NCBI GenBank assembly: GCA_029243485.1 | Contig: JAQWRY010000001.1 | Coordinates: forward strand, 1 to 64,000 | DNA length: 64,000 nucleotides | Direction: 5' to 3' | From: Candidatus Binatia bacterium | GTDB lineage: Bacteria > Desulfobacterota > Binatia > UBA12015 | Part shown: in pieces, positions 1 to 64,000 of the stretch | Position numbering within the stretch: the stretch's first letter is position 1 | How the letters are laid out: each line of letters starts with the position of its first letter | Notes under the pieces: model-generated | Databases searched by the model: none | The model's input: the letters and a program-made list of their open reading frames with translations, nothing else | Told to the model about the DNA's origin: nothing | Position numbers and translations under genes: made by a program

Positions 1-124
1 GACAGCCAACGACACGAAGCGACTGCGCTCGCTTGAGCAGGAGAATGCACGGCTCAAGAAGCTGGTCGCAGAGCGCGATCTCGAGATCGAAGTCATGAAG
101 GAGATCTCGGCAAAAAAGTGGTGA
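1..124 (+). CDS. IS3 transposase OrfA, C-terminal part (partial)
   Basis: The reading frame that begins at base 2 is open from the window edge and ends with the TGA at 122-124. Its visible 40 residues are a charged helix of leucine-zipper type (SLEQENARLKKLVAERD), which is typical of the end of IS3 OrfA, the part that multimerises the transposase. The DNA-binding helix-turn-helix part lies upstream of the window. The last codons before the stop sit on an A-rich slippery heptamer, so OrfA probably also gives rise to the OrfAB fusion transposase. Confidence 0.8.
   Translation, partial: TANDTKRLRSLEQENARLKKLVAERDLEIEVMKEISAKKW
112..118 (+). other. Programmed -1 frameshift heptamer (A AAA AAG)
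   Basis: In the orfA frame the bases read gcA AAA AAG. This is the canonical slippery heptamer of IS3-family elements. A -1 slip moves ribosomes from the orfA frame into the orfB frame, which is open through this point, and so makes the OrfAB transposase. No clear downstream pseudoknot was worked out. Confidence 0.7.
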
Positions 125-963
125 GCGCACGCGTTCGTCGCCGACAAGTTGCCTACGCATCGTCGCGTGGCCTGTCGGTGCGAAGAGCGTGTGCGCTGAT
201 CCAAACGGCACGATCGTCATTGAGATACGAATCGAAGAAGGCCGCACGAGACGCTGCGGTGGTGGTGCGGATGCGAGAGCTCGCCGGCTTGTATCCTCGC
301 TACGGCTATCGCCGCATTCGGATCTTTCTGGCTCGGGAGGGCTTCAAGATGAGCTACCAGCGAGCGCACCGGCTCTGGAGAGCGGCGGGCCTCCAGGTGC
401 CGCGAAAGCGGCCCCGTCGCCGTCCGTCCACCTCGCGGCCGAAGACACCGGCAGCGACGGAAGCCAATCAGGTCTGGGCATACGACTTCGTCTTCGACGC
501 GTGCGCCAATGGGCAGCAGCTGAAGTGCTTGACTGTGATCGATGAATTCACCCGCGAAGCACTCGCCATCGACGTGGCCGGGAGCCTTCGATCGACACGG
601 GTCATCGAAGTCCTAGCGAAGCTCGTGAGCATCCGCGGCGCACCGGGGTTTCTAAAGAGCGACAACGGGCCGGAGTTCGTCTCGCGGGCAGTACTGCAGT
701 GGCTCAGCGACGCTGGAATCGACTGCGCCCTTAGCGACCCGGGCAAACCATGGCAGAACGGCACCGACGAGAGCTTCAACGGGAAGCTCCGAGACGAGTG
801 CTTGAGCATGGAGTGGTTTCGAAGCCGCAACGAAGCCGTCGCGGTGATCGAAACCTGGCGACGTCACTACAACGAAGTCCGGCCGCACTCGAGCCTGGAC
901 TACCAGACCCCGATCGAGTTCAAGAACAACATCAACCCACCCGCAGAGGCGATCTCTCAATAA
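118..963 (+). CDS. IS3 transposase OrfB (DDE integrase core)
   Basis: This 281-residue protein catalyses cut-and-copy transposition. It has an N-terminal HTH_21-type region (YPRYGYRRIRIFL at about residue 60) and an rve integrase core. The DDE residues sit in WAYDFVFD, LKSDNGPEF and NGTDESFNGKLRDECL. The ending HSSLDYQTPIEF is typical of the IS407/IS2-like branch of IS3. Its GTG start overlaps the orfA end, so the functional product is most likely the frameshifted OrfAB fusion. The frame is intact, so the enzyme could still be active if the left half of the element is complete. Confidence 0.9.
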   Translation: MVSARVRRRQVAYASSRGLSVRRACALIQTARSSLRYESKKAARDAAVVVRMRELAGLYPRYGYRRIRIFLAREGFKMSYQRAHRLWRAAGLQVPRKRPRRRPSTSRPKTPAATEANQVWAYDFVFDACANGQQLKCLTVIDEFTREALAIDVAGSLRSTRVIEVLAKLVSIRGAPGFLKSDNGPEFVSRAVLQWLSDAGIDCALSDPGKPWQNGTDESFNGKLRDECLSMEWFRSRNEAVAVIETWRRHYNEVRPHSSLDYQTPIEFKNNINPPAEAISQ

Positions 964-990
964 TCGACTGGGCCGAAGAACCCGGGCAGG

Positions 991-1206
991 TTACGACCGG
1001 TAGTACAAATCCGGGGCGAGCCCTTCGCGGCGCCACAGGGCGGCAATGCTCTCTCCCCCACGCAGTCCTTCGAGGACGATGCGGATCTTCTCTTCCGCAG
1101 AAAAACGGCGGCGTGTCTTGCGCTGAATGTCGCGGACGACCTTCTGTGCACTCTCTCCCTCCACCCATTGGTTTCTCCTTCCCTTTGGGCCGGGAGTGTC
1201 TCTCAT
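991..1206 (-). pseudogene. Transposase OrfA fragment (IS3/IS911-like), truncated
   Basis: On the minus strand about 70 residues match the N-terminal half of a different IS3-type OrfA, with motifs RRRFSAEEKIRIVLEGLRG and SIAALWRREGL. This is the helix-turn-helix that binds the transposon ends. The frame stops at LYYRS, where relatives continue with a long zipper helix, so the gene is cut off close to the right edge of the neighbouring IS3 element. It is best read as an older insertion interrupted by the newer one. It is not expected to be functional. Confidence 0.7.
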
Positions 1207-1247
1207 TTCATCGACTTATTTGGTCCAACCGTCTCTGAATCCGAACA

Positions 1248-1337
1248 GTGCGCACCGACCGCGGAATCGAGCACGCCTATATCGAGCCGCGCCCCCCGCA
1301 GCCGGGCGCCAAGGTCGAGCGCTCACACCGCACCAAC
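1248..1337 (+). pseudogene. Integrase-core remnant (IS481-like transposase)
   Basis: A short stretch on the plus strand reads VRTD followed by RGIEHAYIEPRPPQ and KVERSHRTN. It resembles the end of an IS481-type integrase core, which normally has TDNGSEF, a spacer, then GIxHVYIKPxTPxLNGKVERSHR. The segment between the catalytic Asp and RGIEH is missing, and nothing recognisable follows. I see a decayed, internally deleted scar of a third transposase. The match is short, so the subfamily is tentative. Confidence 0.5.
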
Positions 1338-1461
1338 TTCAGCCCTGCTTCCGCGATGTGTATATTGGAAGGGGCCACATGGCTTTCGATGGCCGCGGCT
1401 ACTGCGATTTTGCGAAACCCACGTCGGGCTCGAGCCCACGCCATTCCAAAGAGGAAACCCC

Positions 1462-2424
1462 ATGCCCGCCCCTCGGCCCACACAGCCCTCCACTCCTCCC
1501 GCCGACGCCTTCGAGATCCATCGCGCGCGCGTCGCCGAAGGGATGAACCTCGCGTATGTCCGTGAGGGCGTCGGGGGCTATCCCCTGCTCCTCGTTCACG
1601 GCTATCCTGAGACGAAGCGGGTGTGGTGGCGGAACATTCTTCCGCTCGCAGAGGCCGGATTCGAGGTCATCGTGCCGGACCTTCGCGGCTACGGCGACTC
1701 GGATCTATCCGAGAAAGACGAGTACGACATCGTGCTCTACTCGAAGGACCTCTTCGCTTTGGTCCACGACGTTCTCGGTCACGAGAAGTTCGGCCTGATC
1801 GCCGGCGACGTGGGCGGCGCAGTGATCGTCGACATGGCGAATCGTCACCCCGAGCATGCCGATCGGATGATCTTCTTCAATACGGTCGCGCCGGTCATCT
1901 ACGAGGAACCCGAGTGGTACGCAGAGCGAAGCCTCTCGATGAACCCTCTCGAGCATGGCCCCACCGGAGACTACCGAATCCGGCAGGGGCGCGATCCGGA
2001 AAAGCTACGTGCAGACCTCGACACGCCTGCACGTTGCCGCCAGTACGTCCGCGATTTTTATGAGCACCGCCTGCTGGCGTCGCAAGGCTCTTTCGAAGAA
2101 ACCGACTTCGACTTCATGGTCGAGCCCTTCGGGGACATCAATCGCCTCGCGGCCGCCTGGGCACCGTACCAACTCGAGTACGGGCGGCCGATGAGCGAGA
2201 TCCCAATGATGATGCAGAAGACCCAGACACCGACGATGATCCTACACGGGCCCGACGATCAGATCGTGCCGAAGGACTTCCCGAAACTCTGTGAACTCGC
2301 ATTCCCGAATCGGACCGGCCCGCTCGTCGTCCCCGAGTGTGGTCATTTCCTGCAATGGGAGCGGGCGGATGTGCTGAACGATCTCGCGATTCTCTACTTC
2401 GCAGGCCTACGGCCTGGGCGTTAG
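1462..2424 (+). CDS. Alpha/beta hydrolase (epoxide hydrolase / haloalkane dehalogenase type)
   Basis: This 320-residue cytosolic hydrolase has the oxyanion-loop motif HGYPE near residue 50. The nucleophile elbow is AGDVGG, with Asp as nucleophile, which places it with epoxide hydrolases and dehalogenases rather than esterases. A late acid in HGPDDQIVPK and the catalytic His in ECGHFLQWE complete the triad. The chosen ATG has a GAGGA ribosome site 6 bases upstream; the frame stays open further 5' into transposon scar DNA, which is unlikely to be coding. It stands alone beside insertion-sequence debris. The substrate cannot be told. Confidence 0.85.
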   Translation: MPAPRPTQPSTPPADAFEIHRARVAEGMNLAYVREGVGGYPLLLVHGYPETKRVWWRNILPLAEAGFEVIVPDLRGYGDSDLSEKDEYDIVLYSKDLFALVHDVLGHEKFGLIAGDVGGAVIVDMANRHPEHADRMIFFNTVAPVIYEEPEWYAERSLSMNPLEHGPTGDYRIRQGRDPEKLRADLDTPARCRQYVRDFYEHRLLASQGSFEETDFDFMVEPFGDINRLAAAWAPYQLEYGRPMSEIPMMMQKTQTPTMILHGPDDQIVPKDFPKLCELAFPNRTGPLVVPECGHFLQWERADVLNDLAILYFAGLRPGR

Positions 2425-2880
2425 TCCAGGTTCCCTCATCGCGTCTCGGGCACGCGCGACCAGCTTCGGCGCTCCACCTGCGAGTGCGACGATCTCGCGC
2501 GCCTGCGCGTCCATCGGTGCCGGGGTCCAATGCGAAGGAATGTCGTCCCACCAGCCGATGTATTGCCTGATGATCATCTTGGAGACGTACTGCTCCCGCA
2601 GGCTGTGTTGGTCTGCCAGCTCGGGTGGCAGTTCGATGGTGTCGGGAATCTCGTCCTGGCGGAGGCCCGTGTTCAGGCCGTCGATCGTCACCCCCGTGAT
2701 GTAGTAGAGGGCATCGGCGAGCTGAAGGAGCCCCTTTCTGAATCAAGGCGGGGTCGGTGATCGCCTCGCCGTGGCCCGGCAGCAGCATCTCAGGGTTCTT
2801 GGCCGCGATCGCGCGCAGCGCTCGGGCCCACTCTTCGGGGTGGCGTTGGACGCGCTTGCCGTTCCCGGAGTTCGGCGAAT
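2407..2880 (-). pseudogene. Alkylsulfatase-type metallo-beta-lactamase, frameshifted remnant
   Basis: The minus strand holds the C-terminal half of a BDS1-like alkylsulfatase or metallo-beta-lactamase fold protein. An upstream frame carries NSGNGKRVQRHPEEWARAL and the metal-site LPGHGEAI. Near 2731-2737, in a run of C and T, the sense shifts by one base into a second frame carrying LLQLADALYYITGVTIDGLN and then IIRQYIGWWDDIPSHW. The two frames join exactly as one protein, so a single indel separates them. The N-terminal zinc-binding HxHxDH part is not found upstream. Its 3' end overlaps the convergent hydrolase gene by 18 bases. Confidence 0.65.
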
Positions 2881-3199
2881 GAACGTGCCTTGGTGGAGAA
2901 GCCCCCGGGGTGAGCTGCGCACACAAAGACCTCGACGCCTGCGGTTCGGGATCCTGTATCAAGGAAATCGACGAGACTCGTTCACGTGCTTCAGCTTCGA
3001 CCCCGGCAGGTTCTCGATCCCCGCGGAAGGCGCACAGCAGGCACAGGCTCTCAACCCATTGGACGACGGAGCGCTCCCGGCCAAGGGTGTGAACTACCGG
3101 AACTCGTACGCGTTCCATTCGACCCGAGGATATCCCAGGCACCGCGCCACAGAGAATCACTGCAATCCACTCACCTGCCGAGACGGACAACTCCGACCC
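2881..3199. other. Stretch without an intact gene
   Basis: I find no complete coding region here. Minus-strand frames such as one containing ENLPGSKLKHVNESRRF are short, change frame and match nothing I recognise. The stretch may be the decayed 5' part of the neighbouring alkylsulfatase-type pseudogene or unrelated debris. Confidence 0.5.
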
Positions 3200-4234
3200 C
3201 TAATCGGCCTCCCAGTCCGCCAGAAGCGCAGGGTAGTCGGCACCTGCGAGTTTCGGCAGCCGCTTTCGACGCCGGAACCGCGCGAGCGCCTCGCGAAGCC
3301 GCGCCCGGAGCGCATCCTCGCTCTTTGCCAGCGGCGCCAACTCGGCCCGCGCGAGCCGCCGAACCAGCCGATCGCGGGTCTCGAGCCGCAGATGCCCGCG
3401 CCGCGTGAGGTCGTCGATCGAGTTGCGAAGGCGATGACCGCCGTAGCCACCTCCCTCCGCCAGAGCGCGCGCGATGTCCATGACCGCGTCGAGATCGAGC
3501 CTCCCCGCCTGAAACAGCGAGGCTCCCGCCTGCAGAGTGTTGAAGGTGGGCACCACTCGAGGACCGTACGGCCGGAAGCGAGACGGCGGTGTTCGGCGCT
3601 CGAGGTTGATGTAGATGTGCCCCACAGCATCCGGGGCGCTGCCGGCAAGAACCTCGGCCGCGTCCAGGATGCGCTGAACCGGCGCCCGGCCGACCTCCAC
3701 CGCGAGGAGGACGCGCTTGAGCGTGTCCATGTCGATGCCGCCGGCGAGGATATCCGCGTAGAGCGAGTAGATGACGGGATCGCTTTCCCAATCGTCCCCG
3801 AAAAGGTACTCGCACGCGGCGGCGGGTCCGGCGATTCGCGCCCGGAGCAACTCGCCGAGCTTGTAACCCACCTGCTCCCGGAGGCTGCCCCAGCGTCCGC
3901 GGACGAGATGCTTCAATTGGTCCTTGAAGGTGATGCCGTCGTACTCGACGCCGTCGAGCTCGAGCTTCTCCCGAATCGCACCGCCGATCTGCGGAGGACT
4001 CGCCGAGAGGAAGAACACGTAAGGCGTGCGCGCCTGCCTCTCCGCGCAGCGGCGCAGCGCCTGGATCAGCTCCGGCACCGCGGGGAGATGGACCTTGTCC
4101 GCGCCGCCCTCGAACGGGATGCGGACCATCTTCCGCAGGCTCTCGAACTCGGTGCGAAGGTAAGTCTTGTCCAGGTCCCAGCGGAACGTGACGGCGCCCG
4201 CGTCGACCCGGGCGGCAACCGACACCCCGCTCAC
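3200..4234 (-). CDS. APP1-like phosphatase domain protein (HAD-like, DUF2183)
   Basis: This 344-residue protein starts with the HAD-type nucleophile motif DLDKT at about residues 20-24. It continues with FLSASP near residue 80, then FKDQ, GYKLGELL and the acidic motif FGDDWESDPVIY. That order matches the catalytic domain of phosphatidate phosphatase APP1 and relatives. The C-terminal third is alanine- and arginine-rich and probably helical. The GTG start at 4234 overlaps the plsX stop as GTGA, so it is translationally coupled to phospholipid synthesis, which fits a lipid phosphatase role. The actual substrate is inference. Confidence 0.7.
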   Translation of the reverse strand: MSGVSVAARVDAGAVTFRWDLDKTYLRTEFESLRKMVRIPFEGGADKVHLPAVPELIQALRRCAERQARTPYVFFLSASPPQIGGAIREKLELDGVEYDGITFKDQLKHLVRGRWGSLREQVGYKLGELLRARIAGPAAACEYLFGDDWESDPVIYSLYADILAGGIDMDTLKRVLLAVEVGRAPVQRILDAAEVLAGSAPDAVGHIYINLERRTPPSRFRPYGPRVVPTFNTLQAGASLFQAGRLDLDAVMDIARALAEGGGYGGHRLRNSIDDLTRRGHLRLETRDRLVRRLARAELAPLAKSEDALRARLREALARFRRRKRLPKLAGADYPALLADWEAD

Positions 4235-5247
4235 CGAATCTCCACAATCTTCTCGGCGATGTCCGGAATGATTCCGTCTCGCACTGCCTTTGCCGCCACC
4301 TTGATCGCATTTCCGATCGCACCGGACCCGGACCTGCCGTGCGCCTTGATGCACACGTGCTCGAAACCCAGGATCGGCGCGCCGCCGTAAGTTTGGAAAT
4401 CTCCGAGCGTCCGAATGCGCTCTATGCCCGACGACAACATCGCCATCCCGACTCTCCACCTCCACTTCTCGTGCGCCGCATTCGTCGCGAGGCTCGACGC
4501 GACTCCGGCGACGCCCTCCAGAAGCTTCAGGACTACGTTGCCGAGCAGGCCCTCCGCCACCACCACGTCGGCGCGGCCGGTCGTGATGTCATGGCCTTCG
4601 ATGTTCCCGATGAACCCTACGCCGGGCAGGTCGGACAACAGCCGGTGCGCTGCCACGAGGACTTCACCCCCTTTGTTCTCTTCGGCGCCCATGTTGAGGA
4701 GGCCGACGCGGGGCTCGGTCACCTTCGAGACACATCGGGCGTAGGCACTGCCCATCACGCCGAACTGTGCGAGTTCCACGGCTTCGCAGCGGATCGTGGC
4801 GCCGACGTCGAGCAGAAGCCCGAGGTGATCCTGCCCCTCATACTCGGGCTGGCGCGGAAACACGCTCGCGAGAGCCGCCTTCTTGATCCCGGGAAGGAGT
4901 TTCCAGTGCTTCGCCGCCGCCAAAACGCACGCGCCGGTATTGCCAGCCGAGACCATCGCATCGGCCTCGCCCGCGGCGACCATCCGCGCGGCGACACTGA
5001 TCGAGGCATCCTTCTTCCCCCGCAGTCCCGCGCGCGGGTCCTCCGACATTCCGATGACCGCCGAGCAGTGGCGAACGGAGATCAGCTCGGGATCGTACTC
5101 CCCTGCATCGAGCAGTTCCTGGATCCGGGCCTGGTCGCCCACGAGCACCATCTGGATGTCAGACTCGAGCGAAACCCGAGCGACGGCCCGAACGGTCTTT
5201 TCCGGGGCGAAATCGCCCCCCATGGCGTCCACGACGATTCGCGGCAT
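4231..5247 (-). CDS. plsX: Phosphate acyltransferase PlsX
   Basis: PlsX converts acyl-ACP and phosphate to acyl-phosphate, the first step of glycerolipid synthesis in bacteria that use PlsY. The protein has 338 residues, the usual length. It opens with the family signature IVVDAMGGDFAP and carries GNTGA, LLDVGA and MGxEExKGxE-type motifs in order. It is a peripheral membrane enzyme. rpmF, which commonly precedes plsX, is absent; a glutaredoxin-like gene lies 45 bases upstream instead. The downstream phosphatase gene overlaps its stop codon. Confidence 0.95.
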   Translation of the reverse strand: MPRIVVDAMGGDFAPEKTVRAVARVSLESDIQMVLVGDQARIQELLDAGEYDPELISVRHCSAVIGMSEDPRAGLRGKKDASISVAARMVAAGEADAMVSAGNTGACVLAAAKHWKLLPGIKKAALASVFPRQPEYEGQDHLGLLLDVGATIRCEAVELAQFGVMGSAYARCVSKVTEPRVGLLNMGAEENKGGEVLVAAHRLLSDLPGVGFIGNIEGHDITTGRADVVVAEGLLGNVVLKLLEGVAGVASSLATNAAHEKWRWRVGMAMLSSGIERIRTLGDFQTYGGAPILGFEHVCIKAHGRSGSGAIGNAIKVAAKAVRDGIIPDIAEKIVEIR

Positions 5248-5292
5248 TCCGGCCTCCGCCTCTCCCTCAACCCCGGCGAGCGGTCCTGCCGC

Positions 5293-5580
5293 TCACCTGC
5301 CCAAACGCGGCAAACGCCAGCGCGGTCTACCCAGCTTCCGGAGCAACTCCGTGCGGGTCACTCTGTACTTGAAGGCCTTCCTCCCGTCGATCTCGATCAC
5401 CGGGACCTCCTCGCCGTAGCGCGCCGCGAGCTCCGGCATGGTATCGACGTCCACAACCTCCAGATCAAACGGAAAAGCCGCCTGGGCGCTACGGATTTCA
5501 GCCAGAGCCTCGTCGCAGAGGCAGCAGTCGTGCCGGCTGAAGACGACCACCCGACGGGCCGGCTCAGTTGACTCGCGCAC
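5293..5580 (-). CDS. Glutaredoxin-like protein (DUF836 type)
   Basis: This 95-residue thioredoxin-fold protein carries the redox motif CCLC in FSRHDCCLCDEA, followed by VVDVDTMPELAARYGEEVPVI, which includes the cis-Pro loop (VPV). These are the hallmarks of the small glutaredoxin-like family often annotated DUF836. It probably reduces disulfides or glutathione adducts in the cytosol; the partner is unknown. The gene leads the plsX transcription unit and diverges from rplU, so the 46 bases between them must hold both promoters or their cores. Confidence 0.75.
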   Translation of the reverse strand: MRESTEPARRVVVFSRHDCCLCDEALAEIRSAQAAFPFDLEVVDVDTMPELAARYGEEVPVIEIDGRKAFKYRVTRTELLRKLGRPRWRLPRLGR

Positions 5581-5626
5581 ACTCGTTCGGTAGCCGAGAG
5601 GGTTACCTTTTCCAAGGGATCTTTAA

Positions 5627-5938
5627 ATGTCATACGCGATAATTCGAACCGGCGGTAAGCAATACCGCGTCGAGCCAGGCGACGTCATTCGTGTCGAGTC
5701 GCTTCCCGGAGATGTCGGTGCCGACATCGCCTTCCCTGAAGTGCTCCTACGTCAGACCGATGCTGGTCTCACGGTCGGCGAGCCACTCGTGTCGGACGCG
5801 AAGGTCTCGGGCGTCATCGTGAGCCACGAAAAAGAAGCGAAGATCCTCGTCTACAAGAAGCGGCGCCGGAAGAACTACCGACGTCTGCAGGGACACCGGC
5901 AAAACGTGACGGCCGTACGCGTCGTCGCGGTCGATTAG
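5627..5938 (+). CDS. rplU: 50S ribosomal protein L21
   Basis: This protein has 103 residues, the standard L21 length. It starts YAIIRTGGKQYRVEPGD and has the L21 C-terminal signature KKRRRKNYRRLQGHRQ, which contacts 23S rRNA. An AAGGGA ribosome site lies just upstream. It opens the conserved rplU-rpmA-obgE order. A weak promoter-like TTGACT lies upstream at 5568-5573, but its expected -10 is poor, so I do not call a promoter. Confidence 0.97.
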   Translation: MSYAIIRTGGKQYRVEPGDVIRVESLPGDVGADIAFPEVLLRQTDAGLTVGEPLVSDAKVSGVIVSHEKEAKILVYKKRRRKNYRRLQGHRQNVTAVRVVAVD

Positions 5939-5947
5939 GGGCGAACC

Positions 5948-6232
5948 ATGGCTCACAAAAAAGGTCAGGGCAGCACTCGGAACGGCCGCGACAGTCGCGG
6001 ACAACGCCGTGGAGTGAAGATTTACGACGGGCAGGAAGCTCGAGCGGGCAGCATCATCATCCGCCAGCTTGGCACGCGCGTTCATCCCGGACGGAACGTC
6101 GGGATGGGTCGCGACTACACCCTGTTTGCGAAGATCGACGGCGTCGTCACCTACGAGCGCATGGGCAAGGACCGCAAGCGAGTGAGCGTCCTTCCGTCCT
6201 CGCTCGAGAGTTCTCCGGCCGCGTCGGCCTGA
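5948..6232 (+). CDS. rpmA: 50S ribosomal protein L27
   Basis: This is a 94-residue L27. It begins directly with the mature-type [15 protein letters not shown] tail, which reaches the peptidyl-transferase centre, so no N-terminal cleavage extension of the Firmicutes kind is present. The motif GNVGMGRDxTLFA is seen in the form [14 protein letters not shown]. It lies 9 bases after rplU and surely shares its mRNA. The C-terminal residues after VSVLP are an unremarkable Ser/Ala tail. Confidence 0.97.
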
Positions 6233-6257
6233 GGCCGGCGGTAAGAACGGCCTCCCG

Positions 6258-7397
6258 ATGAGATTCATCGACGAGGTCAAGATCGTGGCCATCGGCGGTG
6301 CTGGCGGCAACGGCTGCGTCGCGTTCCGACGCGAGAAGTACGTCCCACGCGGGGGGCCCTCCGGCGGAGACGGTGGCCGCGGCGGTCACGTCCTGCTCCA
6401 GACCGATCGGCGCCTCGGCACCCTGCTCGACCTGCGCTACAAGCCCCGCCTCAAAGCGAAGCGCGGCCAGCACGGTCGCGGTAAGGATCAGTACGGCCGG
6501 CGCGGCGACGACATGATCGTCTCGGTCCCGGTCGGAACGATCATCAAGGACGAGGAGACCGGCGACGTCCTCGCCGACCTCGACAAAGAAGGCATGAGCG
6601 TGATCGTCGCTCAGGGCGGCGCCGGCGGGCTCGGGAACATCCACTTCACGAGCTCGACGCGGCAGGCGCCCCGAATCGCTACGCCGGGCGAAGACGGAGA
6701 GGAACGAACGCTCCGCCTCGAACTGCGCCTGCTGGCCGACGCTGGGCTCCTCGGGTTCCCCAATGTCGGGAAGTCCTCGATCATCACGCGACTCTCTGCG
6801 GCACGTCCGCGGGTGGCCGACTATCCATTTACGACGCTCGTCCCGAACCTGGGCGTCGTGCGGATCGACGAGGGGACCTCGTTCGTCCTCGCCGACGTTC
6901 CCGGCATCATCGAAGGTGCGCACACTGGCGCCGGGCTCGGGATCCGATTTCTAAAGCACCTCTCGCGCACGGCGGTTCTGGTCCACGTGATCGATCTCTC
7001 TGCGCCCGACGGAAGAGATCCGCTCGTCGATTTCGACAAGCTCCAGCACGAGCTCGCCGAGGCCGACCCCGCGCTCGCGGCGAAGCCGCAGATCGTCGTC
7101 GGCAACAAACTCGACCTGACTGGTTCGGACGACACGCTGGAACTCCTCCGGGATGAACTCGCCTCTCGCGGGATCGACATCTTCGGGATCTCCGCCGCCA
7201 CGGGCGACGGACTCCAGGAACTCGCCGGTCGGATTGCCCGACTCCTCGCAGACCAAGAGCGCCAGGAGGATCTCGCTGCGGCGGAACGGGAGCGCGCAGT
7301 CGATCTCGCCGAGCGCGCAGCGGCAATCAACGCCGCCGCTGAGGGCGGCTCGGACGAAGACGCCGGCCCAGGCGAACCGGAGGACCACGATGGCTGA
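6258..7397 (+). CDS. obgE: GTPase Obg (ribosome assembly)
   Basis: This 379-residue protein has the glycine-rich Obg fold first (FRREKYVPRGGPSGGDGGRGG). The GTPase domain follows, with G1 GFPNVGKSS near residue 167, switch YPFTTLVPNLG, G3 DVPGIIEGA and G4 GNKLDL. Obg binds the 50S subunit and couples ribosome assembly to GTP and ppGpp levels. The short acidic tail (GGSDEDAGPGE) replaces the larger C-terminal domains of some relatives. Its stop codon overlaps the proB start by 8 bases. Confidence 0.96.
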   Translation: MRFIDEVKIVAIGGAGGNGCVAFRREKYVPRGGPSGGDGGRGGHVLLQTDRRLGTLLDLRYKPRLKAKRGQHGRGKDQYGRRGDDMIVSVPVGTIIKDEETGDVLADLDKEGMSVIVAQGGAGGLGNIHFTSSTRQAPRIATPGEDGEERTLRLELRLLADAGLLGFPNVGKSSIITRLSAARPRVADYPFTTLVPNLGVVRIDEGTSFVLADVPGIIEGAHTGAGLGIRFLKHLSRTAVLVHVIDLSAPDGRDPLVDFDKLQHELAEADPALAAKPQIVVGNKLDLTGSDDTLELLRDELASRGIDIFGISAATGDGLQELAGRIARLLADQERQEDLAAAERERAVDLAERAAAINAAAEGGSDEDAGPGEPEDHDG

Positions 7398-8562
7398 GCG
7401 TCGTGCCGAAATCGCCGCGCTGGGTCGCATCCGTCGGGTCGTAGTGAAAATCGGCTCGTCGGTACTTGCAAACGAGTCGGGCCTCGCCGCCTCTGAACTC
7501 TCCCGGCTCGCCGGCGAGATCGGCGCGCTGAAAGAGAGCGGCTTGTCGGTCACGGTCGTCTCCTCGGGAGCCATCGCCGCGGGACGCACCGTGCTCGGCG
7601 GCGGGCGCCCCCGGACGATCCCGCAGCGTCAGGCTGCGGCGAGCGTGGGCCAGATCCGCCTCATGGCCGAATGGGATCGCGCCTTCTCCGCGCAGGGCAT
7701 CACCGTCGCGCAGATTCTTCTCGATGCCGAGGACCTCGCGAGCCGACACCGCTACCTGAACGCGGAGCACGCGATCTCCGCGCTCCACCGCGGTGGCGTT
7801 CTCCCGATCGTGAACGAGAACGACACGGTCGCCGTCGACGAGCTGAAGTTCGGCGACAACGACAACCTCTCCGCACTCGTTGCGACCCTGGTCGGAGCGG
7901 ACCTGCTCGTCCTCTTGAGCGACGTCCCCGGTCTGTTCGAGTCCGATCCCAGAATCGACCCCGAAGCCGCGCTCATCTCGGCCCTGCATCGGATCGACAA
8001 CAAGGTCCTCGCACACGCCGGCGACGGCTCGAACCCGCTGGGCACCGGCGGCATGCGCTCGAAGCTTCTCGCCGCGAAGAAAGCGGCGCACGCAGGGATC
8101 GCGAGCGTGATCGCCGACGGGCGCGAGGCGGGCACGCTGGCCCGCGTCCTCGACCCGGGCCAGAACGAAGGCACACTCATCCTTCCGAGCGCGGATCCCG
8201 TCGCGCGACGAAAGCACTGGATCGCTTTCTCGATGAAACCGCGGGGCTCCCTGCAGTGCGACGAAGGCGCGACGACTGCCGTCCGTCGTCGCGGTCGCAG
8301 CCTGCTCCCGTCCGGGGTCACTGCCGTAGAGGGAAAATTCCGTCGCGGCGACTGCATCTCGCTCGTCGACGCCGCCGGCGACGAGTTCGCGCGCGGGCTC
8401 GCCGTGTACGGTGCAGAAGAGGCCTCACTCATCGCCGGCAAGCGGAGTCAGCAGGTCGGCGGCATCCTCGGCTACGAGCTCGGCGCAGAGCTGGTCCACC
8501 GCAATGACCTCGTTCTTCTCGACGGCGACGCCCCCGTCGACCCAAAGAAGAAGAAGCGGTGA
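7390..8562 (+). CDS. proB: Glutamate 5-kinase with PUA domain
   Basis: ProB phosphorylates glutamate, the first step of proline synthesis. The 390-residue protein has the amino-acid kinase fold (VVKIGSSVLA near residue 20, VSSGAIAAG, NENDTVAVDELKFGDND) and a C-terminal PUA domain from about residue 285. The ATG at 7390 lies inside the end of obgE, giving translational coupling. proA, the usual partner for the second step, is not adjacent; nadD follows instead. Confidence 0.93.
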   Translation: MAERRAEIAALGRIRRVVVKIGSSVLANESGLAASELSRLAGEIGALKESGLSVTVVSSGAIAAGRTVLGGGRPRTIPQRQAAASVGQIRLMAEWDRAFSAQGITVAQILLDAEDLASRHRYLNAEHAISALHRGGVLPIVNENDTVAVDELKFGDNDNLSALVATLVGADLLVLLSDVPGLFESDPRIDPEAALISALHRIDNKVLAHAGDGSNPLGTGGMRSKLLAAKKAAHAGIASVIADGREAGTLARVLDPGQNEGTLILPSADPVARRKHWIAFSMKPRGSLQCDEGATTAVRRRGRSLLPSGVTAVEGKFRRGDCISLVDAAGDEFARGLAVYGAEEASLIAGKRSQQVGGILGYELGAELVHRNDLVLLDGDAPVDPKKKKR

Positions 8563-9230
8563 TGCGCCGCATCGGCCTGTACGGGGGCAGCTTCAACCCC
8601 ATCCATCTCGGACATCTCCGAACCGCGATCGAAGTGCGAGCCGCCGCCCGGCTCGAGGCCGTGTGGATGATTCCGGCTCACGAGCCGCCGCACAAGGGCC
8701 CCGAAGGCATGGCCCCAGCCGCCGACCGACTCGCCATGCTGCAAGCGGCTCTCGAAGGCGTCCCGGAGCTCCGAGTCGAACCGATCGAGCTCGAGCGGAC
8801 CGGTCCGTCGTACTCGATCGACACTCTTCGGCTCCTCCGAGAGCGCCACGCGGGCGTGGAGTTCGCACTGATCCTCGGCTTCGACGCCTTCCGGGAGCTC
8901 CATACCTGGCACCAGTACGAGACTATGGTTGCCGAGACCGATCTCATCGTCACCACCCGCCCGCCCTACCCCGTCTCGCACGGGGCAAACCCCGCCCAGT
9001 TCGGAAAATTGCCAATTGCCGTCACGCAGGGGTTTTGGTACGACAAAAATATTGGGTGTTACGCTCATGAGAGCGGCCACCGCTTGGAGTTTCTCTCGGT
9101 GACGTCGCTCGATATCTCGGCCTCGACCGTTCGGGCCGACGTCGCCCGCGGCGCCTCGATCAGCTTCCTGGTGCCCGATTCCGTCCAATCCTACATCCTC
9201 GAACGCGGCCTCTATCGCGCCGCGCTCTGA
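8562..9230 (+). CDS. nadD: Nicotinate-nucleotide adenylyltransferase
   Basis: NadD joins ATP and nicotinate mononucleotide to make deamido-NAD. The 222-residue protein has the nucleotidyltransferase motifs GLYGGSFNPIHLGHL at the N terminus and DISASTVR near residue 188, then the family ending VPDSVQSYILERGLY. I prefer the ATG at 8562, which overlaps the proB stop (TGATG); a GTG three bases earlier is equally in frame. Around 9000-9070 the DNA is locally AT-rich, but the protein stays family-like. Confidence 0.93.
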   Translation: MRRIGLYGGSFNPIHLGHLRTAIEVRAAARLEAVWMIPAHEPPHKGPEGMAPAADRLAMLQAALEGVPELRVEPIELERTGPSYSIDTLRLLRERHAGVEFALILGFDAFRELHTWHQYETMVAETDLIVTTRPPYPVSHGANPAQFGKLPIAVTQGFWYDKNIGCYAHESGHRLEFLSVTSLDISASTVRADVARGASISFLVPDSVQSYILERGLYRAAL

Positions 9231-9246
9231 AGCCGGATCATTCCCT

Positions 9247-9678
9247 GTGACACACGAAACTTCCGCAGAACAGAAAGACGACGCGATCTGGTCGCGAGTG
9301 GTGGAGAGCCTCGAAGCCGCCGTGGACAAGAAGGCCTCGGACCCGGTCGTCCTCGATCTGCGCGAGGCCAGTCAGATCGGCGACTACTTCGTCCTGCTCT
9401 CCGCACGATCCGACACCCAGGTCCGCGCGATCGCCAACGAGATCGAACAGCGGTGTAAGCTCGCGGGTGCTCGCGTTCTGTCCCTCGAGGGGAGCCAGAA
9501 CGGGCAGTGGGCCCTGCTCGACTTCGGAGACTTCGTCGTTCACGTCTTCTACGAGCCGGTGCGAAAGTTCTACGATCTGGAACGACTGTGGGCGCGGGCT
9601 CCTCGCTGCGAGATTCCGACCGCCCTCCTGCATCCCCCCACGTCCGGCGATGCGCCGGCCCTGCCCCCAACGAGGTAG
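9247..9678 (+). CDS. rsfS: Ribosomal silencing factor RsfS
   Basis: RsfS binds L14 on the 50S subunit and blocks joining to 30S when nutrients are short. The 143-residue protein shows the conserved core LDLREASQIGDYFVLLSARSDTQ, then LEGSQNGQWALLDFGDFVVHVF and the FYDLERLW ending. About 20 proline-rich residues follow the usual end. A GTG start is used. The nadD-rsfS order is widely conserved, and the gap of 16 bases suggests one operon. Confidence 0.93.
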   Translation: MTHETSAEQKDDAIWSRVVESLEAAVDKKASDPVVLDLREASQIGDYFVLLSARSDTQVRAIANEIEQRCKLAGARVLSLEGSQNGQWALLDFGDFVVHVFYEPVRKFYDLERLWARAPRCEIPTALLHPPTSGDAPALPPTR

Positions 9679-9681
9679 GAC

Positions 9682-11031
9682 GTGCTGCGTCGAATCGCGA
9701 TCATCCTTCTCGTCCTGCTCGTCGGAGGCGGTGTCGCCGTTCTCTTCCACTTCAACGGACACCCGACGACGGTCCACGTCGGGGAGAAAAGTTCGATCGA
9801 GCTGCCGACGGCTGCTCACCTGTTGATCGCTCTCAGCCTCGGAGCGGGACTCGTCGTCTTTGCGGGACTGCTCCGCTCGATCTCGGGAAGCTTCGGTCGC
9901 TGGCGCGAGCGCCGCCGGCAGAAGAAGGCGGCCGCCGTCGACAAGATTCGACAGGAAGGTCGTCACCGACTCTGGGCCGGCGACTTCCACAGCGCCGGTA
10001 AGAAGCTCGCACGCGCGGCGGAGAAAGAACCTCAAGATCTCGAAACCCATCTCGCCTTGGCGCGCTCGCAGCAGGAGCTCGGCGAACTCGAAGCGGCACA
10101 GAAGATCCTCGAGGCCGCACGCGCACAGCACGGTCCCCACCCCCGACTCCTATCCAGACTCGGCAACCTCGCGATGGCCCGCGGCAATAGCGGCGCCGCG
10201 ATCGATGCGTTTCGCGAAGCCGCGGCCACGCAACCGGAGAGCCCGCGCCTTCTCGCCGAGCTGATGGCCGCGCTCGCCGCCGAGGGCCACTACGAAGATG
10301 CCGTCGATGCCGCGCGCCGACGACTCACGCTCGAGCGCCATTCCATTCGTCGCGAGCAGGCCAAGCGCGACTGGCTTGGTGTCCGCTACCGCGCCGCCGT
10401 CGCGCAGAACGATCCGAAGAAGGCGAACGAAGAGCTCAAGCGCCTCGCCTCGGAAGAACCGACGTTCCTCCCGCCACTCATGGAGTTGGCCGCACGTGCT
10501 CGCGCGGACGGCGACGTCCGCGGCGCCGACCGGCTCTACCGTGACTCGCTCCGCCGCCAGCCCAGCGGTGCCGTGCTCGACCGGTTCCAGTCTCTGCACA
10601 CCGGTGCCGGCGAACCCGCGCGCGCGCTCGGCCCCCTGCGGGATGCGTCCGGGAAGACCGCCCTACCCGGCCCCCGGCTTCTACTCGCGCGGACCCTGGT
10701 CGCAGCGGGCAAGCTCGAGGCGGCCGAAGAGGCCCTGGCCGACCTGTCGCGCGAGAGCACGGCCAAGGGCCGCGCCGGCGCGGATATCGCCGCCGAGCGC
10801 GATCTCGTCTCCGGCGAACTGGCGCTGTCCCGCGGCAACGACCGAGAGGCGGCCAAATTGCTCCTGCGGGCGGCGACGGCGCGACGCACCCCCTTCTCCT
10901 ACGCGTGCCAGAGCTGCGGACGAACCAACCGAGAGTGGATACCCTCCTGCGAATGCGGAGCCTACGGTACGTACGACTGGTCAGTCAACGGCGCTGAACA
11001 GGAAGCCGTGAAGGGACGCGAGCCCAGCTAG
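9682..11031 (+). CDS. LapA/LapB-like fusion: membrane anchor, TPR array and rubredoxin-type zinc ribbon
   Basis: The 449-residue protein begins with two hydrophobic segments (about residues 5-22 and 47-66) that frame a short loop, as in LapA (DUF1049). A charged linker, then about seven TPR-like repeats, follow from residue 90. The C terminus (about 407-434) carries CQSCG and CECG, the rubredoxin-type metal site diagnostic of LapB (YciM). In E. coli, LapA and LapB are separate inner-membrane proteins that control LpxC turnover and lipopolysaccharide supply. Here both parts appear in one chain. Its end overlaps the convergent ATPase gene by 51 bases. That the role is the same is inference. Confidence 0.72.
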   Translation: MLRRIAIILLVLLVGGGVAVLFHFNGHPTTVHVGEKSSIELPTAAHLLIALSLGAGLVVFAGLLRSISGSFGRWRERRRQKKAAAVDKIRQEGRHRLWAGDFHSAGKKLARAAEKEPQDLETHLALARSQQELGELEAAQKILEAARAQHGPHPRLLSRLGNLAMARGNSGAAIDAFREAAATQPESPRLLAELMAALAAEGHYEDAVDAARRRLTLERHSIRREQAKRDWLGVRYRAAVAQNDPKKANEELKRLASEEPTFLPPLMELAARARADGDVRGADRLYRDSLRRQPSGAVLDRFQSLHTGAGEPARALGPLRDASGKTALPGPRLLLARTLVAAGKLEAAEEALADLSRESTAKGRAGADIAAERDLVSGELALSRGNDREAAKLLLRAATARRTPFSYACQSCGRTNREWIPSCECGAYGTYDWSVNGAEQEAVKGREPS

Positions 11032-12171
11032 GTCGTGGATGTCGCTCGGCAGGTCGGGGACCTGAACCAGCGGCACTCCTTCGGGCAACCCACGGCGGAA
11101 GAGTTCGGTTCGCAACACGTCGCCGCGCGCGCGCGCCTGCCACGCGACGAGGTTTTCAGCGAGCCGCGACGACACCTCGTCGGCAGAGGCGCCTCCTTCG
11201 GCCGCGCCGAGCGCGTCGCGCACCCGCGGCGCGATCGCTGTCGCAACGGCATCGGCGGATCGCTCATCCGCCTCAATGGCCGGCAACAGAGCGTGCATCC
11301 GGTTCATCACGACGCCCTTGAGAGGCATCCCTCGTTCCGCCATCTGACTTGCGAGATACTCGACCTGCCCGAGCACCTGCTCGTCCGGCCCCGCCACGAG
11401 CACGAACGCGGTTTCCCGCGCGCGCAACAGCGCGGTGACCCGTGCAACGCGCACTTCAAAGCCGTCGAAGAGCTCTCCCATCGAGCCGAAGAAGTCGGTC
11501 ACCTGGCCGAGCGCGGCAACGCCGGTCGCGTCCTCGACCTTCTTCAGCAAGAAGCTGACGGTCTTGTTCATCGTCTGCAGCGTCGACCACCCGGCCGAGA
11601 AGCCGGGCATGAACCAACGGACGATCTTCTTGTCCAGGAAAGCGAGCAGTCGCTCCGGCGCTTCCAGAAAGTCGAGAGCGTGTTGCGTCGGTGGCGTGTC
11701 GACGATGATCAAATCGTATCGTCCGCAGGCATCGAGCTCGCCGAGCTGCTCGACCGCCATGTACTCCTGCGAGCCCGCAAAGCTCTCCGAGAGCTGGCGG
11801 TAGAACGTGTTCTCGAGGATCTTGTCGCGCACCTCGTCCGAAGGCGCGTGGCGCGAAACGAGCTCGTCCCAGCTGCCTTTCTGGTCGAGCATCATCGCCG
11901 TGAGAGAGCCCACGCGGTCGGGCCCGAGCGATTCCAGGGACTCGGGTGCCACGTCACACGGCGTGTTCCCGATCGGACCCACGCCGAGGGAATCGGCGAG
12001 CCGCCGGGCAGGGTCGATCGTCAGCACGATCGCGCGGCGACCGTGGAGCGCACCCCAAAGCGCAAGGGTTGCAGCGGTCGTCGTCTTGCCGACGCCACCG
12101 GAACCGACGCACACCACGATGCGGTGGCCGTCGACGATCTCGGCCAGCTGAGACGAACCGACGGCGGTCAT
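10981..12171 (-). CDS. ArsA/Get3-like ATPase, signature lysine missing (partner 1)
   Basis: This 396-residue ATPase belongs to the ArsA/Get3 group. The P-loop reads GSGGVGKTT: Ser24 stands where the signature lysine of the deviant Walker A box is expected, while the P-loop Lys29 is kept. Switch motifs TIDPARRLADSLG and DTPPTQHALDFLEAP are canonical. It follows a second ATPase gene (12168-13127) with an ATGA overlap. No anion-transport ArsB gene or tail-anchored protein is nearby, so arsenite transport is unlikely. Heterodimerisation with its neighbour is inferred from complementary P-loops. Confidence 0.8.
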   Translation of the reverse strand: MTAVGSSQLAEIVDGHRIVVCVGSGGVGKTTTAATLALWGALHGRRAIVLTIDPARRLADSLGVGPIGNTPCDVAPESLESLGPDRVGSLTAMMLDQKGSWDELVSRHAPSDEVRDKILENTFYRQLSESFAGSQEYMAVEQLGELDACGRYDLIIVDTPPTQHALDFLEAPERLLAFLDKKIVRWFMPGFSAGWSTLQTMNKTVSFLLKKVEDATGVAALGQVTDFFGSMGELFDGFEVRVARVTALLRARETAFVLVAGPDEQVLGQVEYLASQMAERGMPLKGVVMNRMHALLPAIEADERSADAVATAIAPRVRDALGAAEGGASADEVSSRLAENLVAWQARARGDVLRTELFRRGLPEGVPLVQVPDLPSDIHDLAGLASLHGFLFSAVD

Positions 12172-13127
12172 GACGGGTCCCCTCCGCCTTCGGAACGCAG
12201 GATCCCGGCCAGGGCGAGCACCTCGGTCGCGCCAAACTCTTCTCGGAAGAGATAGGGAAACACGGTCGTCGTCGTCCCGGTGGCCTCGCGCAGCCTTTCC
12301 ACCTGCCGTGCATTGAGGCGCGCCCAGCCCGCCTCTTCTTCTGCGCGTCTCACTGCCTCCGCGAACAGAAGATCATCGCTGCGCCGCTCCTCGTCCGACA
12401 CGGCACGACCGAGCCGCTCGAGTACCGACGGGTCGCACGGGGCGCTGTGCACCTGGTTCAAGACGAGAGCGGCGATGGAGAGACCGATCTCTCCGAGTCC
12501 GGAGAAGATCTCCAGCGTCTCGTTCGCGGGCATCTCCTCCGCGGTCGAGACCACCACCACCGCAGTCGCGAGCGGGTCACGCAGCAGCCCGAGTACACGC
12601 TCGGCCTCACGGTGCACGAGCCCGACCGGAAACGCCTCGAGCGCCGCGGCCGGCATGCGCAAGTACTGGAGGCTATGCCCCGTGGCCGGCGCGTCGACGA
12701 GGACGATCTCGGGTGCATCCTCGGCACCCGATTCGGATCGATTGGCCTCGAACCAGATCTTGCCGACGGTCATGAGCTCCTTGAGTCCGGGAGCGGCCGC
12801 GACGAAGTATTGGTAGATCGCGCTTTCGAAGATCGTGCTCAGCAATCTCCGCACGGGGATGACCATCGCGAGGTACTCTTCGAGCGCCGCTCGGCCGTCG
12901 ACCGCGAGGTACGAAATCCGCTCGAGGCCCGAAGCCGGATCCGCGGCGCGGCGCAGCCCGCCCAGCGCATGCTCCAATCCCCGCGCCCCTTCCAACTCCA
13001 CCACCAGGACGCGCTTCCCGCGTCGTGCCGCCTCCAACGCCAACGCGAGCGTCACGGTCGTGCGACCGACGCCTCCCTTCCCGACGGTGAAGAGCAAGCG
13101 ACGGGCGAGAAGCGCCGAGAGGCTCAC
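12168..13127 (-). CDS. ArsA/Get3-like ATPase, P-loop lysine replaced by arginine (partner 2)
   Basis: This 319-residue ATPase is of the same fold as its neighbour. Its deviant Walker A reads GKGGVGRTT: the signature Lys17 is present but the P-loop lysine is Arg22. The switch I Asp-Pro-Ala is also altered ([14 protein letters not shown]), whereas [10 protein letters not shown] is kept. Thus its own nucleotide site is probably weak, and it may serve mainly to donate the signature lysine. The GTG start overlaps the fabF stop as GTGA. Mycobacteria have a comparable tandem pair (Rv3679-Rv3680, from memory). Confidence 0.78.
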
Positions 13128-14404
13128 AGAGCTCCCGCTTCGGCCCCGTTCCGGTCCGCCCGCTGGAACACCAGGCACGCGTTCGTTCCACCGAACCCGA
13201 ACGAATTCGAGATCGCGATCTTCACATCGACGGCGCGCGCCTCGTTGGGCACGTAGTCGAGATCGCATGCGGGGTCGGACTCTTCCTGATTGATCGTCGG
13301 CGGCAAGGTCTGCTCGCGAAGAGCCAGCGTCGTGAAAACGGACTCCACGCCTCCCGCCGCCCCGAGCAGATGGCCCGTCATCGACTTCGTGGAACTCACG
13401 GCCAGCTTCTTCGCGTGCTCACCGAAGACGTCCTTGATGGCCAAGGTCTCGTTCGAATCGTTGAACTGCGTCGAGGTGCCGTGCGCGTTGATGTAGTCGA
13501 CGTCGGACGGCGCGATGTCGGCGTCGTCGAGCGCGAGACGCATACACTCGGCCGCGCCCCGGCCCTCCGGCGCTGGCTTCGTGATGTGATACGCGTCGCC
13601 GCTAGCGCCGTAGCCGATCACTTCCCCCTGGATGTGAGCACCACGCGCCTTGGCCGCTTCCCATTCTTCGAGGATCAGGATTCCCGCGCCCTCGCCCATC
13701 ACGAAGCCGTCTCTCCCGAGATCAAAGGGGCGGCTCGCGCGCTCGGGCTCGTCGTTGCGCGTGGAGAGCGCACGCATGATGCCGAAGCCCGCAACGCCCA
13801 GAGCGGTGATCGCGGCTTCCGCGCCGCCGCAGATCGCCGCATCGAGATACCCGTCGCGGATCTGGCGGAATCCGTCACCGACGCCGTGTGCGCCCGAGGC
13901 GCACGCGCTCGTCGGCGCGTAGTTGATCCCGCGCGCACCGAAACGCATCGAGATGTGCCCCGGCGCAAGGTTCCCGATCAGCTTGGGAATGAAGAACGGC
14001 GAGAGCCTTTTGAGGCGGGACTCGATGTACGCGTTGTGCGTGTCCTCGATGGTCTGAAGACCGCCGATCCCGACGCCGACAATGCAGCCTACGCGCGCGG
14101 CATTGGAATCGTCGATGGTGAGCTTGGAGTCCTCCATCGCCATCGTCGCTGCTGCCATCGCGTACTGGATGAAGGCATCCATCCGACGCAAATCTTTCTT
14201 CTCGAGGTAGTCGAGCGGCTCGAAGTCGACCTCACCGGCGATCCTCGCCGGATAGTCCTCACACTCGAACTTGGTGATCCGGCGGATGCCCGACTTTCCC
14301 GCACAAAGCCCGGCCCAGTTCGCGTCGACGCCGAGCCCCAAAGGACTCACGACGCCCAGGCCCGTGATGGCCACTCTGCGGGCCGGTCGCAACGCGCGGG
14401 TCAT
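13124..14404 (-). CDS. fabF: Beta-ketoacyl-ACP synthase II
   Basis: FabF condenses acyl-ACP with malonyl-ACP to elongate fatty acids. The 426-residue enzyme starts [15 protein letters not shown]. It shows the nucleophile region [10 protein letters not shown], the two histidines in NAHGTST and [10 protein letters not shown], and the final [11 protein letters not shown]. The ATG at 14404 is preceded by a G-rich ribosome site; more upstream codons exist in frame but lack the fold. The two ArsA-like genes follow with overlapping codons, so they share its transcript. No acpP or fabG lies beside it. Confidence 0.95.
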
Positions 14405-14565
14405 ACCGCACCCCCCACTCGAGCCTGCACCATGACCGGGAAAAGCACTGCCCCGTAGGTACGGAACCTCTCCGAGGAGTGTCAAGAGAGGAGGCCCCGG
14501 GGCGACAGCGCGAATCCGGCCGATTGTTTGCCCCCGCAAACCCGGTCGTTTACCGTTGCCATTAT

Positions 14566-15399
14566 ATGTCGTTTCCGTGTTCGTCCGGGAGAGTCGCTCT
14601 CCGTTTTTTGCTCGCAGGCCTCGTCGTCGTGACGTCCTCGGCCTGCGGCAAGAGCGCCATGCAGGTGGAGTCCCCCGACGCGCTCTACCAGGAGGCCGTG
14701 TCCGAACACGCCGACGAGGACTACGATATCGCCGTCCAGAAGTACCGGCAGCTGCTCGACCACTACCCGCTCGACCCTCGAGCCCAGGAGATCGAACTCC
14801 GGATCGCGCATGCCCACCTGGCAAACGAATCCCACCCGGAAGCGATCGCCGCCTTCAGCGACTTCCAGCGCATGCACCCGACGAGCCCACATGTACCCGA
14901 GGTCGAGTACCGGATCGGCCAGGCCTACGTGGAGCAGATCGACTCGATTGATCGCGACCTCGGGGCGGCCCGGAATGCGCACGCGCGGCTCCAGAGCATC
15001 CTCGCCCGGTATCCCAACTCCGAGTTCAACAAGGATGCGATCGACCAGCTCCACTACGTGCGCGAGCACCTCGCGGGTCGAGAACTCTACATCGCCGAGT
15101 ACTACTTCGACCGCGACCACTATCCCGCCGGATGGGTTCGCACGGCCACGGTCCTGGCCCTTTTCCCGGAAACGACGACGGCCGCCCTTGCCGCCGAGCG
15201 TCTCGCCTCCGCCGCGTCCGACGTCGGCGATGAGGAAACCGCAAAACTCGCCACGGCTGCCGCAGCGGAACTCGAAGAAGCCGACCGCGAAGAGGACGGC
15301 GCACCCGGCGCGCGACGCTCCCCGGGGCCGGCCCTTCTCGCTCTTCGCGCCCACCTGCAAACCCTTCCCCCACCCGACAGCGAAGACGAAGGAGCGTGA
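14566..15399 (+). CDS. bamD: BamD-like outer-membrane assembly lipoprotein
   Basis: The 277-residue protein has a signal peptide ending TSSAC, a somewhat weak lipobox with Cys27 or so as the lipid site. TPR repeats follow ([37 protein letters not shown]). The family signature RYPNSEF and [18 protein letters not shown] region identifies BamD, which helps BamA insert beta-barrel proteins. The C-terminal 70 residues are longer and acidic. A small GTTTGC/GCAAAC hairpin lies upstream at 14525-14540. The next gene overlaps the stop as GTGA, linking it oddly to sulfur-carrier genes. Confidence 0.82.
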
Positions 15400-16055
15400 A
15401 CCTCCGAGCCGCGATCGTCGGCGTCGGGGGCCTTGGCGCACCAGCCGCGGTCGCCCTTGCTCACGTCGGCGCGGCGCTGTCGCTCTTCGATCCCGACCGG
15501 GTCGAACTCTCGAATCTCCCCCGCCAGCCTGCGTTCGGCGAGGCGGATCTCGGTGAAGAGAAGGCGGAATGCTGCGCCAGGCGACTCCGAGCTGAGCACA
15601 CCGGCCTCGACGTCCGAGCCCACGTGGCGACGATCGGTCGCGACAACGGCGCGGGCTTGCTTGGCGGTCACCACGTGATCGTCGACGCGACCGACGGCAT
15701 GACCGCAAAGGTCCTGCTGAACGACCTGGCCCTCGAGCTGGGTGTGCCCCTGGTTCACGCCGGCGTCCTGGGCCTCGATGGTCAGCTCATGACCATCGTC
15801 CCACGCCGCTCTGCCTGCCTCCGTTGCCTGTTCGTCGAGCTCCCGCCCGAAGACGAGATCCCGAGCTGCCAACAGGCCGGTATCCTCGGCCCGGTGGTCG
15901 GCGCCATCGGGCTGGCGGCCGCCCGGGAGGCCCACGCGGTGCTCGAAGATCGCTCGCCCCCGCTGGAGAATCGCCTCGCGATCCTGAACGGCGCCGCTCT
16001 GAAATGGCGCCAGATCGCCCTTCGCCGCAATCCAAGCTGCCCGCGGTGCACCTAG
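15396..16055 (+). CDS. E1-like adenylyltransferase (ThiF/MoeB/HesA family), lacks N-terminal arm
   Basis: The 219-residue enzyme has a Rossmann nucleotide site GVGGLGAP at residues 9-16. It also has the ATP-handling motif DRVELSNLPRQ, the catalytic Cys158 in PSCQQAGILGPV and zinc cysteines CLRC (141-144) and CPRC near the end. Such enzymes adenylate the C-terminal glycine of a ubiquitin-like sulfur carrier. Here the carrier gene follows 67 bases later. The usual N-terminal arm with the RYSRQ arginine is absent: the protein starts directly at the first beta strand. That arm is instead present in the degenerate E1 homologue at 17413-18039. Confidence 0.82.
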   Translation: MNLRAAIVGVGGLGAPAAVALAHVGAALSLFDPDRVELSNLPRQPAFGEADLGEEKAECCARRLRAEHTGLDVRAHVATIGRDNGAGLLGGHHVIVDATDGMTAKVLLNDLALELGVPLVHAGVLGLDGQLMTIVPRRSACLRCLFVELPPEDEIPSCQQAGILGPVVGAIGLAAAREAHAVLEDRSPPLENRLAILNGAALKWRQIALRRNPSCPRCT

Positions 16056-16122
16056 TGGACCGCCCTTGCGAACCCGTTTCCCCGTAGCCAATATCCATTC
16101 AGAAAGAGGAGGTTTCCGTACC

Positions 16123-16404
16123 ATGCCTGTGACCGTCAAGGTTCCCACCCCGCTCCGAAAATTCACCGCTGGCTCCGAGTCCATCGAGGGCAACGGTGGC
16201 ACGATGGGCGCCCTCGTCGAAGACCTCGAGCAGCGCCACCCCGGGATCCGCGAGCGGATATGCGACGATCAAGGCAAGGTTCGCCGCTTCGTCAATCTGT
16301 ACGTCAACGGCGAGGACATCCGCTTCCTGCAGCAACTCGACACCCCGGTGAAGGATGGCGACGAGATCTCGATCGTTCCCGCGATCGCCGGGGGCGCCCT
16401 CTGA
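16123..16404 (+). CDS. cysO: CysO-like sulfur-carrier protein (MoaD/ThiS fold), masked Gly-Gly
   Basis: This 93-residue beta-grasp protein resembles mycobacterial CysO: VTVKVPTPLRKFT at the start, RRFVNLYVNGEDIRF in the middle and VPAIAGGAL at the end. Carriers of this type bear sulfur as a thiocarboxylate on the final glycine and pass it to a CysM-type cysteine synthase. Here Gly90-Gly91 are followed by Ala-Leu, so a protease, probably of the JAMM/Mec+ type, must first trim the tail. The ATG has an AGGAGG site upstream. A JAMM gene is not in this window. Confidence 0.82.
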   Translation: MPVTVKVPTPLRKFTAGSESIEGNGGTMGALVEDLEQRHPGIRERICDDQGKVRRFVNLYVNGEDIRFLQQLDTPVKDGDEISIVPAIAGGAL

Positions 16405-16463
16405 GCCGGCCTCACCCACCCAGTGGTGGTCTGACGAGGCCCGACGGTCTGCGTGCGAACAGC

Positions 16464-17390
16464 GTGGCCGAGCTCGTGGGCCGCACGCCGCTGATCCAGC
16501 TTACCGGCGTGACTCGCGACCTTCCGAAGGACGTCCGCGTCTGGGCAAAGCTGGAGGGCTTCAATCCGGGTGGGTCCGTCAAAGACCGCCCCGCGCTGCG
16601 GATGCTTCAAGAAGGACTTCGCACGGGAGCGTTGCGCCCGGGCAAGGTCGTCATTGATTCCACCTCGGGCAACACCGGCATCGCGCTCGCGATGATGGGT
16701 GCCGCACTGGGCTACCCGGTTCACCTCGTAATTCCGGGCAACGTGAGCGTCGAGCGAAGGCAGATCATCGAGGCGTACGGCGCGGTCGCGATCGAGAGCG
16801 ACCCGCTCGAGGGCTCCGACGGCGCGATCCGGCATTGCCGCGAAGTGATCGCCCGCGACCCCGACCGGTACTTCAAGCCCGACCAGTACTTCAATCCCGC
16901 CAACCCGCTGGCCCACTACGAAACAACCGGCCCTGAACTCTGGGAGCAGACCGAGGGAAAGATCACGCATTTCCTGGCGGGAATCGGGACCAGCGGAACG
17001 GTGATGGGCACCGGACGGTTCCTGAAGGAGAAGAACCAGGCGGTCCAGATCCTCGCGGTCGAGCCGGACGATTCCTTCCACGGGATCGAGGGCCTGAAGC
17101 ACATGGAGAGCTCGATCGTGCCCGGCATCTACAAAGAAGCCGAGCTTGACGGAAAGGTGCCCGTCGGCACCGAAGAAGCGTACGACATGGTCTACCGACT
17201 GGGTCGGGAAGACGGACTCCTGGTCGGCCAATCCGCCGGCGGTGCCTGCTGGGCCGCACTCGAGGTCGCGAGCAAGCTCGACCAGGGCGAAGTCGTCACC
17301 GTATTCCCCGACTTCGGGGAGAAGTACCTGAGCACAACGCTCTGGGCCGGCTGGGCGGACATCGGTCCGCCCGTTCGCGCGAACGGCTGA
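16464..17390 (+). CDS. cysM: Cysteine synthase, CysM type (carrier-dependent)
   Basis: This 308-residue PLP enzyme has the cofactor lysine Lys40 in NPGGSVKDRPA and the phosphate loop TSGNTGIAL. Its LIQLTGVTRDL start and the GQSAGGACWAALE ending resemble cysteine synthase B. Adjacent to a CysO-like carrier it most likely uses the carrier thiocarboxylate, with O-phosphoserine as expected acceptor, rather than free sulfide. The GTG at 16464 is chosen for length; no strong ribosome site is seen and CTG codons lie upstream. A second synthase, cysK, lies at 51001. Confidence 0.85.
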   Translation: MAELVGRTPLIQLTGVTRDLPKDVRVWAKLEGFNPGGSVKDRPALRMLQEGLRTGALRPGKVVIDSTSGNTGIALAMMGAALGYPVHLVIPGNVSVERRQIIEAYGAVAIESDPLEGSDGAIRHCREVIARDPDRYFKPDQYFNPANPLAHYETTGPELWEQTEGKITHFLAGIGTSGTVMGTGRFLKEKNQAVQILAVEPDDSFHGIEGLKHMESSIVPGIYKEAELDGKVPVGTEEAYDMVYRLGREDGLLVGQSAGGACWAALEVASKLDQGEVVTVFPDFGEKYLSTTLWAGWADIGPPVRANG

Positions 17391-17412
17391 GACACTCGCG
17401 CCGAGGCAACCG

Positions 17413-18039
17413 GTGGCGCTGACCGACGACCAGATCGACCTGTACAGCCGGCAGATCATCCTGCAGGAGCTCGGCGGCGTCGGGCAGAAGAAGCTTCTTG
17501 ACGGACGGTGCCTTCTGCGCGGGAGCGGCCCGGCATTCGAGGCCGCCGCCACATACCTGGTCGGTGCCGGCGTGGGTGTCGTCGACCTCCTGCGAAGCGT
17601 GACGGACGCCCCCGTCGCGTTCGCGCCGATTGAGACGCGAAACCCGCACGTCCGACCAGGCGGGGCCGCAACGCCGGCCCTCGCGAGCTACGACGTCCTG
17701 CTCGACGCACCGGGCGCCCTGTCCGTAGACACCGGCCCCGGCCACGCGCGCCGCGGAGAGATCGCGGTGTACGGGGGCCCGGCGCAAAGCTTCATCGATT
17801 TGGTCCCGTCGCGGTCGGGATGCATCGCTTGCTGTGCACCCGAGCGCGCTCAGGAGCCCATGCCCGCCCTCGACGCCCTACAAGCCGGGTCCCTCGCCGC
17901 CCTGGCGGCGCTTCTCTGGCTCGCCGAGATCGGGCCCGAGACCGGCCCAAGACGAATGACACTGGCCCGGAACGCGCCAACCTGGACCGAGAACGCGCTC
18001 GGGCCGACCTCAGCGTGTTCGCGTCCTTGCCGCCCCTGA
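17413..18039 (+). CDS. Degenerate E1-like protein (ThiF/MoeB family) with intact N-terminal arm
   Basis: The 208-residue protein begins LTDDQIDLYSRQIILQE, the N-terminal arm of MoeB/ThiF enzymes including the arginine (Arg13) that in homodimers reaches into the partner active site. The nucleotide loop is lost (LLRGSGPAFEAA in place of VVGAGGLG), and so are the SNLxRQ motif and catalytic cysteine. Cysteines remain in CIACC and near the C terminus. It is therefore unlikely to adenylate alone. With the complete-core but arm-less E1 at 15396 it could build one active site. This is inference. Confidence 0.65.
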   Translation: MALTDDQIDLYSRQIILQELGGVGQKKLLDGRCLLRGSGPAFEAAATYLVGAGVGVVDLLRSVTDAPVAFAPIETRNPHVRPGGAATPALASYDVLLDAPGALSVDTGPGHARRGEIAVYGGPAQSFIDLVPSRSGCIACCAPERAQEPMPALDALQAGSLAALAALLWLAEIGPETGPRRMTLARNAPTWTENALGPTSACSRPCRP

Positions 18040-18108
18040 GGCCCAAGGCTAAGGTTGGGGATTCCCCTGCGCCCGCAGGTCCCCAATAAAACTCGAGGAT
18101 TTTCGCAC

Positions 18109-19365
18109 ATGGCTGATCTGATCGCGCCCCACGGTGGACTCACCGAACCCGCTTCCCACACCGTCGCCGCCGACCGCGTCGACGCGTTCCGCTCCGACGC
18201 CGCCAGCCTTCCCAAGGTCCCGGTATCCGACGCGGACCTCTCGACGGTCTACCGCTTCGGTGATGGCGCCCTGAGCCCCCTCACCGGCCCGATGGACGAG
18301 GCCACCTTCAACCGCGTCCTCGACGAAGCCTACATCGAGAACAACGGCAAGAAGTACGCGTGGACCATCCCGCTGTCGCTACCCGTCACGGGCGAGTTGG
18401 CGGGAACGCTCTCGAAGGGCGACCGCGTCGCGCTCACGAACTCCAAGGACGAGGTCGTTGCCGTCCTCGACCTGACCGACGTCTTCGTCTGGGACAAGGC
18501 CCGCTACCTGAAGTCCGTTTACGGCACCGACCGCACGGATCACCCGGGTGCCGACATGGTCATGAAGGGCGATGCCGACAAGAGCCACCTCATCGGTGGC
18601 ACCATCGAGGTCCTCCCGCAGCCGAAGAATCCCGCGTTCGGCAACTCCGTCCTCACGCCTCACGAGGTCCGTGCCCTGCTCGCTACGAAGGGCTGGGAGC
18701 GCGTCGTGGCGTTCCAGACCCGCAACCCGCTCCACCGCGCCCACGAATACGCGCTGGTGTACGGCCTCGAGACCCTGATCCGCGCGGGGCACAACGCAGG
18801 TGCCTGCCTGAACCCGCTCATCGGCGAGACCAAGGGCGATGACGTCCCCGCCGACACCCGCATGCGCACGTACGAGAAGCTCATCGAAGACAAGAGCATC
18901 GGCGAGGGCGACTCCGACCCGGACCTCTGGGGCCCGCGCAGCGAGGCTGCCTCCCAGCGCGTCATGCTCCTCGGCCTCGACATCAAGATGTTCTACGGCG
19001 GCCCGAAGGAAGCGGTGATGCACGGCATCTACCGCCAGAACTTCGGCTTCACCGACATCATCATCGGCCGCAAGCACGCCGATGCGCCGTTCGCCGATGG
19101 CAGCGCCATCTGGGGAGATTTCGACGCGCAGGAGATCTTCAAGTCGCTCGGCGGAGATCTCAAGATCTCGACCGTCAACGTCGGCTTCGCAGCCTTCTAC
19201 GAGTCGATGGGCCGGGTCGATCTCACCGAGCACCACAAGGACGAGAAGCCCGTTTCGATTTCGGGCAAGGACGTCCGCGCCGCGCTTCGCGAGGGAAAGC
19301 CGGTCGATCCGCGCATCATGCGCGAGTCGACCTCGAAGATCCTCGGCGCAGCGATGTCGAGCTGA
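18109..19365 (+). CDS. sat: Sulfate adenylyltransferase (ATP sulfurylase)
   Basis: Sat makes adenosine 5'-phosphosulfate from sulfate and ATP, or the reverse in dissimilatory organisms. The 418-residue homo-oligomeric type protein carries [11 protein letters not shown] near residue 203, the GRKHADAP motif near 322 and a PUA-like N-terminal domain. The ATG has CGAGGA upstream. With the cysO-cysM genes before it, an assimilatory role in cysteine synthesis is the simplest reading. No aprAB or dsr genes are present here to suggest dissimilation. Confidence 0.93.
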
Positions 19366-19368
19366 GCT

Positions 19369-19698
19369 TTACGCGTACGGAGGTGGACGGACCCCGTCCA
19401 CCTCCAGCGTAACGCCGTAGACTTCGGTCAGCAGGAAGCCCAAGGCCAACATGCTGACCAGCAGCGTCCCGAGGGACGCGAGCGCGACTCCCGAGAGAAT
19501 CAGGCCGAGCAGCATACCTGCCAGGCCGATGACGGGCGCGAGCAGATCCGAGTAGTTGAACGGGTCGACCGGGCGGGTGATCCGGACGAGTTCGGTCGCC
19601 GCCTCACGAGACATCAGGTCTTTGGGAAACTGAGCTCTCAGCCTAGACCAGAACTCGTTCACCTGCTCGACCAGCGCTTCGAAAGAGAACTCTTCCAT
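19369..19698 (-). CDS. Small membrane protein of unknown function
   Basis: I do not recognise this 109-residue protein. Its first 50 residues are amphipathic and charged (FEALVEQVNEFWSRLRAQFP). Two hydrophobic helices follow at about residues 53-72 and 75-92, then a short tail VDGVRPPPYA. It lies 23 bases after the anti-sigma factor gene on the same strand, so it may belong to that sigma-controlled unit and may monitor or modify the envelope. Both statements about role are inference. The stop is 3 bases from the convergent sat gene. Confidence 0.55.
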   Translation of the reverse strand: MEEFSFEALVEQVNEFWSRLRAQFPKDLMSREAATELVRITRPVDPFNYSDLLAPVIGLAGMLLGLILSGVALASLGTLLVSMLALGFLLTEVYGVTLEVDGVRPPPYA

Positions 19699-19721
19699 CG
19701 GCCCCCCCTCCTAGCCGCCCG

Positions 19722-20435
19722 TTAGCGAGCGGCTGTGTCGCGCCAGAGTGACATGGCGTGATCGTTAAACTCGGCCGGGCCCACCTGGAGTTGCTGGGTC
19801 CATTCCGAACTCAGTTGCTCTTCGTTCGCCTCGGGCGCGAGTGCGATCGTCTCGACGCCGGAGCGGTTCGACACCTTCGCGGCCGCTACCTGCTGCGCCG
19901 TGGGCCCGCGCTTCGCGGGAGACGCAACGCGCGTCTCGGCCCCGTCGGTGGTGCCTTCCTGTGAAGCCGCGTCCGAGTACTTCTCGTCGGACAGCTGCGC
20001 CTTCTCGGCCGGGAACAGCAGGAAGGCCACGAGGCCCACCGCGACGGCGCCCATGCCGGCCGCTGCTGACGCCCGAAGCCGGCTACCCGTGCGAGCCGAC
20101 CGTGACGAAGAATTCGCATGACGCCCGCCGGCACGGCCCCCGAAAAGGCGCCTGGACGCCGACTCTTCCGGTGCCGCCGGCTCGTCCGCTGAGACTTCGG
20201 ACTGCTCGCCCTGAATCGCGCCTTCGACTCCGGCCCAGATAGGGCTCAAATCGGCAGACTCGACCTCGTGCTGAATCGTTGCGGCGAGAGCACTGCGCAC
20301 GGCCTCCTTCGCCTGGAGGCCCTGCTCGCAACTCGGACATCGAGTGATGTGGAGCGCCGCGTCGCGCATGAGGCGACCGTCGAGCTCACCGTCGAAAAAC
20401 GTGTCGAGCAATCGCTCCGTCTCGCGACAGTTCAC
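19722..20435 (-). CDS. Zinc-finger anti-sigma factor (membrane-bound)
   Basis: The 237-residue protein opens with a ZAS domain: CRETERLLDTFFDGEL, then the zinc motif HITRCPSC (H-x3-C-x2-C). A single hydrophobic helix near residues 127-145 (MGAVAVGLVAFLLF) crosses the membrane, and the outer part is low-complexity. Such proteins hold an ECF sigma factor inactive until a signal triggers release. Its ATG overlaps the stop of the sigma factor gene (ATGA), the standard arrangement for a cognate pair. Confidence 0.85.
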   Translation of the reverse strand: MNCRETERLLDTFFDGELDGRLMRDAALHITRCPSCEQGLQAKEAVRSALAATIQHEVESADLSPIWAGVEGAIQGEQSEVSADEPAAPEESASRRLFGGRAGGRHANSSSRSARTGSRLRASAAAGMGAVAVGLVAFLLFPAEKAQLSDEKYSDAASQEGTTDGAETRVASPAKRGPTAQQVAAAKVSNRSGVETIALAPEANEEQLSSEWTQQLQVGPAEFNDHAMSLWRDTAAR

Positions 20436-21040
20436 ACGAACTCCTTGAGCTGCGCCTGCAGCTTCTTACGTGCGTAGTGCAGGCGGCTCATTACCGTTCC
20501 CTTGGAGCACTGCATGACCTGGCTGATCTCCTCATAGGAGAGACTTTCCACCTCCCTCAATAGTATCACGGCTCTGTGATCCGGGGTCAACTCGCCGATG
20601 ACCTCCCGGACACGGTCTCGGAGCTCCGCGTCCTTCGTCGCCTGGAAGGGGTCCGCGCTTGGATGGTCGTCGCGGAGGCGATCGAGGATACTTTCGGGTG
20701 GGCCGCCATCTTCACCGGAGCCGGGCCGGACGCTGTCGCCCATCGGTCGGCGCCATTCGCGCCGTTGATAGTCGATCGCGAGGTTGACCGCGATTCGGTA
20801 GATCCATGTATAGAAGCTGGCATCGCCCTTGAAACCTCCGATCGAACGGTAGGCCTTGATGAACGTCTCCTGGGTTACCTCGAGCGCGGCTTCGCGGTCG
20901 TGGAGCATCCCCGTGACCACGCCGAGCACCCTCCGCTGGTATTTCTCAACCAGCTCCCGGAAAGCCTCCTGATCTCCATCAGCCGCCTTCTGGACGAGCT
21001 CCCAATCTCGATTCTCTGAAGGCACTAGACGGTGCTCCAC
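20432..21040 (-). CDS. ECF sigma factor (RpoE-like)
   Basis: This 202-residue sigma factor has region 2 (FRELVEKYQRRVLGVVTGML, DREAALEVTQETFIKAY, YTWIYRIAVNLAID) and region 4 (LTPDHRAVILLREVESLSYEEI, GTVMSRLHYARKKL). The two are joined by an acidic linker. It directs RNA polymerase to a stress regulon, probably of the envelope, and is controlled by the overlapping anti-sigma gene. It starts only 10 bases after polA on the same strand, so polA read-through may supply it as well as any internal promoter. Confidence 0.9.
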   Translation of the reverse strand: MEHRLVPSENRDWELVQKAADGDQEAFRELVEKYQRRVLGVVTGMLHDREAALEVTQETFIKAYRSIGGFKGDASFYTWIYRIAVNLAIDYQRREWRRPMGDSVRPGSGEDGGPPESILDRLRDDHPSADPFQATKDAELRDRVREVIGELTPDHRAVILLREVESLSYEEISQVMQCSKGTVMSRLHYARKKLQAQLKEFV

Positions 21041-21050
21041 GAACGAAAAT

Positions 21051-23681
<2,631 letters not shown>

Positions 23682-23727
23682 TCGGGAGGGGGTATCAACG
23701 CGCGCGACCGAAGTCCATGCAATCGGC

Positions 23728-23756
23728 TTGACATCGAAAGGCGCCGTCACTAATTT
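23728..23756 (+). promoter_or_regulatory. Sigma-70-type promoter for the ABC transporter operon
   Basis: A perfect -35 TTGACA (23728-23733) is followed after 17 bases by TAATTT (23751-23756), a fair -10. The start would fall near 23763, about 35 bases before the ATP-binding gene. The -10 matches only half of the consensus, so the exact core is tentative. Confidence 0.5.
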
Positions 23757-23796
23757 CCCGGCCGCTCATGCAACCGGCGCAGTGTGATTCTCCAAG

Positions 23797-24558
23797 ATGA
23801 TCGAAGTCCACGAGCTCACGAAACGCTACGGCGACCGCGTCGCGGTAAGCGGCATCAGCTTCACCGCAAAGAGCGGTGAAATCCTCGGCTTCCTCGGACC
23901 GAACGGCGCCGGAAAGTCGACGACGATGCGGATGCTGACGGGCTTCCTCCCGCCGTCCGCCGGCAGCGCGGTGGTCGCCGGCTTCGATGTCGTCGAGCAG
24001 TCCGACGACGTCCGTCGCCGGATCGGATACCTCCCCGAGAACCCACCGCTGTATCCCGAGATGACTGTCCGTTCGTACCTCACGTTCGTCGCTCGACTGA
24101 AGGGTGTCGCGCGGGGCCGGGTCCGCGGGGCCTGCGACGAAGCCATCGAAAGGATGGGCCTCGCTGAGGTGTCCGGTCGGCTCCTGGCCCACCTCTCCAA
24201 GGGGTTCAAGCAACGAGTCGGGCTGGCCCAGGCTCTCGTCCACGATCCGGAGGTCCTGGTACTCGATGAACCGACGATCGGGCTCGACCCACGGCAGATC
24301 ATCGAGATCCGGAGTCTGATTCGCGGGCTCTCCGGCAACCGGACGGTCATCCTCTCGACGCACATCCTGCCTGAGGTCTCCCAGATCTGTGACAAAGTGG
24401 TCGTGATCAACGAAGGGCGGATCATCTGCGAGGACTCGCGCGAGAATCTCACGCGCGACGCGACGCTCGAAGAGGTCTTCCTGCGGCTCATCACCGCGGA
24501 CACCGCGCGACGCGAATCCGATGACGGCGCGCCCGCGCCCGCGCCAGTCGAGGCCTGA
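23797..24558 (+). CDS. ABC transporter ATP-binding protein (GldA-like)
   Basis: This 253-residue ATPase carries Walker A GPNGAGKST, signature LSKGFKQRVGLAQAL (LSxGxxQR type), Walker B VLVLDEPTIGLDP and the H-loop STHILPE. It is the energy unit for the permease that follows 9 bases later. The combination with a GldG-type protein and a DUF4340 protein matches gliding-associated or ABC-2 exporter operons in many non-gliding bacteria. The C-terminal tail is Ala/Pro-rich and probably disordered. The cargo is unknown. Confidence 0.88.
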   Translation: MIEVHELTKRYGDRVAVSGISFTAKSGEILGFLGPNGAGKSTTMRMLTGFLPPSAGSAVVAGFDVVEQSDDVRRRIGYLPENPPLYPEMTVRSYLTFVARLKGVARGRVRGACDEAIERMGLAEVSGRLLAHLSKGFKQRVGLAQALVHDPEVLVLDEPTIGLDPRQIIEIRSLIRGLSGNRTVILSTHILPEVSQICDKVVVINEGRIICEDSRENLTRDATLEEVFLRLITADTARRESDDGAPAPAPVEA

Positions 24559-24567
24559 GTCGACGTC

Positions 24568-25344
24568 ATGCGAAACGTGCTCACCATCGCCGGACGCGAA
24601 TTCCGATCCATTTTCACCTCACCGATCGCGTACGTGGTCCTGACCGGGTTCCTCCTCCTAGGGGGATGGTTCTTCTTCAACCTCGTCGCGCGCTTCAATC
24701 TGCTAATCTCGCTGTACTCGAGCTTCCAGCAGATGGGCGACTCCGCGGCCGATATGAACCTGAACGAGTTCGTCGTCGCACCGCTCCTCCAGAATCTTGC
24801 GGTGATCCTGGTCATCCTCGTGCCGATGATCACGATGCGAAGCTTCGCGGAGGAGAAGCGCACCGGCACCTACGAGCTTCTCCTCACATCGCCGGTCGGG
24901 ACCGGACAGATCGTGGTCGGGAAGTTCCTCGGCGTCGCCGGCTTCATCACGATCATGGTCGGCCTCACGAGCATCTACGGGTTCATACTCGCCGCGTACG
25001 GAAACCCTGAGATCGGCGTGATGCTGTCGGGCTATCTAGGCCTGCTCCTTCTCGCTCTCTCGTTCGTCGCGGTCGGGCTCTTCGCGTCGTCGGTGACCGA
25101 GAACCAGATCATCGCAGCCGTCACGGGACTCGTGATGCTCTTGCTGCTCTTCGTCATCGCCTGGCCGGCAGAGTCCGCGGGCGAGCCGCTCGGCTCGATC
25201 CTGCGCTACATCGCCGTGACGGAGCACTTCGGGGAGATGGTCCAGGGGGTCATCGACACGAAGAGCCTCATCTACTTTGCCTCGATGGTCATCGGGTGGA
25301 TCTTCCTCACCCAGCGATCCGTCGAATCGATCCGCTGGCGCTGA
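24568..25344 (+). CDS. ABC-2 type permease (GldF-like)
   Basis: This 258-residue integral membrane protein has six predicted helices. The first follows EFRSIFTSPIAYVVLTGFLLLGGWFF, and a cytosolic loop contains MRSFAEEKRTGTYELLLTSPV, the typical coupling region of ABC-2 permeases. It lies between the ATPase and the GldG-type gene, with short gaps. Together they likely form an exporter or an envelope-remodelling complex. No substrate can be deduced. Confidence 0.82.
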   Translation: MRNVLTIAGREFRSIFTSPIAYVVLTGFLLLGGWFFFNLVARFNLLISLYSSFQQMGDSAADMNLNEFVVAPLLQNLAVILVILVPMITMRSFAEEKRTGTYELLLTSPVGTGQIVVGKFLGVAGFITIMVGLTSIYGFILAAYGNPEIGVMLSGYLGLLLLALSFVAVGLFASSVTENQIIAAVTGLVMLLLLFVIAWPAESAGEPLGSILRYIAVTEHFGEMVQGVIDTKSLIYFASMVIGWIFLTQRSVESIRWR

Positions 25345-25355
25345 GGAAGTCTTCG

Positions 25356-26891
25356 ATGCGCCCTTCCAGCTCTCTTCTCGGTCTCGTCGGCGCCCTCGCG
25401 CTCTTCTTCGGGGTGACGTCGTACTTCCTCGTCGGCGAACTCGAGGCCTACTCGATCGCACACCTCGCGATCGGCGCCGTCCTTCTCCTGATCTACCTGG
25501 TGTCCAGCTTTCGAGACCTGGGTGCGCTCCTCAGCGCGAGGTCGACCCGATACGGCGCCAACATGGTGGTGTATTCGGTCCTCTTCATCGCGCTGCTCGC
25601 GGGCATCAATTGGCTCGGCGTACGATACAACCAGCGAATCGACCTGACGGAGGAAGGCGTCTTCACTCTCTCGCCCCAGGCGCGCACGGTACTCGAGAGC
25701 ATCGATCGCGAGCTCGAATTCCAGGCGTTCCTCGAGGGCGGAAGGAACCCAGCCGTCGAGAACACGATGCGCAGCTTCTCCACCGTGTCACCGCTGGTCG
25801 TCGTCAAGTTGATCGACCCGGATCAGCAACCCGAGCTAACCCAGAAGTATGGGGTACGAACCTACGGTTCCGTACGGGTTCAGTACGGAGAACAAGCAAC
25901 CACCGTCGAGCAACCGACCGAAGAGGCGCTGACCAACGCCCTCATCAAGGTGACCCGGGCCAAAACCCAGGTCGTCTACTTCGTCCAGGGCGAAGGCGAG
26001 CCCAACATCGACGACGTAGAAAATGCGGACGGCTACGGACAGCTCAAGGCCGATTTGCAAAACGAGCAGTACCAGGTCGAACCGCTGGTCCTTCTCCAGG
26101 AATCCGCCGTCCCGGACGACTGCGACGTACTCGCGATCGCCGCGCCCCTTCGCCCCCTCCTCGACCACGAGGTGGAAGCGATTCGCGCGTACCTCGACGG
26201 CGGCGGCCACGCGGTCTTCCTACTCCCGCCGCAGACGGGATCGGCCCTGGGCCCGCTGCTCACCGACTACGGCATCGAACTCGGCGACGACGTCGTCGTG
26301 GATCAGGTCGTACGAGTCTTCCAGGGGCCCACTCTCGGGTTGAACCCGATGGTGGAAACCTACGGCCCCCACCCCATCACCCAGGACATCCGCGAACGGA
26401 CGATCTTCCCCCTGACCCGCAGCGTGACGCCGACCGAAACGCCCGAAGGCCTGACGGTCACCTCGATCGCGAAGACCAGTCCTTCGAGCTGGGCCGAATC
26501 CGATCTCGATACCCTCTTCGAGCAGAGTCAGGCCAGTCTCGACGAGGCCGACATCGCCGGACCGATCTCCATCGGCGTCGCCGCGACCGCCGACCGGAAG
26601 GCCCTCGGCAGCGGCGAGGGCCAAACACGACTCGTCGTGTACGGCACCGCCGCCGTCGCCGACAACCAACACATCAACATGCTCTTCAATCGCGACCTCG
26701 TGCTGAACTCCTTCGGTTGGCTGGGGGGCCAAGAGGAACTCGTCGCGATCCGCCCACGCACGGTGCGCAGCTCGCGTGTCCAGTTCAGCCGCGAAGAGGC
26801 GAGCACCATCTTCTACCTCTCCGTCCTGATCGTCCCCGAGCTCCTGATGGTGCTGGGACTCGCCGTTTGGTGGCGACGCTCGGCGCTCTGA
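25356..26891 (+). CDS. GldG-type ABC auxiliary protein
   Basis: The 511-residue protein has two N-terminal membrane helices (about residues 8-28 and 34-53) and a third near 68-88. It then has the periplasmic signature RIDLTEEGVFTLSPQ near residue 98, which typifies GldG and related DUF7088/GldG domains. A large soluble domain with VVYFVQGEGEPN and the loop CDVLAIAAPLRPLLDHE follows. A final membrane helix (about 488-505) ends the protein. The ATG at 25356 has GAGGA just upstream and starts 11 bases after the permease. It is thought to act with the ABC core in the envelope. Confidence 0.82.
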   Translation: MRPSSSLLGLVGALALFFGVTSYFLVGELEAYSIAHLAIGAVLLLIYLVSSFRDLGALLSARSTRYGANMVVYSVLFIALLAGINWLGVRYNQRIDLTEEGVFTLSPQARTVLESIDRELEFQAFLEGGRNPAVENTMRSFSTVSPLVVVKLIDPDQQPELTQKYGVRTYGSVRVQYGEQATTVEQPTEEALTNALIKVTRAKTQVVYFVQGEGEPNIDDVENADGYGQLKADLQNEQYQVEPLVLLQESAVPDDCDVLAIAAPLRPLLDHEVEAIRAYLDGGGHAVFLLPPQTGSALGPLLTDYGIELGDDVVVDQVVRVFQGPTLGLNPMVETYGPHPITQDIRERTIFPLTRSVTPTETPEGLTVTSIAKTSPSSWAESDLDTLFEQSQASLDEADIAGPISIGVAATADRKALGSGEGQTRLVVYGTAAVADNQHINMLFNRDLVLNSFGWLGGQEELVAIRPRTVRSSRVQFSREEASTIFYLSVLIVPELLMVLGLAVWWRRSAL

Positions 26892-26894
26892 GCC

Positions 26895-28277
26895 ATGAGC
26901 TTCCGCAACACGGGAATCCTCGCGCTCCTCGTCGCGCTCCTCGGCGCCTACGTCTACTGGGTCGAACGACCGGCGATCGAGAAGGAAGGACGAACCGCGC
27001 GACTCCTCGACGTGTCGCCGGAAGACGTCACCCGCCTCGAACTGCAAACACCGACCGAGACGATTCGCGCCGAGAAGACGGGCCAGACCTGGATGCTCAC
27101 GGCGCCCATCGAAGGTCCTGCCGACACAAGGGCCGTGGATACGATCCTGCGCACCACAGCCGCAGCCGAGCAGAAGCGCACCGTCGGCGATGGCTCGAAC
27201 CTCGCCTCGTTCGGCCTCGAGGAGCCCGACGCGACCCTGCGGCTGTTCGCCGGCGACCGAGCCCTCCCCGCGCTCCACATCGGCAAGGGCACACCGATCG
27301 GCTTCAACGCCTACGCTCGGAGCGGAGACGATGGCGACGTCGTTCTCACGGCCGGGACCGTCCGCGCCGCGCTGATGAAGCAGCTCGCCGATCTTCGCGA
27401 CAAGACGATCCTACACGTGTCCGAGGGCGACGTCGCCGCTCTCCTCCTGACCCCGCGCGCCGGCGCTGCCGTCCGGCTCGAACGGATGCAGGACGGCTGG
27501 CGACTTACCGCCCCGATCGAAGCTCCCGCCGCACAGGCAGCGGTGACGAACCTTTTGGCGGCCCTTCAGGCACTGCGCGCGGTCGAGTTCGCAACGGACC
27601 GGGGAGACGCCGCCGAGAACCGGCGCGGCCTCACCCCTCCCGCCCTCGAGGTGACGATCGAAACGAGCACCAGTGCGCCGGTCGTTCTACGAATCGGCGA
27701 CGAGGTCGATCTCGGCGACAAGGCCCTCGTCGCGGCCATGATCCAGGGAGACGACCAGATCTACTACGTGGCAACGCACGTCCCCGGCAGTCTCGGCAAG
27801 ACCGCCGCGGACCTGCAGGACAAGACGCTGCTCGCGGGCGCGGGGGACGACGTGACCGAACTCCGCGTTCGGCACGCCGATGGCGAGTCCTTCGCACTCG
27901 TGCGCGACGGGGACGCGTGGGCCTTTGCGGGTGACGCCGCCGATGCGGTCCAGCCGCTCATCGCCCAGCGGTTCGTCGACGACGTCCTCGCGCTCGAAGG
28001 CGATGAGATCCTGGCGAGTGATACCACCCTCGAGACCGTGGGCCTCGACACGCCGGACGTGGAAGTCACGATCGTCGATGCCGCGGGTACAGAGATTGGC
28101 ACCCTGGTCGCCGGCCGGACTCCAGGCGAGAATGGCCCGATGTACCATGCCGCCACTCGAGACGGCGACTCCGTCTACACGTTGCGCGACTACGTCTTCA
28201 CCAGAATCGCCAAGCGATCCGCCGACCTCACCGCCGGATCCCCTCCCGCGGCCAGCCCTCCCGCCATCGGCCCGTAG
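26895..28277 (+). CDS. DUF4340 domain protein (ABC operon partner)
   Basis: This 460-residue protein has one N-terminal membrane helix (ILALLVALLGAYVYWVERP). Repeated beta-rich modules follow, each with the DUF4340 pattern of a Leu-x-Leu strand followed by W-x-L-x-x-P (TWMLTAPIEGPAD near residue 66, GWRLTAPIEAPAA near 203). It is probably anchored in the inner membrane with the modules in the periplasm. DUF4340 genes regularly follow gldG-like genes. It ends 5 bases before the convergent hisC. Its molecular role is unknown. Confidence 0.78.
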   Translation: MSFRNTGILALLVALLGAYVYWVERPAIEKEGRTARLLDVSPEDVTRLELQTPTETIRAEKTGQTWMLTAPIEGPADTRAVDTILRTTAAAEQKRTVGDGSNLASFGLEEPDATLRLFAGDRALPALHIGKGTPIGFNAYARSGDDGDVVLTAGTVRAALMKQLADLRDKTILHVSEGDVAALLLTPRAGAAVRLERMQDGWRLTAPIEAPAAQAAVTNLLAALQALRAVEFATDRGDAAENRRGLTPPALEVTIETSTSAPVVLRIGDEVDLGDKALVAAMIQGDDQIYYVATHVPGSLGKTAADLQDKTLLAGAGDDVTELRVRHADGESFALVRDGDAWAFAGDAADAVQPLIAQRFVDDVLALEGDEILASDTTLETVGLDTPDVEVTIVDAAGTEIGTLVAGRTPGENGPMYHAATRDGDSVYTLRDYVFTRIAKRSADLTAGSPPAASPPAIGP

Positions 28278-28282
28278 CGCTG

Positions 28283-29374
28283 TCAGCCCGTAGCGCCAAT
28301 ATCGGCTAGGGCGGCGAGAAGCGCGTCGATCTGATCTTCCGTACCGACCGTGATGCGGAGCCCGTCGGGCAGGTCGGTGAAGTGGCGGACGAGGACGCGC
28401 CGGTCACGCAGCGCCGCTGCCAGCGGAGCGAGGTCTTCGCCCGGCCGCACCGCGAACACGAAGTTCGTGTGCGAAGGCGCGACGGTGAACCCCAGGCGGC
28501 GGAGCGCGTCCGTCAGCCGAGTCCGCGTGGCGCGTACCCGCTCTACATGCGCCCGCATCCCGGCTTGATCCTGCAGAGCCGCGAGCGCCCCGGCCTGCGC
28601 AATCCGGCTCACGTTGTACGAGTCGCGGACCTTGTGCAGCTGCCTCGCGAGCGGGACGGAGGTCAGCGCGATCCCAATCCGCAAGCCGGCAAGCGAATAC
28701 GACTTCGACAACGTGCGGAGGACCACCACGTTCGGCACCCGCCCCACCAATGGTAGAGCCGTCTCATCGGCGAAGTCGACATAGGCCTCGTCGATCACCA
28801 CCACTGCGTCACTGCGACGTCGGGCCAACTCGTCCAGTGCGGAAACCGGAATGAGCGTTCCGGACGGCGCATTCGGATTGCAGACGAAGATCAGCCGGGC
28901 ATCGGCCGTCGCGAGGCCCGCCGGAAGCGCGCGGTCGTCCTCGAACGGGACGTGAATGCTGCGTGCACCCTGCAACTCCACCAACGTGTCGTACAGAGAG
29001 TACGTAGGCACGGGGTACGCGATGCTCTGGCCGGGTGCGGTGGTCGCACGCACCAGGATCGAAAGCAGTTCGTCCGAACCGTTCCCGATCAGTACGCCGT
29101 CCGCATCGACGCCGTAGATCTCGGAGGCGCACTCGCGCACCTCTCGTGCCGACGGGTCCGGATAAAGCGCGAGGTTCTCGCAGGCGGCTGCGATCGCTTC
29201 GCGCACGCGCGCCGAGGGCGGGTACGGATTCTCGTTCGTGTTGAGCTTCACGAACCTGCCGTCCCCCGGCTGTTCTCCCGGGACGTAGCCCCCCATTGCG
29301 GCGACGTGAGGCAGTACGAGACTTGCCGCGTCGTTCGGGATTGTGCCTGGATCTGCGGTGTTTCTCACGGACAT
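28283..29374 (-). CDS. hisC: Histidinol-phosphate aminotransferase
   Basis: HisC transfers an amino group from glutamate in histidine synthesis. The 363-residue fold-type I PLP enzyme has KLNTNENPYPPS near residue 43, NPNAPSGT, the Asp of VVVIDEAYVDF and the cofactor lysine in TLSKSYSLAGLRIG. Its length matches the family. It stands alone, with no other his genes around. A related aromatic aminotransferase activity cannot be excluded from sequence alone. Confidence 0.9.
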   Translation of the reverse strand: MSVRNTADPGTIPNDAASLVLPHVAAMGGYVPGEQPGDGRFVKLNTNENPYPPSARVREAIAAACENLALYPDPSAREVRECASEIYGVDADGVLIGNGSDELLSILVRATTAPGQSIAYPVPTYSLYDTLVELQGARSIHVPFEDDRALPAGLATADARLIFVCNPNAPSGTLIPVSALDELARRRSDAVVVIDEAYVDFADETALPLVGRVPNVVVLRTLSKSYSLAGLRIGIALTSVPLARQLHKVRDSYNVSRIAQAGALAALQDQAGMRAHVERVRATRTRLTDALRRLGFTVAPSHTNFVFAVRPGEDLAPLAAALRDRRVLVRHFTDLPDGLRITVGTEDQIDALLAALADIGATG

Positions 29375-29454
29375 CGTCCCCGGTGGACCCCTCGATTCCT
29401 CTAAAGTCGCGCGCAGCGTAGGCCGAATTAATGACCACTTGGAGCGCCGATCTA

Positions 29455-29709
29455 ATGAAGCTCAGCCTAACGTATAGCGCATACCGCGAGATGGAGCAGA
29501 TCCCCGGACCCCCACTGCAGGAAATCGGAGAGGCCATCTTGTCGCTCGCCGAAGACCCGCTTCCTGCCGGGTCTGCCGTACTCGAAGGACAGGGAGGCTG
29601 TCTCTACCTCCAGATCGCCGAGTACTACATCCTCTATCACATCGACGAGGGCGACAGCGCGCTCACAGTCCTCGGTGTGGTCGAGGGTCCCGTTCAAACA
29701 CTGCACTGA
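29455..29709 (+). CDS. RelE/ParE-like toxin-fold protein, orphan
   Basis: The 84-residue protein resembles the RelE/ParE mRNase or gyrase-toxin fold: an N-terminal strand LSLTYSAYREMEQIP, two helices, then YILYHIDEGDSALTVLGVVEG, like the usual RIxYxID...VxVLxVxHR ending. The terminal basic residues typical of active toxins are lacking, since the sequence ends VQTLH. The ATG at 29455 has GGAG upstream; an earlier in-frame ATG at 29431 is possible. No antitoxin gene is seen next to it, so it may be inactive or regulated otherwise. Confidence 0.55.
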   Translation: MKLSLTYSAYREMEQIPGPPLQEIGEAILSLAEDPLPAGSAVLEGQGGCLYLQIAEYYILYHIDEGDSALTVLGVVEGPVQTLH

Positions 29710-29734
29710 TTCACGGGGACGAACGTTGCGTCCG

Positions 29735-30511
29735 CTAGGAGTTCGCGCCCACATCGGTGCGCCGCGCGGCCGCCCTAGCCACCGGAACTTCCAGGCCGTA
29801 CGTTCCCGGCTGCGGTCCGATCAATGAGATCGCCAGAACCTTGGGGACGTAGCCCCGCGTGATGCGCGGCAGCAACCGGCGGTCGGCAAGCTCGAAGAAG
29901 TTCGCCTCGGGCCGCTTCTTCAACGCGCGACGTACCCTTCCCGGTCCCGCGTTGTACGCCGCGAGAGCCAGGTCCCAGCTCTCGAACTGATCGTAGAGAT
30001 CGCGCAGATAGCGCGCCGCGGCCCGGGAGGACTTCTCGGGATCTCGGCGCTCATCCACCTTGCGATTGACCGTGAGTCCGTACAGACGCGCCGTCGAACG
30101 CGTGAACTGCCACATCCCAACGGCTCTGCGTCCGACCGCATTAGGGCGGAACCGGCTCTCGACCATCGGGAGATAAGCCAACTCCGCGGGAACGCCGTGC
30201 TCACCCAACTGTTCCTCGATCATCGGGACGTAGGCCACGCTTCGCTTGAGGGAGGTCCGCAGGGTAATCCGCCCGCGTCCAAGCATGTGTTCCACCCTTT
30301 GAGAGACGGTGGGGTGCCCCTGAAGCGTGCGGAGGCCCTCGGCTCCGACGCGAGGCGTCGAGAGATCCACCACGGCCGCTGCCGCCACAGGACCGATCTC
30401 CGTCGCCGCGGGGGGAACCGCCGGTCTCTGAAGCGGAGCCAGGCCGCACCCGACCGCAACAAGGGCGCAGGTTACGACGAGGCTGTCGCGTGTATGCAGG
30501 TGTCCCATCAT
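29735..30511 (-). CDS. Lytic transglycosylase lipoprotein (SLT domain)
   Basis: The 258-residue protein has a signal peptide with lipobox VAVGC (Cys22), so it is anchored in the envelope. An SLT domain follows, with catalytic glutamate in YLPMVESRFRPNAV, the GMWQF motif and AAYNAGPGRVRRA. It cleaves peptidoglycan glycan strands. LysM repeats are absent, unlike the second transglycosylase at 40488-41864. The start could be either of two consecutive ATG codons. It has no obvious operon partner. Confidence 0.87.
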   Translation of the reverse strand: MMGHLHTRDSLVVTCALVAVGCGLAPLQRPAVPPAATEIGPVAAAAVVDLSTPRVGAEGLRTLQGHPTVSQRVEHMLGRGRITLRTSLKRSVAYVPMIEEQLGEHGVPAELAYLPMVESRFRPNAVGRRAVGMWQFTRSTARLYGLTVNRKVDERRDPEKSSRAAARYLRDLYDQFESWDLALAAYNAGPGRVRRALKKRPEANFFELADRRLLPRITRGYVPKVLAISLIGPQPGTYGLEVPVARAAARRTDVGANS

Positions 30512-30731
30512 TCCCCCCCTCAGGCGGGACCGACCACGTCGCCCTGCGACGCCTCCTCGATCGATCCTGCGGCCACCCAGATGAAGAAGGGCCCTCGAGC
30601 GGCCCTGGGTGACTTTCTCCGGCCCTTCCTCTCTAATTGATGAAAGGATGTCAAGGTCGGCCCAAGCGCCCTCAGGGGCCGTTCAGCTGCTTCTGATTGC
30701 TCGTTTCCCCTGACTCGAATAGCCAAGACGG

Positions 30732-31271
30732 ATGCAGAATCGCCCGTCGATACGAGCCGCCGGAGCTCTTGCCGCCCTTTTAGCCATCGGCTGTGCCGGA
30801 GAGGGCCCCCCCGGGGTCGAAGAGGAGACCTGGTTGGGCCAGATCCAGACCGAGGTCTTCGACCAGAGTTGCCTCTCCGGGGCCTGCCACAACTCCGTCA
30901 CCCGCGCCGGGAACCTCTCCCTCGCGGCCGGCGAATCGTACGACCAGCTGATCGACATCGAGCCCGAGAACAGCGCCGCCCGCGACGCCGGGCTGCTTCG
31001 GGTCCTGCCGAACTCCGTGGCGACCAGCTACCTCGTGTCGAAGCTCACAGGCGAGCTCACCAGTGACGAGGGCCCGCAGATGCCACTCCTTAGCTCCGCC
31101 CTCCCCCCAGACCAGATCGCGATGATCGAGGAATGGATCGCTGCGGGGGCGTCCGAGACCGACCCTCCCCCCGATTCGACCGGTCCCACCACGCCAACCA
31201 ACCCCGACGCCCTGGTCGGAATGGTGCGCCAGTGGATCGCCGCCGGAGCGCCACCGGATCCGGCCGGGTGA
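30732..31271 (+). CDS. Lipoprotein with CxxxxCH motif (cytochrome-like domain)
   Basis: This 179-residue protein has a lipobox LLAIGC (Cys21) and a motif CLSGACH (Cys47, Cys52, His53) after VFDQS. It then shows LSLAAGESYDQLI, SYLVSKLTGE, MPLL and IEEWIAAGA, which recurs as VRQWIAAGA at the end. That pattern is seen in planctomycete- and myxobacteria-type c-type cytochrome lipoproteins. The C-x4-CH spacing differs from a normal CxxCH haem site, so haem binding is uncertain. It begins 30 bases upstream of the selenoprotein gene, suggesting one transcript. Confidence 0.65.
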   Translation: MQNRPSIRAAGALAALLAIGCAGEGPPGVEEETWLGQIQTEVFDQSCLSGACHNSVTRAGNLSLAAGESYDQLIDIEPENSAARDAGLLRVLPNSVATSYLVSKLTGELTSDEGPQMPLLSSALPPDQIAMIEEWIAAGASETDPPPDSTGPTTPTNPDALVGMVRQWIAAGAPPDPAG

Positions 31272-31301
31272 GGCCCGTGCGAGACACGGAAGGAAGGCGA
31301 C

Positions 31302-31844
31302 GTGGCTGACATCGAGATCCTGTCCCCAGTGGCGCTCGGACCGTCCGAAGCGGTCGAACTGGCCCCCGGCGTGACCTCGCTTGCGGGCAAGCGTCTCGGG
31401 ATCCGCCGCGACAGTACGTGGCAGTCGTTCGAGATCTTTGCCGACGAACTCGGCCGTCTGGCGCGAGCCCGACTCGGTGTCGCCGAAGTCGTCACGTTCG
31501 ATCCGGAGGCGAGAATAGGAACGCCGGAACACGAGAGCGCGCGGGTCGAGGCCTTTGCGCGGGAGGTGGATGCCGCGATCGTCGGCCTTGGCACTTGAGG
31601 ATCGTGCACGTCGTGGAGTGTCCACGACACCCTGATCTGTGAGAAGGCGGGCGTACCGGCCGTCGTCGTTCTGACCGAGGTCTTCGAGAACCTCGGAGCC
31701 ACCGCCGCCCGGGCTCGCGGCTTCACCGAGATCCGCCAACTGGTCCTCCCCCACCCGATGGAGACCCGGCCCAGAGGGGAGATCGTCGAGCTCGCTCGCG
31801 CTCGCTTCGACGAGATCGTCGGACTTCTCGTCGCCCCGGCTTGA
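31302..31844 (+). CDS. UGSC-family selenoprotein (in-frame UGA as selenocysteine)
   Basis: Read with the TGA at 31596-31598 as selenocysteine, this gene encodes 180 residues. Around it the protein reads GLGT-U-GSC-TSWSVHD, the U-x-x-C motif that names the UGSC selenoprotein family. Sec99 and Cys102 should form a redox pair. The part after the UGA stays in frame and family-like (EKAGVPAVVVLTEVF, LVLPHPM) until a TGA at 31842. An early stop would remove the defining motif. A stem-loop of SECIS form follows the UGA directly. The GTG start has GGAAGG upstream. Its function is unknown; a thiol/selenol redox role is inference. Confidence 0.88.
31596..31628 (+). promoter_or_regulatory. Bacterial SECIS-like stem-loop after the recoded UGA
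   Basis: After the TGA (31596-31598) an 8-base perfect stem forms between GTCGTGGA (31610-31617) and TCCACGAC (31621-31628) with loop GTG. Nineteen bases separate the UGA from the loop, and the loop starts with G. Both fit the bacterial SECIS pattern bound by SelB. The stem lies inside the coding sequence, as is usual in bacteria. Confidence 0.75.
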
Positions 31845-31875
31845 CGGCGACGCTGCCCTTCTGGATCCTCCCGGC

Positions 31876-32985
31876 GTGGCCCGCGGAACTCTGGTGTCGG
31901 AGCGATGGACGCTCCCCGAGGATCCCGACGCTCTTTTCCGGTTCGTCGAGAGCCAGGGGTGGGGCGATGGCCTGCCCGTCCTGCCGCCGACCGAGGCCCG
32001 CGTCCAGGCGATGCTCGACGCCACCCCGCGCGCCCCCTCGGAGTCAGTCGCCCGGATCGAACCCAGGCGAGGGGACGCAACGGTCGAGAAGATCGCGGTC
32101 AACGCCGTTCTGGCCGGCTGCGCACCGGAGACCTTCCCCGCGGTCCTCGCAGCGGTCGAGGCCGTGGCCCAGTCCGAGTTCAACCTCTACGCGCTCAACA
32201 CGACGACCTGCTCCGCGACTCCGGCGGTGATGATCAACGGCCCCGCCCGGCGCGAGCTCGGTATCGAGTGCGGCTACTCCTGCCTCGGCCACAACGGCAG
32301 GGCCAACGCGACCATCGGGCGCGCGTTGCGTCTCGTCATGCGCAACGTCGGCGGTTCCATTCCGGGTGCGGTCAGCAAGTCTTGTTTCGGGCAGCCGGGC
32401 CGGATCTCCCTGTGCTTCGGAGAATGGGAGGAACGCAGTCCGTGGGAACCGTTCCACGTGCGTCGCGGGTTCGACGCGAAACAGAGCGTCATCACCGTCA
32501 CCTGCGCAACGGGCACGCAGGACGTGGCCGACGTCTGGGCCAACAGCGGCGCGGACCTCGTCGAGGTTCTCGCGCACGGAATCGACTGGATAGGCAACAA
32601 CAAGGTGTTGGTGCCGCAGGATCGCGGCGACATGTTGCTGCTCCTCTGCCCGGACTTCGCGCACAAGATCGCACGAGACGGGCTCTCCATCCCGGACGTC
32701 CAGCAGATCCTGTTCGACAAGACGCGGACTCCCGTGGAGCGTTGGCCCAAAGCCTATTGGCCGACCCTCGAGGAGCGCGGCTACATCGAAAGCGACGGCA
32801 CCGTACCACTTGCCGCCCGGCCCGATCAGTTCCTGATTGCGGTTGCCGGCGGCGAGTCCGGGCATCACGCCCTGTACTTCTGCACCTTCGGCCTCACATG
32901 GACCGTCAGTCGCTCGTTCGAGAACCGCCCCGCTCTGGGCGACGACGGCGAGGTTTGCGAACTCCCCGGGACGGGGGCCGCGTGA
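31876..32985 (+). CDS. Uncharacterised GWxDGLPVxPPT-family protein
   Basis: The 369-residue protein belongs to an uncharacterised family recognised by its N-terminal GWGDGLPVLPPTEARV, then VNAVLAGCAPETFPAVLAAVEAV, ANATIGRALRLVMRNVGG and PGRISLCFGEWEE. It is cysteine-rich for a cytosolic protein; CGYSCLGHNG is the most striking cluster. It has no signal peptide. It follows the selenoprotein by 31 bases and overlaps the next gene, so it probably works with the selenoprotein. GTG at 31876 is used; GTG 31894 is an alternative. No reaction can be assigned. Confidence 0.7.
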   Translation: MARGTLVSERWTLPEDPDALFRFVESQGWGDGLPVLPPTEARVQAMLDATPRAPSESVARIEPRRGDATVEKIAVNAVLAGCAPETFPAVLAAVEAVAQSEFNLYALNTTTCSATPAVMINGPARRELGIECGYSCLGHNGRANATIGRALRLVMRNVGGSIPGAVSKSCFGQPGRISLCFGEWEERSPWEPFHVRRGFDAKQSVITVTCATGTQDVADVWANSGADLVEVLAHGIDWIGNNKVLVPQDRGDMLLLLCPDFAHKIARDGLSIPDVQQILFDKTRTPVERWPKAYWPTLEERGYIESDGTVPLAARPDQFLIAVAGGESGHHALYFCTFGLTWTVSRSFENRPALGDDGEVCELPGTGAA

Positions 32986-33533
32986 AGACCCACAGCGGCA
33001 TCCCACTCGTCCTCGCGTTCGCCCTGCTCCTTCTCGCTCTGGGGTCGCAGGCGCAGACCGCAGCATCGGACAAGCTGCCGCCGGCGGGGGACGTTCTTCC
33101 GTTCCGACTTCTGTACGGCAACCCGGGCCAGATCCAGTCGAACGAGACGGCCTGCTACGTCTGGAGCGAAGGCGGCCGCCTGCACGTACGCATCACGTCG
33201 GATGGAACCCCCCACGAGGTGCAAGGAGAACTCCACGTCACCCCGGCCGGCGTCCTGAAGGACGTTTCACTCGAGGAAGCCGGCTTGCGCATCCGTCAGC
33301 CGACCCCCTCGCTACTGCAGTTCGACCTGCGCACCAATGGCGAGCCGGAGGAGCTGTCGGTCGTCCTCGCCGGAGACGTCGAGATCCTCCGGGTGAGCGT
33401 GCGACTCGACGGCGAAGCGCGCGCCGAGGCACTGCGCATCGGCGAACGCCAAGAGCGACCGAAGGGCCTCCCCGCGGATCTCGCGCTGACCGGTGCGCGC
33501 GCGAGTTGGATCGAGCGCTTCGGCTTCAACTGA
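32982..33533 (+). CDS. Secreted protein of unknown function in the selenoprotein operon
   Basis: This 183-residue protein starts at a GTG overlapping the previous stop as GTGA. It has a clear signal peptide (PLVLAFALLLLALGSQAQT) and no lipobox, so it should be free in the periplasm or outside. The mature part is beta-rich (LHVRITSDGTPHEVQGELHV, ELSVVLAGDVEILRVSVRL) and holds one cysteine, in NETACYVW. I recognise no family. The coupling puts it firmly in the selenoprotein operon. Confidence 0.6.
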   Translation: MKTHSGIPLVLAFALLLLALGSQAQTAASDKLPPAGDVLPFRLLYGNPGQIQSNETACYVWSEGGRLHVRITSDGTPHEVQGELHVTPAGVLKDVSLEEAGLRIRQPTPSLLQFDLRTNGEPEELSVVLAGDVEILRVSVRLDGEARAEALRIGERQERPKGLPADLALTGARASWIERFGFN

Positions 33534-33554
33534 GGAGGCGATCGCCGCGGCGAC

Positions 33555-34538
33555 TCACTTCCACGCCGCGCGGCGGGCCGCGGACTCCGCGAAGTACGTC
33601 AGGATGAAGTCCGCACCCGCCCGGTGGATCGACCCAAGCGTTTCGTCGACTACGCGTTCTTCGTCGATCATCCCACGCTCGCCGGCCGCCTTGATCATCG
33701 CGTACTCACCGCTCACCTGATAAGCCGCGACGGGCACGTTGCAGGCGGCACGAACGGCAGCCAAGACATCCAGGTTGGGAAGAGCCGGCTTGACCATGAC
33801 CATGTCGGCGCCTTCCGCGAGATCCTGTTCGAGCTCACGCATCGCCTCGCGACCGTTGGCCGGGTCCATCTGATAGCTCCGCCGATCGCCGGAGCTCGGG
33901 GCCGACTCTGCCGCGTCGCGAAACGGCCCGTAGAACCCCGATGCGTACTTGACCGCGTACGAGAGGATCGGCAGGTGCTCGAATCCGGCAGCGTCGAGCC
34001 TGCCGCGAATCGCGCCGACCCGCCCGTCCATCATGTCCGAAGGTGCGACGATGTCAGCACCCGCGCGCGCATGGGACACCGCTTCACGGGCCAGGAGTTC
34101 GAGCGTCGGGTCGTTCAAGACCTCTTCGTCGCGCAACACACCGCAATGTCCGTGATCGGTGTACTCGCACAGACAGACGTCGGTGATGAGCGTCAACTCG
34201 GGCAGATCCTTCCGCAGCGCGGCGAGCGCCTGCTGCACGACGCCCTCGTCGCTCCACGCCTCGGTACCGGTCGCATCCTTCTCTTCGGGAATCCCGAAGA
34301 GAATGACGCTCCGAACTCCGGCGTCGAAGGCCCGTCCCGCCTCTTCGCTCACGCGATCGACGGACCACCGTCGCACCCCGGGCATCGAGGAAACCTCCTC
34401 CGCCTTCCCCTTGCCGGGTACGATGAAGAGCGGAAGGACCAGCGAGGCAGGATGAAGTCGGGTTTCGCGAACGAGGGCCCGAAGACGCTCGGTCGCCCTC
34501 AATCGGCGCGGCCGTACCGCAGGAAAGTGTCCGGGCAT
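33555..34538 (-). CDS. hemB: Porphobilinogen synthase (ALA dehydratase)
   Basis: HemB joins two aminolevulinate molecules to porphobilinogen. The 327-residue enzyme has the zinc-binding cysteine motif [14 protein letters not shown], both active-site lysines in [15 protein letters not shown] and [12 protein letters not shown], and the ending [11 protein letters not shown]. Zinc rather than only magnesium dependence follows from the cysteines. Its ATG overlaps the stop of the cobA-hemD gene by one base. It is the last gene of the tetrapyrrole block. Confidence 0.96.
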
Positions 34539-36079
34539 CAGCCCTCCTCCTTTGCGAACGCCGTCAGAATCGCGTTCGTCAGTGCCGGGACCGTGTATGG
34601 ATCCGACACGATCTCTACTTGGAGCCCCGCGTCACGCGCGGTCTGGGCGGTAATCGGACCGATGCAGGCGATCCGCGCTCCGGAAATCGCGAGACGTCCC
34701 GGCCCGTCGTGCGCATCCACCAGCATCAGGAAACTCGTCACCGTGCTCGAGCTGGTAAACGTCAGACAATCCGGCGGACTGCCCGCGAGCACGTTCTTCA
34801 GCCGCGCGGCGCCGCCCGTGGGAGGAACGCTCTCGTACGTCCCGATCTCGTCGACGACCGCGCCGCGCGCTCGCAACGTCTCGGGAAGGATCGTTCGCGC
34901 GCCCACCGCGCGCGGCAGCAGAACGCGCTTGCCCTGGAGGTCGTGCCCCTCGAGCGCGGCCAACAACCCTTCGGCCTTGAAGTCGTCCGGAACGAGATCC
35001 GGCTCGAGGTGAAGACGTTGGAGCGACCGCCCGGTCTCGCTCCCGATGACACCGAGCCGCAGCCGATGCAGCGCGCGCAGGTCGCGACCGGACGCGAACA
35101 GCTGCTCGAAGAACACGTCCACACCGTTCGCACTCGTGAAGAGCAGCCAGTCGTACTCGTCGAGTGCCGAGAACGCCCGCTCCAGCTCGGAGGTCGCGGC
35201 GGTGTTCGTACGGATCTCGATCACGGGACATTCGAGGACCTCGGCTCCCTGCTCCGCGAGAAGCTCTCGAAACCGTCCGGCCTGTGCGCGGGTCCGGGTC
35301 ACGAGCACCCGCCGACCGAACAAAGGACGCCGCTCGAACCAGGCCATGCGATCCCGGAGGCGCACAACCTCGCCGATCACGATCGTAGCCGGCGGGCGAA
35401 TTCCTTCCGCCGCGGCGAGCTCCGCCAAGCTGCCCACGGTTCCCTCCACGACGACCTGCTGGGGCCGCGAGGCCCACCGGAGCGCTGCCGCCGGGGTGTT
35501 CGGCGAGAGTCCGGCGTCGAGCAGCCGTGCGAGGTTCGCTCGGAGCTGCGTGAGGCCCATGAGAAGAACAATCGTGTTGCCCGCGGTCGCGACGTTTTTC
35601 CAATCGACGCGCGACGACATCTTCCCGTTGGCCTCGTGCCCCGTGAGAACGGTCACCCCGGAAACCCAGTCGCGATGCGTCACCGGAATTCCCGCGTACG
35701 CCGGTCCGGCAAGCGCGGACGTCACGCCCGGAACGATCTCGAAGGTCACCCCCGCCGCCGCTAACGCCTCGGCCTCTTCTCCGCCGCGGCCGAACACGAA
35801 CGGATCTCCGCCCTTGAGACGCACCACCGTCCGACCCGCCGCCGCGTGCTCCAACAGCAGCGCGTTGATGTCCGACTGCTCGAGGAGGTGCGGGCCGGCT
35901 CCGTGCTTTCCTGCGAACACTCGCTCGGCCGCCGCAGGGGCATGTGCGAGCAACTGCGCGTTGGCGAGGTAGTCGTAGACCACGACGTCCGCACGGCGGA
36001 GACACTCACGCCCGCGAAGCGTCAGGCACCCGGGGTCGCCGGGGCCTGCCCCGACGAGATAGACGAATCCAACTCCCAC
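34538..36079 (-). CDS. cobA-hemD: Fused uroporphyrinogen-III C-methyltransferase / uroporphyrinogen-III synthase
   Basis: This 513-residue fusion has the SUMT methyltransferase first ([57 protein letters not shown]). HemD follows from about residue 250 ([32 protein letters not shown]). HemD closes the tetrapyrrole ring, and SUMT diverts its product to precorrin-2 and sirohaem. The fusion is known from several phyla. A GTG start at 36079 is chosen because the fold begins 3 residues later. The gene sits downstream of an opposite-strand insertion, so it probably has its own promoter between 36080 and 36178. Confidence 0.92.
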
Positions 36080-36178
36080 CGCGCAACAGGTATCCCTGCC
36101 CCGGAGGCCTCGCAAGCGCGCCACACGGCGACGGCGGCGCACTGGCACCTCTCGCAGGCAGCGGATAGCGTTTTCTCC

Positions 36179-36577
36179 GTGCGTACCCTCCTGCTCACGA
36201 TCGGCGTCTTCCTCGGCATTTCTTTCGCTGCGACCCCCTCCACAATCGCGGAGAACACTCCCCGAGGCGTTCGCCCGGGCAACCCGATCGAGCTGCGCGG
36301 CGAGGTCGTCGAGGTCGGCTGCTACCTGCGGGACGGAAGTCGTGGCGAGGGGCACAAAGCCTGTGCACTCAGGTGCCTGAAGAACGGCGGTCAGCTCGGT
36401 ATCGTCGAGGACGGCACCGGCGTCCTGTATCCCCTGGCCGGCTCCGAGCCCGCGACCGATCCCAGCGCCGCCGCCCGGGAGCAGATCGCGGAGCACGTCG
36501 CCGTTCACGGGCGGGTGTACGAGCGCGCGGGAAGCCGCGTGCTGGTCGTCGACGACCTCGAACGGATCGACAGGTAA
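36179..36577 (+). CDS. Secreted Cys/His-rich protein, function unknown
   Basis: The 132-residue protein has a signal peptide (LLLTIGVFLGISFAATPS). Its compact mature domain has the pattern VEVGCYLRDG, HKACALRCLKNGGQLGIVED and LYPLAG. The H-x2-C-x3-C arrangement plus an upstream Cys suggests a metal- or redox-active site. Similar small proteins occur in other Gram-negative genomes but I know no function. It lies on the strand opposite to the haem genes, 7 bases from the end of hemC. Copper or haem handling is a guess from context only. The GTG start is chosen for the signal peptide. Confidence 0.65.
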   Translation: MRTLLLTIGVFLGISFAATPSTIAENTPRGVRPGNPIELRGEVVEVGCYLRDGSRGEGHKACALRCLKNGGQLGIVEDGTGVLYPLAGSEPATDPSAAAREQIAEHVAVHGRVYERAGSRVLVVDDLERIDR

Positions 36578-36583
36578 CGCGGC

Positions 36584-37588
36584 TCAGGTCTCGGCGGCCA
36601 TCTGGCGCTCGACTTCGTCGAGCACGTCGCGTGCGCCCTGAGCAATCAGGCGCTGCGCCAACTCGACACCGACGGCGCCCGCCGCCCCGGTCGCCTGCGC
36701 ACGCAGAATCGTCTTTCCGTCCAGGCTCGCGACCAACCCATCGAGACGAACCTCGTTTGCGGTCGTTGCTCGGGCGAGCCCCGCGACGGGAACGACGCAG
36801 CTCGCTTCGAGCTCGCGTACGAAGGAGCGCTCGGCGATGCACGCACTCGCGCTTGCCGGATCGTTCAAGACGGCCACGCACGCCTGAGTCGATGCATCGT
36901 CCTCGCGACACTCGATGGCCAATGCCCCCTGGCCCGGCGAGGGAAGAAAGCCGTTGCTGTCCAACGGCCGCGTGCGGATCTCCAGACCAAGCCGCGCCAC
37001 GCCCGCCGCGGCCAAGACCACGGCGTCGACCTCTCCCCGCCGGAGCTTGTCCAACCTCGTGTCGACGTTCCCGCGGATCGCCGCCGTCGCGACGTCCGGT
37101 CGCCGAGCCGCGATCTGCGCCCGACGCCGCAGGCTTCCGGTTCCGATCCGAGCGCCGGCGCGGAGCGCGCTCAGAGCAGCGTCGCCATCCAGAAACCCGA
37201 CCTCACCCACACGCGCATCTTCGGGGAGAACCAGAACATCACGCTCGTCCGCCCGCTCCGTCACTGCCGCCAGAACGAAACCCGCTGGCAACTCCGCCGG
37301 AACGTCCTTCATCGAGTGGATCGCGAGATCGATCTCTCCCCGCGCGAGGGACTCTTCGAGCTCCTTGATGAACAGTCCCTTCCCACCCACCTTCGCGAGG
37401 GAAACATCCGCGAGTCGATCCCCCGACGTCCGCACCACGACCAGCTCAGCCGGGTGGCCCGCGGCTTTCAGGCGCGCTGCCGTCTGCCCCGATTGCGCGA
37501 GCGCCAGAGGGCTGCCGCGGGTCCCGATCCGGAGCGGTCGCTTCCCAGACGCCGCTGCTCCCTCCTCCCCCCCGTCACCGTTCGCCAT
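36584..37588 (-). CDS. hemC: Hydroxymethylbilane synthase (porphobilinogen deaminase)
   Basis: HemC links four porphobilinogens in a chain. The 334-residue enzyme has IGTRGSPLALAQSG near residue 21, KDVPAELPAGF, GSLRRRAQIAARRPD and the cysteine in ELEASCVVPVAG that carries the dipyrromethane cofactor. The ATG at 37588 has a GGAGGGAGG ribosome site and lies within the end of hemA, a 14-base overlap. A glycine- and alanine-rich N-terminal tail of about 15 residues is unusual but harmless. Confidence 0.96.
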   Translation of the reverse strand: MANGDGGEEGAAASGKRPLRIGTRGSPLALAQSGQTAARLKAAGHPAELVVVRTSGDRLADVSLAKVGGKGLFIKELEESLARGEIDLAIHSMKDVPAELPAGFVLAAVTERADERDVLVLPEDARVGEVGFLDGDAALSALRAGARIGTGSLRRRAQIAARRPDVATAAIRGNVDTRLDKLRRGEVDAVVLAAAGVARLGLEIRTRPLDSNGFLPSPGQGALAIECREDDASTQACVAVLNDPASASACIAERSFVRELEASCVVPVAGLARATTANEVRLDGLVASLDGKTILRAQATGAAGAVGVELAQRLIAQGARDVLDEVERQMAAET

Positions 37589-38939
37589 CGCCTCCCTCCT
37601 CTTCCGTCCGCTCCAGCCCGAAGAGCCGCTGCAGTACTTCAGCCGCCTCGGCCGCACGACCGTCATCCTCGCGAGCGATCTCCTTCAGAAGCGTCGTCGG
37701 GGGATGGAGGATCTTGTTCACGATGGCCTGCGTCATCGATTCGATGACCTTGCGGTCTCCGGCACCGACGGAACCCAGCGACGCGAGCGCGCGATCCAGC
37801 TCGGTCTGACGGATCACGTCGAGCTTGCTCCGCAGCGCGACGATGGTCGGCGTCACGTCGCGAGCGGAAAGTCCGCGCCACAGCTCCTCGGCCTCGGAGC
37901 GGACGATCTCTTCGGCGCGCTCGGCCTCGCGTTCTCGCTCCGCCTTGTGGTCGTCGGCCACCCGCGCGAGGTCGTCGATGTTGTACAGATAGACGTTCTG
38001 CAGATCGTTCAACGCCGGATCGAAGTTCCGCGGCACGCCGAGATCGATGAAGAACATCGGGCGGCGACGGCGAGCTTTCATCACGTCGTGCAGATGCGAC
38101 GGGCTGACGACATGGCCGCTCACCGAAACGGAGCCCAGAACGACATCAGCAAGGTGCAGGTACTGCGGGAAGCGATCGAACGGAACCGGCGTCCCGTCAA
38201 AGTCCCGCGCGAGCTCGACCGCACGATCGAAGGAGCGGTTCGTCACCACGACGCTTGCGATTCCCGCGCGAAGCAGATGGCGGGCTGCGAGCTCGCTCAT
38301 CTTGCCCGCGCCGATCAACATCGCCGTCTTGTCGCCGAGGTCGTCGAAGATCCGCTTCGCGAGATCGACCGCGGCCGAGCTCACGGAAACCGACTTCGCG
38401 GCCACACCGGTCTCCGTCCGAACTCGCTTCGCCACGCGGAACGATGCATCGAAGCACCGGCGGAGCACGCGAGCCGTTGCTCCGCTCTCGGTCGCGAGAC
38501 GGTACTGCTCTTTCAGCTGCCCGAGGATCTGCGGCTCGCCCACGACCATCGAATCGAGACTCGCCGCGACGCGAAAGAGGTGCCGCACGGCCTGCCGTCC
38601 GCGGTGTACGTACCGATGCTCGGCGATGGCGGCGGCGGAGAGATCGCGATCTTCCGCGATGAAGTTCATCACGTCGTCGACGACGTCCGACCCGCGTGGG
38701 GAGACGCCGACGACCTCGACTCGGTTGCAGGTCGACAGGATCACCGCTTCCCGCAGCGGCAAACGCTCCAGCGCACGCTCGGCCATGGGGCCTAGGGCCA
38801 GCTCGCCGATCGCGAGCTTTTCGCGCAACTCCACGGGCGCCGTCTTGTGGTTCAGTCCGACGACCCACAGATCGACGTCTCGGTCGGCCGACTCCTCCGC
38901 TCGAAGCGGGCGCACCTTGGCAGACTCGCGCTCGCTCAT
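37575..38939 (-). CDS. hemA: Glutamyl-tRNA reductase
   Basis: This enzyme reduces Glu-tRNA to glutamate semialdehyde, the committed step of the C5 haem pathway. The 454-residue protein has VVGLNHKTAPVELREKL, the catalytic Cys71 in LSTCNRVEV, the EPQILGQLKEQY region near residue 121 and the NADPH loop MLIGAGKMSELAARHL. The alpha-proteobacterial ALA synthase route is thus not needed. Its ATG overlaps the preceding ccsA-like gene as ATGA. hemL is not in the window. Confidence 0.96.
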   Translation of the reverse strand: MSERESAKVRPLRAEESADRDVDLWVVGLNHKTAPVELREKLAIGELALGPMAERALERLPLREAVILSTCNRVEVVGVSPRGSDVVDDVMNFIAEDRDLSAAAIAEHRYVHRGRQAVRHLFRVAASLDSMVVGEPQILGQLKEQYRLATESGATARVLRRCFDASFRVAKRVRTETGVAAKSVSVSSAAVDLAKRIFDDLGDKTAMLIGAGKMSELAARHLLRAGIASVVVTNRSFDRAVELARDFDGTPVPFDRFPQYLHLADVVLGSVSVSGHVVSPSHLHDVMKARRRRPMFFIDLGVPRNFDPALNDLQNVYLYNIDDLARVADDHKAEREREAERAEEIVRSEAEELWRGLSARDVTPTIVALRSKLDVIRQTELDRALASLGSVGAGDRKVIESMTQAIVNKILHPPTTLLKEIAREDDGRAAEAAEVLQRLFGLERTEEEGGDGER

Positions 38940-39757
38940 CCGAAGCTATCCGCGTGTTGGCCGGGTGCGAGGACGTTAACGCCGATGAAAGCCACAAAGA
39001 GCACACCGAAGCCCACGATCGTGAGAGTTGCTGCCTGCCGTCCGCCCCAACCGACGGTAAACCGCCCCTGCAGGAGCACGGCGTAGATCACCCAGATGAT
39101 CATCGTCCAGATGGTCCGGGGCTCCCACGACCAAAAGCGACCGAAGTACAGCTCCGCCCAGAGCACGCCGATCACGATGCTCAGCGTCAGGAGGACAAAA
39201 CCCCATGTGAGAAACTTGAAATTGACCGTGTCGAGGCGCTCGAGGCTGGGCAGCCGCCAGAGAAAGCGACCGACGCTGTGCGCCTTCAGCTGCCGCTCTT
39301 CCCACAGATAGACGAGGCTCACCAAGCAGGCGAGCGCAAAGGCCGCGTTGCCGAGGTATGCGAGCGTGACGTGGATGAACAGCCACGGGCTGCGAAGTTC
39401 CGGCGGCGGATCCGGTGCACCGCCGTGCGCGACGAGAGCCGCCAGCACGCCAATGAAACCGATCGGCCCGACGACGGCCGCGAGGACCGCGAGACGAAAG
39501 CGGACCTGCGTGAGTAAGTAGACACCCGTCAGAAACAGAGCGAACACCGAAACCTGATCGGGGAACGTCGTAATCGCGATGGTCCCGACTTGCGCCGAAC
39601 GAACGATCAGAGCGGCGGCTTGCGACACGAACGCGAACGCCATCGCCGTCGTACTCGTCCAGCGAGCCATGTTGCTGGGGCGGAGGATCCCCCAACCGCC
39701 CACGAGCGTTGCCAATAGATAGGTAACCAGGCTGAACTTCAGCAGCAGCGATTCCAT
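38936..39757 (-). CDS. CcsA/HemX-type cytochrome c assembly protein
   Basis: This 273-residue protein has eight predicted membrane helices and belongs to the CcsA/HemX group. The haem-handling WWD-like segment reads GRFWSWEPRTIWTMIIWVIYA, with Glu in place of the usual Asp. Conserved histidines lie in PWLFIHVTLAYLG and elsewhere. CcsA exports haem for system II cytochrome c maturation, whereas HemX proteins beside hemA can regulate glutamyl-tRNA reductase levels. Its position directly before hemA favours the HemX role, but both are possible. No CcsB partner is visible. Confidence 0.82.
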   Translation of the reverse strand: MESLLLKFSLVTYLLATLVGGWGILRPSNMARWTSTTAMAFAFVSQAAALIVRSAQVGTIAITTFPDQVSVFALFLTGVYLLTQVRFRLAVLAAVVGPIGFIGVLAALVAHGGAPDPPPELRSPWLFIHVTLAYLGNAAFALACLVSLVYLWEERQLKAHSVGRFLWRLPSLERLDTVNFKFLTWGFVLLTLSIVIGVLWAELYFGRFWSWEPRTIWTMIIWVIYAVLLQGRFTVGWGGRQAATLTIVGFGVLFVAFIGVNVLAPGQHADSFG

Positions 39758-40416
39758 CAGCCTTCCCCCTCCCCACCTTGCGACGCGGCTCGCGCAAGAC
39801 CGCGACGAGCCCCCTCGGCCATCCGCTCGACGCGCGCGTCGTCTCCCTGACGAATCGCCTCGAGCAGCCCGCCGTCCAGCAGATCGGCGAACGCACGAGC
39901 GCGCCCGGCCCCCGGAGGCAGAGTTTCACGCAGCCTCCCGAGCAGCTCGACTGCGACGACGTACTCCTCACCCAAGGTCGCGTCGATCTCGTCGCGCACC
40001 CGAGTGGCCAGCGTCGGACTCGCACCCCCAGTGCTCACCGCCACCTGAAGGGGGCCCCGTTCGAGGGCGGCGGGCATGAGAAACGAGCAGCGCTCGACCT
40101 CATCTGCGGCGTTCACCCACAGCCCCCGGCGCTCCGCCTCGTCGAACACGGCCTGCTCGACGGCCAGGTCGCCGGTGGCGCTGAACACCAGCGATACGCC
40201 CTCGAGATCCGCCGCGTCGAACGGCCGCTGATGAAGTTCGACCGGGCCGTCTTCCTGCACGAGAGAGCGCAGCGCACCGGCCACGTCGATGGCGACGACA
40301 CGCACCCGGGCGCCGGCCTCCAGCAGACGGGACACCTTTCGCGTAGCTACGGTGCCTCCACCCACGACGAGAACGAGCCGTCCGGCGAGGTCCAGCATGA
40401 CCGGCAGATACCGCAT
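39757..40416 (-). CDS. Precorrin-2 dehydrogenase / sirohydrochlorin ferrochelatase (Met8-like)
   Basis: The 219-residue protein has the sirohaem synthase N-terminal fold: YLPVMLDLAGRLVLVVGGGTVATRKV binds NAD. NAADEVERCSFLMPA and STGGASPTLATRVR complete the signature. It oxidises precorrin-2 and may insert iron, giving sirohaem for sulfite or nitrite reductases. Together with the SUMT part of the cobA-hemD fusion it completes the sirohaem branch, which fits the sulfate-assimilation gene sat elsewhere in the window. It is the first gene of the tetrapyrrole operon. Confidence 0.9.
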   Translation of the reverse strand: MRYLPVMLDLAGRLVLVVGGGTVATRKVSRLLEAGARVRVVAIDVAGALRSLVQEDGPVELHQRPFDAADLEGVSLVFSATGDLAVEQAVFDEAERRGLWVNAADEVERCSFLMPAALERGPLQVAVSTGGASPTLATRVRDEIDATLGEEYVVAVELLGRLRETLPPGAGRARAFADLLDGGLLEAIRQGDDARVERMAEGARRGLARAASQGGEGEG

Positions 40417-40469
40417 GGTCGGTTTGAGCTAGCATAGCGGCCCACGCTTGGGGATGCGCGCCGGTTTCG

Positions 40470-40487
40470 GCCCGGCCGAGGCCGGGC
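40470..40487 (-). terminator. Strong hairpin just after the lytic transglycosylase gene
   Basis: A perfect 8-base stem (GCCCGGCC/GGCCGGGC) with a 2-base loop abuts the stop of the minus-strand transglycosylase gene. It lacks a U-tract, so termination is uncertain. It may instead protect the 3' end or block read-through into the haem operon. Confidence 0.35.
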
Positions 40488-41864
40488 TCAGGTCGACGGG
40501 ATCTTCAGCGTCTGGCCGGCGCGCAACGAGCGCGGCCGCCGAATCCCGTTGACTCTTTGCAGGGTCGCCACAGTTGTCCCGTACTTGTGGGCGATATTCC
40601 CCAAGGTCTGGCCCCGCCGGACCTCGTGGTAGACGTATCGCGGCTTACCGCTGGCGACCCGCCGGGCGTCCGCCTGGGCGAGTGCCAACTGCCCATCCTC
40701 GGGGAGATGAGGCACCCGGAGGCGATACCCACGCGGGATCGAGGATCGACCGCCGAGCACACGCGACAGAAACGCCGGATTCATCGCGATCAGCGTCTCA
40801 GAGGAGACTCCGACGTGCCGGGCGGCCTGATGCACCGTCATGTTCTTGCGAAGTTTGATCTCTCGGGAGCGCGGGGCCGGCAGCGGCGGGATCGGGCCGC
40901 CGAAGTACTTCTTCTCGTTCGCAGTCACATCGATCGCAGCCAGGAATTCCGCATAGAAATTCCGTGACGCGAACCCGAAGTTCTTCCCTTTGTACCGCCG
41001 CGCGATCTCTCCCATGTCCTCGGAGCCGACCGTTTTCACGGCCCGCGCGATGCCACCGCGCCCATGATTGTACGCCGTGATCGCGAGCGGCCAGGCCCCG
41101 AGAGCTTTGCGATCGCGGCGCAGGTGCTCCGCGGCGGCCCAACTTGCGCGCAGCGGGTCACGGCGCTCGTCGACCGCCGCATTGATTCGAAGATACTGAC
41201 GCCCCGTGCGCGGCATGAACTGCCAGACCCCCGCCGCCCCGACGCGCGAATAGGCATCGAGATCGAATGTCGACTCGACGAGCGACATGCGTGTGAGCTC
41301 CGGCGGCACCCCCTTGGCACGAAAGATCTCGACCATCGCAGGCTCGTAGCCCTTCATGCGGGCGATTCCGCTTCGAAAACTCTCCTTCAATCCCGACTGC
41401 CCGCGTACGCGCTCCGCCGCGACCTGGTACTTGTTCGGGTCCTTCACCCCCGCGAAGAGCGCGCGCACGCGCGCTTCTTCGGAGGACAGCCCCTTCGGAC
41501 TCCCGCCGCGCAAATGCAGCTTCCGCAGGATCGACACATAGTGCTTACGCACTTCGCGGACTCGGTCCTTGCGCATCCGTTCGTGCTTCGCGTCGAGCCG
41601 GCCGTTGCCGCTCGCCCACGACCGAAAATCAAGCACGGTGTAAACACGGCCCAGATCCGTGTCGTCGTGAATGACGGTCTCGTTGCGCGAGTACCTCGCG
41701 AAGATGTCGCGCCAGAACGAAACGTTTGGCTCGAGAAGAGACGGCCGCGGAAACGGGTTGGAAGCGGCGAGCGCAAACGGAGCCCACGCGAGTACGACGA
41801 CCGCGAGCGAAACGAACGCCACACCGGCTGCGCCGTGCAACCGACCTCTCACCACATCCCCCAC
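40488..41864 (-). CDS. MltD-like lytic transglycosylase with LysM repeats
   Basis: The 458-residue protein has a signal peptide (VVVLAWAPFALAAS). An SLT domain carries the catalytic glutamate in SLVESTFDLDAYSRVGAAG, VWQFMPRTG and ITAYNHGRGGIARA. The C terminus holds a LysM-like region and a clear final LysM (YHEVRRGQTLGNIAHKYG), which bind peptidoglycan. This architecture is that of membrane-bound lytic murein transglycosylase D, though no lipobox is seen. It stands between mutM and the haem operon with its own gaps. Confidence 0.87.
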   Translation of the reverse strand: MGDVVRGRLHGAAGVAFVSLAVVVLAWAPFALAASNPFPRPSLLEPNVSFWRDIFARYSRNETVIHDDTDLGRVYTVLDFRSWASGNGRLDAKHERMRKDRVREVRKHYVSILRKLHLRGGSPKGLSSEEARVRALFAGVKDPNKYQVAAERVRGQSGLKESFRSGIARMKGYEPAMVEIFRAKGVPPELTRMSLVESTFDLDAYSRVGAAGVWQFMPRTGRQYLRINAAVDERRDPLRASWAAAEHLRRDRKALGAWPLAITAYNHGRGGIARAVKTVGSEDMGEIARRYKGKNFGFASRNFYAEFLAAIDVTANEKKYFGGPIPPLPAPRSREIKLRKNMTVHQAARHVGVSSETLIAMNPAFLSRVLGGRSSIPRGYRLRVPHLPEDGQLALAQADARRVASGKPRYVYHEVRRGQTLGNIAHKYGTTVATLQRVNGIRRPRSLRAGQTLKIPST

Positions 41865-41988
41865 CCCTCCAGGCGCACCAACGCGCCAACTCGCCCCGGA
41901 CCATCGGGGACGTCAGTGTGACGCGAACTTGTGGTTGTTACTAGAGGGGCGCGCGACGCGGCGACGATTTTGGAGCCGGCCCCCGAGG

Positions 41989-42795
41989 TCACGCCTGGCA
42001 GCCCGGGCAATAGAAGCTGCCTCGACCGCCCAGGACCCGAGAACGAACGAGCGCCCCGCAGGCGTGGCACGGCTCCCCCTCTCGGCCATAGACGTGAAAG
42101 GAGCGCTGGAAAGCGCCTTGGCGCCCCTCGCCGTCCCGATAGTCCAGAAGCGAGGAGCCTCCGCTCTCGATCGCGCGCGCCAGCACCGCCGGGACGGCTT
42201 CGGCCAATCGCTCGATCTCGGCCCGGGTGACCCGGCCGAAACGCCGCCCGGGCCGGACCCCGGCCTCGAACAGGGCCTCGTTCGCGTAGATGTTGCCAAC
42301 CCCCACGATCTTGCGGGAGTCCATCAGAAGCGATTTCACAGTCACCCTGCGGTGCTGCTTCCGCAGACGCCACAGGAGGTCCGCGCAGAACTCCGGCTCG
42401 AGTGGCTCTGCCCCGAGCTCGCCGAGCCCACTCCCGCCGCGCGAGAGCAGCATGAGCCCGAATCGGCGCGGATCGCGATAGTACAGGAGACCGTCGCCCG
42501 AGAGAGCCACGACGACGTGCACATGAGTCAGGCCGGCGGGCGGGCTGCCCGCGCACAGACGGCCGCTCATCCCGAGGTGAACGACCCAATCCTCGTCGTC
42601 CCCGACATCGATCAGTACATACTTCGCTCGCCGGCGAACACCGCGGATCGTGCGACCGACGAGCCGCGCCTCGAGATCCGCAGCGATCGGGCGCCGCAGC
42701 CGCCGCTCCCGCACCTCCACGTTCTCGATCCGGCGGCCGACCAGGTGCGGACGCAGCGTCCGACAAACGGTCTCGACCTCGGGGAGTTCAGGCAA
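41989..42795 (-). CDS. mutM: Formamidopyrimidine-DNA glycosylase
   Basis: MutM removes oxidised purines such as 8-oxoguanine. The 268-residue enzyme starts PELPEVETV after the initiator, giving the catalytic N-terminal proline. It keeps the beta-lobe lysine region, NIYANEALFEAGVRP, and the C-terminal zinc finger CHACGALVRSRVLGGRGSFYCPGC. The start must be the TTG at 42795, since only this yields Met-Pro-Glu-Leu; upstream codons are inside ksgA. TTG starts are weak, so translation is probably coupled to the overlapping ksgA stop. Confidence 0.93.
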   Translation of the reverse strand: MPELPEVETVCRTLRPHLVGRRIENVEVRERRLRRPIAADLEARLVGRTIRGVRRRAKYVLIDVGDDEDWVVHLGMSGRLCAGSPPAGLTHVHVVVALSGDGLLYYRDPRRFGLMLLSRGGSGLGELGAEPLEPEFCADLLWRLRKQHRRVTVKSLLMDSRKIVGVGNIYANEALFEAGVRPGRRFGRVTRAEIERLAEAVPAVLARAIESGGSSLLDYRDGEGRQGAFQRSFHVYGREGEPCHACGALVRSRVLGGRGSFYCPGCQA

Positions 42796-43591
42796 GGCCG
42801 CCCACTTCTCGTGTGAGGACCGCGAACTCCTCGAGCGCCAGCGTCTCCGCCCGGCGCCGTCCGTCGATGCCAGCTCGCTCGAGAGCCGCCCCCGCCTCGT
42901 CACCGAACGCAGCGCGAAGCGTGTTCCGAAGCATCTTGCGCTTCTGCGCGAACGCTGCGCGCACCACCTTTCGGAACTGCTCTCGGTCCGCGATCTCGAT
43001 CCGCGGCTCCACGGAGACATCGAGCCGCACGACGGCAGACTCCACCTTCGGTCGCGGTCGGAAGCAGGCCGCCGGAACGTCGAGAACGATCTCAGCCTTG
43101 GCCCAGAGCGCCGTGAGCACGGTCAGGCTCCCGTAGGCACGCGATCCCGGCTTCGCCGCCAGTCGATCGGCCACTTCCTTCTGGAGCATCACCACGATTC
43201 TGGGGAACCGAGCCGGCTCCGTCAGCAGCCGCTCCACGATGGCCGTTCCGGTGGAGTACGGAAGGTTCGCGACGACGAGCATCGGCCCGGGCGGAAGGCG
43301 CTCCAGGTCCAAGCGCAGGAAGTTCGCCCGCTCGACGGTGAGCCCCTCGTGGTCTTCGGACTCGAGCTTCGCGGCGAGCCGCTCGTCGATCTCGACGGCG
43401 AAGACCTCGGCCCCCGCTGCGAGCAAGGGCCGCGTGAGCATCCCCTGCCCTGGGCCGATCTCGAGAACGGAATCGCCCGCCTGCACCTCGGCTGCGTGCA
43501 CGGTCCGGAACGCGATCTCCGGATCGATCAGAAAGTTCTGCCCGAGAGCGCGCCTGCGACCTGCGCCCGAGCGCTCGCCGCCCAGCGACAT
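42788..43591 (-). CDS. ksgA: 16S rRNA adenine dimethyltransferase (KsgA/RsmA)
   Basis: KsgA dimethylates two adenines at the 3' end of 16S rRNA. The 267-residue enzyme has RALGQNFLIDPEIAFR near the start, the SAM motif VLEIGPGQGMLTRPLL and the catalytic NLPYSTGTAIV. The rest follows the family, including the HTH-like C-terminal domain. It sits between tsaD (6 bases upstream) and mutM (overlapping), forming a translation-quality and repair unit. Confidence 0.94.
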   Translation of the reverse strand: MSLGGERSGAGRRRALGQNFLIDPEIAFRTVHAAEVQAGDSVLEIGPGQGMLTRPLLAAGAEVFAVEIDERLAAKLESEDHEGLTVERANFLRLDLERLPPGPMLVVANLPYSTGTAIVERLLTEPARFPRIVVMLQKEVADRLAAKPGSRAYGSLTVLTALWAKAEIVLDVPAACFRPRPKVESAVVRLDVSVEPRIEIADREQFRKVVRAAFAQKRKMLRNTLRAAFGDEAGAALERAGIDGRRRAETLALEEFAVLTREVGGLA

Positions 43592-43597
43592 GAGGCC

Positions 43598-44605
43598 TCA
43601 GGCACCCATGGACATGCGGGGACCGAGCGGCAGGTGCGCTCGCGCGTTCAGCGAAAGCGGGTCCGTCTCTCCTCGCGCCAACCGGCGCCAACCCGCGTAC
43701 GCGATCATGACACCATTGTCCGTGCAGCGACGCAGAGGGGGCACCCGGAGCGATGCACCTTCCTCCGCCGCCATCTCCTCCACCGCGCTCCTCAGCGCCT
43801 GGTTCGCAGACACACCGCCCGTTACGACCACCGCTCGTGCGCCGGTTTCCCGGATCGCTCGCCGCGTCGCGCCGACCAGAGTGTCGACGACCGCGCATTG
43901 AAACGACGCCGCCACATCCGCTGGAGGCGCGTCCGGATTCCGCTCGACGGCGAGGCGCAATGCGGTCTTCAGCCCGCTGAAGCTCAAGTCCAGCTCGGCG
44001 CCACGAACTCGGGGGCGCGGAAACGCGAACGCCTTGGGATCTCCCAAGCGCGCCAGCTTCTCGATCTCGCGACCTCCGGGGTAACCGAGCCCCAGCAGCT
44101 TCGCAGCCTTGTCGAAGGCCTCACCGGCGGCGTCGTCGCGCGTGCTTCCGAGCAGACCGTAGCCGCCGTCTTCGCCGGCCCAGTACAACGCGGAGTGGCC
44201 GCCCGACACGACGAGGCCGAGGAACGGACGATCGAGCGCCTCATCGAGCTCGATCGACAAAAGGTGCCCCTCGATGTGATTGACGCCAACGAACGGAAGC
44301 CCACGGGCCCGCGCGATGGCCTTGGCCGTCGACAGCCCTACGAGTAAGCAGCCCACGAGTCCCGGCCCCATCGTTGCAGCGATTCCATCGATGTCGTCCA
44401 ACTCGAGGCCCGCCGTCTCGAGGGCCCGCCGAACGACCGGCACCACGTTCACGACGTGATTGCGCGCCGCGAGCTCGGGAACCACACCACCGTAGGGCCC
44501 GTGGACGTCGTCTTGGGACGCCACGACGCTCGCACGCTCGCGGCCGTCCTCCACGATGCCGGCCGCCGTGTCGTCACAAGACGACTCGATGCCCAGAACG
44601 ATCAT
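43598..44605 (-). CDS. tsaD: tRNA threonylcarbamoyltransferase TsaD
   Basis: TsaD transfers threonylcarbamoyl to A37 of ANN-decoding tRNAs. The 335-residue protein begins VLGIESSCDDTAAGIV. It has the metal-binding histidines in VNHIEGHLLS, the ASKHA loops VVSGGHSALY and VVVTGGVSANQAL, and the ending RCTDNGVMIAYAG. ATG 44605 overlaps the stop of the upstream TPR lipoprotein gene (ATGA). TsaB and TsaE are not in the window. Confidence 0.95.
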   Translation of the reverse strand: MIVLGIESSCDDTAAGIVEDGRERASVVASQDDVHGPYGGVVPELAARNHVVNVVPVVRRALETAGLELDDIDGIAATMGPGLVGCLLVGLSTAKAIARARGLPFVGVNHIEGHLLSIELDEALDRPFLGLVVSGGHSALYWAGEDGGYGLLGSTRDDAAGEAFDKAAKLLGLGYPGGREIEKLARLGDPKAFAFPRPRVRGAELDLSFSGLKTALRLAVERNPDAPPADVAASFQCAVVDTLVGATRRAIRETGARAVVVTGGVSANQALRSAVEEMAAEEGASLRVPPLRRCTDNGVMIAYAGWRRLARGETDPLSLNARAHLPLGPRMSMGA

Positions 44606-45234
44606 GGTGCAGAAAGACGGCGGAGCGCCTGTCGTGCCGTCACGTTCGCGGCAGAGATCTGAAGCGCGCGTCGGTACGCCGCAATCGCACCGTCCCGGTT
44701 TCCTTCCAACTCGAGGATGGACCCATTCACCGCGACGACCTCCGCGAGCCATGGCGTGTCCGGCTCCAGATCGACCGCGCGCTTCAAATCCTCGAGGGCC
44801 TGCGTTCCGGATCCTTCGAACAACAGCGCCTGCGCCCGGATGACGTACGGGGGAACGCTCTCGGGGGCGCGATCGACCGCGTCGTCGAGCAGTTCGAACG
44901 CGTGGGTGGTCGTACCCTTGTCGAGCTCCAGCCGCGCTCTCTCACTGAGCCGAAGGGCCATGGCCTCGTCTTCGTCCGTATCGACCGTGATCAGATCCGT
45001 GAGCGGTTCGCGTGTGATGTCGACGCCGGGCTTCGCAGAAACGCGGCGCGGGCCGACAGCGGTGTACTGCGGCCTGGGCGGAGGCTCCGTGGTAACCATC
45101 CCCGGCGGCGCCGGACGCCGGGGGATCGGGCCCCGCGTGGGAGTCGACGGGCCACAAGCGGTGACCACGAGAGTGAGCGCCACGGCGATTGCGAGCAAAG
45201 GCATCGGGCGAAAGGAAAGTTCGGGGGTCGGCAT
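44602..45234 (-). CDS. TPR-containing lipoprotein
   Basis: The 210-residue protein has a signal peptide ending in a good lipobox, LVVTAC, so it is lipid-anchored. A proline-rich linker (PRRPAPPGMVTTEPPPRP) spans about residues 38-58. The second half has two or three TPR-like helix pairs (AFELLDDAVDRAPESVPPYV, ALEDLKRAVDLEPDTPWLAE, AIAAYRRALQIS). It lies 30 bases after PBP1 and overlaps tsaD. A scaffold or PBP-accessory role in the envelope is possible but is inference. Confidence 0.72.
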   Translation of the reverse strand: MPTPELSFRPMPLLAIAVALTLVVTACGPSTPTRGPIPRRPAPPGMVTTEPPPRPQYTAVGPRRVSAKPGVDITREPLTDLITVDTDEDEAMALRLSERARLELDKGTTTHAFELLDDAVDRAPESVPPYVIRAQALLFEGSGTQALEDLKRAVDLEPDTPWLAEVVAVNGSILELEGNRDGAIAAYRRALQISAANVTARQALRRLSAP

Positions 45235-45264
45235 GGCAAAGGAACGCGTTGCGCCCAGACTGGC

Positions 45265-47640
45265 CTACCGCCTCGCCGGCGGAACCGCAAAAGCGACGGG
45301 CATCCTAGCGGGAGACAGCGCGTCTGGTTCCGGGTCGAGCGACAGCGGATGCTCCGGGGGCACCATGCCCGGCACGGCGAGCGGATCCGTCCAGATCGGC
45401 TCCTCCCCCGCGAGAAACGCCTCGATGACGAGCATCGCGTCGGAATCGTCCACGGCCGGTCGCCCCGTGCGTCGGTCCACTTCGACGAGAGTCACCCCGG
45501 CCGGCGCCTGGAACGGGCGCTCCGGCGAGGCCGCCGTCGCGCTCTGCATGAACGAGGTCCAGATCGGCAGGGCCGCGCGGCCCCCGGAGAGGTTCAGCAG
45601 CGCATCCCCGTCGAACCCGACCCAAGTGCCGGCGAGCAGATCGGGGGTGAACCCGATGAACCACGCGTCACGGTATTCGTTGGTCGTCCCGGTCTTGCCG
45701 GCGGCCGGGCGACCGAAGCCGAGCTTGCGAGCCCCGCGGGCCGTGCCCACATCGAGGACACCCTCCATCATGTGCGTGACCACGAAGGCTTCCGCCGGCG
45801 ACACGACGCGGGTGAAAACTGGAACCTCGCCCAGGATCTCTTGCCCTTCCCGACTCTCGACGCGCCGGATGGTGAACGGCTCGGCACGGATCCCACCACT
45901 CGCGAGTACGCCGTAGGCCGAGACCATCTCGAGCGGAGTCACCTCCGCCGACCCGAGCACGATCGAAGGAACGGCGGGCAACTTCGACTCGACCCCCATG
46001 CGTTGCGCGAGATCAATGATCGCCCCCAAGCCCACGACCTCCGCGACACGAGCCGCCGCCGCATTGGAGGACTTCTCCAATGCCGTGCGAACCGTGATCT
46101 CGCCGAGGTAGCGGTCGCCATAGTTCCGCGGCGTCCATTCTTGTTCTTCGTAGCTCCAGGTGAACGGCGTGTCGTCAACCAACGTAGCCGCGGTGATATG
46201 CCGCTCCGGATCCGTCGCAGCCACACCGGCGAGATAGACCACCGGCTTGAAGGCGGAGCCCGGCTGCCTGTGCGCCTGCGTCACCCGGTCGAACTGGCTC
46301 TGCACGTAGTCGCGACCACCGACGAGAGCGCGAACGGCGCCGGTACGAGGGGCGATCGCGACGAGAGCGGCCTCCAACCGATCCTCGGTCGCGCGCTCTC
46401 GCAACCCCGCATGGTCGGCCTCCAAGCCATCGAGTCCGGACCGCACCGCCTCCGTCGCATACTCCTGCAGAAGCGGATCCAGCGTGGTGTAGATGTGCAG
46501 GCCTTCGGTCGTGAGCACGACCTCACTGAACCGGTCCGCGAGCTCGCGCTTCACGTAGTCCACGAAGAACGCGGCATCCTTGCTCTCATTGCGCGGCGCC
46601 ACGACCCCCAACGAACTCGCGACGGCCTCCTCGAACGTCTCCTCGTCAATGTCCCCGGCTTCGAGAAGAAGGCGGAGAACGACGTCCCGGCGCGCCTTCG
46701 CCCTCTCCGGTGAACGGAATGGAGAGTAGGCATTCGGCGCCCGGATGAGGCCCGCAAGCAACGCCGCCTCGGCTGTGAGCAGGTCGCGTGGGTCCTTGCC
46801 GAAGTAGAAGTCCGACGCCTCGGCGACGCCGAAGATCCCTCGGGCGCCGCGTTGCCCGAGATAGATCTCGTTCAAGTAGTTCTCGAGGATCTGCATCTTC
46901 GAATACCGACGCTCGGCGACGAGGGCCATCGCCATCTCTTCGAGCTTGCGCGCGACGGTGCGATCGGACGTCAAGAAGAAATTCTTCATGAGCTGCTGCG
47001 TGAGCGTACTCCCGCCCTGCCGCACCTCGCCGGCGCGTACGTTCGCGACGAGAGCACGCCCGACGCCGATGACGTCCACTCCGTGGTGCTCGAAGTAGCG
47101 CGTATCCTCCGTCGCGAGGATCGCGCGGATAAGGGTCGGGGCCACGTCGACCACCCGCACGGCCCGACGCTTCTGGTATTCGCCCTGATAGATGCCCGTG
47201 AGTTCCTCGGGCTCGAGCGAAACCGCACCTCGGTCCTCGCCGGTATCGAGATCCACGACTTCGGACACCCGCCCGCCTGCCAGGACGAGACGAACGCGCT
47301 CCGTGGCGTGCCGGCCACGCGCCCCGGGACGGAGCGCGACCTCTAGGGCCGCCGCAGAGCGGCGAAACTCGCCACCCGCATGCGGTGCCTCGGCCACCTC
47401 GCGGTACCGCAACCGCTCGAGCCTTCTGGGGACACCCGAAGCCTCGATGTCGAGCCCCGGATGCAGGAGAAACTCGTCGCTGTAGATCCGCGACGGAAAG
47501 TCCCACCGGCGACCGGCGAACTTCTCGTCTACGATCTCAGCGTAATGCTGATACCCCAGCAGCACGGCGAGCCCTGCTGCTGCCCCGAGTGGAATCAGGG
47601 ACAGCAGCAGAACGATCGCCAGCGACCGTACGCGTCGCAT
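45265..47640 (-). CDS. Class A penicillin-binding protein (PBP1B-like)
   Basis: This 791-residue bifunctional enzyme has one N-terminal membrane helix and a UB2H-like region. The glycosyltransferase domain includes the catalytic glutamate in ATEDTRYFEHHG, QGGSTLTQQL and RKLEEMAMALVAERRYSK. The transpeptidase domain has SxxK (PGSAFKPV), SSN (KSSNAAAAR) and KTG (AGKTGTTNEY). It builds and crosslinks peptidoglycan. The ATG at 47640 is preferred over a TTG six bases upstream. DegQ/HtrA lies 25 bases upstream on the same strand. Confidence 0.93.
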   Translation of the reverse strand: MRRVRSLAIVLLLSLIPLGAAAGLAVLLGYQHYAEIVDEKFAGRRWDFPSRIYSDEFLLHPGLDIEASGVPRRLERLRYREVAEAPHAGGEFRRSAAALEVALRPGARGRHATERVRLVLAGGRVSEVVDLDTGEDRGAVSLEPEELTGIYQGEYQKRRAVRVVDVAPTLIRAILATEDTRYFEHHGVDVIGVGRALVANVRAGEVRQGGSTLTQQLMKNFFLTSDRTVARKLEEMAMALVAERRYSKMQILENYLNEIYLGQRGARGIFGVAEASDFYFGKDPRDLLTAEAALLAGLIRAPNAYSPFRSPERAKARRDVVLRLLLEAGDIDEETFEEAVASSLGVVAPRNESKDAAFFVDYVKRELADRFSEVVLTTEGLHIYTTLDPLLQEYATEAVRSGLDGLEADHAGLRERATEDRLEAALVAIAPRTGAVRALVGGRDYVQSQFDRVTQAHRQPGSAFKPVVYLAGVAATDPERHITAATLVDDTPFTWSYEEQEWTPRNYGDRYLGEITVRTALEKSSNAAAARVAEVVGLGAIIDLAQRMGVESKLPAVPSIVLGSAEVTPLEMVSAYGVLASGGIRAEPFTIRRVESREGQEILGEVPVFTRVVSPAEAFVVTHMMEGVLDVGTARGARKLGFGRPAAGKTGTTNEYRDAWFIGFTPDLLAGTWVGFDGDALLNLSGGRAALPIWTSFMQSATAASPERPFQAPAGVTLVEVDRRTGRPAVDDSDAMLVIEAFLAGEEPIWTDPLAVPGMVPPEHPLSLDPEPDALSPARMPVAFAVPPARR

Positions 47641-47665
47641 TCTCAATAGAGGCCGGGTCCGGCCC

Positions 47666-49273
47666 TCAGTCGTCGGTCGGCTTGAGGGCCAAGAACACAG
47701 TGTTACCGCCGCGGCGAACCAGCAGCAGCACGCTCTTGCCCTTCACCGCCTTCTTCACCTGGCCCATGTACTGGTCGACCGTCGAGACGGCCGCACGGTT
47801 GATCTCAAGGATCACGTCACCGCGTCGGAGGCCTGCGTCGGCCGCCGGACTACCGGCCTGCACGCTCGATACCAGGACACCGGCGACATCCGCCTCGAGC
47901 CCCAGCGATTCAGCAATCTCAGGCGTCAGGTTCTGAACGGTGAGGCCATAGGCTTCAGATTCGCCCTGGGCGACCTGCACGTCCTCGTCCTTCATCTCAC
48001 CGATCTCGAGATCGATCGTCTTCTTCTCGCCGTCGCGGATGACCATGACGGGGACGCTCTTGCCGATGGGCTCACGCGCCACCATCAGCGGCAACTGCGT
48101 CGACTCGGAAACGGTGTCTCCGTCAAACTCCACGATGACGTCACCGACCTTGATCCCCGCCTCGGCGGCCGGGCCACCCTTCACGACGTCCGCGACGAGA
48201 GCGCCGTGGGCGTCTTCCATCTCGAGCGAGTCCGCGATGTCCGGCGTGACCTTCTGGATCATCACACCCATCCAACCGCGGGTAACTTTCCCCTTCTCGC
48301 GGAGCTGAGGAATCAACTCCTTCGCGAGGTTGATGGGAACAGCGAAGCCGATGCCGATGTTGCCGCCGCTGCGGCTGAAAATCGAAGTGTTGATCCCGAC
48401 CACGCGCCCCTCGAGGTCGAGCAGCGGACCACCCGAGTTGCCCGGATTGATCGGCGCATCGGTCTGGATGAAGTCGTCATAGTTGCCTTGGCCGATGAAG
48501 CGACCCTTCGCGCTCACGATGCCAGCGGTGACGCTGAACTCGAGTCCGAACGGGTTACCGATCGCCATCACCCACTCCCCGACCTTCACCTGGTCGGAGT
48601 CGCCGAATGCGATCGCCGGGAACTCGTGGGCTCCGGTAATCTTGAGTACCGCGATGTCGGTCTTCGGATCGCGACCGATCAACTCCGCCTCGTACTCGTC
48701 ACCGTCGGTCGTCTTCACACTGATCGATTCGGAGTTCTCGACGACGTGGTTGTTCGTGAGGATGTAGCCCTGCTTGTCGAAGATGAAGCCGGATCCCAGA
48801 CTCTTGCGCGGCTGCTGCCGGCGGGGCATCGGGCCGAAGAAGCGCTCAAACGGCTCCCAGAATTCGCGCGGGTTGCCGCCGCCCCCCGGGCCGCCCGGTC
48901 CACTGGGTCCACCGGGTCCACCGGGTCCGCCCGGGCCACCCGGTCCGCCGGGACCACCCGGCGCGCCGTGAAAGCCACGGGATCCACTGCTGGTCTCTTT
49001 GTTCTCACTCGAGATGTTCACGACCGAATCCCGCGTACGCGCCGCGAGAGTCGCGAAGTCCGGCAGGGCGCAGCGCAGGCACGCCTCGGAGTCACCGGCG
49101 GCGACCTGGGACAGCATGCCGTCGCCAACCGCGGCAAGCCGCGTGGGCGCCACCGTCTCCGGCGCCGACTCCGCGATCGCTACCGTCGGCGATTCACCAC
49201 GGTTGCGCGCCGCAAGCGCACCCACCGCGAAACCCACCAACAGCAGGACGAGAACTTTCGTGACACTACGCAT
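47666..49273 (-). CDS. HtrA/DegQ-type periplasmic serine protease with collagen-like insert
   Basis: The 535-residue protease has a signal-anchor (residues 6-21), the triad His176 (NNHVVEN), Asp206 (KTDIAVL) and Ser280 (NPGNSGGPL), and two C-terminal PDZ domains. It degrades or refolds damaged envelope proteins. Between residues 103 and 133, in the N-terminal loop that in DegP regulates assembly, lies a run of Gly-Pro-Gly triplets. A CLRC pair (66-69) sits before it. The usual DegP region is longer but not collagen-like. It is 27 bases after a DUF1844 gene. Confidence 0.93.
   Translation of the reverse strand: MRSVTKVLVLLLVGFAVGALAARNRGESPTVAIAESAPETVAPTRLAAVGDGMLSQVAAGDSEACLRCALPDFATLAARTRDSVVNISSENKETSSGSRGFHGAPGGPGGPGGPGGPGGPGGPSGPGGPGGGGNPREFWEPFERFFGPMPRRQQPRKSLGSGFIFDKQGYILTNNHVVENSESISVKTTDGDEYEAELIGRDPKTDIAVLKITGAHEFPAIAFGDSDQVKVGEWVMAIGNPFGLEFSVTAGIVSAKGRFIGQGNYDDFIQTDAPINPGNSGGPLLDLEGRVVGINTSIFSRSGGNIGIGFAVPINLAKELIPQLREKGKVTRGWMGVMIQKVTPDIADSLEMEDAHGALVADVVKGGPAAEAGIKVGDVIVEFDGDTVSESTQLPLMVAREPIGKSVPVMVIRDGEKKTIDLEIGEMKDEDVQVAQGESEAYGLTVQNLTPEIAESLGLEADVAGVLVSSVQAGSPAADAGLRRGDVILEINRAAVSTVDQYMGQVKKAVKGKSVLLLVRRGGNTVFLALKPTDD
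48875..48967 (-). repeat. Collagen-like Gly-x-x triplet repeat in the HtrA gene
   Basis: About ten tandem 9-base units encode Gly-Pro-Gly and Gly-Gly-Pro steps, one interrupted by Ser. On the plus strand the units read CCGGGTCCA or near variants. Slipped-strand copy changes of 9 bases would keep the frame, so length variation is likely. Confidence 0.8.
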
Positions 49274-49300
49274 GAGTTTCAGTTTCCTCGAGCGGGCTCG

Positions 49301-49828
49301 TCATTCCGCAGAGCCACTCAGCTGAACGAAGCGCATCCGTAGATCGTACAGGATGCGCTCGAGGAGAGCGTGCTCGTCCTCGGTCAGGTTGCCTTTCGTC
49401 TTCTGCTCGAGAACACCGAGCAGATCGATGATGTTGCGGGCCGCGCCAAGTTCCTGACGCGGTTCGGCTCCGGGTGCTTCCGGGATCTCCCCAAGGCACA
49501 TCAGGGCCTGCGTACTCAAGCTCAGGACGAGTGTCGCGAACGATGGCTGCGCGTCCGCGGCAGTTCCCTCGTACGGCTCGCCCTGTGGGGCCGCGAGCTC
49601 CGGCTCCGGCTCGGGAGTCAACGCAGCAGGTGGTTCGGGAGGTTGTGGTGGTGGTGGCGGCGGCGGTGCCTCCGAAACCGGCGGCGGACTCTCCCGCACC
49701 GTTTCCACGACACCAGCTTGTTCCTCTTCTGACCGCTCACTGCCGTCGGACGCAAAGCGCCTCCGGTCGATGACCTTGAAGGAAGGCTCCGAGCCTTCCT
49801 CTTCCCGATCGTCCCGATCCCCGCTCAT
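49301..49828 (-). CDS. DUF1844 domain protein
   Basis: The 175-residue protein has an acidic N terminus with FKVIDRRRFASDGSE, a Pro/Glu-rich linker (about residues 45-80) and a C-terminal DUF1844 helix region: FATLVLSLSTQALMCLGEI, GAARNIIDLLGVLEQKTKGNL and LLERILYDLRMRFV. Such proteins are common and conserved in Gram-negative genomes but have no assigned function. The ATG at 49828 has a GGGAGAG site upstream. It probably leads the htrA-pbp1 transcript. Confidence 0.75.
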   Translation of the reverse strand: MSGDRDDREEEGSEPSFKVIDRRRFASDGSERSEEEQAGVVETVRESPPPVSEAPPPPPPPQPPEPPAALTPEPEPELAAPQGEPYEGTAADAQPSFATLVLSLSTQALMCLGEIPEAPGAEPRQELGAARNIIDLLGVLEQKTKGNLTEDEHALLERILYDLRMRFVQLSGSAE

Positions 49829-50093
49829 GCTCTCTCCCGTCCGCTCCTCACCACGCCTCTTGCCGGAACATACCAACCCCGACACTAGGATCGATGACCT
49901 CTGTGCTCTGTGCACCGGCATCGAGCGCGCGGGCCAGCGGGACCGACGGATCCTTGGACGCACGAGCGAGGCTTTTGTTCACAAGTGCTCGTCCCTGCGA
50001 GCAAGACGGCAACTGGCGCGGTGACGGCTGCGAAAAATTCTCGTTCGCAGCCTGTTTCCCATGCGATTTCGGTAATGCCGCCCTCAGGGGAAG

Positions 50094-50975
50094 TCAAGGA
50101 ACTGGGCCTTCCACGGCCTCCCAGACGGCCTCGCCGTCCTCTGGCCCGTCGAGCCGAACCGACCGAACCCCGGCTCCCCGCGGTGCGAACCTCTCCGGGG
50201 CCGAGGCCCGCAACAGGACGACGCTCCGGATGTCGAGCGCCGCGGCGACGTGGCTCGGGCCGGAGTCGTTTCCGACGTAGACCTGCGCCACGACCAGACA
50301 ACGAGCCAGCTCTTGCACAGTACGGGGACGGTGCACCTCCCCGACCTCGGCCGCCCACCAATCGTCCTCGCCCGACTCCGCAGGCCCTAAAAGCACCGAG
50401 ACCTGCCCCGCGGCGGCCCGTCGGAAGCGGCTGCCCACCTCTCGAAACAAGTCGCGGGGCGCCCTCTTTGCGGCCCCTCCGCTCCCGGGGTGGATCACCA
50501 GGTGCCGGCCCGGGCAGTCTGCGCCTCCCCCAGGAAGGCCCAGGCGTGGGGCGCTGCCGCCCGGGGCCCGGCCGCCGGACACCTGCGCCAGCATCTCATC
50601 CACGGCGTGCCCGGGCCCCTCCCGACTCGGAAACGGGAAAACCCGGGCGTTGCCGGCCGCGCGCAAGCGACCCGTAAACTCCGCACTGGCGGAGCCCGTG
50701 AAGCTCACGACGCGCTCATACCGCCGCAGCCAATCCCCGTTCCCATCCGCACCCACCAGCGGCGAAAACAGGCGCGCCACCTCGACGGCGTCGAGGGAGG
50801 CGGTCTCCGGTTGCGACGGGAACAGCTTGGCCACCCCGGCGGCCGCACCCCGCGCCTGAAAGGTCACAGGCCCCCGAGAGGCCAGCCACGCGACCGCCGG
50901 CTCGACGCACACTGCATCGCCCAGAGCGCCCGGGAAGAGGACGAGGGAACCCGAGGAGCCGTCTTCAATCTCCAC
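50094..50975 (-). CDS. Glycosyltransferase family 9 (heptosyltransferase-like)
   Basis: The 293-residue protein resembles GT9 enzymes that add heptose to the lipopolysaccharide core. It starts LVLFPGALGDAVCVEPAV, has a middle HLVIHPGSGGAAKRAP with the ADP-sugar binding Gly-rich loop, and ends YVGNDSGPSHVAAALDIRSVVLL, the family signature. It is shorter than E. coli WaaC/WaaF and lacks some N-terminal residues, so the GTG at 50975 is uncertain; a TTG near 50995 is possible. It diverges from cysK with only 25 bases between. The acceptor is unknown. Confidence 0.75.
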   Translation of the reverse strand: MEIEDGSSGSLVLFPGALGDAVCVEPAVAWLASRGPVTFQARGAAAGVAKLFPSQPETASLDAVEVARLFSPLVGADGNGDWLRRYERVVSFTGSASAEFTGRLRAAGNARVFPFPSREGPGHAVDEMLAQVSGGRAPGGSAPRLGLPGGGADCPGRHLVIHPGSGGAAKRAPRDLFREVGSRFRRAAAGQVSVLLGPAESGEDDWWAAEVGEVHRPRTVQELARCLVVAQVYVGNDSGPSHVAAALDIRSVVLLRASAPERFAPRGAGVRSVRLDGPEDGEAVWEAVEGPVP

Positions 50976-51000
50976 AGGGGTTCCGTTAGCATCCAAGCCG

Positions 51001-51945
51001 ATGCCCGCCCCAAATCTCGTTGCTCGATCGCCTCTCGATCTGATCGGTAACACCCCGGCCGTTCGCCTGAACCGTATGACCGAGCCCGGCGACGCTGAGG
51101 TCTGGGCGAAGCTCGAACTGTCCAATCTCGGCGGCTCCGTCAAAGACCGGATCTGCCTCAGCATGATCGAAGACGCCGAGCGGACCGGCCGCCTCCGCCC
51201 CGGTGACGTGGTCGTCGAACCTACCAGCGGCAACACGGGCATCGGGCTCGCTCTCGTCTGCGCGACGAAGGGCTACCGGCTGATCCTCACGATGCCCGAC
51301 ACGATGAGCCAAGAACGCCGCAGTCTCCTCATGGCGTACGGTGCCGAGGTCGAGCTCACACCGGACAACAAAGGCATGAGTGCTGCCATCGCGCGGGCCG
51401 AAGAGATCGCCGCCGCCGAGCCGAACTCCTTCATGCCGCAGCAGTTCAGCAATCCCGCGAACCCCGAGGCACATCGCCAAACGACGGCACCGGAAATCCT
51501 GGAGCAGTTCCCGAACCTCGACGCCTTCGTCGCGGGCGTCGGTACCGGAGGTACTGTGACGGGCGTCGGCCAGACCCTCCATGCCGAGCGCCCCGGCTGC
51601 CTCGTCGTCGCGGTCGAACCCAAACGATCCCCAGTCGTGTCCGGCGGCGAGCCCGGCCTTCACCGGATCCAGGGCATCGGCGCCGGCTTCGTCCCGGCCA
51701 ACCTCCACGCGAGCGCATATGAACGCATCCTTCCGATCGACGACGAGACCGCGACCAAGACCTCGCGCGCACTCGCGCGCCGCGAGGGCATCCTCGCCGG
51801 CATCTCGTCGGGAGCCAATTGCGCAGCCGCCATCGAGATTGCGCGCGAACTCGGAGAGGGGAAGATTGTCTTGACCCTGTTCTGCGACAGCGGCGAGCGC
51901 TATCTGACGACCGACCTCTTCCGCGGCGAAGGAGAAGGCACATGA
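51001..51945 (+). CDS. cysK: Cysteine synthase A
   Basis: CysK makes cysteine from O-acetylserine and sulfide. The 314-residue PLP enzyme has LDLIGNTPAVRLNRM, the cofactor Lys48 in LGGSVKDRICLSM, the PLP loop TSGNTGIGLAL, GVGTGGTVTGV and GISSGANCAAAIEIA. It is a second, sulfide-dependent synthase besides the carrier-dependent CysM at 16464. Its stop overlaps the larE start as ATGA, so both are made from the same mRNA. A weak upstream region suggests the promoter lies in or near the divergent GT9 start. Confidence 0.93.
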   Translation: MPAPNLVARSPLDLIGNTPAVRLNRMTEPGDAEVWAKLELSNLGGSVKDRICLSMIEDAERTGRLRPGDVVVEPTSGNTGIGLALVCATKGYRLILTMPDTMSQERRSLLMAYGAEVELTPDNKGMSAAIARAEEIAAAEPNSFMPQQFSNPANPEAHRQTTAPEILEQFPNLDAFVAGVGTGGTVTGVGQTLHAERPGCLVVAVEPKRSPVVSGGEPGLHRIQGIGAGFVPANLHASAYERILPIDDETATKTSRALARREGILAGISSGANCAAAIEIARELGEGKIVLTLFCDSGERYLTTDLFRGEGEGT

Positions 51946-52787
51946 GCGTGGACGCACCGGCCCTGACTCCCGAGGTGGCGGCGAAGCTGGACCAGCTTCG
52001 CCGCGCCCTCCGAAGCATCCCTAAAGCGATCGTCGCGTTCTCCGGCGGCGTCGATTCGACGTTCGTCCTGCGCATCGCCCGCGAGGAGATCGGCGTAGAA
52101 ACCTTGGCCCTCACGACGACGTCGGCATCGATGCCGGCGCGGGAGCTCGAAGAGGCCAAACGCCTGGCCACCGAGATCGGTGCCGAGCATGAGGTCGTAC
52201 CGACGGACGAGATGGTCGTCGGCGACTACGCGAAGAACCCGATCAACCGGTGCTACTTCTGCAAGGACAACCTCTACCGTATCTGCCACGAACACGCCGA
52301 CCGACGCGGGGCCGAGGTCATCCTGGACGGCGTCAACTCCGACGACCTCGGCGACTTCCGCCCGGGCCTCGATGCGGCCGAAGAACAGAGGGTGCGCCAC
52401 CCTCTCGTCGAAGTCGGCCTCCACAAAGACGAGATCCGTGCGATCAGCGCCGCACTCGGCTTGCCCACCTGGGACAAGCCGGCCTCGCCGTGCCTCGCAT
52501 CACGCTTCCCGTACGGAACCGCAATCACGCACGAACGACTGGGCCGCGTCGAGCAAGCGGAAGAAGTTTTGCACGACCTCGGCTTTCGCGAGTTCCGCGT
52601 GCGGTTCGAAGAAGATACGGCGCGCCTGGAAATCGCGACGGCGGAGATTCACCGCTGCTCAGACGACCGGGTGCGAAACGAACTCGTCGGTCGCATCCGC
52701 GCCACGGGCTTTACGCGCGTCGTTCTGGATCTCGCGGGTTTTCGCAGCGGCAGCCTCAATGAAGGCGTCGCCACGACAAAGCGCTGA
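51942..52787 (+). CDS. larE: LarE-like ATP-dependent sulfur transferase
   Basis: The 281-residue protein is a PP-loop ATPase: SGGVDS at 34-39 and DGVNSDDLGDFRPG near 129. It resembles LarE, which puts sulfur into the nickel-pincer cofactor of lactate racemase. It has three cysteines in the positions reported for iron-sulfur-type LarE proteins: Cys104 and Cys107 in NRCYFCK and Cys184 in SPCLASR. That may allow catalytic instead of sacrificial sulfur donation. LarB, LarC and LarA are not in the window. Coupling to cysK suggests cysteine-derived sulfur supply. Confidence 0.85.
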   Translation: MSVDAPALTPEVAAKLDQLRRALRSIPKAIVAFSGGVDSTFVLRIAREEIGVETLALTTTSASMPARELEEAKRLATEIGAEHEVVPTDEMVVGDYAKNPINRCYFCKDNLYRICHEHADRRGAEVILDGVNSDDLGDFRPGLDAAEEQRVRHPLVEVGLHKDEIRAISAALGLPTWDKPASPCLASRFPYGTAITHERLGRVEQAEEVLHDLGFREFRVRFEEDTARLEIATAEIHRCSDDRVRNELVGRIRATGFTRVVLDLAGFRSGSLNEGVATTKR

Positions 52788-52835
52788 GCAGGGCCGGACT
52801 CGAATCACACCGCGCGTACGCGGCAGGACGGGCGA

Positions 52836-53318
52836 CTACGGAGCGAAGATCGTCCGCAGCTCCTCCATGATCTTCTCTTCGGAGTGCGACCGGGCGATCG
52901 CCAGCTCCTTCACGAGGAGATTCCGTGCGGTATCGAGCATCTTGCGCTCTCCAAAAGAGAGCTCCTTGTCGCCCTTGAGCACGAAAAGATCTCGAAGCAC
53001 CTTGGCAATCTCGAGGACCGAACCGGTCTTGATCTTGTCGGTGTACTCGCGGTAGCGGCGGTTCCAGGTCTGCTGGTCGATCTCGACTTTCTTGTCGCGA
53101 AGGATCTTGTAGACCTTGGAAACGGTGTCCTTCCCGATGATCCGACGGAGCCCCACGGAATCGACGTTTTCGGTCGGAACCATGATGGTCATGTCGTTCT
53201 CGAGGAACCGGAGCATGTAGAACTTCTTCTCCGTTCCCGCAATCGTCTTGCTCTGAACGCTTTCGATGACCCCTACTCCGTGAGCGGGGTACACGACCTT
53301 CTCGCCAACCTTAAACAT
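52836..53318 (-). CDS. carD: CarD-family transcription regulator
   Basis: CarD/CdnL binds RNA polymerase beta and stabilises open promoter complexes, notably at rRNA genes. The 160-residue protein has the RID-like Tudor domain first (FKVGEKVVYPAHGVGVIESV, MLRFLENDMTIMVP), followed by the helical DNA-interacting part (QTWNRRYREYTDKIKTGS, ERKMLDTARNLLVKELA). This is the full family length. It stands alone, with its own promoter visible just upstream, and converges with larE. Confidence 0.94.
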   Translation of the reverse strand: MFKVGEKVVYPAHGVGVIESVQSKTIAGTEKKFYMLRFLENDMTIMVPTENVDSVGLRRIIGKDTVSKVYKILRDKKVEIDQQTWNRRYREYTDKIKTGSVLEIAKVLRDLFVLKGDKELSFGERKMLDTARNLLVKELAIARSHSEEKIMEELRTIFAP

Positions 53319-53346
53319 GTCGTTGGGACCTCCCGGTGAGCCTTAT

Positions 53347-53375
53347 AAAATAGCGCAAATTTGGCTTTGAAGCAA
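53347..53375 (-). promoter_or_regulatory. Sigma-70-type promoter of carD
   Basis: On the minus strand TTGCTT (53370-53375) and TATTTT (53347-53352) are spaced by 17 bases in an AT-rich island, which is rare in this GC-rich window. The start would be near 53340, with a GGGAGG ribosome site (53329-53334) before the ATG at 53318. Confidence 0.6.
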
Positions 53376-53426
53376 CTGACCAAATCCCCGCCGAGGGTAC
53401 AGCAGCAGATGCTTGGGCAACCGCCC

Positions 53427-53912
53427 TCAGGGCACGTCGCGGCATCCAAACCGGCGATTCATCACGACCGCGTCTCGCCCTGACCCGTAATAGTTCGGAC
53501 GACATCGGACCTGCTCGAAGCCACGAGAGGCGTACAGGTGTAATGCAATCGAACTCGTCGCTTCGACTTCGAGCGTTACGAGCTCGATCCGTTCATCGTG
53601 CGCCTCCGACAGCAACTGGTCAAGGAGCAATCCACCCAGACCACGCCCTCGCTCGGCGCGATCCACCGCGAGCGCGAGAAGATGCACTTCACCGGCAACC
53701 AGCCAGCGGACCACATAGCCAGCGACGGCATCCGACCCACGAGGACACGCCACACGCGCTAGGGAGAACGGTATCGAAAGCTCGTTTCGAAACGTGGCGA
53801 CGCTCCAAGGCGTCGGAGCCCAATCCGCCTCGATAGCGGCGACTTGATCGAGGTCCCCCTCGACCATCGGACGCAGCGTGAACACACCACGCGAAGCGTC
53901 CGAAGCGCTCAC
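53427..53912 (-). CDS. rimI: RimI-like N-acetyltransferase
   Basis: The 161-residue GNAT protein acetylates an N terminus, in E. coli that of S18. It starts FTLRPMVEGDLDQVAAIEA, has the core motif LALAVDRAERGRGLGGLLLDQLL for acetyl-CoA, and ends ALHLYASRGFEQVRCRPNYYGSGRDAVVM, the RimI signature. I use GTG 53912, which overlaps the fabH stop as GTGA; GTG 53936 is an alternative. In many genomes rimI is close to tsaB or tsaD; here it follows fabH instead. Confidence 0.85.
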   Translation of the reverse strand: MSASDASRGVFTLRPMVEGDLDQVAAIEADWAPTPWSVATFRNELSIPFSLARVACPRGSDAVAGYVVRWLVAGEVHLLALAVDRAERGRGLGGLLLDQLLSEAHDERIELVTLEVEATSSIALHLYASRGFEQVRCRPNYYGSGRDAVVMNRRFGCRDVP

Positions 53913-54913
53913 CAACGAAGCAGCGCCGACGCCCACGTAAACCCCGCTCCGAAGGCGGCCATGCAGACGAGCTTTCCTTCGGACACGCGCGCGTCCTTCA
54001 CTGCCTCATGCAGCGCGATCGGGATCGATGCCGCGGTAGTGTTGCCGTAGCGATCGATGTTGTTCACGACCTGGTCCGCCTCGAGTTCCAGCGCGGCGGC
54101 AACGAACTCGTTGATCCGGAGATTCGCTTGATGCGGGATCAAGACGTCGAGGTCGGCGATGGCGAGTCCGTTCGCGCCGAGAGCCTCATTGATGACCTCC
54201 GGAAACCGCGTCACCGCGTGCTTGAACACGTAGCGCCCCTGCATGCGCGGGAACGCCACGGGATCCTCGCCGCCGAGATCTTCCAGAGAGATGCGCGGCC
54301 TACTCCGGCTGGCCGCACCTTCGAGCCACAGCTTCTCCGCGTACTTCCCGTCGGCGTGCAAGTGGGTCGAGAGAAGACCGCGCTCGCCGTCCGGCGACGG
54401 ACCGAGAACGACAGCGCCGGCACCGTCGCCGAAGATCACGGCAACGTCGCGCCCTCGGGTGGTCAGGTCGATGCCGGTCGAGTGAATCTCTCCACCGACC
54501 ACCAGTGCGTGGCGCGCCCGGCCCGCACGAATCAGCGCGTCCGCGCTGGCCAGCGAGTAGATGAAGCCCGAGCACTGGTTCCTCACGTCGAACGTGGGGA
54601 TCGACGAAGCGCCGAGCTTCGCGGCAAGCAGACCAGCCGAAGCCGGCCAATCGATGTCCGGCGACAGCGTCGCGAACACGATCAGATCGATATCCGCGAT
54701 ACCGAGCCCGGCGTCCGCCAGTGCTTCCTCGGCGGCGATCTTGCCGAGGTCGGTCCCGCTGCAGTCGGCCGCGATGTGGTGGCGCTGCCGGATGCCCGTG
54801 CGCTGATGCACCCACTCGTCGGACGTGTCCATCAACTTCGACAGATCGTCGTTCGTAACGACGTTGTCGGGCACTGCGCGCCCGACGCCGAGGATGTGCG
54901 TACGCTCGACCAT
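53909..54913 (-). CDS. fabH: Beta-ketoacyl-ACP synthase III, catalytically complete
   Basis: FabH starts fatty acid synthesis by condensing acetyl- or other acyl-CoA with malonyl-ACP. The 334-residue enzyme has the whole triad: Cys114 in DVRNQCSGF, His in LIPHQANLRI and Asn in IDRYGNTTAAS. The loop WVHQRTGIRQRHH and FGDGAGAVVLGPS are typical. ATG 54913 is chosen; a GTG at 54925 overlaps the previous stop and would add four residues. It follows a degenerate homologue, with which it may pair. Confidence 0.92.
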   Translation of the reverse strand: MVERTHILGVGRAVPDNVVTNDDLSKLMDTSDEWVHQRTGIRQRHHIAADCSGTDLGKIAAEEALADAGLGIADIDLIVFATLSPDIDWPASAGLLAAKLGASSIPTFDVRNQCSGFIYSLASADALIRAGRARHALVVGGEIHSTGIDLTTRGRDVAVIFGDGAGAVVLGPSPDGERGLLSTHLHADGKYAEKLWLEGAASRSRPRISLEDLGGEDPVAFPRMQGRYVFKHAVTRFPEVINEALGANGLAIADLDVLIPHQANLRINEFVAAALELEADQVVNNIDRYGNTTAASIPIALHEAVKDARVSEGKLVCMAAFGAGFTWASALLRW

Positions 54914-54921
54914 CGTGTTCG

Positions 54922-55941
54922 TCACCCCAGCTCCAGTGCGACCGCGCCCCAGGCAAGACCTGGACCGGCGGCAGCCAGAAGGACCCGCGCCCCCGGCGCG
55001 AGCCGCGACTCCCAGTCCGCGAGACGAAGCGGGAGACCGGCCGACATCACGTGACCGAACGACTCCGTCGGGACGTCGATGCGAGCGTCGTCGAGCCCGA
55101 GACCCGCCGCAGCCGCGCGTGCGACACGCGGTTCGATGTAGTCGATGATCGCGACCTCGAGGGAGTCCGCCGACCACCCCGCCTCATCCAGCACTTCCCG
55201 GGCGACCTCTCCGAGCCGCGTCTGGACCACCGGCGCCAAAGCGGACAGATCGGCGGTCGGATAGTGCAGACCCGCTTCGAGGTCCTCTGCCATGATCCGC
55301 AGCGGGTACCGACCGCTCGCGGGGTACTCACACCAGAACTGCTCGGCGAGCGACCCGTCGGTGTGCCAGCGCAAGGCCGCGACGCGTGCTCCCTCGTCGC
55401 TGCGTCCGACGATTCCGACCGCGGCACCGTCTGCGAGACGCGACGTGAGTTCTCGCCCACGCGGAGACTCGTCGAGTCCCGACGAAAACACCTCTCCGCT
55501 CGCGACCATGACGTGGGACGGGCCACCACCGGTGCCGGCCACCGAGCCGGGCACACTCGAAAACGCGATCGCGAGGTCGAGGCCCGCAATGAACCCCGCG
55601 CTCTGTGCCCGAATGTCGATCGCGCCCACAGTTCCGGCGCTGAGCTTGTCCTGCAGGAAGCAGGCGGAGCCCGGGAACGTGACGTCGGGCGTCGCCGTCG
55701 CGAACACGATCAGCGACAGGTCGTCGACGGTGACACCGGCTCCGGCAAGGGCCTGCTCGGCAGCATGTTGGGCAAGGGCCGACGGGCCCTCGCCCTCTCC
55801 AGCGTAGTGACGCGCGCGGACGCAAGTCGACTCGAGCAGTGCGTCCGCGGACACACCGAGGCGCTCGGCCAACGCGGCATTGTCCAGGGCCGCACCCGGC
55901 AGGTGCGTCCCCAGCGACAAAAGCCTCGCTTCAGGCGGCAT
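54922..55941 (-). CDS. Degenerate beta-ketoacyl-ACP synthase III homologue
   Basis: The 339-residue protein follows the FabH fold throughout (SLIVFATATPDVTFPGSACFLQDKL), with the same length. Its catalytic residues are changed: Cys becomes Ser114 in DIRAQSAGF, the His motif IPHQAN reads IDYIEPR and the Asn motif YGNTTAA reads FGHVMSA. It should not condense by the normal mechanism. Like PqsB or chain-length factors, it could be a structural partner of the intact FabH next to it. The two genes lie 8 bases apart. Confidence 0.75.
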   Translation of the reverse strand: MPPEARLLSLGTHLPGAALDNAALAERLGVSADALLESTCVRARHYAGEGEGPSALAQHAAEQALAGAGVTVDDLSLIVFATATPDVTFPGSACFLQDKLSAGTVGAIDIRAQSAGFIAGLDLAIAFSSVPGSVAGTGGGPSHVMVASGEVFSSGLDESPRGRELTSRLADGAAVGIVGRSDEGARVAALRWHTDGSLAEQFWCEYPASGRYPLRIMAEDLEAGLHYPTADLSALAPVVQTRLGEVAREVLDEAGWSADSLEVAIIDYIEPRVARAAAAGLGLDDARIDVPTESFGHVMSAGLPLRLADWESRLAPGARVLLAAAGPGLAWGAVALELG

Positions 55942-57340
55942 CCGCCATCCGGGGAAGGCGGCTCGCAGCCGACGCTTTCACCAGGACGACTTCCAAGACC
56001 TTGTTGCGCACGCGATGAGAGAAACCAACGCACCGTTCCTCGAGAGGAATGCGAGTCGTGAAGTCCGGGGGGAACGCCGGCGCCGTAGCGGCAACCGTGC
56101 GAAGCCGCTCGTCGACGACCTTGCCATGCACCTGGAACCAGCCGCTCGCGAGCGACAGATCCAGATCATAGTCTGGCATTTCGTCTCCGAGACCGAGCTC
56201 CTCCTTCACACCCGAGGGCGGGATCTGCCGCGGCAGTTCGAGCCGCAGAAGATAGCCCGACGGCCTCTTGTCGAAGGTGTATATCTCACCGTAGCGCCTC
56301 TCGCGCTCCGTCTTCTCGTCGTACGCGCCGTCGGTCTCGTAGTAGCCTTCGAAGCCCACCGTCCCGACCTTGCGGCTCGAGGACGCCCTCGACAGGATCG
56401 GCGCGACGAGCGGGATGAAAACGGGGCCATAGATCGCGCCGCGCCACTTCACCTCTTCGGTCGGCTTGGCGTAGATCACCGCATCACGAAGACGCCAGAT
56501 GCCTTCTGCGGTCACCGCCATGATGGCCCAGAACCACCAGGGCCAGACCTCCATGGTGTACGGATTGAGGTTCTCGACCTCGACCGCAAAGCCCAGAACG
56601 ATCAGCGGCACGATCACGCAATGTGCGAGGATGTTGAGACCCGTCGACCCGGCCGCGCTGAACACGCGCTTGTCGTTGAAGGTCGTCTCGAGGCGCTGCT
56701 TGGTGGAATCGGGCAGAGCGCCCAGAAGCGGCTGCGCGAGCGATACGACCGTCCGAATGAGCGTGCCACCGGAACCGCTGGCGCTCTCGTGTCCGACGAC
56801 CGACAGGGCGGCCTCGAAGGTTGACGGCAGCTCCCCGGTAAAAGGGGCCGTCCGCGCCGGCGGTGCCGCGAGTTCGACTTTCTTTTCGACCTTACCAAGG
56901 TGAATGACCTGCGCCGGCCCCGCGGCCACGAGGGCCGCAGGCGCTGCAGCACCCGCCGGTGCCGGTGCCGCGCCATCGGCCGGAGCCTCATCGCCGCCAC
57001 CAGCTCCCTCTTTGAATCGCGAGGGGGAGTCGGGACCAAAGGTCTTGTCAGGATGGATCTCGCCCGCGCGCTTCAGAAGAAGCTCTTCGGACTCGGGGAT
57101 ATTGGGGTCCGGAATGCAGCAGTCGACCGGACACACGGCGGCGCAGGCCTCTGCATCGTAGAAACCGACGCACTCGGTACACTTGTCAGGGACGATGTAG
57201 AAAATCTCGTCGCTTATGGCCGTGACCTTCGCACCGCCCAGGGAATCATACTCGATTCCACCTTGGTAGATGGCCGTGTTCGGACACTCGGGCTCGCAAG
57301 CTCCGCAGTTGATACATTCGTCGGTGATCATCGTCGCCAT
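55931..57340 (-). CDS. Ferredoxin fused to membrane and C-terminal beta domains
   Basis: The 469-residue protein starts with a two-cluster [4Fe-4S] ferredoxin: cysteines 9, 12, 15, 19 and 54, 57, 66, 70, with a long insertion in the second motif as in YfhL-type ferredoxins. An Ala/Pro linker (about 115-150) leads to two membrane helices near 230-258 and 262-285. A C-terminal soluble beta-rich part (from about 345) follows, with a stretch reading LRLELPRQIPPSG. It may pass electrons at the membrane. I know of no such full architecture by name. It leads the fabH operon; its end overlaps the FabH-like start by 11 bases. Confidence 0.7.
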   Translation of the reverse strand: MATMITDECINCGACEPECPNTAIYQGGIEYDSLGGAKVTAISDEIFYIVPDKCTECVGFYDAEACAAVCPVDCCIPDPNIPESEELLLKRAGEIHPDKTFGPDSPSRFKEGAGGGDEAPADGAAPAPAGAAAPAALVAAGPAQVIHLGKVEKKVELAAPPARTAPFTGELPSTFEAALSVVGHESASGSGGTLIRTVVSLAQPLLGALPDSTKQRLETTFNDKRVFSAAGSTGLNILAHCVIVPLIVLGFAVEVENLNPYTMEVWPWWFWAIMAVTAEGIWRLRDAVIYAKPTEEVKWRGAIYGPVFIPLVAPILSRASSSRKVGTVGFEGYYETDGAYDEKTERERRYGEIYTFDKRPSGYLLRLELPRQIPPSGVKEELGLGDEMPDYDLDLSLASGWFQVHGKVVDERLRTVAATAPAFPPDFTTRIPLEERCVGFSHRVRNKVLEVVLVKASAASRLPRMADAA

Positions 57341-57616
57341 TGCGACAAAACCTCCGTCCAGTCAGGGTTTAAGGCGTCCCAGAGGGTCCGTTCGACCCAC
57401 GGCTCGCGAATCCACAAGGGTACAGGTTGGGCTCCCAGAGACAAGGTTTCGGGTTCCGATGACCGACGCACGACGGCCGCGCCCCCGCCCGGCCGGGTCT
57501 GCTTGTTTCGCCACAGGGGCTATGGCAACCTTCGAAATTACGGGAATACCTGTCAGCGCACGGCGTTGCGTGGCCGCGAGGCGCGCCCCGAACGCAGAGG
57601 AAGAGGAGGTGTTTGG

Positions 57617-57850
57617 ATGAAGAAGGTGAATCAGGTGACCGGTGCCGCGCTCAGTCTGGCGCTCGTAGCGACACTGGGAATGGGCTGCGCCAAGAAGGGC
57701 CCGAGCCCCGAAGAACTCGCCGCCGACCGGGCCGAGCAGGCCGCCTCACGCGCCGAAGCCGCAGCAACCCGCGCGTCGCAGGCCGCCGACCGGGCGGAAG
57801 CCGCCGCATCGAAGGCGGAAGCGATCTTCCAGAAGCACATGCGCAAGTAG
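57617..57850 (+). CDS. Lpp-like alanine-coil lipoprotein
   Basis: The 77-residue protein has a signal peptide with lipobox LGMGC (Cys24). Its 53-residue mature part is an alanine-rich heptad coil with repeated RAE-AA and RAS-QAADRAE units. It ends HMRK: a C-terminal lysine preceded by Arg, exactly as in E. coli Lpp, where that lysine is linked to peptidoglycan. GAGGAGG lies upstream. A strong terminator follows, so it is a single-gene unit, as expected for an abundant envelope tether. The sequence similarity to Lpp itself is low. Confidence 0.75.
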   Translation: MKKVNQVTGAALSLALVATLGMGCAKKGPSPEELAADRAEQAASRAEAAATRASQAADRAEAAASKAEAIFQKHMRK

Positions 57851-57907
57851 GTCCCGTCCGGACCTACCGCAGCCCCGCTCTCGAGCGAACGGCAGCGAAC
57901 GAACGAA

Positions 57908-57942
57908 AAAGGCGACTTCCGGCCCTGGCCGGAGTCGCCTTT
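57908..57942. terminator. Bidirectional rho-independent terminator
   Basis: A long stem (AAAGGCGACTTCCGGCC against GGCCGGAGTCGCCTTT with one bulged T) is flanked by As on the left and Ts on the right. It ends the Lpp-like transcript and serves the convergent coaD gene. Confidence 0.85.
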
Positions 57943-57977
57943 CGTGCGTTCGGGCCCCGCGCGAGGCCCCCGATCAG

Positions 57978-58574
57978 TTAGGTCCGCGGCTGCTTCAGGC
58001 GCTTGCGGAAGCGCTTCAGGACCTCGGGCGGAACGAAGCTCGTCACGTCCCCGCCAAACGTCGCGACCTCCTTCACCAAGCGTGAGCTGATGTAGAAGTG
58101 CTGCTCTCCCGCCATGAGGAAGACGGTCTCGACCTCAGGACACAGATGGCGATTCATCATCGTCATCTGGAACTCGTACTCGAAGTCGGACACGGCCCGG
58201 AGGCCGCGCACCAACACCCCCGCCCCGACGGAGCGAGCATAATCCACCAGGAGACCGGTGAAGCAGTCCGCGCTGACTCGCCCCTTCAACTCCGGAAGCG
58301 AGTCGTGAATCATCTTGATCCGCTCCTGCGGCGAGAACATCGCGGCGTCCTTGTTCGGATTATACGCCACGGCAACCGTAACTTTCGAGAAGACCTGACA
58401 GGCACGACGGATGATGTCGACGTGCCCGTTCGTGATCGGATCGAACGAGCCCGGATAGATCGCCATCCGGTCGTCGCCCTCTGGCGGACTCGCCATCCGG
58501 ACCGAGGACCGGCCGGTTCCCGAAGCTACACGCTTCTTCTTGCGGACCGGCTTTTTCTTCTTGGCGACTGCCAT
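57978..58574 (-). CDS. coaD: Phosphopantetheine adenylyltransferase with Lys-rich N-terminal extension
   Basis: CoaD makes dephospho-CoA from phosphopantetheine and ATP. The core begins MAIYPGSFDPITNGHVDI and has RGLRAVSDFEYEFQM and the ISSRLVKEVA motif. Before it lies a 36-residue extension rich in Lys and Arg (KKKKPVRKKKR). The ATG at 58574 has a GAGAGGA ribosome site 8 bases upstream, which supports the long form; inner ATG codons at 58496 and 58466 could give short forms. The gene follows rsmD by 19 bases, a conserved pairing. Confidence 0.9.
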   Translation of the reverse strand: MAVAKKKKPVRKKKRVASGTGRSSVRMASPPEGDDRMAIYPGSFDPITNGHVDIIRRACQVFSKVTVAVAYNPNKDAAMFSPQERIKMIHDSLPELKGRVSADCFTGLLVDYARSVGAGVLVRGLRAVSDFEYEFQMTMMNRHLCPEVETVFLMAGEQHFYISSRLVKEVATFGGDVTSFVPPEVLKRFRKRLKQPRT

Positions 58575-58593
58575 TCGAAAATCCTCTCGTCGT

Positions 58594-59160
58594 CTACTCT
58601 GCTGCGGGTGTGCGGCGCAACAAGCTCAGCAGACTGTCTCCACAGCGGCGCGTGAGTTCCACGTCATAACCGGCCGGGGTCTCGACCGTTTCGTCCCGTG
58701 CGTGTTCGATCAGAACCCGCCCCCCGTCGGCAAGCATATGGAACCGCAAAAGATCGTCGAGGGCCTCCGGGATCAACCCCTGCCGGTACGGAGGATCGAC
58801 CAGGACCAGACCAAACGGAGCCTGGTTGCCGGCCATCCGCGCCAGCGCGGCACGCGCCGGCTCCACGTGGACCTGCACCCGGTCCTGGAAACGACAATGA
58901 GCAACGTTCTCCATCAGGACCCGTGCCACGTCACGCTCCTTCTCCACGGCGGTCAGATGCGCCGCGCCCCGCGAGAGTGCTTCAAGGCCCAGGGCCCCGA
59001 TCCCGGCGAACAGATCGAGCACCCGGGCGCCCGAAATTGCATCTCGGTGGTCGAGTATGCCAAAGGCCGACTCACGCAATCGAGCACCGCTCGGCCGGAC
59101 CTGTAGACCGCGAGGGACGTTCAGACGTCGCCCCCTGGCCTCACCGGCGATCAGGCGCAT
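58594..59160 (-). CDS. rsmD: 16S rRNA guanine-N2 methyltransferase RsmD
   Basis: RsmD methylates G966 of 16S rRNA. The 188-residue enzyme starts RLIAGEARGRRLNVPRG, has the SAM motif RVLDLFAGIGALGLEALSRGA and the catalytic LVLVDPPYRQGL. The ATG at 59160 gives the family start; longer frames upstream are antisense to cofC. It forms the common rsmD-coaD pair and diverges from cofC. Confidence 0.93.
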   Translation of the reverse strand: MRLIAGEARGRRLNVPRGLQVRPSGARLRESAFGILDHRDAISGARVLDLFAGIGALGLEALSRGAAHLTAVEKERDVARVLMENVAHCRFQDRVQVHVEPARAALARMAGNQAPFGLVLVDPPYRQGLIPEALDDLLRFHMLADGGRVLIEHARDETVETPAGYDVELTRRCGDSLLSLLRRTPAAE

Positions 59161-59233
59161 GGATCCGGGCTCCGGGTCTGCACGCGAAGCGTTTTGCAGA
59201 TGGACCTCGGGTGCGCAAGGAACTCGTGATGAG

Positions 59234-59893
59234 ATGATCTGGGCCGTCGTACCAGCCAAGTTCGGCAAATCCGCCAAGGAGCGGCTCGCTCCGGTCCTGG
59301 CGCAGGACGTGCGCGAACGACTCGCGAAGGCCATGCTTTCGGACGTACTTCGCGCCCTCGGCGGGTGCCCCGCCGTAGAAGCCACGGTCGTGATCAGCCG
59401 GGACGCCGCGGCGCTCGAGCTCGCGGCGGCGAGCGCCGCCGAAGGTCTCCCAGAGCAGGCACGAGGCGGGCTGAACGCCTCGGTCGCCGAGGCGATCGCC
59501 CATTGCACGGCCCGCGGCGCGACCGGAGTCGTGATTGCCATGGGCGACCTCCCCCTGCTTCGGCCGGACGACGTCAGCGCAGCCGTAGAGCGTCTCCCGG
59601 AACGCGGACTCGTCCTCCTACCGTCGAGCGATGGCACCGGGACAAATCTCGTGGTCGCGCGCCCGCCGGATCTCCTCGAGCCAGAGTTCGGACCGGGCAG
59701 CCTCGCGCGGCATCTCGAGCAAGTGCGCCGCAAGGCGATCGTGGCCGTCATACACGAGTGCGCTGGTGCCGCGCTCGACGTCGACACGCCCGCCGACCTC
59801 GATCGACTCCGCGGCGCACCGAATGCCAGCGCCGACACCGTGGAGATCGCGCGTCTCGGGCGCGCCGAAGCGCGGCGCACGGCCGGCGCTTAG
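59234..59893 (+). CDS. cofC: CofC/FbiD-type guanylyltransferase (coenzyme F420 synthesis)
   Basis: The 219-residue protein matches phospholactate or phosphoenolpyruvate guanylyltransferases. It starts WAVVPAKFGKSAKERLAP, then has VVIAMGDLPLLRPDD, SSDGTGTNLVVARPP, the FGPGSLARHLE motif and DVDTPADLD. Such enzymes make the guanylylated intermediate that CofD/FbiA joins to Fo. Their presence implies that the cell makes F420, unusual among Gram-negative bacteria. CofD, CofE and Fo synthase are not in this window. The ATG has AAGGAA upstream. Confidence 0.85.
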   Translation: MIWAVVPAKFGKSAKERLAPVLAQDVRERLAKAMLSDVLRALGGCPAVEATVVISRDAAALELAAASAAEGLPEQARGGLNASVAEAIAHCTARGATGVVIAMGDLPLLRPDDVSAAVERLPERGLVLLPSSDGTGTNLVVARPPDLLEPEFGPGSLARHLEQVRRKAIVAVIHECAGAALDVDTPADLDRLRGAPNASADTVEIARLGRAEARRTAGA

Positions 59894-59900
59894 AAACCGA

Positions 59901-60020
59901 CTACTTCTTCTGCTCCAGCGGCTGCCCGCAGCAGGTGAGCCCGCCGGTGCCGGCCTTCGTCACGATGAACTGCGAAGAGCACTTCGCGCACAGGTAGATC
60001 TTTCCGAGTTGCGTCGCCAT
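59901..60020 (-). CDS. Desulforedoxin (39-residue iron protein)
   Basis: This very short gene encodes a 39-residue protein whose four cysteines (11, 14, 30, 31) lie as C-x2-C and C-C with GTGGLTCCGQPL. That is the desulforedoxin pattern of an Fe(SCys)4 site, also the N-terminal domain of desulfoferrodoxin. It starts 20 bases before the end of the enoyl-CoA hydratase unit upstream and has AAAGGAA as ribosome site. It may transfer electrons or relieve oxidative stress, perhaps with a superoxide reductase coded elsewhere. Confidence 0.8.
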   Translation of the reverse strand: MATQLGKIYLCAKCSSQFIVTKAGTGGLTCCGQPLEQKK

Positions 60021-60040
60021 TGGATCCAATTCCTTTCGAT

Positions 60041-60778
60041 TCAGCGACCCTGGAAACGCGGCTGCCGCTTCTGGTGAAAGCTCGCAATGCCCTCGTCCCG
60101 ATCACGGGTCGTGTGGAGTAGTACGTAGAGATCGCCTTCGAGTCGAAGGCCTTCAGCCAAAGGCAGGTCAGCCGCCGAGCGCAGAGCTTCCTTGGCCAGG
60201 CGCTGGGCGATCGGAGCGCGCGCCGACAGCGTCGCGACCAGCTTGCGGAGATCGGCCGCGAGATCGGTGCGCTTCGATACGATCTGTAGGAGGCCGGCTT
60301 CCTTCGCCTGTCGAGCGCTCCAGGTTTCACCCAGAAGGAGCATACGAGCCGCCCGTGCAGCGCCGACGATCCGCGGCAGCCGCTGCGTGCCTCCGTGAAA
60401 CGGGATGGCACCGGTCTGCGGCAGGCCCAGCTTGGCGCCCGATGCGGCGATCCGGAGATCACAGGCGAGAGCGAGTTCCAGCCCGGCGCCAAGGGCGTCC
60501 CCGGCCAACACCGCGACACACGGAACCCGAAGCCGACCAATGGCCTCGATGCCATCGCGCGCGTCGGCCGTCACCGTTTCGTCGTCTCCAACGCAGAAGT
60601 CCTTACCGGCGCTCTTCACCACCACCGCGCGGACGTCATCGTCGAGATCAATCATCCCGCACGCTTCTGCGAGCGCGACGTGGACGTCTGGATCGAGCCG
60701 CCCCGAGCCAAGCCGAAGCGTGAGCGTGATGACGTCAGCCTTGCGCGCGACGTCGACCGAAGACCGACCTCGAGTCAT
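60041..60778 (-). CDS. Enoyl-CoA hydratase/isomerase family protein
   Basis: The 245-residue protein has the crotonase fold: oxyanion-hole glycine region VLAGDALGAGLELALACDLRIAA and TQRLPRIVGAARAARMLLLG. One of the two hydratase glutamates is seen in the AGxxLE-like GLELAL, but the second region reads LPQTGAIPFHGGTQR without a clear Glu, so hydration is doubtful. Isomerase, hydrolase or degradation roles are open. It is 9 bases after the acyl-CoA ligase. Confidence 0.85.
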   Translation of the reverse strand: MTRGRSSVDVARKADVITLTLRLGSGRLDPDVHVALAEACGMIDLDDDVRAVVVKSAGKDFCVGDDETVTADARDGIEAIGRLRVPCVAVLAGDALGAGLELALACDLRIAASGAKLGLPQTGAIPFHGGTQRLPRIVGAARAARMLLLGETWSARQAKEAGLLQIVSKRTDLAADLRKLVATLSARAPIAQRLAKEALRSAADLPLAEGLRLEGDLYVLLHTTRDRDEGIASFHQKRQPRFQGR

Positions 60779-60787
60779 CGCCCTCGC

Positions 60788-62344
60788 CTACTCCCCTTCC
60801 AACTGCTTGCGAAGGTCGTTGCGCAGGATCTTGCCGAGCGGATTCCGTGGGAGCTCGTCGATGATCTGCACGACCTCGGGCTTCTTGAAGCTCGCGAGCC
60901 GCGCGCGACAATGCTCTCCGAGCTCTTCGTGCGAAGCCGACTGGCCGGGCCGCAGAACGACCGCGGCGGCGACGATCTGGCCCCACTCTTCATTCGCGAG
61001 TCCGAGGACCGCCACTTCATCGACCGCCGGATGCGTCTGAAGCACACCCTCCACCTCCGCCGGCGCGATATTCTCGCCGCCGCGGATGATCATGTCATCG
61101 GCGCGACCGATCAGGAAGACATATCCCTCCTCGTCGATGAAGCCCATGTCGCGCGTGTGCAGGTACCCGTCGTCGTCGGTTCGCGCGCCCCCCTCGACGT
61201 TTCCGGCGTAGCCCTTCATGACGCGCGGCGTGCGCACGAGGATCTCGCCGGTCTCGTTGCGTCCGAGTTCCCTGCCCGCATCGTCGACCACCTTCACTTC
61301 GACGTCCGGCAAGGGTCGGCCAATCGAACTCAAGCGGCGCAGGACCAGCTCGTCCTTCTCGGCGTCGCCCGTGAGACGGTGGTCGTCCGGACCGAGAACG
61401 GTCAGAGTCGAGGTGGTCTCGGTCTGGCCGAACGCGTTCACGAAGCCGCAACCCGAGGGAAACGACTCCAGCGCCCGCCGGATCACCGGCAGCGGCATCG
61501 GAGCTCCGCCGTACGAGAGGTTCGTGAGACTCGACAGGTCGAACGAGGCGAACTCCGGGTGATCGAGAATCTTCTTCATCATGGTCGGAACGACGAACGC
61601 GTGGGTGATCTTCTCCCGCTGCACCGTCTCCATCCACTCCGCCGGATCGAACTGCGGCAAGAGCACGAGCTTCCGCCCGGTCCACAACGACGTCATGATG
61701 TTGGTCGCACCAGCGATGTGATAGAGCGGCACGCAGCTCAGCGCTGCCCCACGCGGCTCGCCATCAGCCATGTCGACGGTGCCCACGACGTACGCGGTAA
61801 AGTCGCCGAACGTGAGGAGAACGCCCTTCGGCAGCGAGGTCGTTCCGCTCGTGTACATGAGGATTGAGGTGTCGGTCTCTTCGACCTCGATATCCTCGAA
61901 GTCGTCCGTGCCCGATGCGAGCAACGCTTCGAACGACTCGGTGTCGGCGTCCGAGGCTCCCCCGAGCGTTACGCGACGCATCCCGGCAGGAATTCCCTCG
62001 AGCTTGGCGAGCGTCCCTCGGTACCGTTCCTCGAAGACCAGGATCTTCAGCTCGGCCCTGCTGATCATGTGGTCGAGCTCGTGAATCTTGGCGCGATAAT
62101 TCAGCGGCACGAACGTCGCGCCGACCATCGCCGCGGCGTAGTAGCACTCCACATACTGATGCGAGTTCGTCGCGAGGACACCGACCCGGTCTCCCTTCGC
62201 CACGCCGCGCGCGGAAAGTGCACTCGCAAGGCGACGCACACGAGAGAGAAGCTCGGCGTAGGTGGCGCGATGCTCGCCGAAGACCAGGATCTCCTGATCC
62301 TCGAACATCGCAGCCGGCAAAGAGAGGAAATTCGAGGTATTCAT
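60788..62344 (-). CDS. Acyl-CoA synthetase (AMP-forming)
   Basis: The 518-residue ligase activates a carboxylic acid to its CoA thioester through an acyl-AMP. The P-loop motif is LMYTSGTTSLPKGV near residue 170. It continues with FGQTETTS, GYLHTRDMGFID, GRADDMIIRGGENIAPAEVE and the catalytic lysine in NPLGKILRNDL. The size and LSYGGAPMPLPVI fit the fatty- or aryl-acid ligase group. Start and stop overlap neighbours, so it belongs to a four-gene unit. The acid is unknown. Confidence 0.9.
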   Translation of the reverse strand: MNTSNFLSLPAAMFEDQEILVFGEHRATYAELLSRVRRLASALSARGVAKGDRVGVLATNSHQYVECYYAAAMVGATFVPLNYRAKIHELDHMISRAELKILVFEERYRGTLAKLEGIPAGMRRVTLGGASDADTESFEALLASGTDDFEDIEVEETDTSILMYTSGTTSLPKGVLLTFGDFTAYVVGTVDMADGEPRGAALSCVPLYHIAGATNIMTSLWTGRKLVLLPQFDPAEWMETVQREKITHAFVVPTMMKKILDHPEFASFDLSSLTNLSYGGAPMPLPVIRRALESFPSGCGFVNAFGQTETTSTLTVLGPDDHRLTGDAEKDELVLRRLSSIGRPLPDVEVKVVDDAGRELGRNETGEILVRTPRVMKGYAGNVEGGARTDDDGYLHTRDMGFIDEEGYVFLIGRADDMIIRGGENIAPAEVEGVLQTHPAVDEVAVLGLANEEWGQIVAAAVVLRPGQSASHEELGEHCRARLASFKKPEVVQIIDELPRNPLGKILRNDLRKQLEGE

Positions 62345-63081
62345 GACCTCTGGTCTGGTAGCCTTCGCGCCAGCCGTTTCTCAAGGGAGAGCCCGTTCGC
62401 CAGCTGTAAATCGCGACCACGCCGAAGCGCGTCGAGCGAGGCACGCGCCACGACAGGATCCAGTCGCGCGATCCGACGCGCCCAGCGCTTCGCGGTCACG
62501 TCGAGGCGCTCGTGGGGCACGGCATTCGAGGCCAGGCCCGTGCGCGCCGCCTCCCTACCGTCGATCCACCGGCCCGCGAGCAGCATCTCGGCCGCGCGGC
62601 CCTCGCCCACCGCCCGCGGGAGCGTCTGGGTGCCGCCGACGCCGGGGATCGCCCCGAGCGCGGTCTCGGTGAGGCCCAGGCGCGCATCCTGCGCACACAG
62701 AATCAGATCACACAGCAGGGCCATCTCGAGACCGCCGCCGGCCGCCACCCCATGCACCGAAGCCAGCGTCACCGCGGGAACCGTAGACAAGCTGCGCCAG
62801 ACGTCGCGCACCTGTCGAATCTCTCGCGCACGGACCGCGGACGGGGCTGTGCCGAACTCGCCGAGGTCACCGCCGCTCGAGAACGCCCGACCGGCGCCGC
62901 GCAGGACCACGACCGCGACGGACTCGTCATCCGCGGCGAGAGCCAGTCCTTCGAAGAGCGCATCCCGCAGGTCGCGATCGTAGGCGTTCAAGACGCGGGG
63001 ACGGTTCAGCGTCAAATTCAGAACGCGAGGATCCACCGGATCACGCGACACGAGCACCGCCGGATTCCGTTTGGCCCTCAC
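62341..63081 (-). CDS. Enoyl-CoA hydratase/isomerase family protein
   Basis: The 246-residue crotonase-fold protein has LNLTLNRPRVLNAYD, the oxyanion sites AFSSGGDLGEFG and SVHGVAAGGGLEMALLCDLIL, and TETALGAIPGVGGTQTLPRAVG. The catalytic glutamates of hydratases are present (GLEMAL and LTETALG), so true enoyl-CoA hydration is likely. GTG 63081 overlaps the amidohydrolase stop (GTGA); its own stop overlaps the ligase start (ATGA). Together with the ligase it indicates beta-oxidation or a related acyl-CoA route. Confidence 0.87.
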   Translation of the reverse strand: MRAKRNPAVLVSRDPVDPRVLNLTLNRPRVLNAYDRDLRDALFEGLALAADDESVAVVVLRGAGRAFSSGGDLGEFGTAPSAVRAREIRQVRDVWRSLSTVPAVTLASVHGVAAGGGLEMALLCDLILCAQDARLGLTETALGAIPGVGGTQTLPRAVGEGRAAEMLLAGRWIDGREAARTGLASNAVPHERLDVTAKRWARRIARLDPVVARASLDALRRGRDLQLANGLSLEKRLARRLPDQRS

Positions 63082-64000
63082 GACGCGAGCCCCGCCCTGC
63101 GACCACCGATGACCGTCTCGGCGGCACGCCAACTCGCGAGCCCGTCTTTCACTGGATCTGTTTCGAGCACGACCAGGTCCGCCGCGCTACCCGCGCGAAG
63201 CCAGGGCAGATCCGCGTCGGCATCACCCCGGACACGCGCGGCCGCGCTCGTGCACATCTCCAAAGCAACGGCTTCCGAGACGACCTCGTCTTCACCGAAC
63301 GATACGCCCTCCGCGGACCGACGTGTGGTCGCACCAACGAACCCCAATCGAGGATCGGGGGAGATGACGGGAGCATCACTGCTCCCCGCGACGAGGACTC
63401 CGGCGTCTCGCAGCGAGCGGAGGGGATACAGCCAGGGCCAGAGCGGCTCCTCGACCTCGCGCTCGTACTTCCGACCACGAGCAACGAGAAAACCCGGCTG
63501 CGTCACGACCGCCACGCCGGCCGTCGCCAACCGCTCGACCAGATGCGGCGGACAGAGCGAACAGTGCTCGAGGCGGTCCGGTGCGCGACTCCCGCCGAGC
63601 CGCCTGGGGGGTGCCGCAGCCAGAGCGTCGAGGGCTCCCCCGATCACGTCGGGCTCCACGGCGTGGATGGCGATAGCCAATCCCGCCGCTCGTGCGCGAC
63701 AGATCGCCGCGTGGAACGCACCAGTGCGCGTCGCGTCTTCGGTGGTCGGGAGCAACTTCACCCCGGCGATCTCGACCCGGCCCGCGGCGACATCGCGCGC
63801 GGCGATCTCCTCGCCCGCATCGCGGAGCCACACCCGAACTCGCTGTGGAAGCCACCGCTGTTCGACCGCATCCGCGAGAAGGCGCACCCGATCCGCATCG
63901 TTGCTCGCGGTGATGTCGTCGATGGAGGCAATTCCCGCGGCGGCGAGCTCGGCGCCCAACTCTGCCAGCGGCAGCCTCAGCGACGCTGCGTCCCGATCGC
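63078..64000 (-). CDS. Amidohydrolase family protein (partial, 5' end outside window)
   Basis: At least 307 residues are seen; the frame stays open to the right window edge. The protein resembles amidohydrolase family 3 (YtcJ-like): IASIDDI, a buried histidine in GLAIAIHAVEPD, DRLEHCSLCPPHLVERLA, the metal Asp in VLVAGSSDAPVISPDP and an end AADLVVLETDP. The N-terminal HxH metal site should lie upstream of the window. It couples by overlap to the hydratase gene and may hydrolyse an amide or ester feeding the acid-activating ligase. Confidence 0.8.
   Translation of the reverse strand, partial: DRDAASLRLPLAELGAELAAAGIASIDDITASNDADRVRLLADAVEQRWLPQRVRVWLRDAGEEIAARDVAAGRVEIAGVKLLPTTEDATRTGAFHAAICRARAAGLAIAIHAVEPDVIGGALDALAAAPPRRLGGSRAPDRLEHCSLCPPHLVERLATAGVAVVTQPGFLVARGRKYEREVEEPLWPWLYPLRSLRDAGVLVAGSSDAPVISPDPRLGFVGATTRRSAEGVSFGEDEVVSEAVALEMCTSAAARVRGDADADLPWLRAGSAADLVVLETDPVKDGLASWRAAETVIGGRRAGLAS

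Follow-up and report, generated by a model that had tools for sequence, protein, structure and literature searches.

Within the 64-kb window (the whole stretch of DNA analysed here), a gene interrupted by an in-frame UGA is supported by its sequence as encoding a UGSC-family selenoprotein, and it is followed at once by a gene for a 369-residue partner. We propose, with a probability of about 0.5, that the two proteins constitute a two-subunit selenoenzyme that cleaves C–X bonds reductively and operates without GrdA or a pyruvoyl subunit. What was established computationally is the Sec coding, the conservation of the SECIS, the family assignment, the pairing together with its occurrence as single ORFs, the GrdB homology and the failure to detect GrdA and GrdE relatives. 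The UGSC family itself is already known; the window gene is a new, divergent member of it. The features on which the argument turns are as follows.

31288–31297, plus strand: likely ribosome-binding site, purine-rich GGAAGGAAGG, for the GTG at 31302 (from reading of the sequence only)
31302–31844, plus strand: gene for the UGSC-family selenoprotein (180 aa with Sec99 counted), from a GTG start to a terminal TGA (PF24696 profile, AlphaFold2 model)
31596–31598, plus strand: in-frame UGA for selenocysteine 99, which together with Cys102 bounds the motif U-G-S-C (orthologue and family alignments)
31610–31628, plus strand: SECIS-like hairpin, stem 31610–31617 with 31621–31628 (8 bp), apical loop GUG at 31618–31620
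31876–32985, plus strand: partner gene, 369 aa, signature DGLPVLPPT, starting 31 nt past the UGSC gene (pairing counts; model)

Mechanical ORF calling yields a product of 98 residues, just the truncation that the first-pass annotation had expected of standard gene calling. That annotation had also noted that the frame from 31302 meets TGA at codon 99 and then continues; both points are confirmed by our reading, which counts 81 sense codons between UGA 99 and the terminal TGA (31842–31844), and by matches to the Pfam family PF24696 on either side of the UGA. The joined translation, whose alignment to the family had been recommended, matches PF24696 over essentially its full length (133.1 bits against a curated cut-off of 25; profile positions 1–171 of 172), and this bears out the earlier identification of GLGT-U-GSC-TSWSVHD as the family’s motif. 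The part before the UGA matches by itself (33.6 bits, E 5.4e-8), as does the part after it (76 bits, E 5e-21), so the frame does stay family-like past the UGA as had been claimed. The NCBIfam model NF041046 (UGSC, equivalog level) is also matched (E 1.5e-25), yet at 89.9 bits, below its curated cut-off of 125; the window gene is therefore placed in a divergent UGSC branch and filed under the Pfam family only.

Relatives run on past the UGA, and do not end ahead of it as the first-pass annotation had allowed they might. Codon 99 is TGA in all 11 aligned copies of the branch (the window gene and one from each of ten other genomes of the class), the ten orthologues being 52–74% identical in protein sequence to the window copy. 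Of 149 distinct UGSC domains, counted with 20 duplicates and one gapped domain set aside and drawn from loci that are best-scoring matches and thus a non-random sample, 139 have TGA as the Sec codon, 7 have TGC, 2 have TGT and 1 has CAG. The CAG belongs to a UGSC-like domain in a single-ORF pair (L087) that has no cysteine at the Sec position either and, from its sequence, is possibly a non-catalytic copy. PF24696 is present in 103 of 145 searched genomes of the class. The window genome has three copies; besides the pair in the window it holds two other UGSC–partner pairs (L210 on G000:C88 and L211 on G000:C64), in which the Sec codon is also TGA.

A search of the window genome (G000; 6.55 Mb, 88 contigs) for selA, selB, selC and selD, as the first-pass annotation had advised, recovered the whole set. 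The tRNA-Sec lies at G000:C86:250416–250506 (75.6 bits; ARAGORN reports tRNA-SeC, anticodon tca), selB (348.8 bits) and selA (544.6 bits) adjoin one another on C86, and selD (285.4 bits) is on C47, all three proteins scoring over their cut-offs. The threshold of the tRNA-Sec search is loose, such that ordinary tRNAs match too, also in controls; a second match in the window genome, at 49.8 bits, is a tRNA-Leu according to ARAGORN, which finds 0 tRNAs on the 64-kb window. The same genome holds a PrdB-like selenoprotein candidate with U-P-N-C at an in-frame TGA (L190, G000:C4:3000–5600).

Across 58 genomes of the class, selA and UGSC occur together in 34, selA only in 6, neither in 11, and UGSC without selA over cut-off in 7. 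Two genomes of this last group have a tRNA-Sec (G002 and G045, at 70.2 and 81.4 bits), two have only cysteine UGSC (G006 and G020), and one has two UGSC copies, of which the one that was read is a cysteine form (G010); G050 is another of the seven. One Binatia genome listed as 100% complete (G014) carries 12 UGSC copies, and those read in L212–L214 have TGA at the Sec codon, several with a SECIS-like hairpin; in this genome no selA passed its cut-off (best 18.7 bits) and no tRNA-Sec match passed the gathering score (45.8 bits at best), and either a contig is missing or the Sec system is unusual.

The hairpin, GUCGUGGA-GUG-UCCACGAC, starts 14 nt downstream of the first base of the UGA codon. 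Its codons, 103–109, are invariant in the 11 orthologues; where the residue is invariant, degenerate codons are also invariant at 6 of 6 positions in the hairpin compared with 6 of 38 elsewhere (Fisher p 1.3e-4, for a region chosen after seeing the data). Covariation was assessed over the family in a gapless alignment of 122 distinct copies, taken from 138 usable TGA copies (the 139th is cut short). In this set 89.4% of stem cells are paired, 76 cells are changed on both sides (24.3 in shuffles), there are 19 further pair types (12.4 in shuffles), and the covariation score is 0.263 (0.115 in shuffles); none of 500 shuffles reaches any of these values. The number of stem pairs changed on both sides, 6, is reached by 51 of 500 shuffles, so this measure does not stand out. 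When the register is slid, only 17–47% of cells pair and the covariation score is at most 0.116; the +3 slide exceeds the true structure in pairs changed on both sides (7 vs 6) and in further pair types (21 vs 19).

Copies with cysteine provide a second comparison: a GUN loop is present in 112 of 122 TGA copies vs 0 of 9 cysteine copies, and the full 8-bp stem in 65 of 122 vs 0 of 9. The nine cysteine copies do still form 4–7 of the 8 stem pairs, because the conserved protein motif imposes them. The pairing percentage taken by itself is thereby weakened as evidence for a SECIS, since cysteine copies pair too, without the GUN loop and the full stem. Folding stability relative to synonymous recoding gave a mixed outcome (p 0.048 for the window copy; 0.000 to 0.272 for the 11 orthologues). 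At its gathering threshold Rfam returned 0 matches on the 64-kb window; the hairpin, which by its sequence features fits a bacterial SECIS, is therefore not represented in any Rfam family. We thus regard the window gene as a UGSC selenoprotein because of the family profile, the Sec machinery, the conserved SECIS-like hairpin and the TGA in 139 of 149 domains.

The first-pass annotation did not mention the neighbouring partner gene, the SECIS or a link to GrdB and PrdB. Among the 58 genomes, 41 have both UGSC and the partner, 16 have neither, none has UGSC only, and one, which is 63% complete, has the partner only; copy numbers of the two are equal in 35 of the 41 (r 0.99), with up to 12 copies of the pair in one genome. 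A set of 80 named loci was found via the partner rather than via UGSC, as the best 80 of 575. In these best 80, 89 of 99 distinct partner genes have a UGSC gene within 1.5 kb on the same strand, UGSC coming first in 65 pairs and the partner in 24; of the 10 partner genes that have no UGSC within that distance, 4 are near a contig end. Judging by record titles, the same best 80 loci span Binatia, Chloroflexi, Proteobacteria, Actinobacteria, Rokubacteria and haloarchaea. UGSC and partner are joined into a single ORF in 22 cases by a strict count (21 of them with a Sec TGA) or 23 by a looser one. We found no published account of the association.

Forty-seven members of the partner family gave no convincing match to Pfam or NCBIfam (best E 0.0067, for one member), and the family profile gave no match to PDB chains. 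Among the residues that are conserved in the partner are D31, R142, R149 and E183. A model of the partner (pLDDT 88.2) had no Foldseek match at E up to 0.001, the best being a cyclic amide hydrolase at E 2.3e-3 (TM about 0.18), and no confident match by VIA-align (Z at most 4.5). The partner is the obvious candidate for Unknown_1, the conserved domain to which UGSC is described as fused in a passage of the 2008 GOS survey (PMC2398784); we offer this identity as a candidate only.

Two further genes frame the pair in the window.

30732–31271, plus strand: lipoprotein-like protein with one CxxxxCH, directly upstream of the UGSC gene
32982–33533, plus strand: short exported-looking protein, overlapping the partner’s end

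The upstream gene is probably in the same transcript as the UGSC gene. Its product, possibly cytochrome-like to judge from the sequence, matches nothing in Pfam or NCBIfam and is weakly conserved (3 of 6 examined loci of the window’s family). The downstream protein adjoins the pair in 6 of 6 examined genomes of the window’s family and in 0 of 4 orthologous loci from other families; the reading 32937–33533 likewise has no match in Pfam or NCBIfam. The genes flanking the pair are conserved in six loci of the window’s family, and in the four loci from other families none of the window’s neighbour genes adjoins the pair, hemB lying some 4 kb off in one: what orthologous loci across families of the class have in common is the pair alone.

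Over a wider set of 101 loci, surveyed with crude ORF calling, the recurrent neighbours are TctC receptors (53 ORFs in 21 loci), luciferase-like oxidoreductases (14 loci), SDR proteins (10), enoyl-CoA hydratases (9), CoA-transferase III (8) and MmgE/PrpD (8). Neighbours vary from locus to locus, and few besides TctC directly adjoin the pair. TctC genes are abundant in some lineages regardless. That uptake receptors and catabolic enzymes dependent on CoA or flavin recur around the pair suggests catabolism. As a clue to the substrate we set the neighbourhood aside: it names none, TctC is common anyway, few neighbours are adjacent and the ORF calling is crude.

In the AlphaFold2 model of the UGSC protein (pLDDT 93.0, pTM 0.87) five strands alternate with helices, and Sec99 sits just ahead of a helix at 100–115. 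The model’s best Foldseek matches are flavin-dependent azoreductases (E 7.3e-5, TM 0.43), followed by other alpha/beta proteins; VIA-align returned generic alpha/beta matches, with a designed protein at the top (Z 10.8). No thioredoxin is among the matches listed by the two programs (50 each), which are flavodoxin-like, receiver-like and other alpha/beta proteins. Against solved structures, the UGSC profile had three matches at E 0.19–0.95 only, and GrdB-like and PrdB-like queries had no convincing match (0 matches, and 2 at E 0.07, respectively).

A relationship to enzymes of described function emerged from profile–profile comparison. We aligned a profile of 43 UGSC members, picked from the loci with close duplicates omitted, to one built from the full set of 30 GrdB-like loci retrieved for the class: hhalign gave a probability of 94.9% (score 62.1) over a stretch of 83–90 columns, with Sec placed on Sec. 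The corresponding comparison with 20 PrdB-like loci gave 45.8% (score 37.0), and GrdB-like against PrdB-like, as a positive control, 99.8%. Reversing the UGSC profile lowered the probability to 1.2% and 0.1%, 20 column shuffles reached at most 1.15%, and the highest control, UGSC against GrdE-like, was 2.3% (score 24.2). These are pairwise hhalign values, the E-values of which differ from database E-values. An independent tool, applied to 8 chosen GrdB/PrdB-like rows and UGSC, gave 95.2%, again with Sec on Sec. An initial GrdB comparison had used 8 of the 30 loci, those with the motif *G[ST]C; that choice was biased, and the comparison is superseded by the one with all 30. The partner scored 0.6%, 0.3% and 0.1% against GrdB-, PrdB- and GrdE-like profiles; on this profile comparison (0.1% and 0.6%) we rejected the idea that it is GrdE or the N-terminus of GrdB.

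Curated family models point the same way, each time weakly but for many members. TIGR01917 (GrdB) of NCBIfam is matched by 29 of the 43 UGSC members at E up to 0.1 (best 9.5e-5), and other matches are to GrdF (12 members), TIGR01918 (9), PrdB (6) and GrdH (5). The window protein scores 15.8 bits against TIGR01917, far below the cut-off of 602.2, and is therefore a distant relative and not GrdB. Taken together, these alignments indicate that UGSC is distantly homologous to the C-terminal end of GrdB, where the Sec lies. Where the literature names both UGSC and glycine reductase, the passages concerned give them as separate families, and we found no GrdB homology stated there.

In the 30 GrdB-like selenoproteins of Binatia genomes (L160–L189) the motif at the Sec is U-G-T-S, which offers no resolving cysteine, in 22 and U-G-[ST]-C in 8, and at several of the loci a GrdE-like gene lies directly upstream. 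Full-length matches to PF07355 run to the final position of the model and stop immediately ahead of the TGA; the Pfam GRDB model, from these matches, seems to end at Sec and to omit the active-site end.

Other components of the glycine reductase system were sought in the 42 partner-bearing genomes. GrdA (PF04723) was found in 5 of them and not in the other 37, the window genome included; the GrdE/PrdA-type pyruvoyl subunit (PF09338) was found in the same 5 of 42 only, and not in the window genome. We did not find it in print that GrdA and GrdE-type subunits go undetected in most partner-bearing genomes, nor a paper that joins PrdB-like and selenoprotein, and the main text of the Binatota genome paper (PMC8262859) is without the terms selenocysteine, selenoprotein, selenium or glycine reductase.

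We hypothesize the following course of events. SelB and tRNA-Sec would decode UGA 99, aided by the hairpin that begins 14 nt after its U. The product would fold as one three-layer alpha/beta domain in which a helix begins at Sec99 and Cys102 follows a turn later, and it would act jointly with the adjacently encoded partner, as a two-subunit complex. The partner might bind and activate a small organic substrate; because it has no profile similarity to GrdE or GrdB, this role is a guess. Sec99 would then attack an electrophilic carbon and displace a heteroatom leaving group, after which Cys102 would resolve the selenium adduct to give a Se–S bridge that cellular thiols could reduce. In such a scheme the dedicated partner would stand in place of GrdE, and Cys102 with cellular thiols in place of GrdA; we propose these substitutions because GrdA and PF09338 are mostly not found in UGSC genomes. 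A broader version, in which UGSC and partner are a widespread two-component (sometimes one-chain) GrdB-type selenoenzyme for reductively cleaving C–heteroatom bonds in bacteria without the glycine reductase system, with the partner, as a novel type of substrate-activating subunit, replacing the pyruvoyl subunit and with duplication up to 12-fold in one genome serving different substrates, we advance tentatively, at somewhat under even odds.

Other explanations have to be set against the proposed selenoenzyme, and the most elementary concerns the UGA itself: it is, after all, a standard stop codon, and the downstream frame could be a decaying remnant or a separate gene. We judge this highly improbable, and already contradicted by what can be read from the sequences: TGA recurs in every one of the 11 orthologues, each of which stays in frame beyond it, PF24696 matches past the UGA, the hairpin shows compensatory changes, the genome encodes the Sec machinery, and TGC or TGT takes the place of the Sec codon in 9 of 149 distinct domains. 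If Sec is accepted, its UxxC motif could signal a thioredoxin-fold protein, engaged in thiol–disulfide or peroxide-type redox chemistry with the partner as redox substrate or scaffold; indeed, UGSC is listed as Trx-like in passages of PMC2398784 and PMC13188914. The predicted alternation through five strands and the lack of any thioredoxin among the matches listed may speak against this. The NCBIfam matches are to GrdB, GrdF and PrdB models, and the one-to-one partner, the up to 12 copies per genome and the catabolic neighbours better suit a substrate-specific enzyme. A thioredoxin-type role is thus, in our estimation, unlikely.

The homology to GrdB raises the converse question of whether UGSC is a true substrate-specific B subunit, which passes a selenoether to GrdA within a complex like glycine reductase. 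Besides the alignment of Sec on Sec, the class does contain GrdB-like proteins, and a section of PMC10838667 on fluoroacetate degradation proposes a GrdB/GrdE pair in which Sec attacks the C–F carbon. We nevertheless find this reading very unlikely, given that GrdA and PF09338 went undetected in 37 of 42 partner-bearing genomes, that of the window among them, and that UGSC is without the N-terminal part of GrdB. A further candidate is a UGSC–partner selenoenzyme of another kind, such as a lyase, a transferase or a metal-binding detoxifier, in which Sec is nucleophile or ligand and there is no net reductive cleavage. A partner with no detectable known relative or confident fold match and the variation of neighbours between loci would accommodate such an enzyme, which we consider fairly unlikely since a redox step is suggested by the UxxC pair and since GrdB and PrdB, the relatives whose function is known, are reductases.

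The first-pass annotation described UGSC as a family of no known function, and a review from 2026 (PMC13188914) agrees in the relevant passage. It figures as a major selenoprotein family in the ocean survey of 2008 (255 selenoprotein sequences; PMC2398784). What our analysis adds is a functional hypothesis for this orphan family and a pinpointed partner gene. Should UGSC prove to be a catalytic domain of the GrdB type that has its own partner, these orphan selenoproteins could be tested as an enzyme. Proteins for which neither Pfam nor NCBIfam has a model would then acquire a role, and selenium chemistry like that of GrdB would be operating in lineages in which no glycine reductase system was found. 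An annotation that ends at the UGA would hide the active site of the UGSC protein.

With regard to known systems, the window gene has in common with the UGSC family (PF24696; NF041046, UGSC family (seleno)protein) a full-length Pfam match, the UGSC motif and the in-frame UGA; its branch reads GLGT before Sec, whereas most other UGSC copies in the alignment read GD-U. The UGSC/Unknown_1 fusion of the GOS survey is paralleled here by the 22 single-ORF pairs, but in most loci the partner is a separate gene. PMC13188914 describes GrdB as the protein that binds glycine, with release of ammonia, and names PrdB as the homologous protein of D-proline reductase. GrdB and PrdB pair with GrdE and PrdA, while UGSC pairs with an unrelated partner, and in most genomes with the pair GrdA was not found. 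At ~430–450 aa, the GrdB-like proteins that we read are also longer than UGSC, which has 180 aa and is without their N-terminal part. What UGSC shares with GrdB (TIGR01917, PF07355), GrdF, GrdH and PrdB is the U-G-[ST]-[CS] motif and the AG[IVF]P stretch that follows it.
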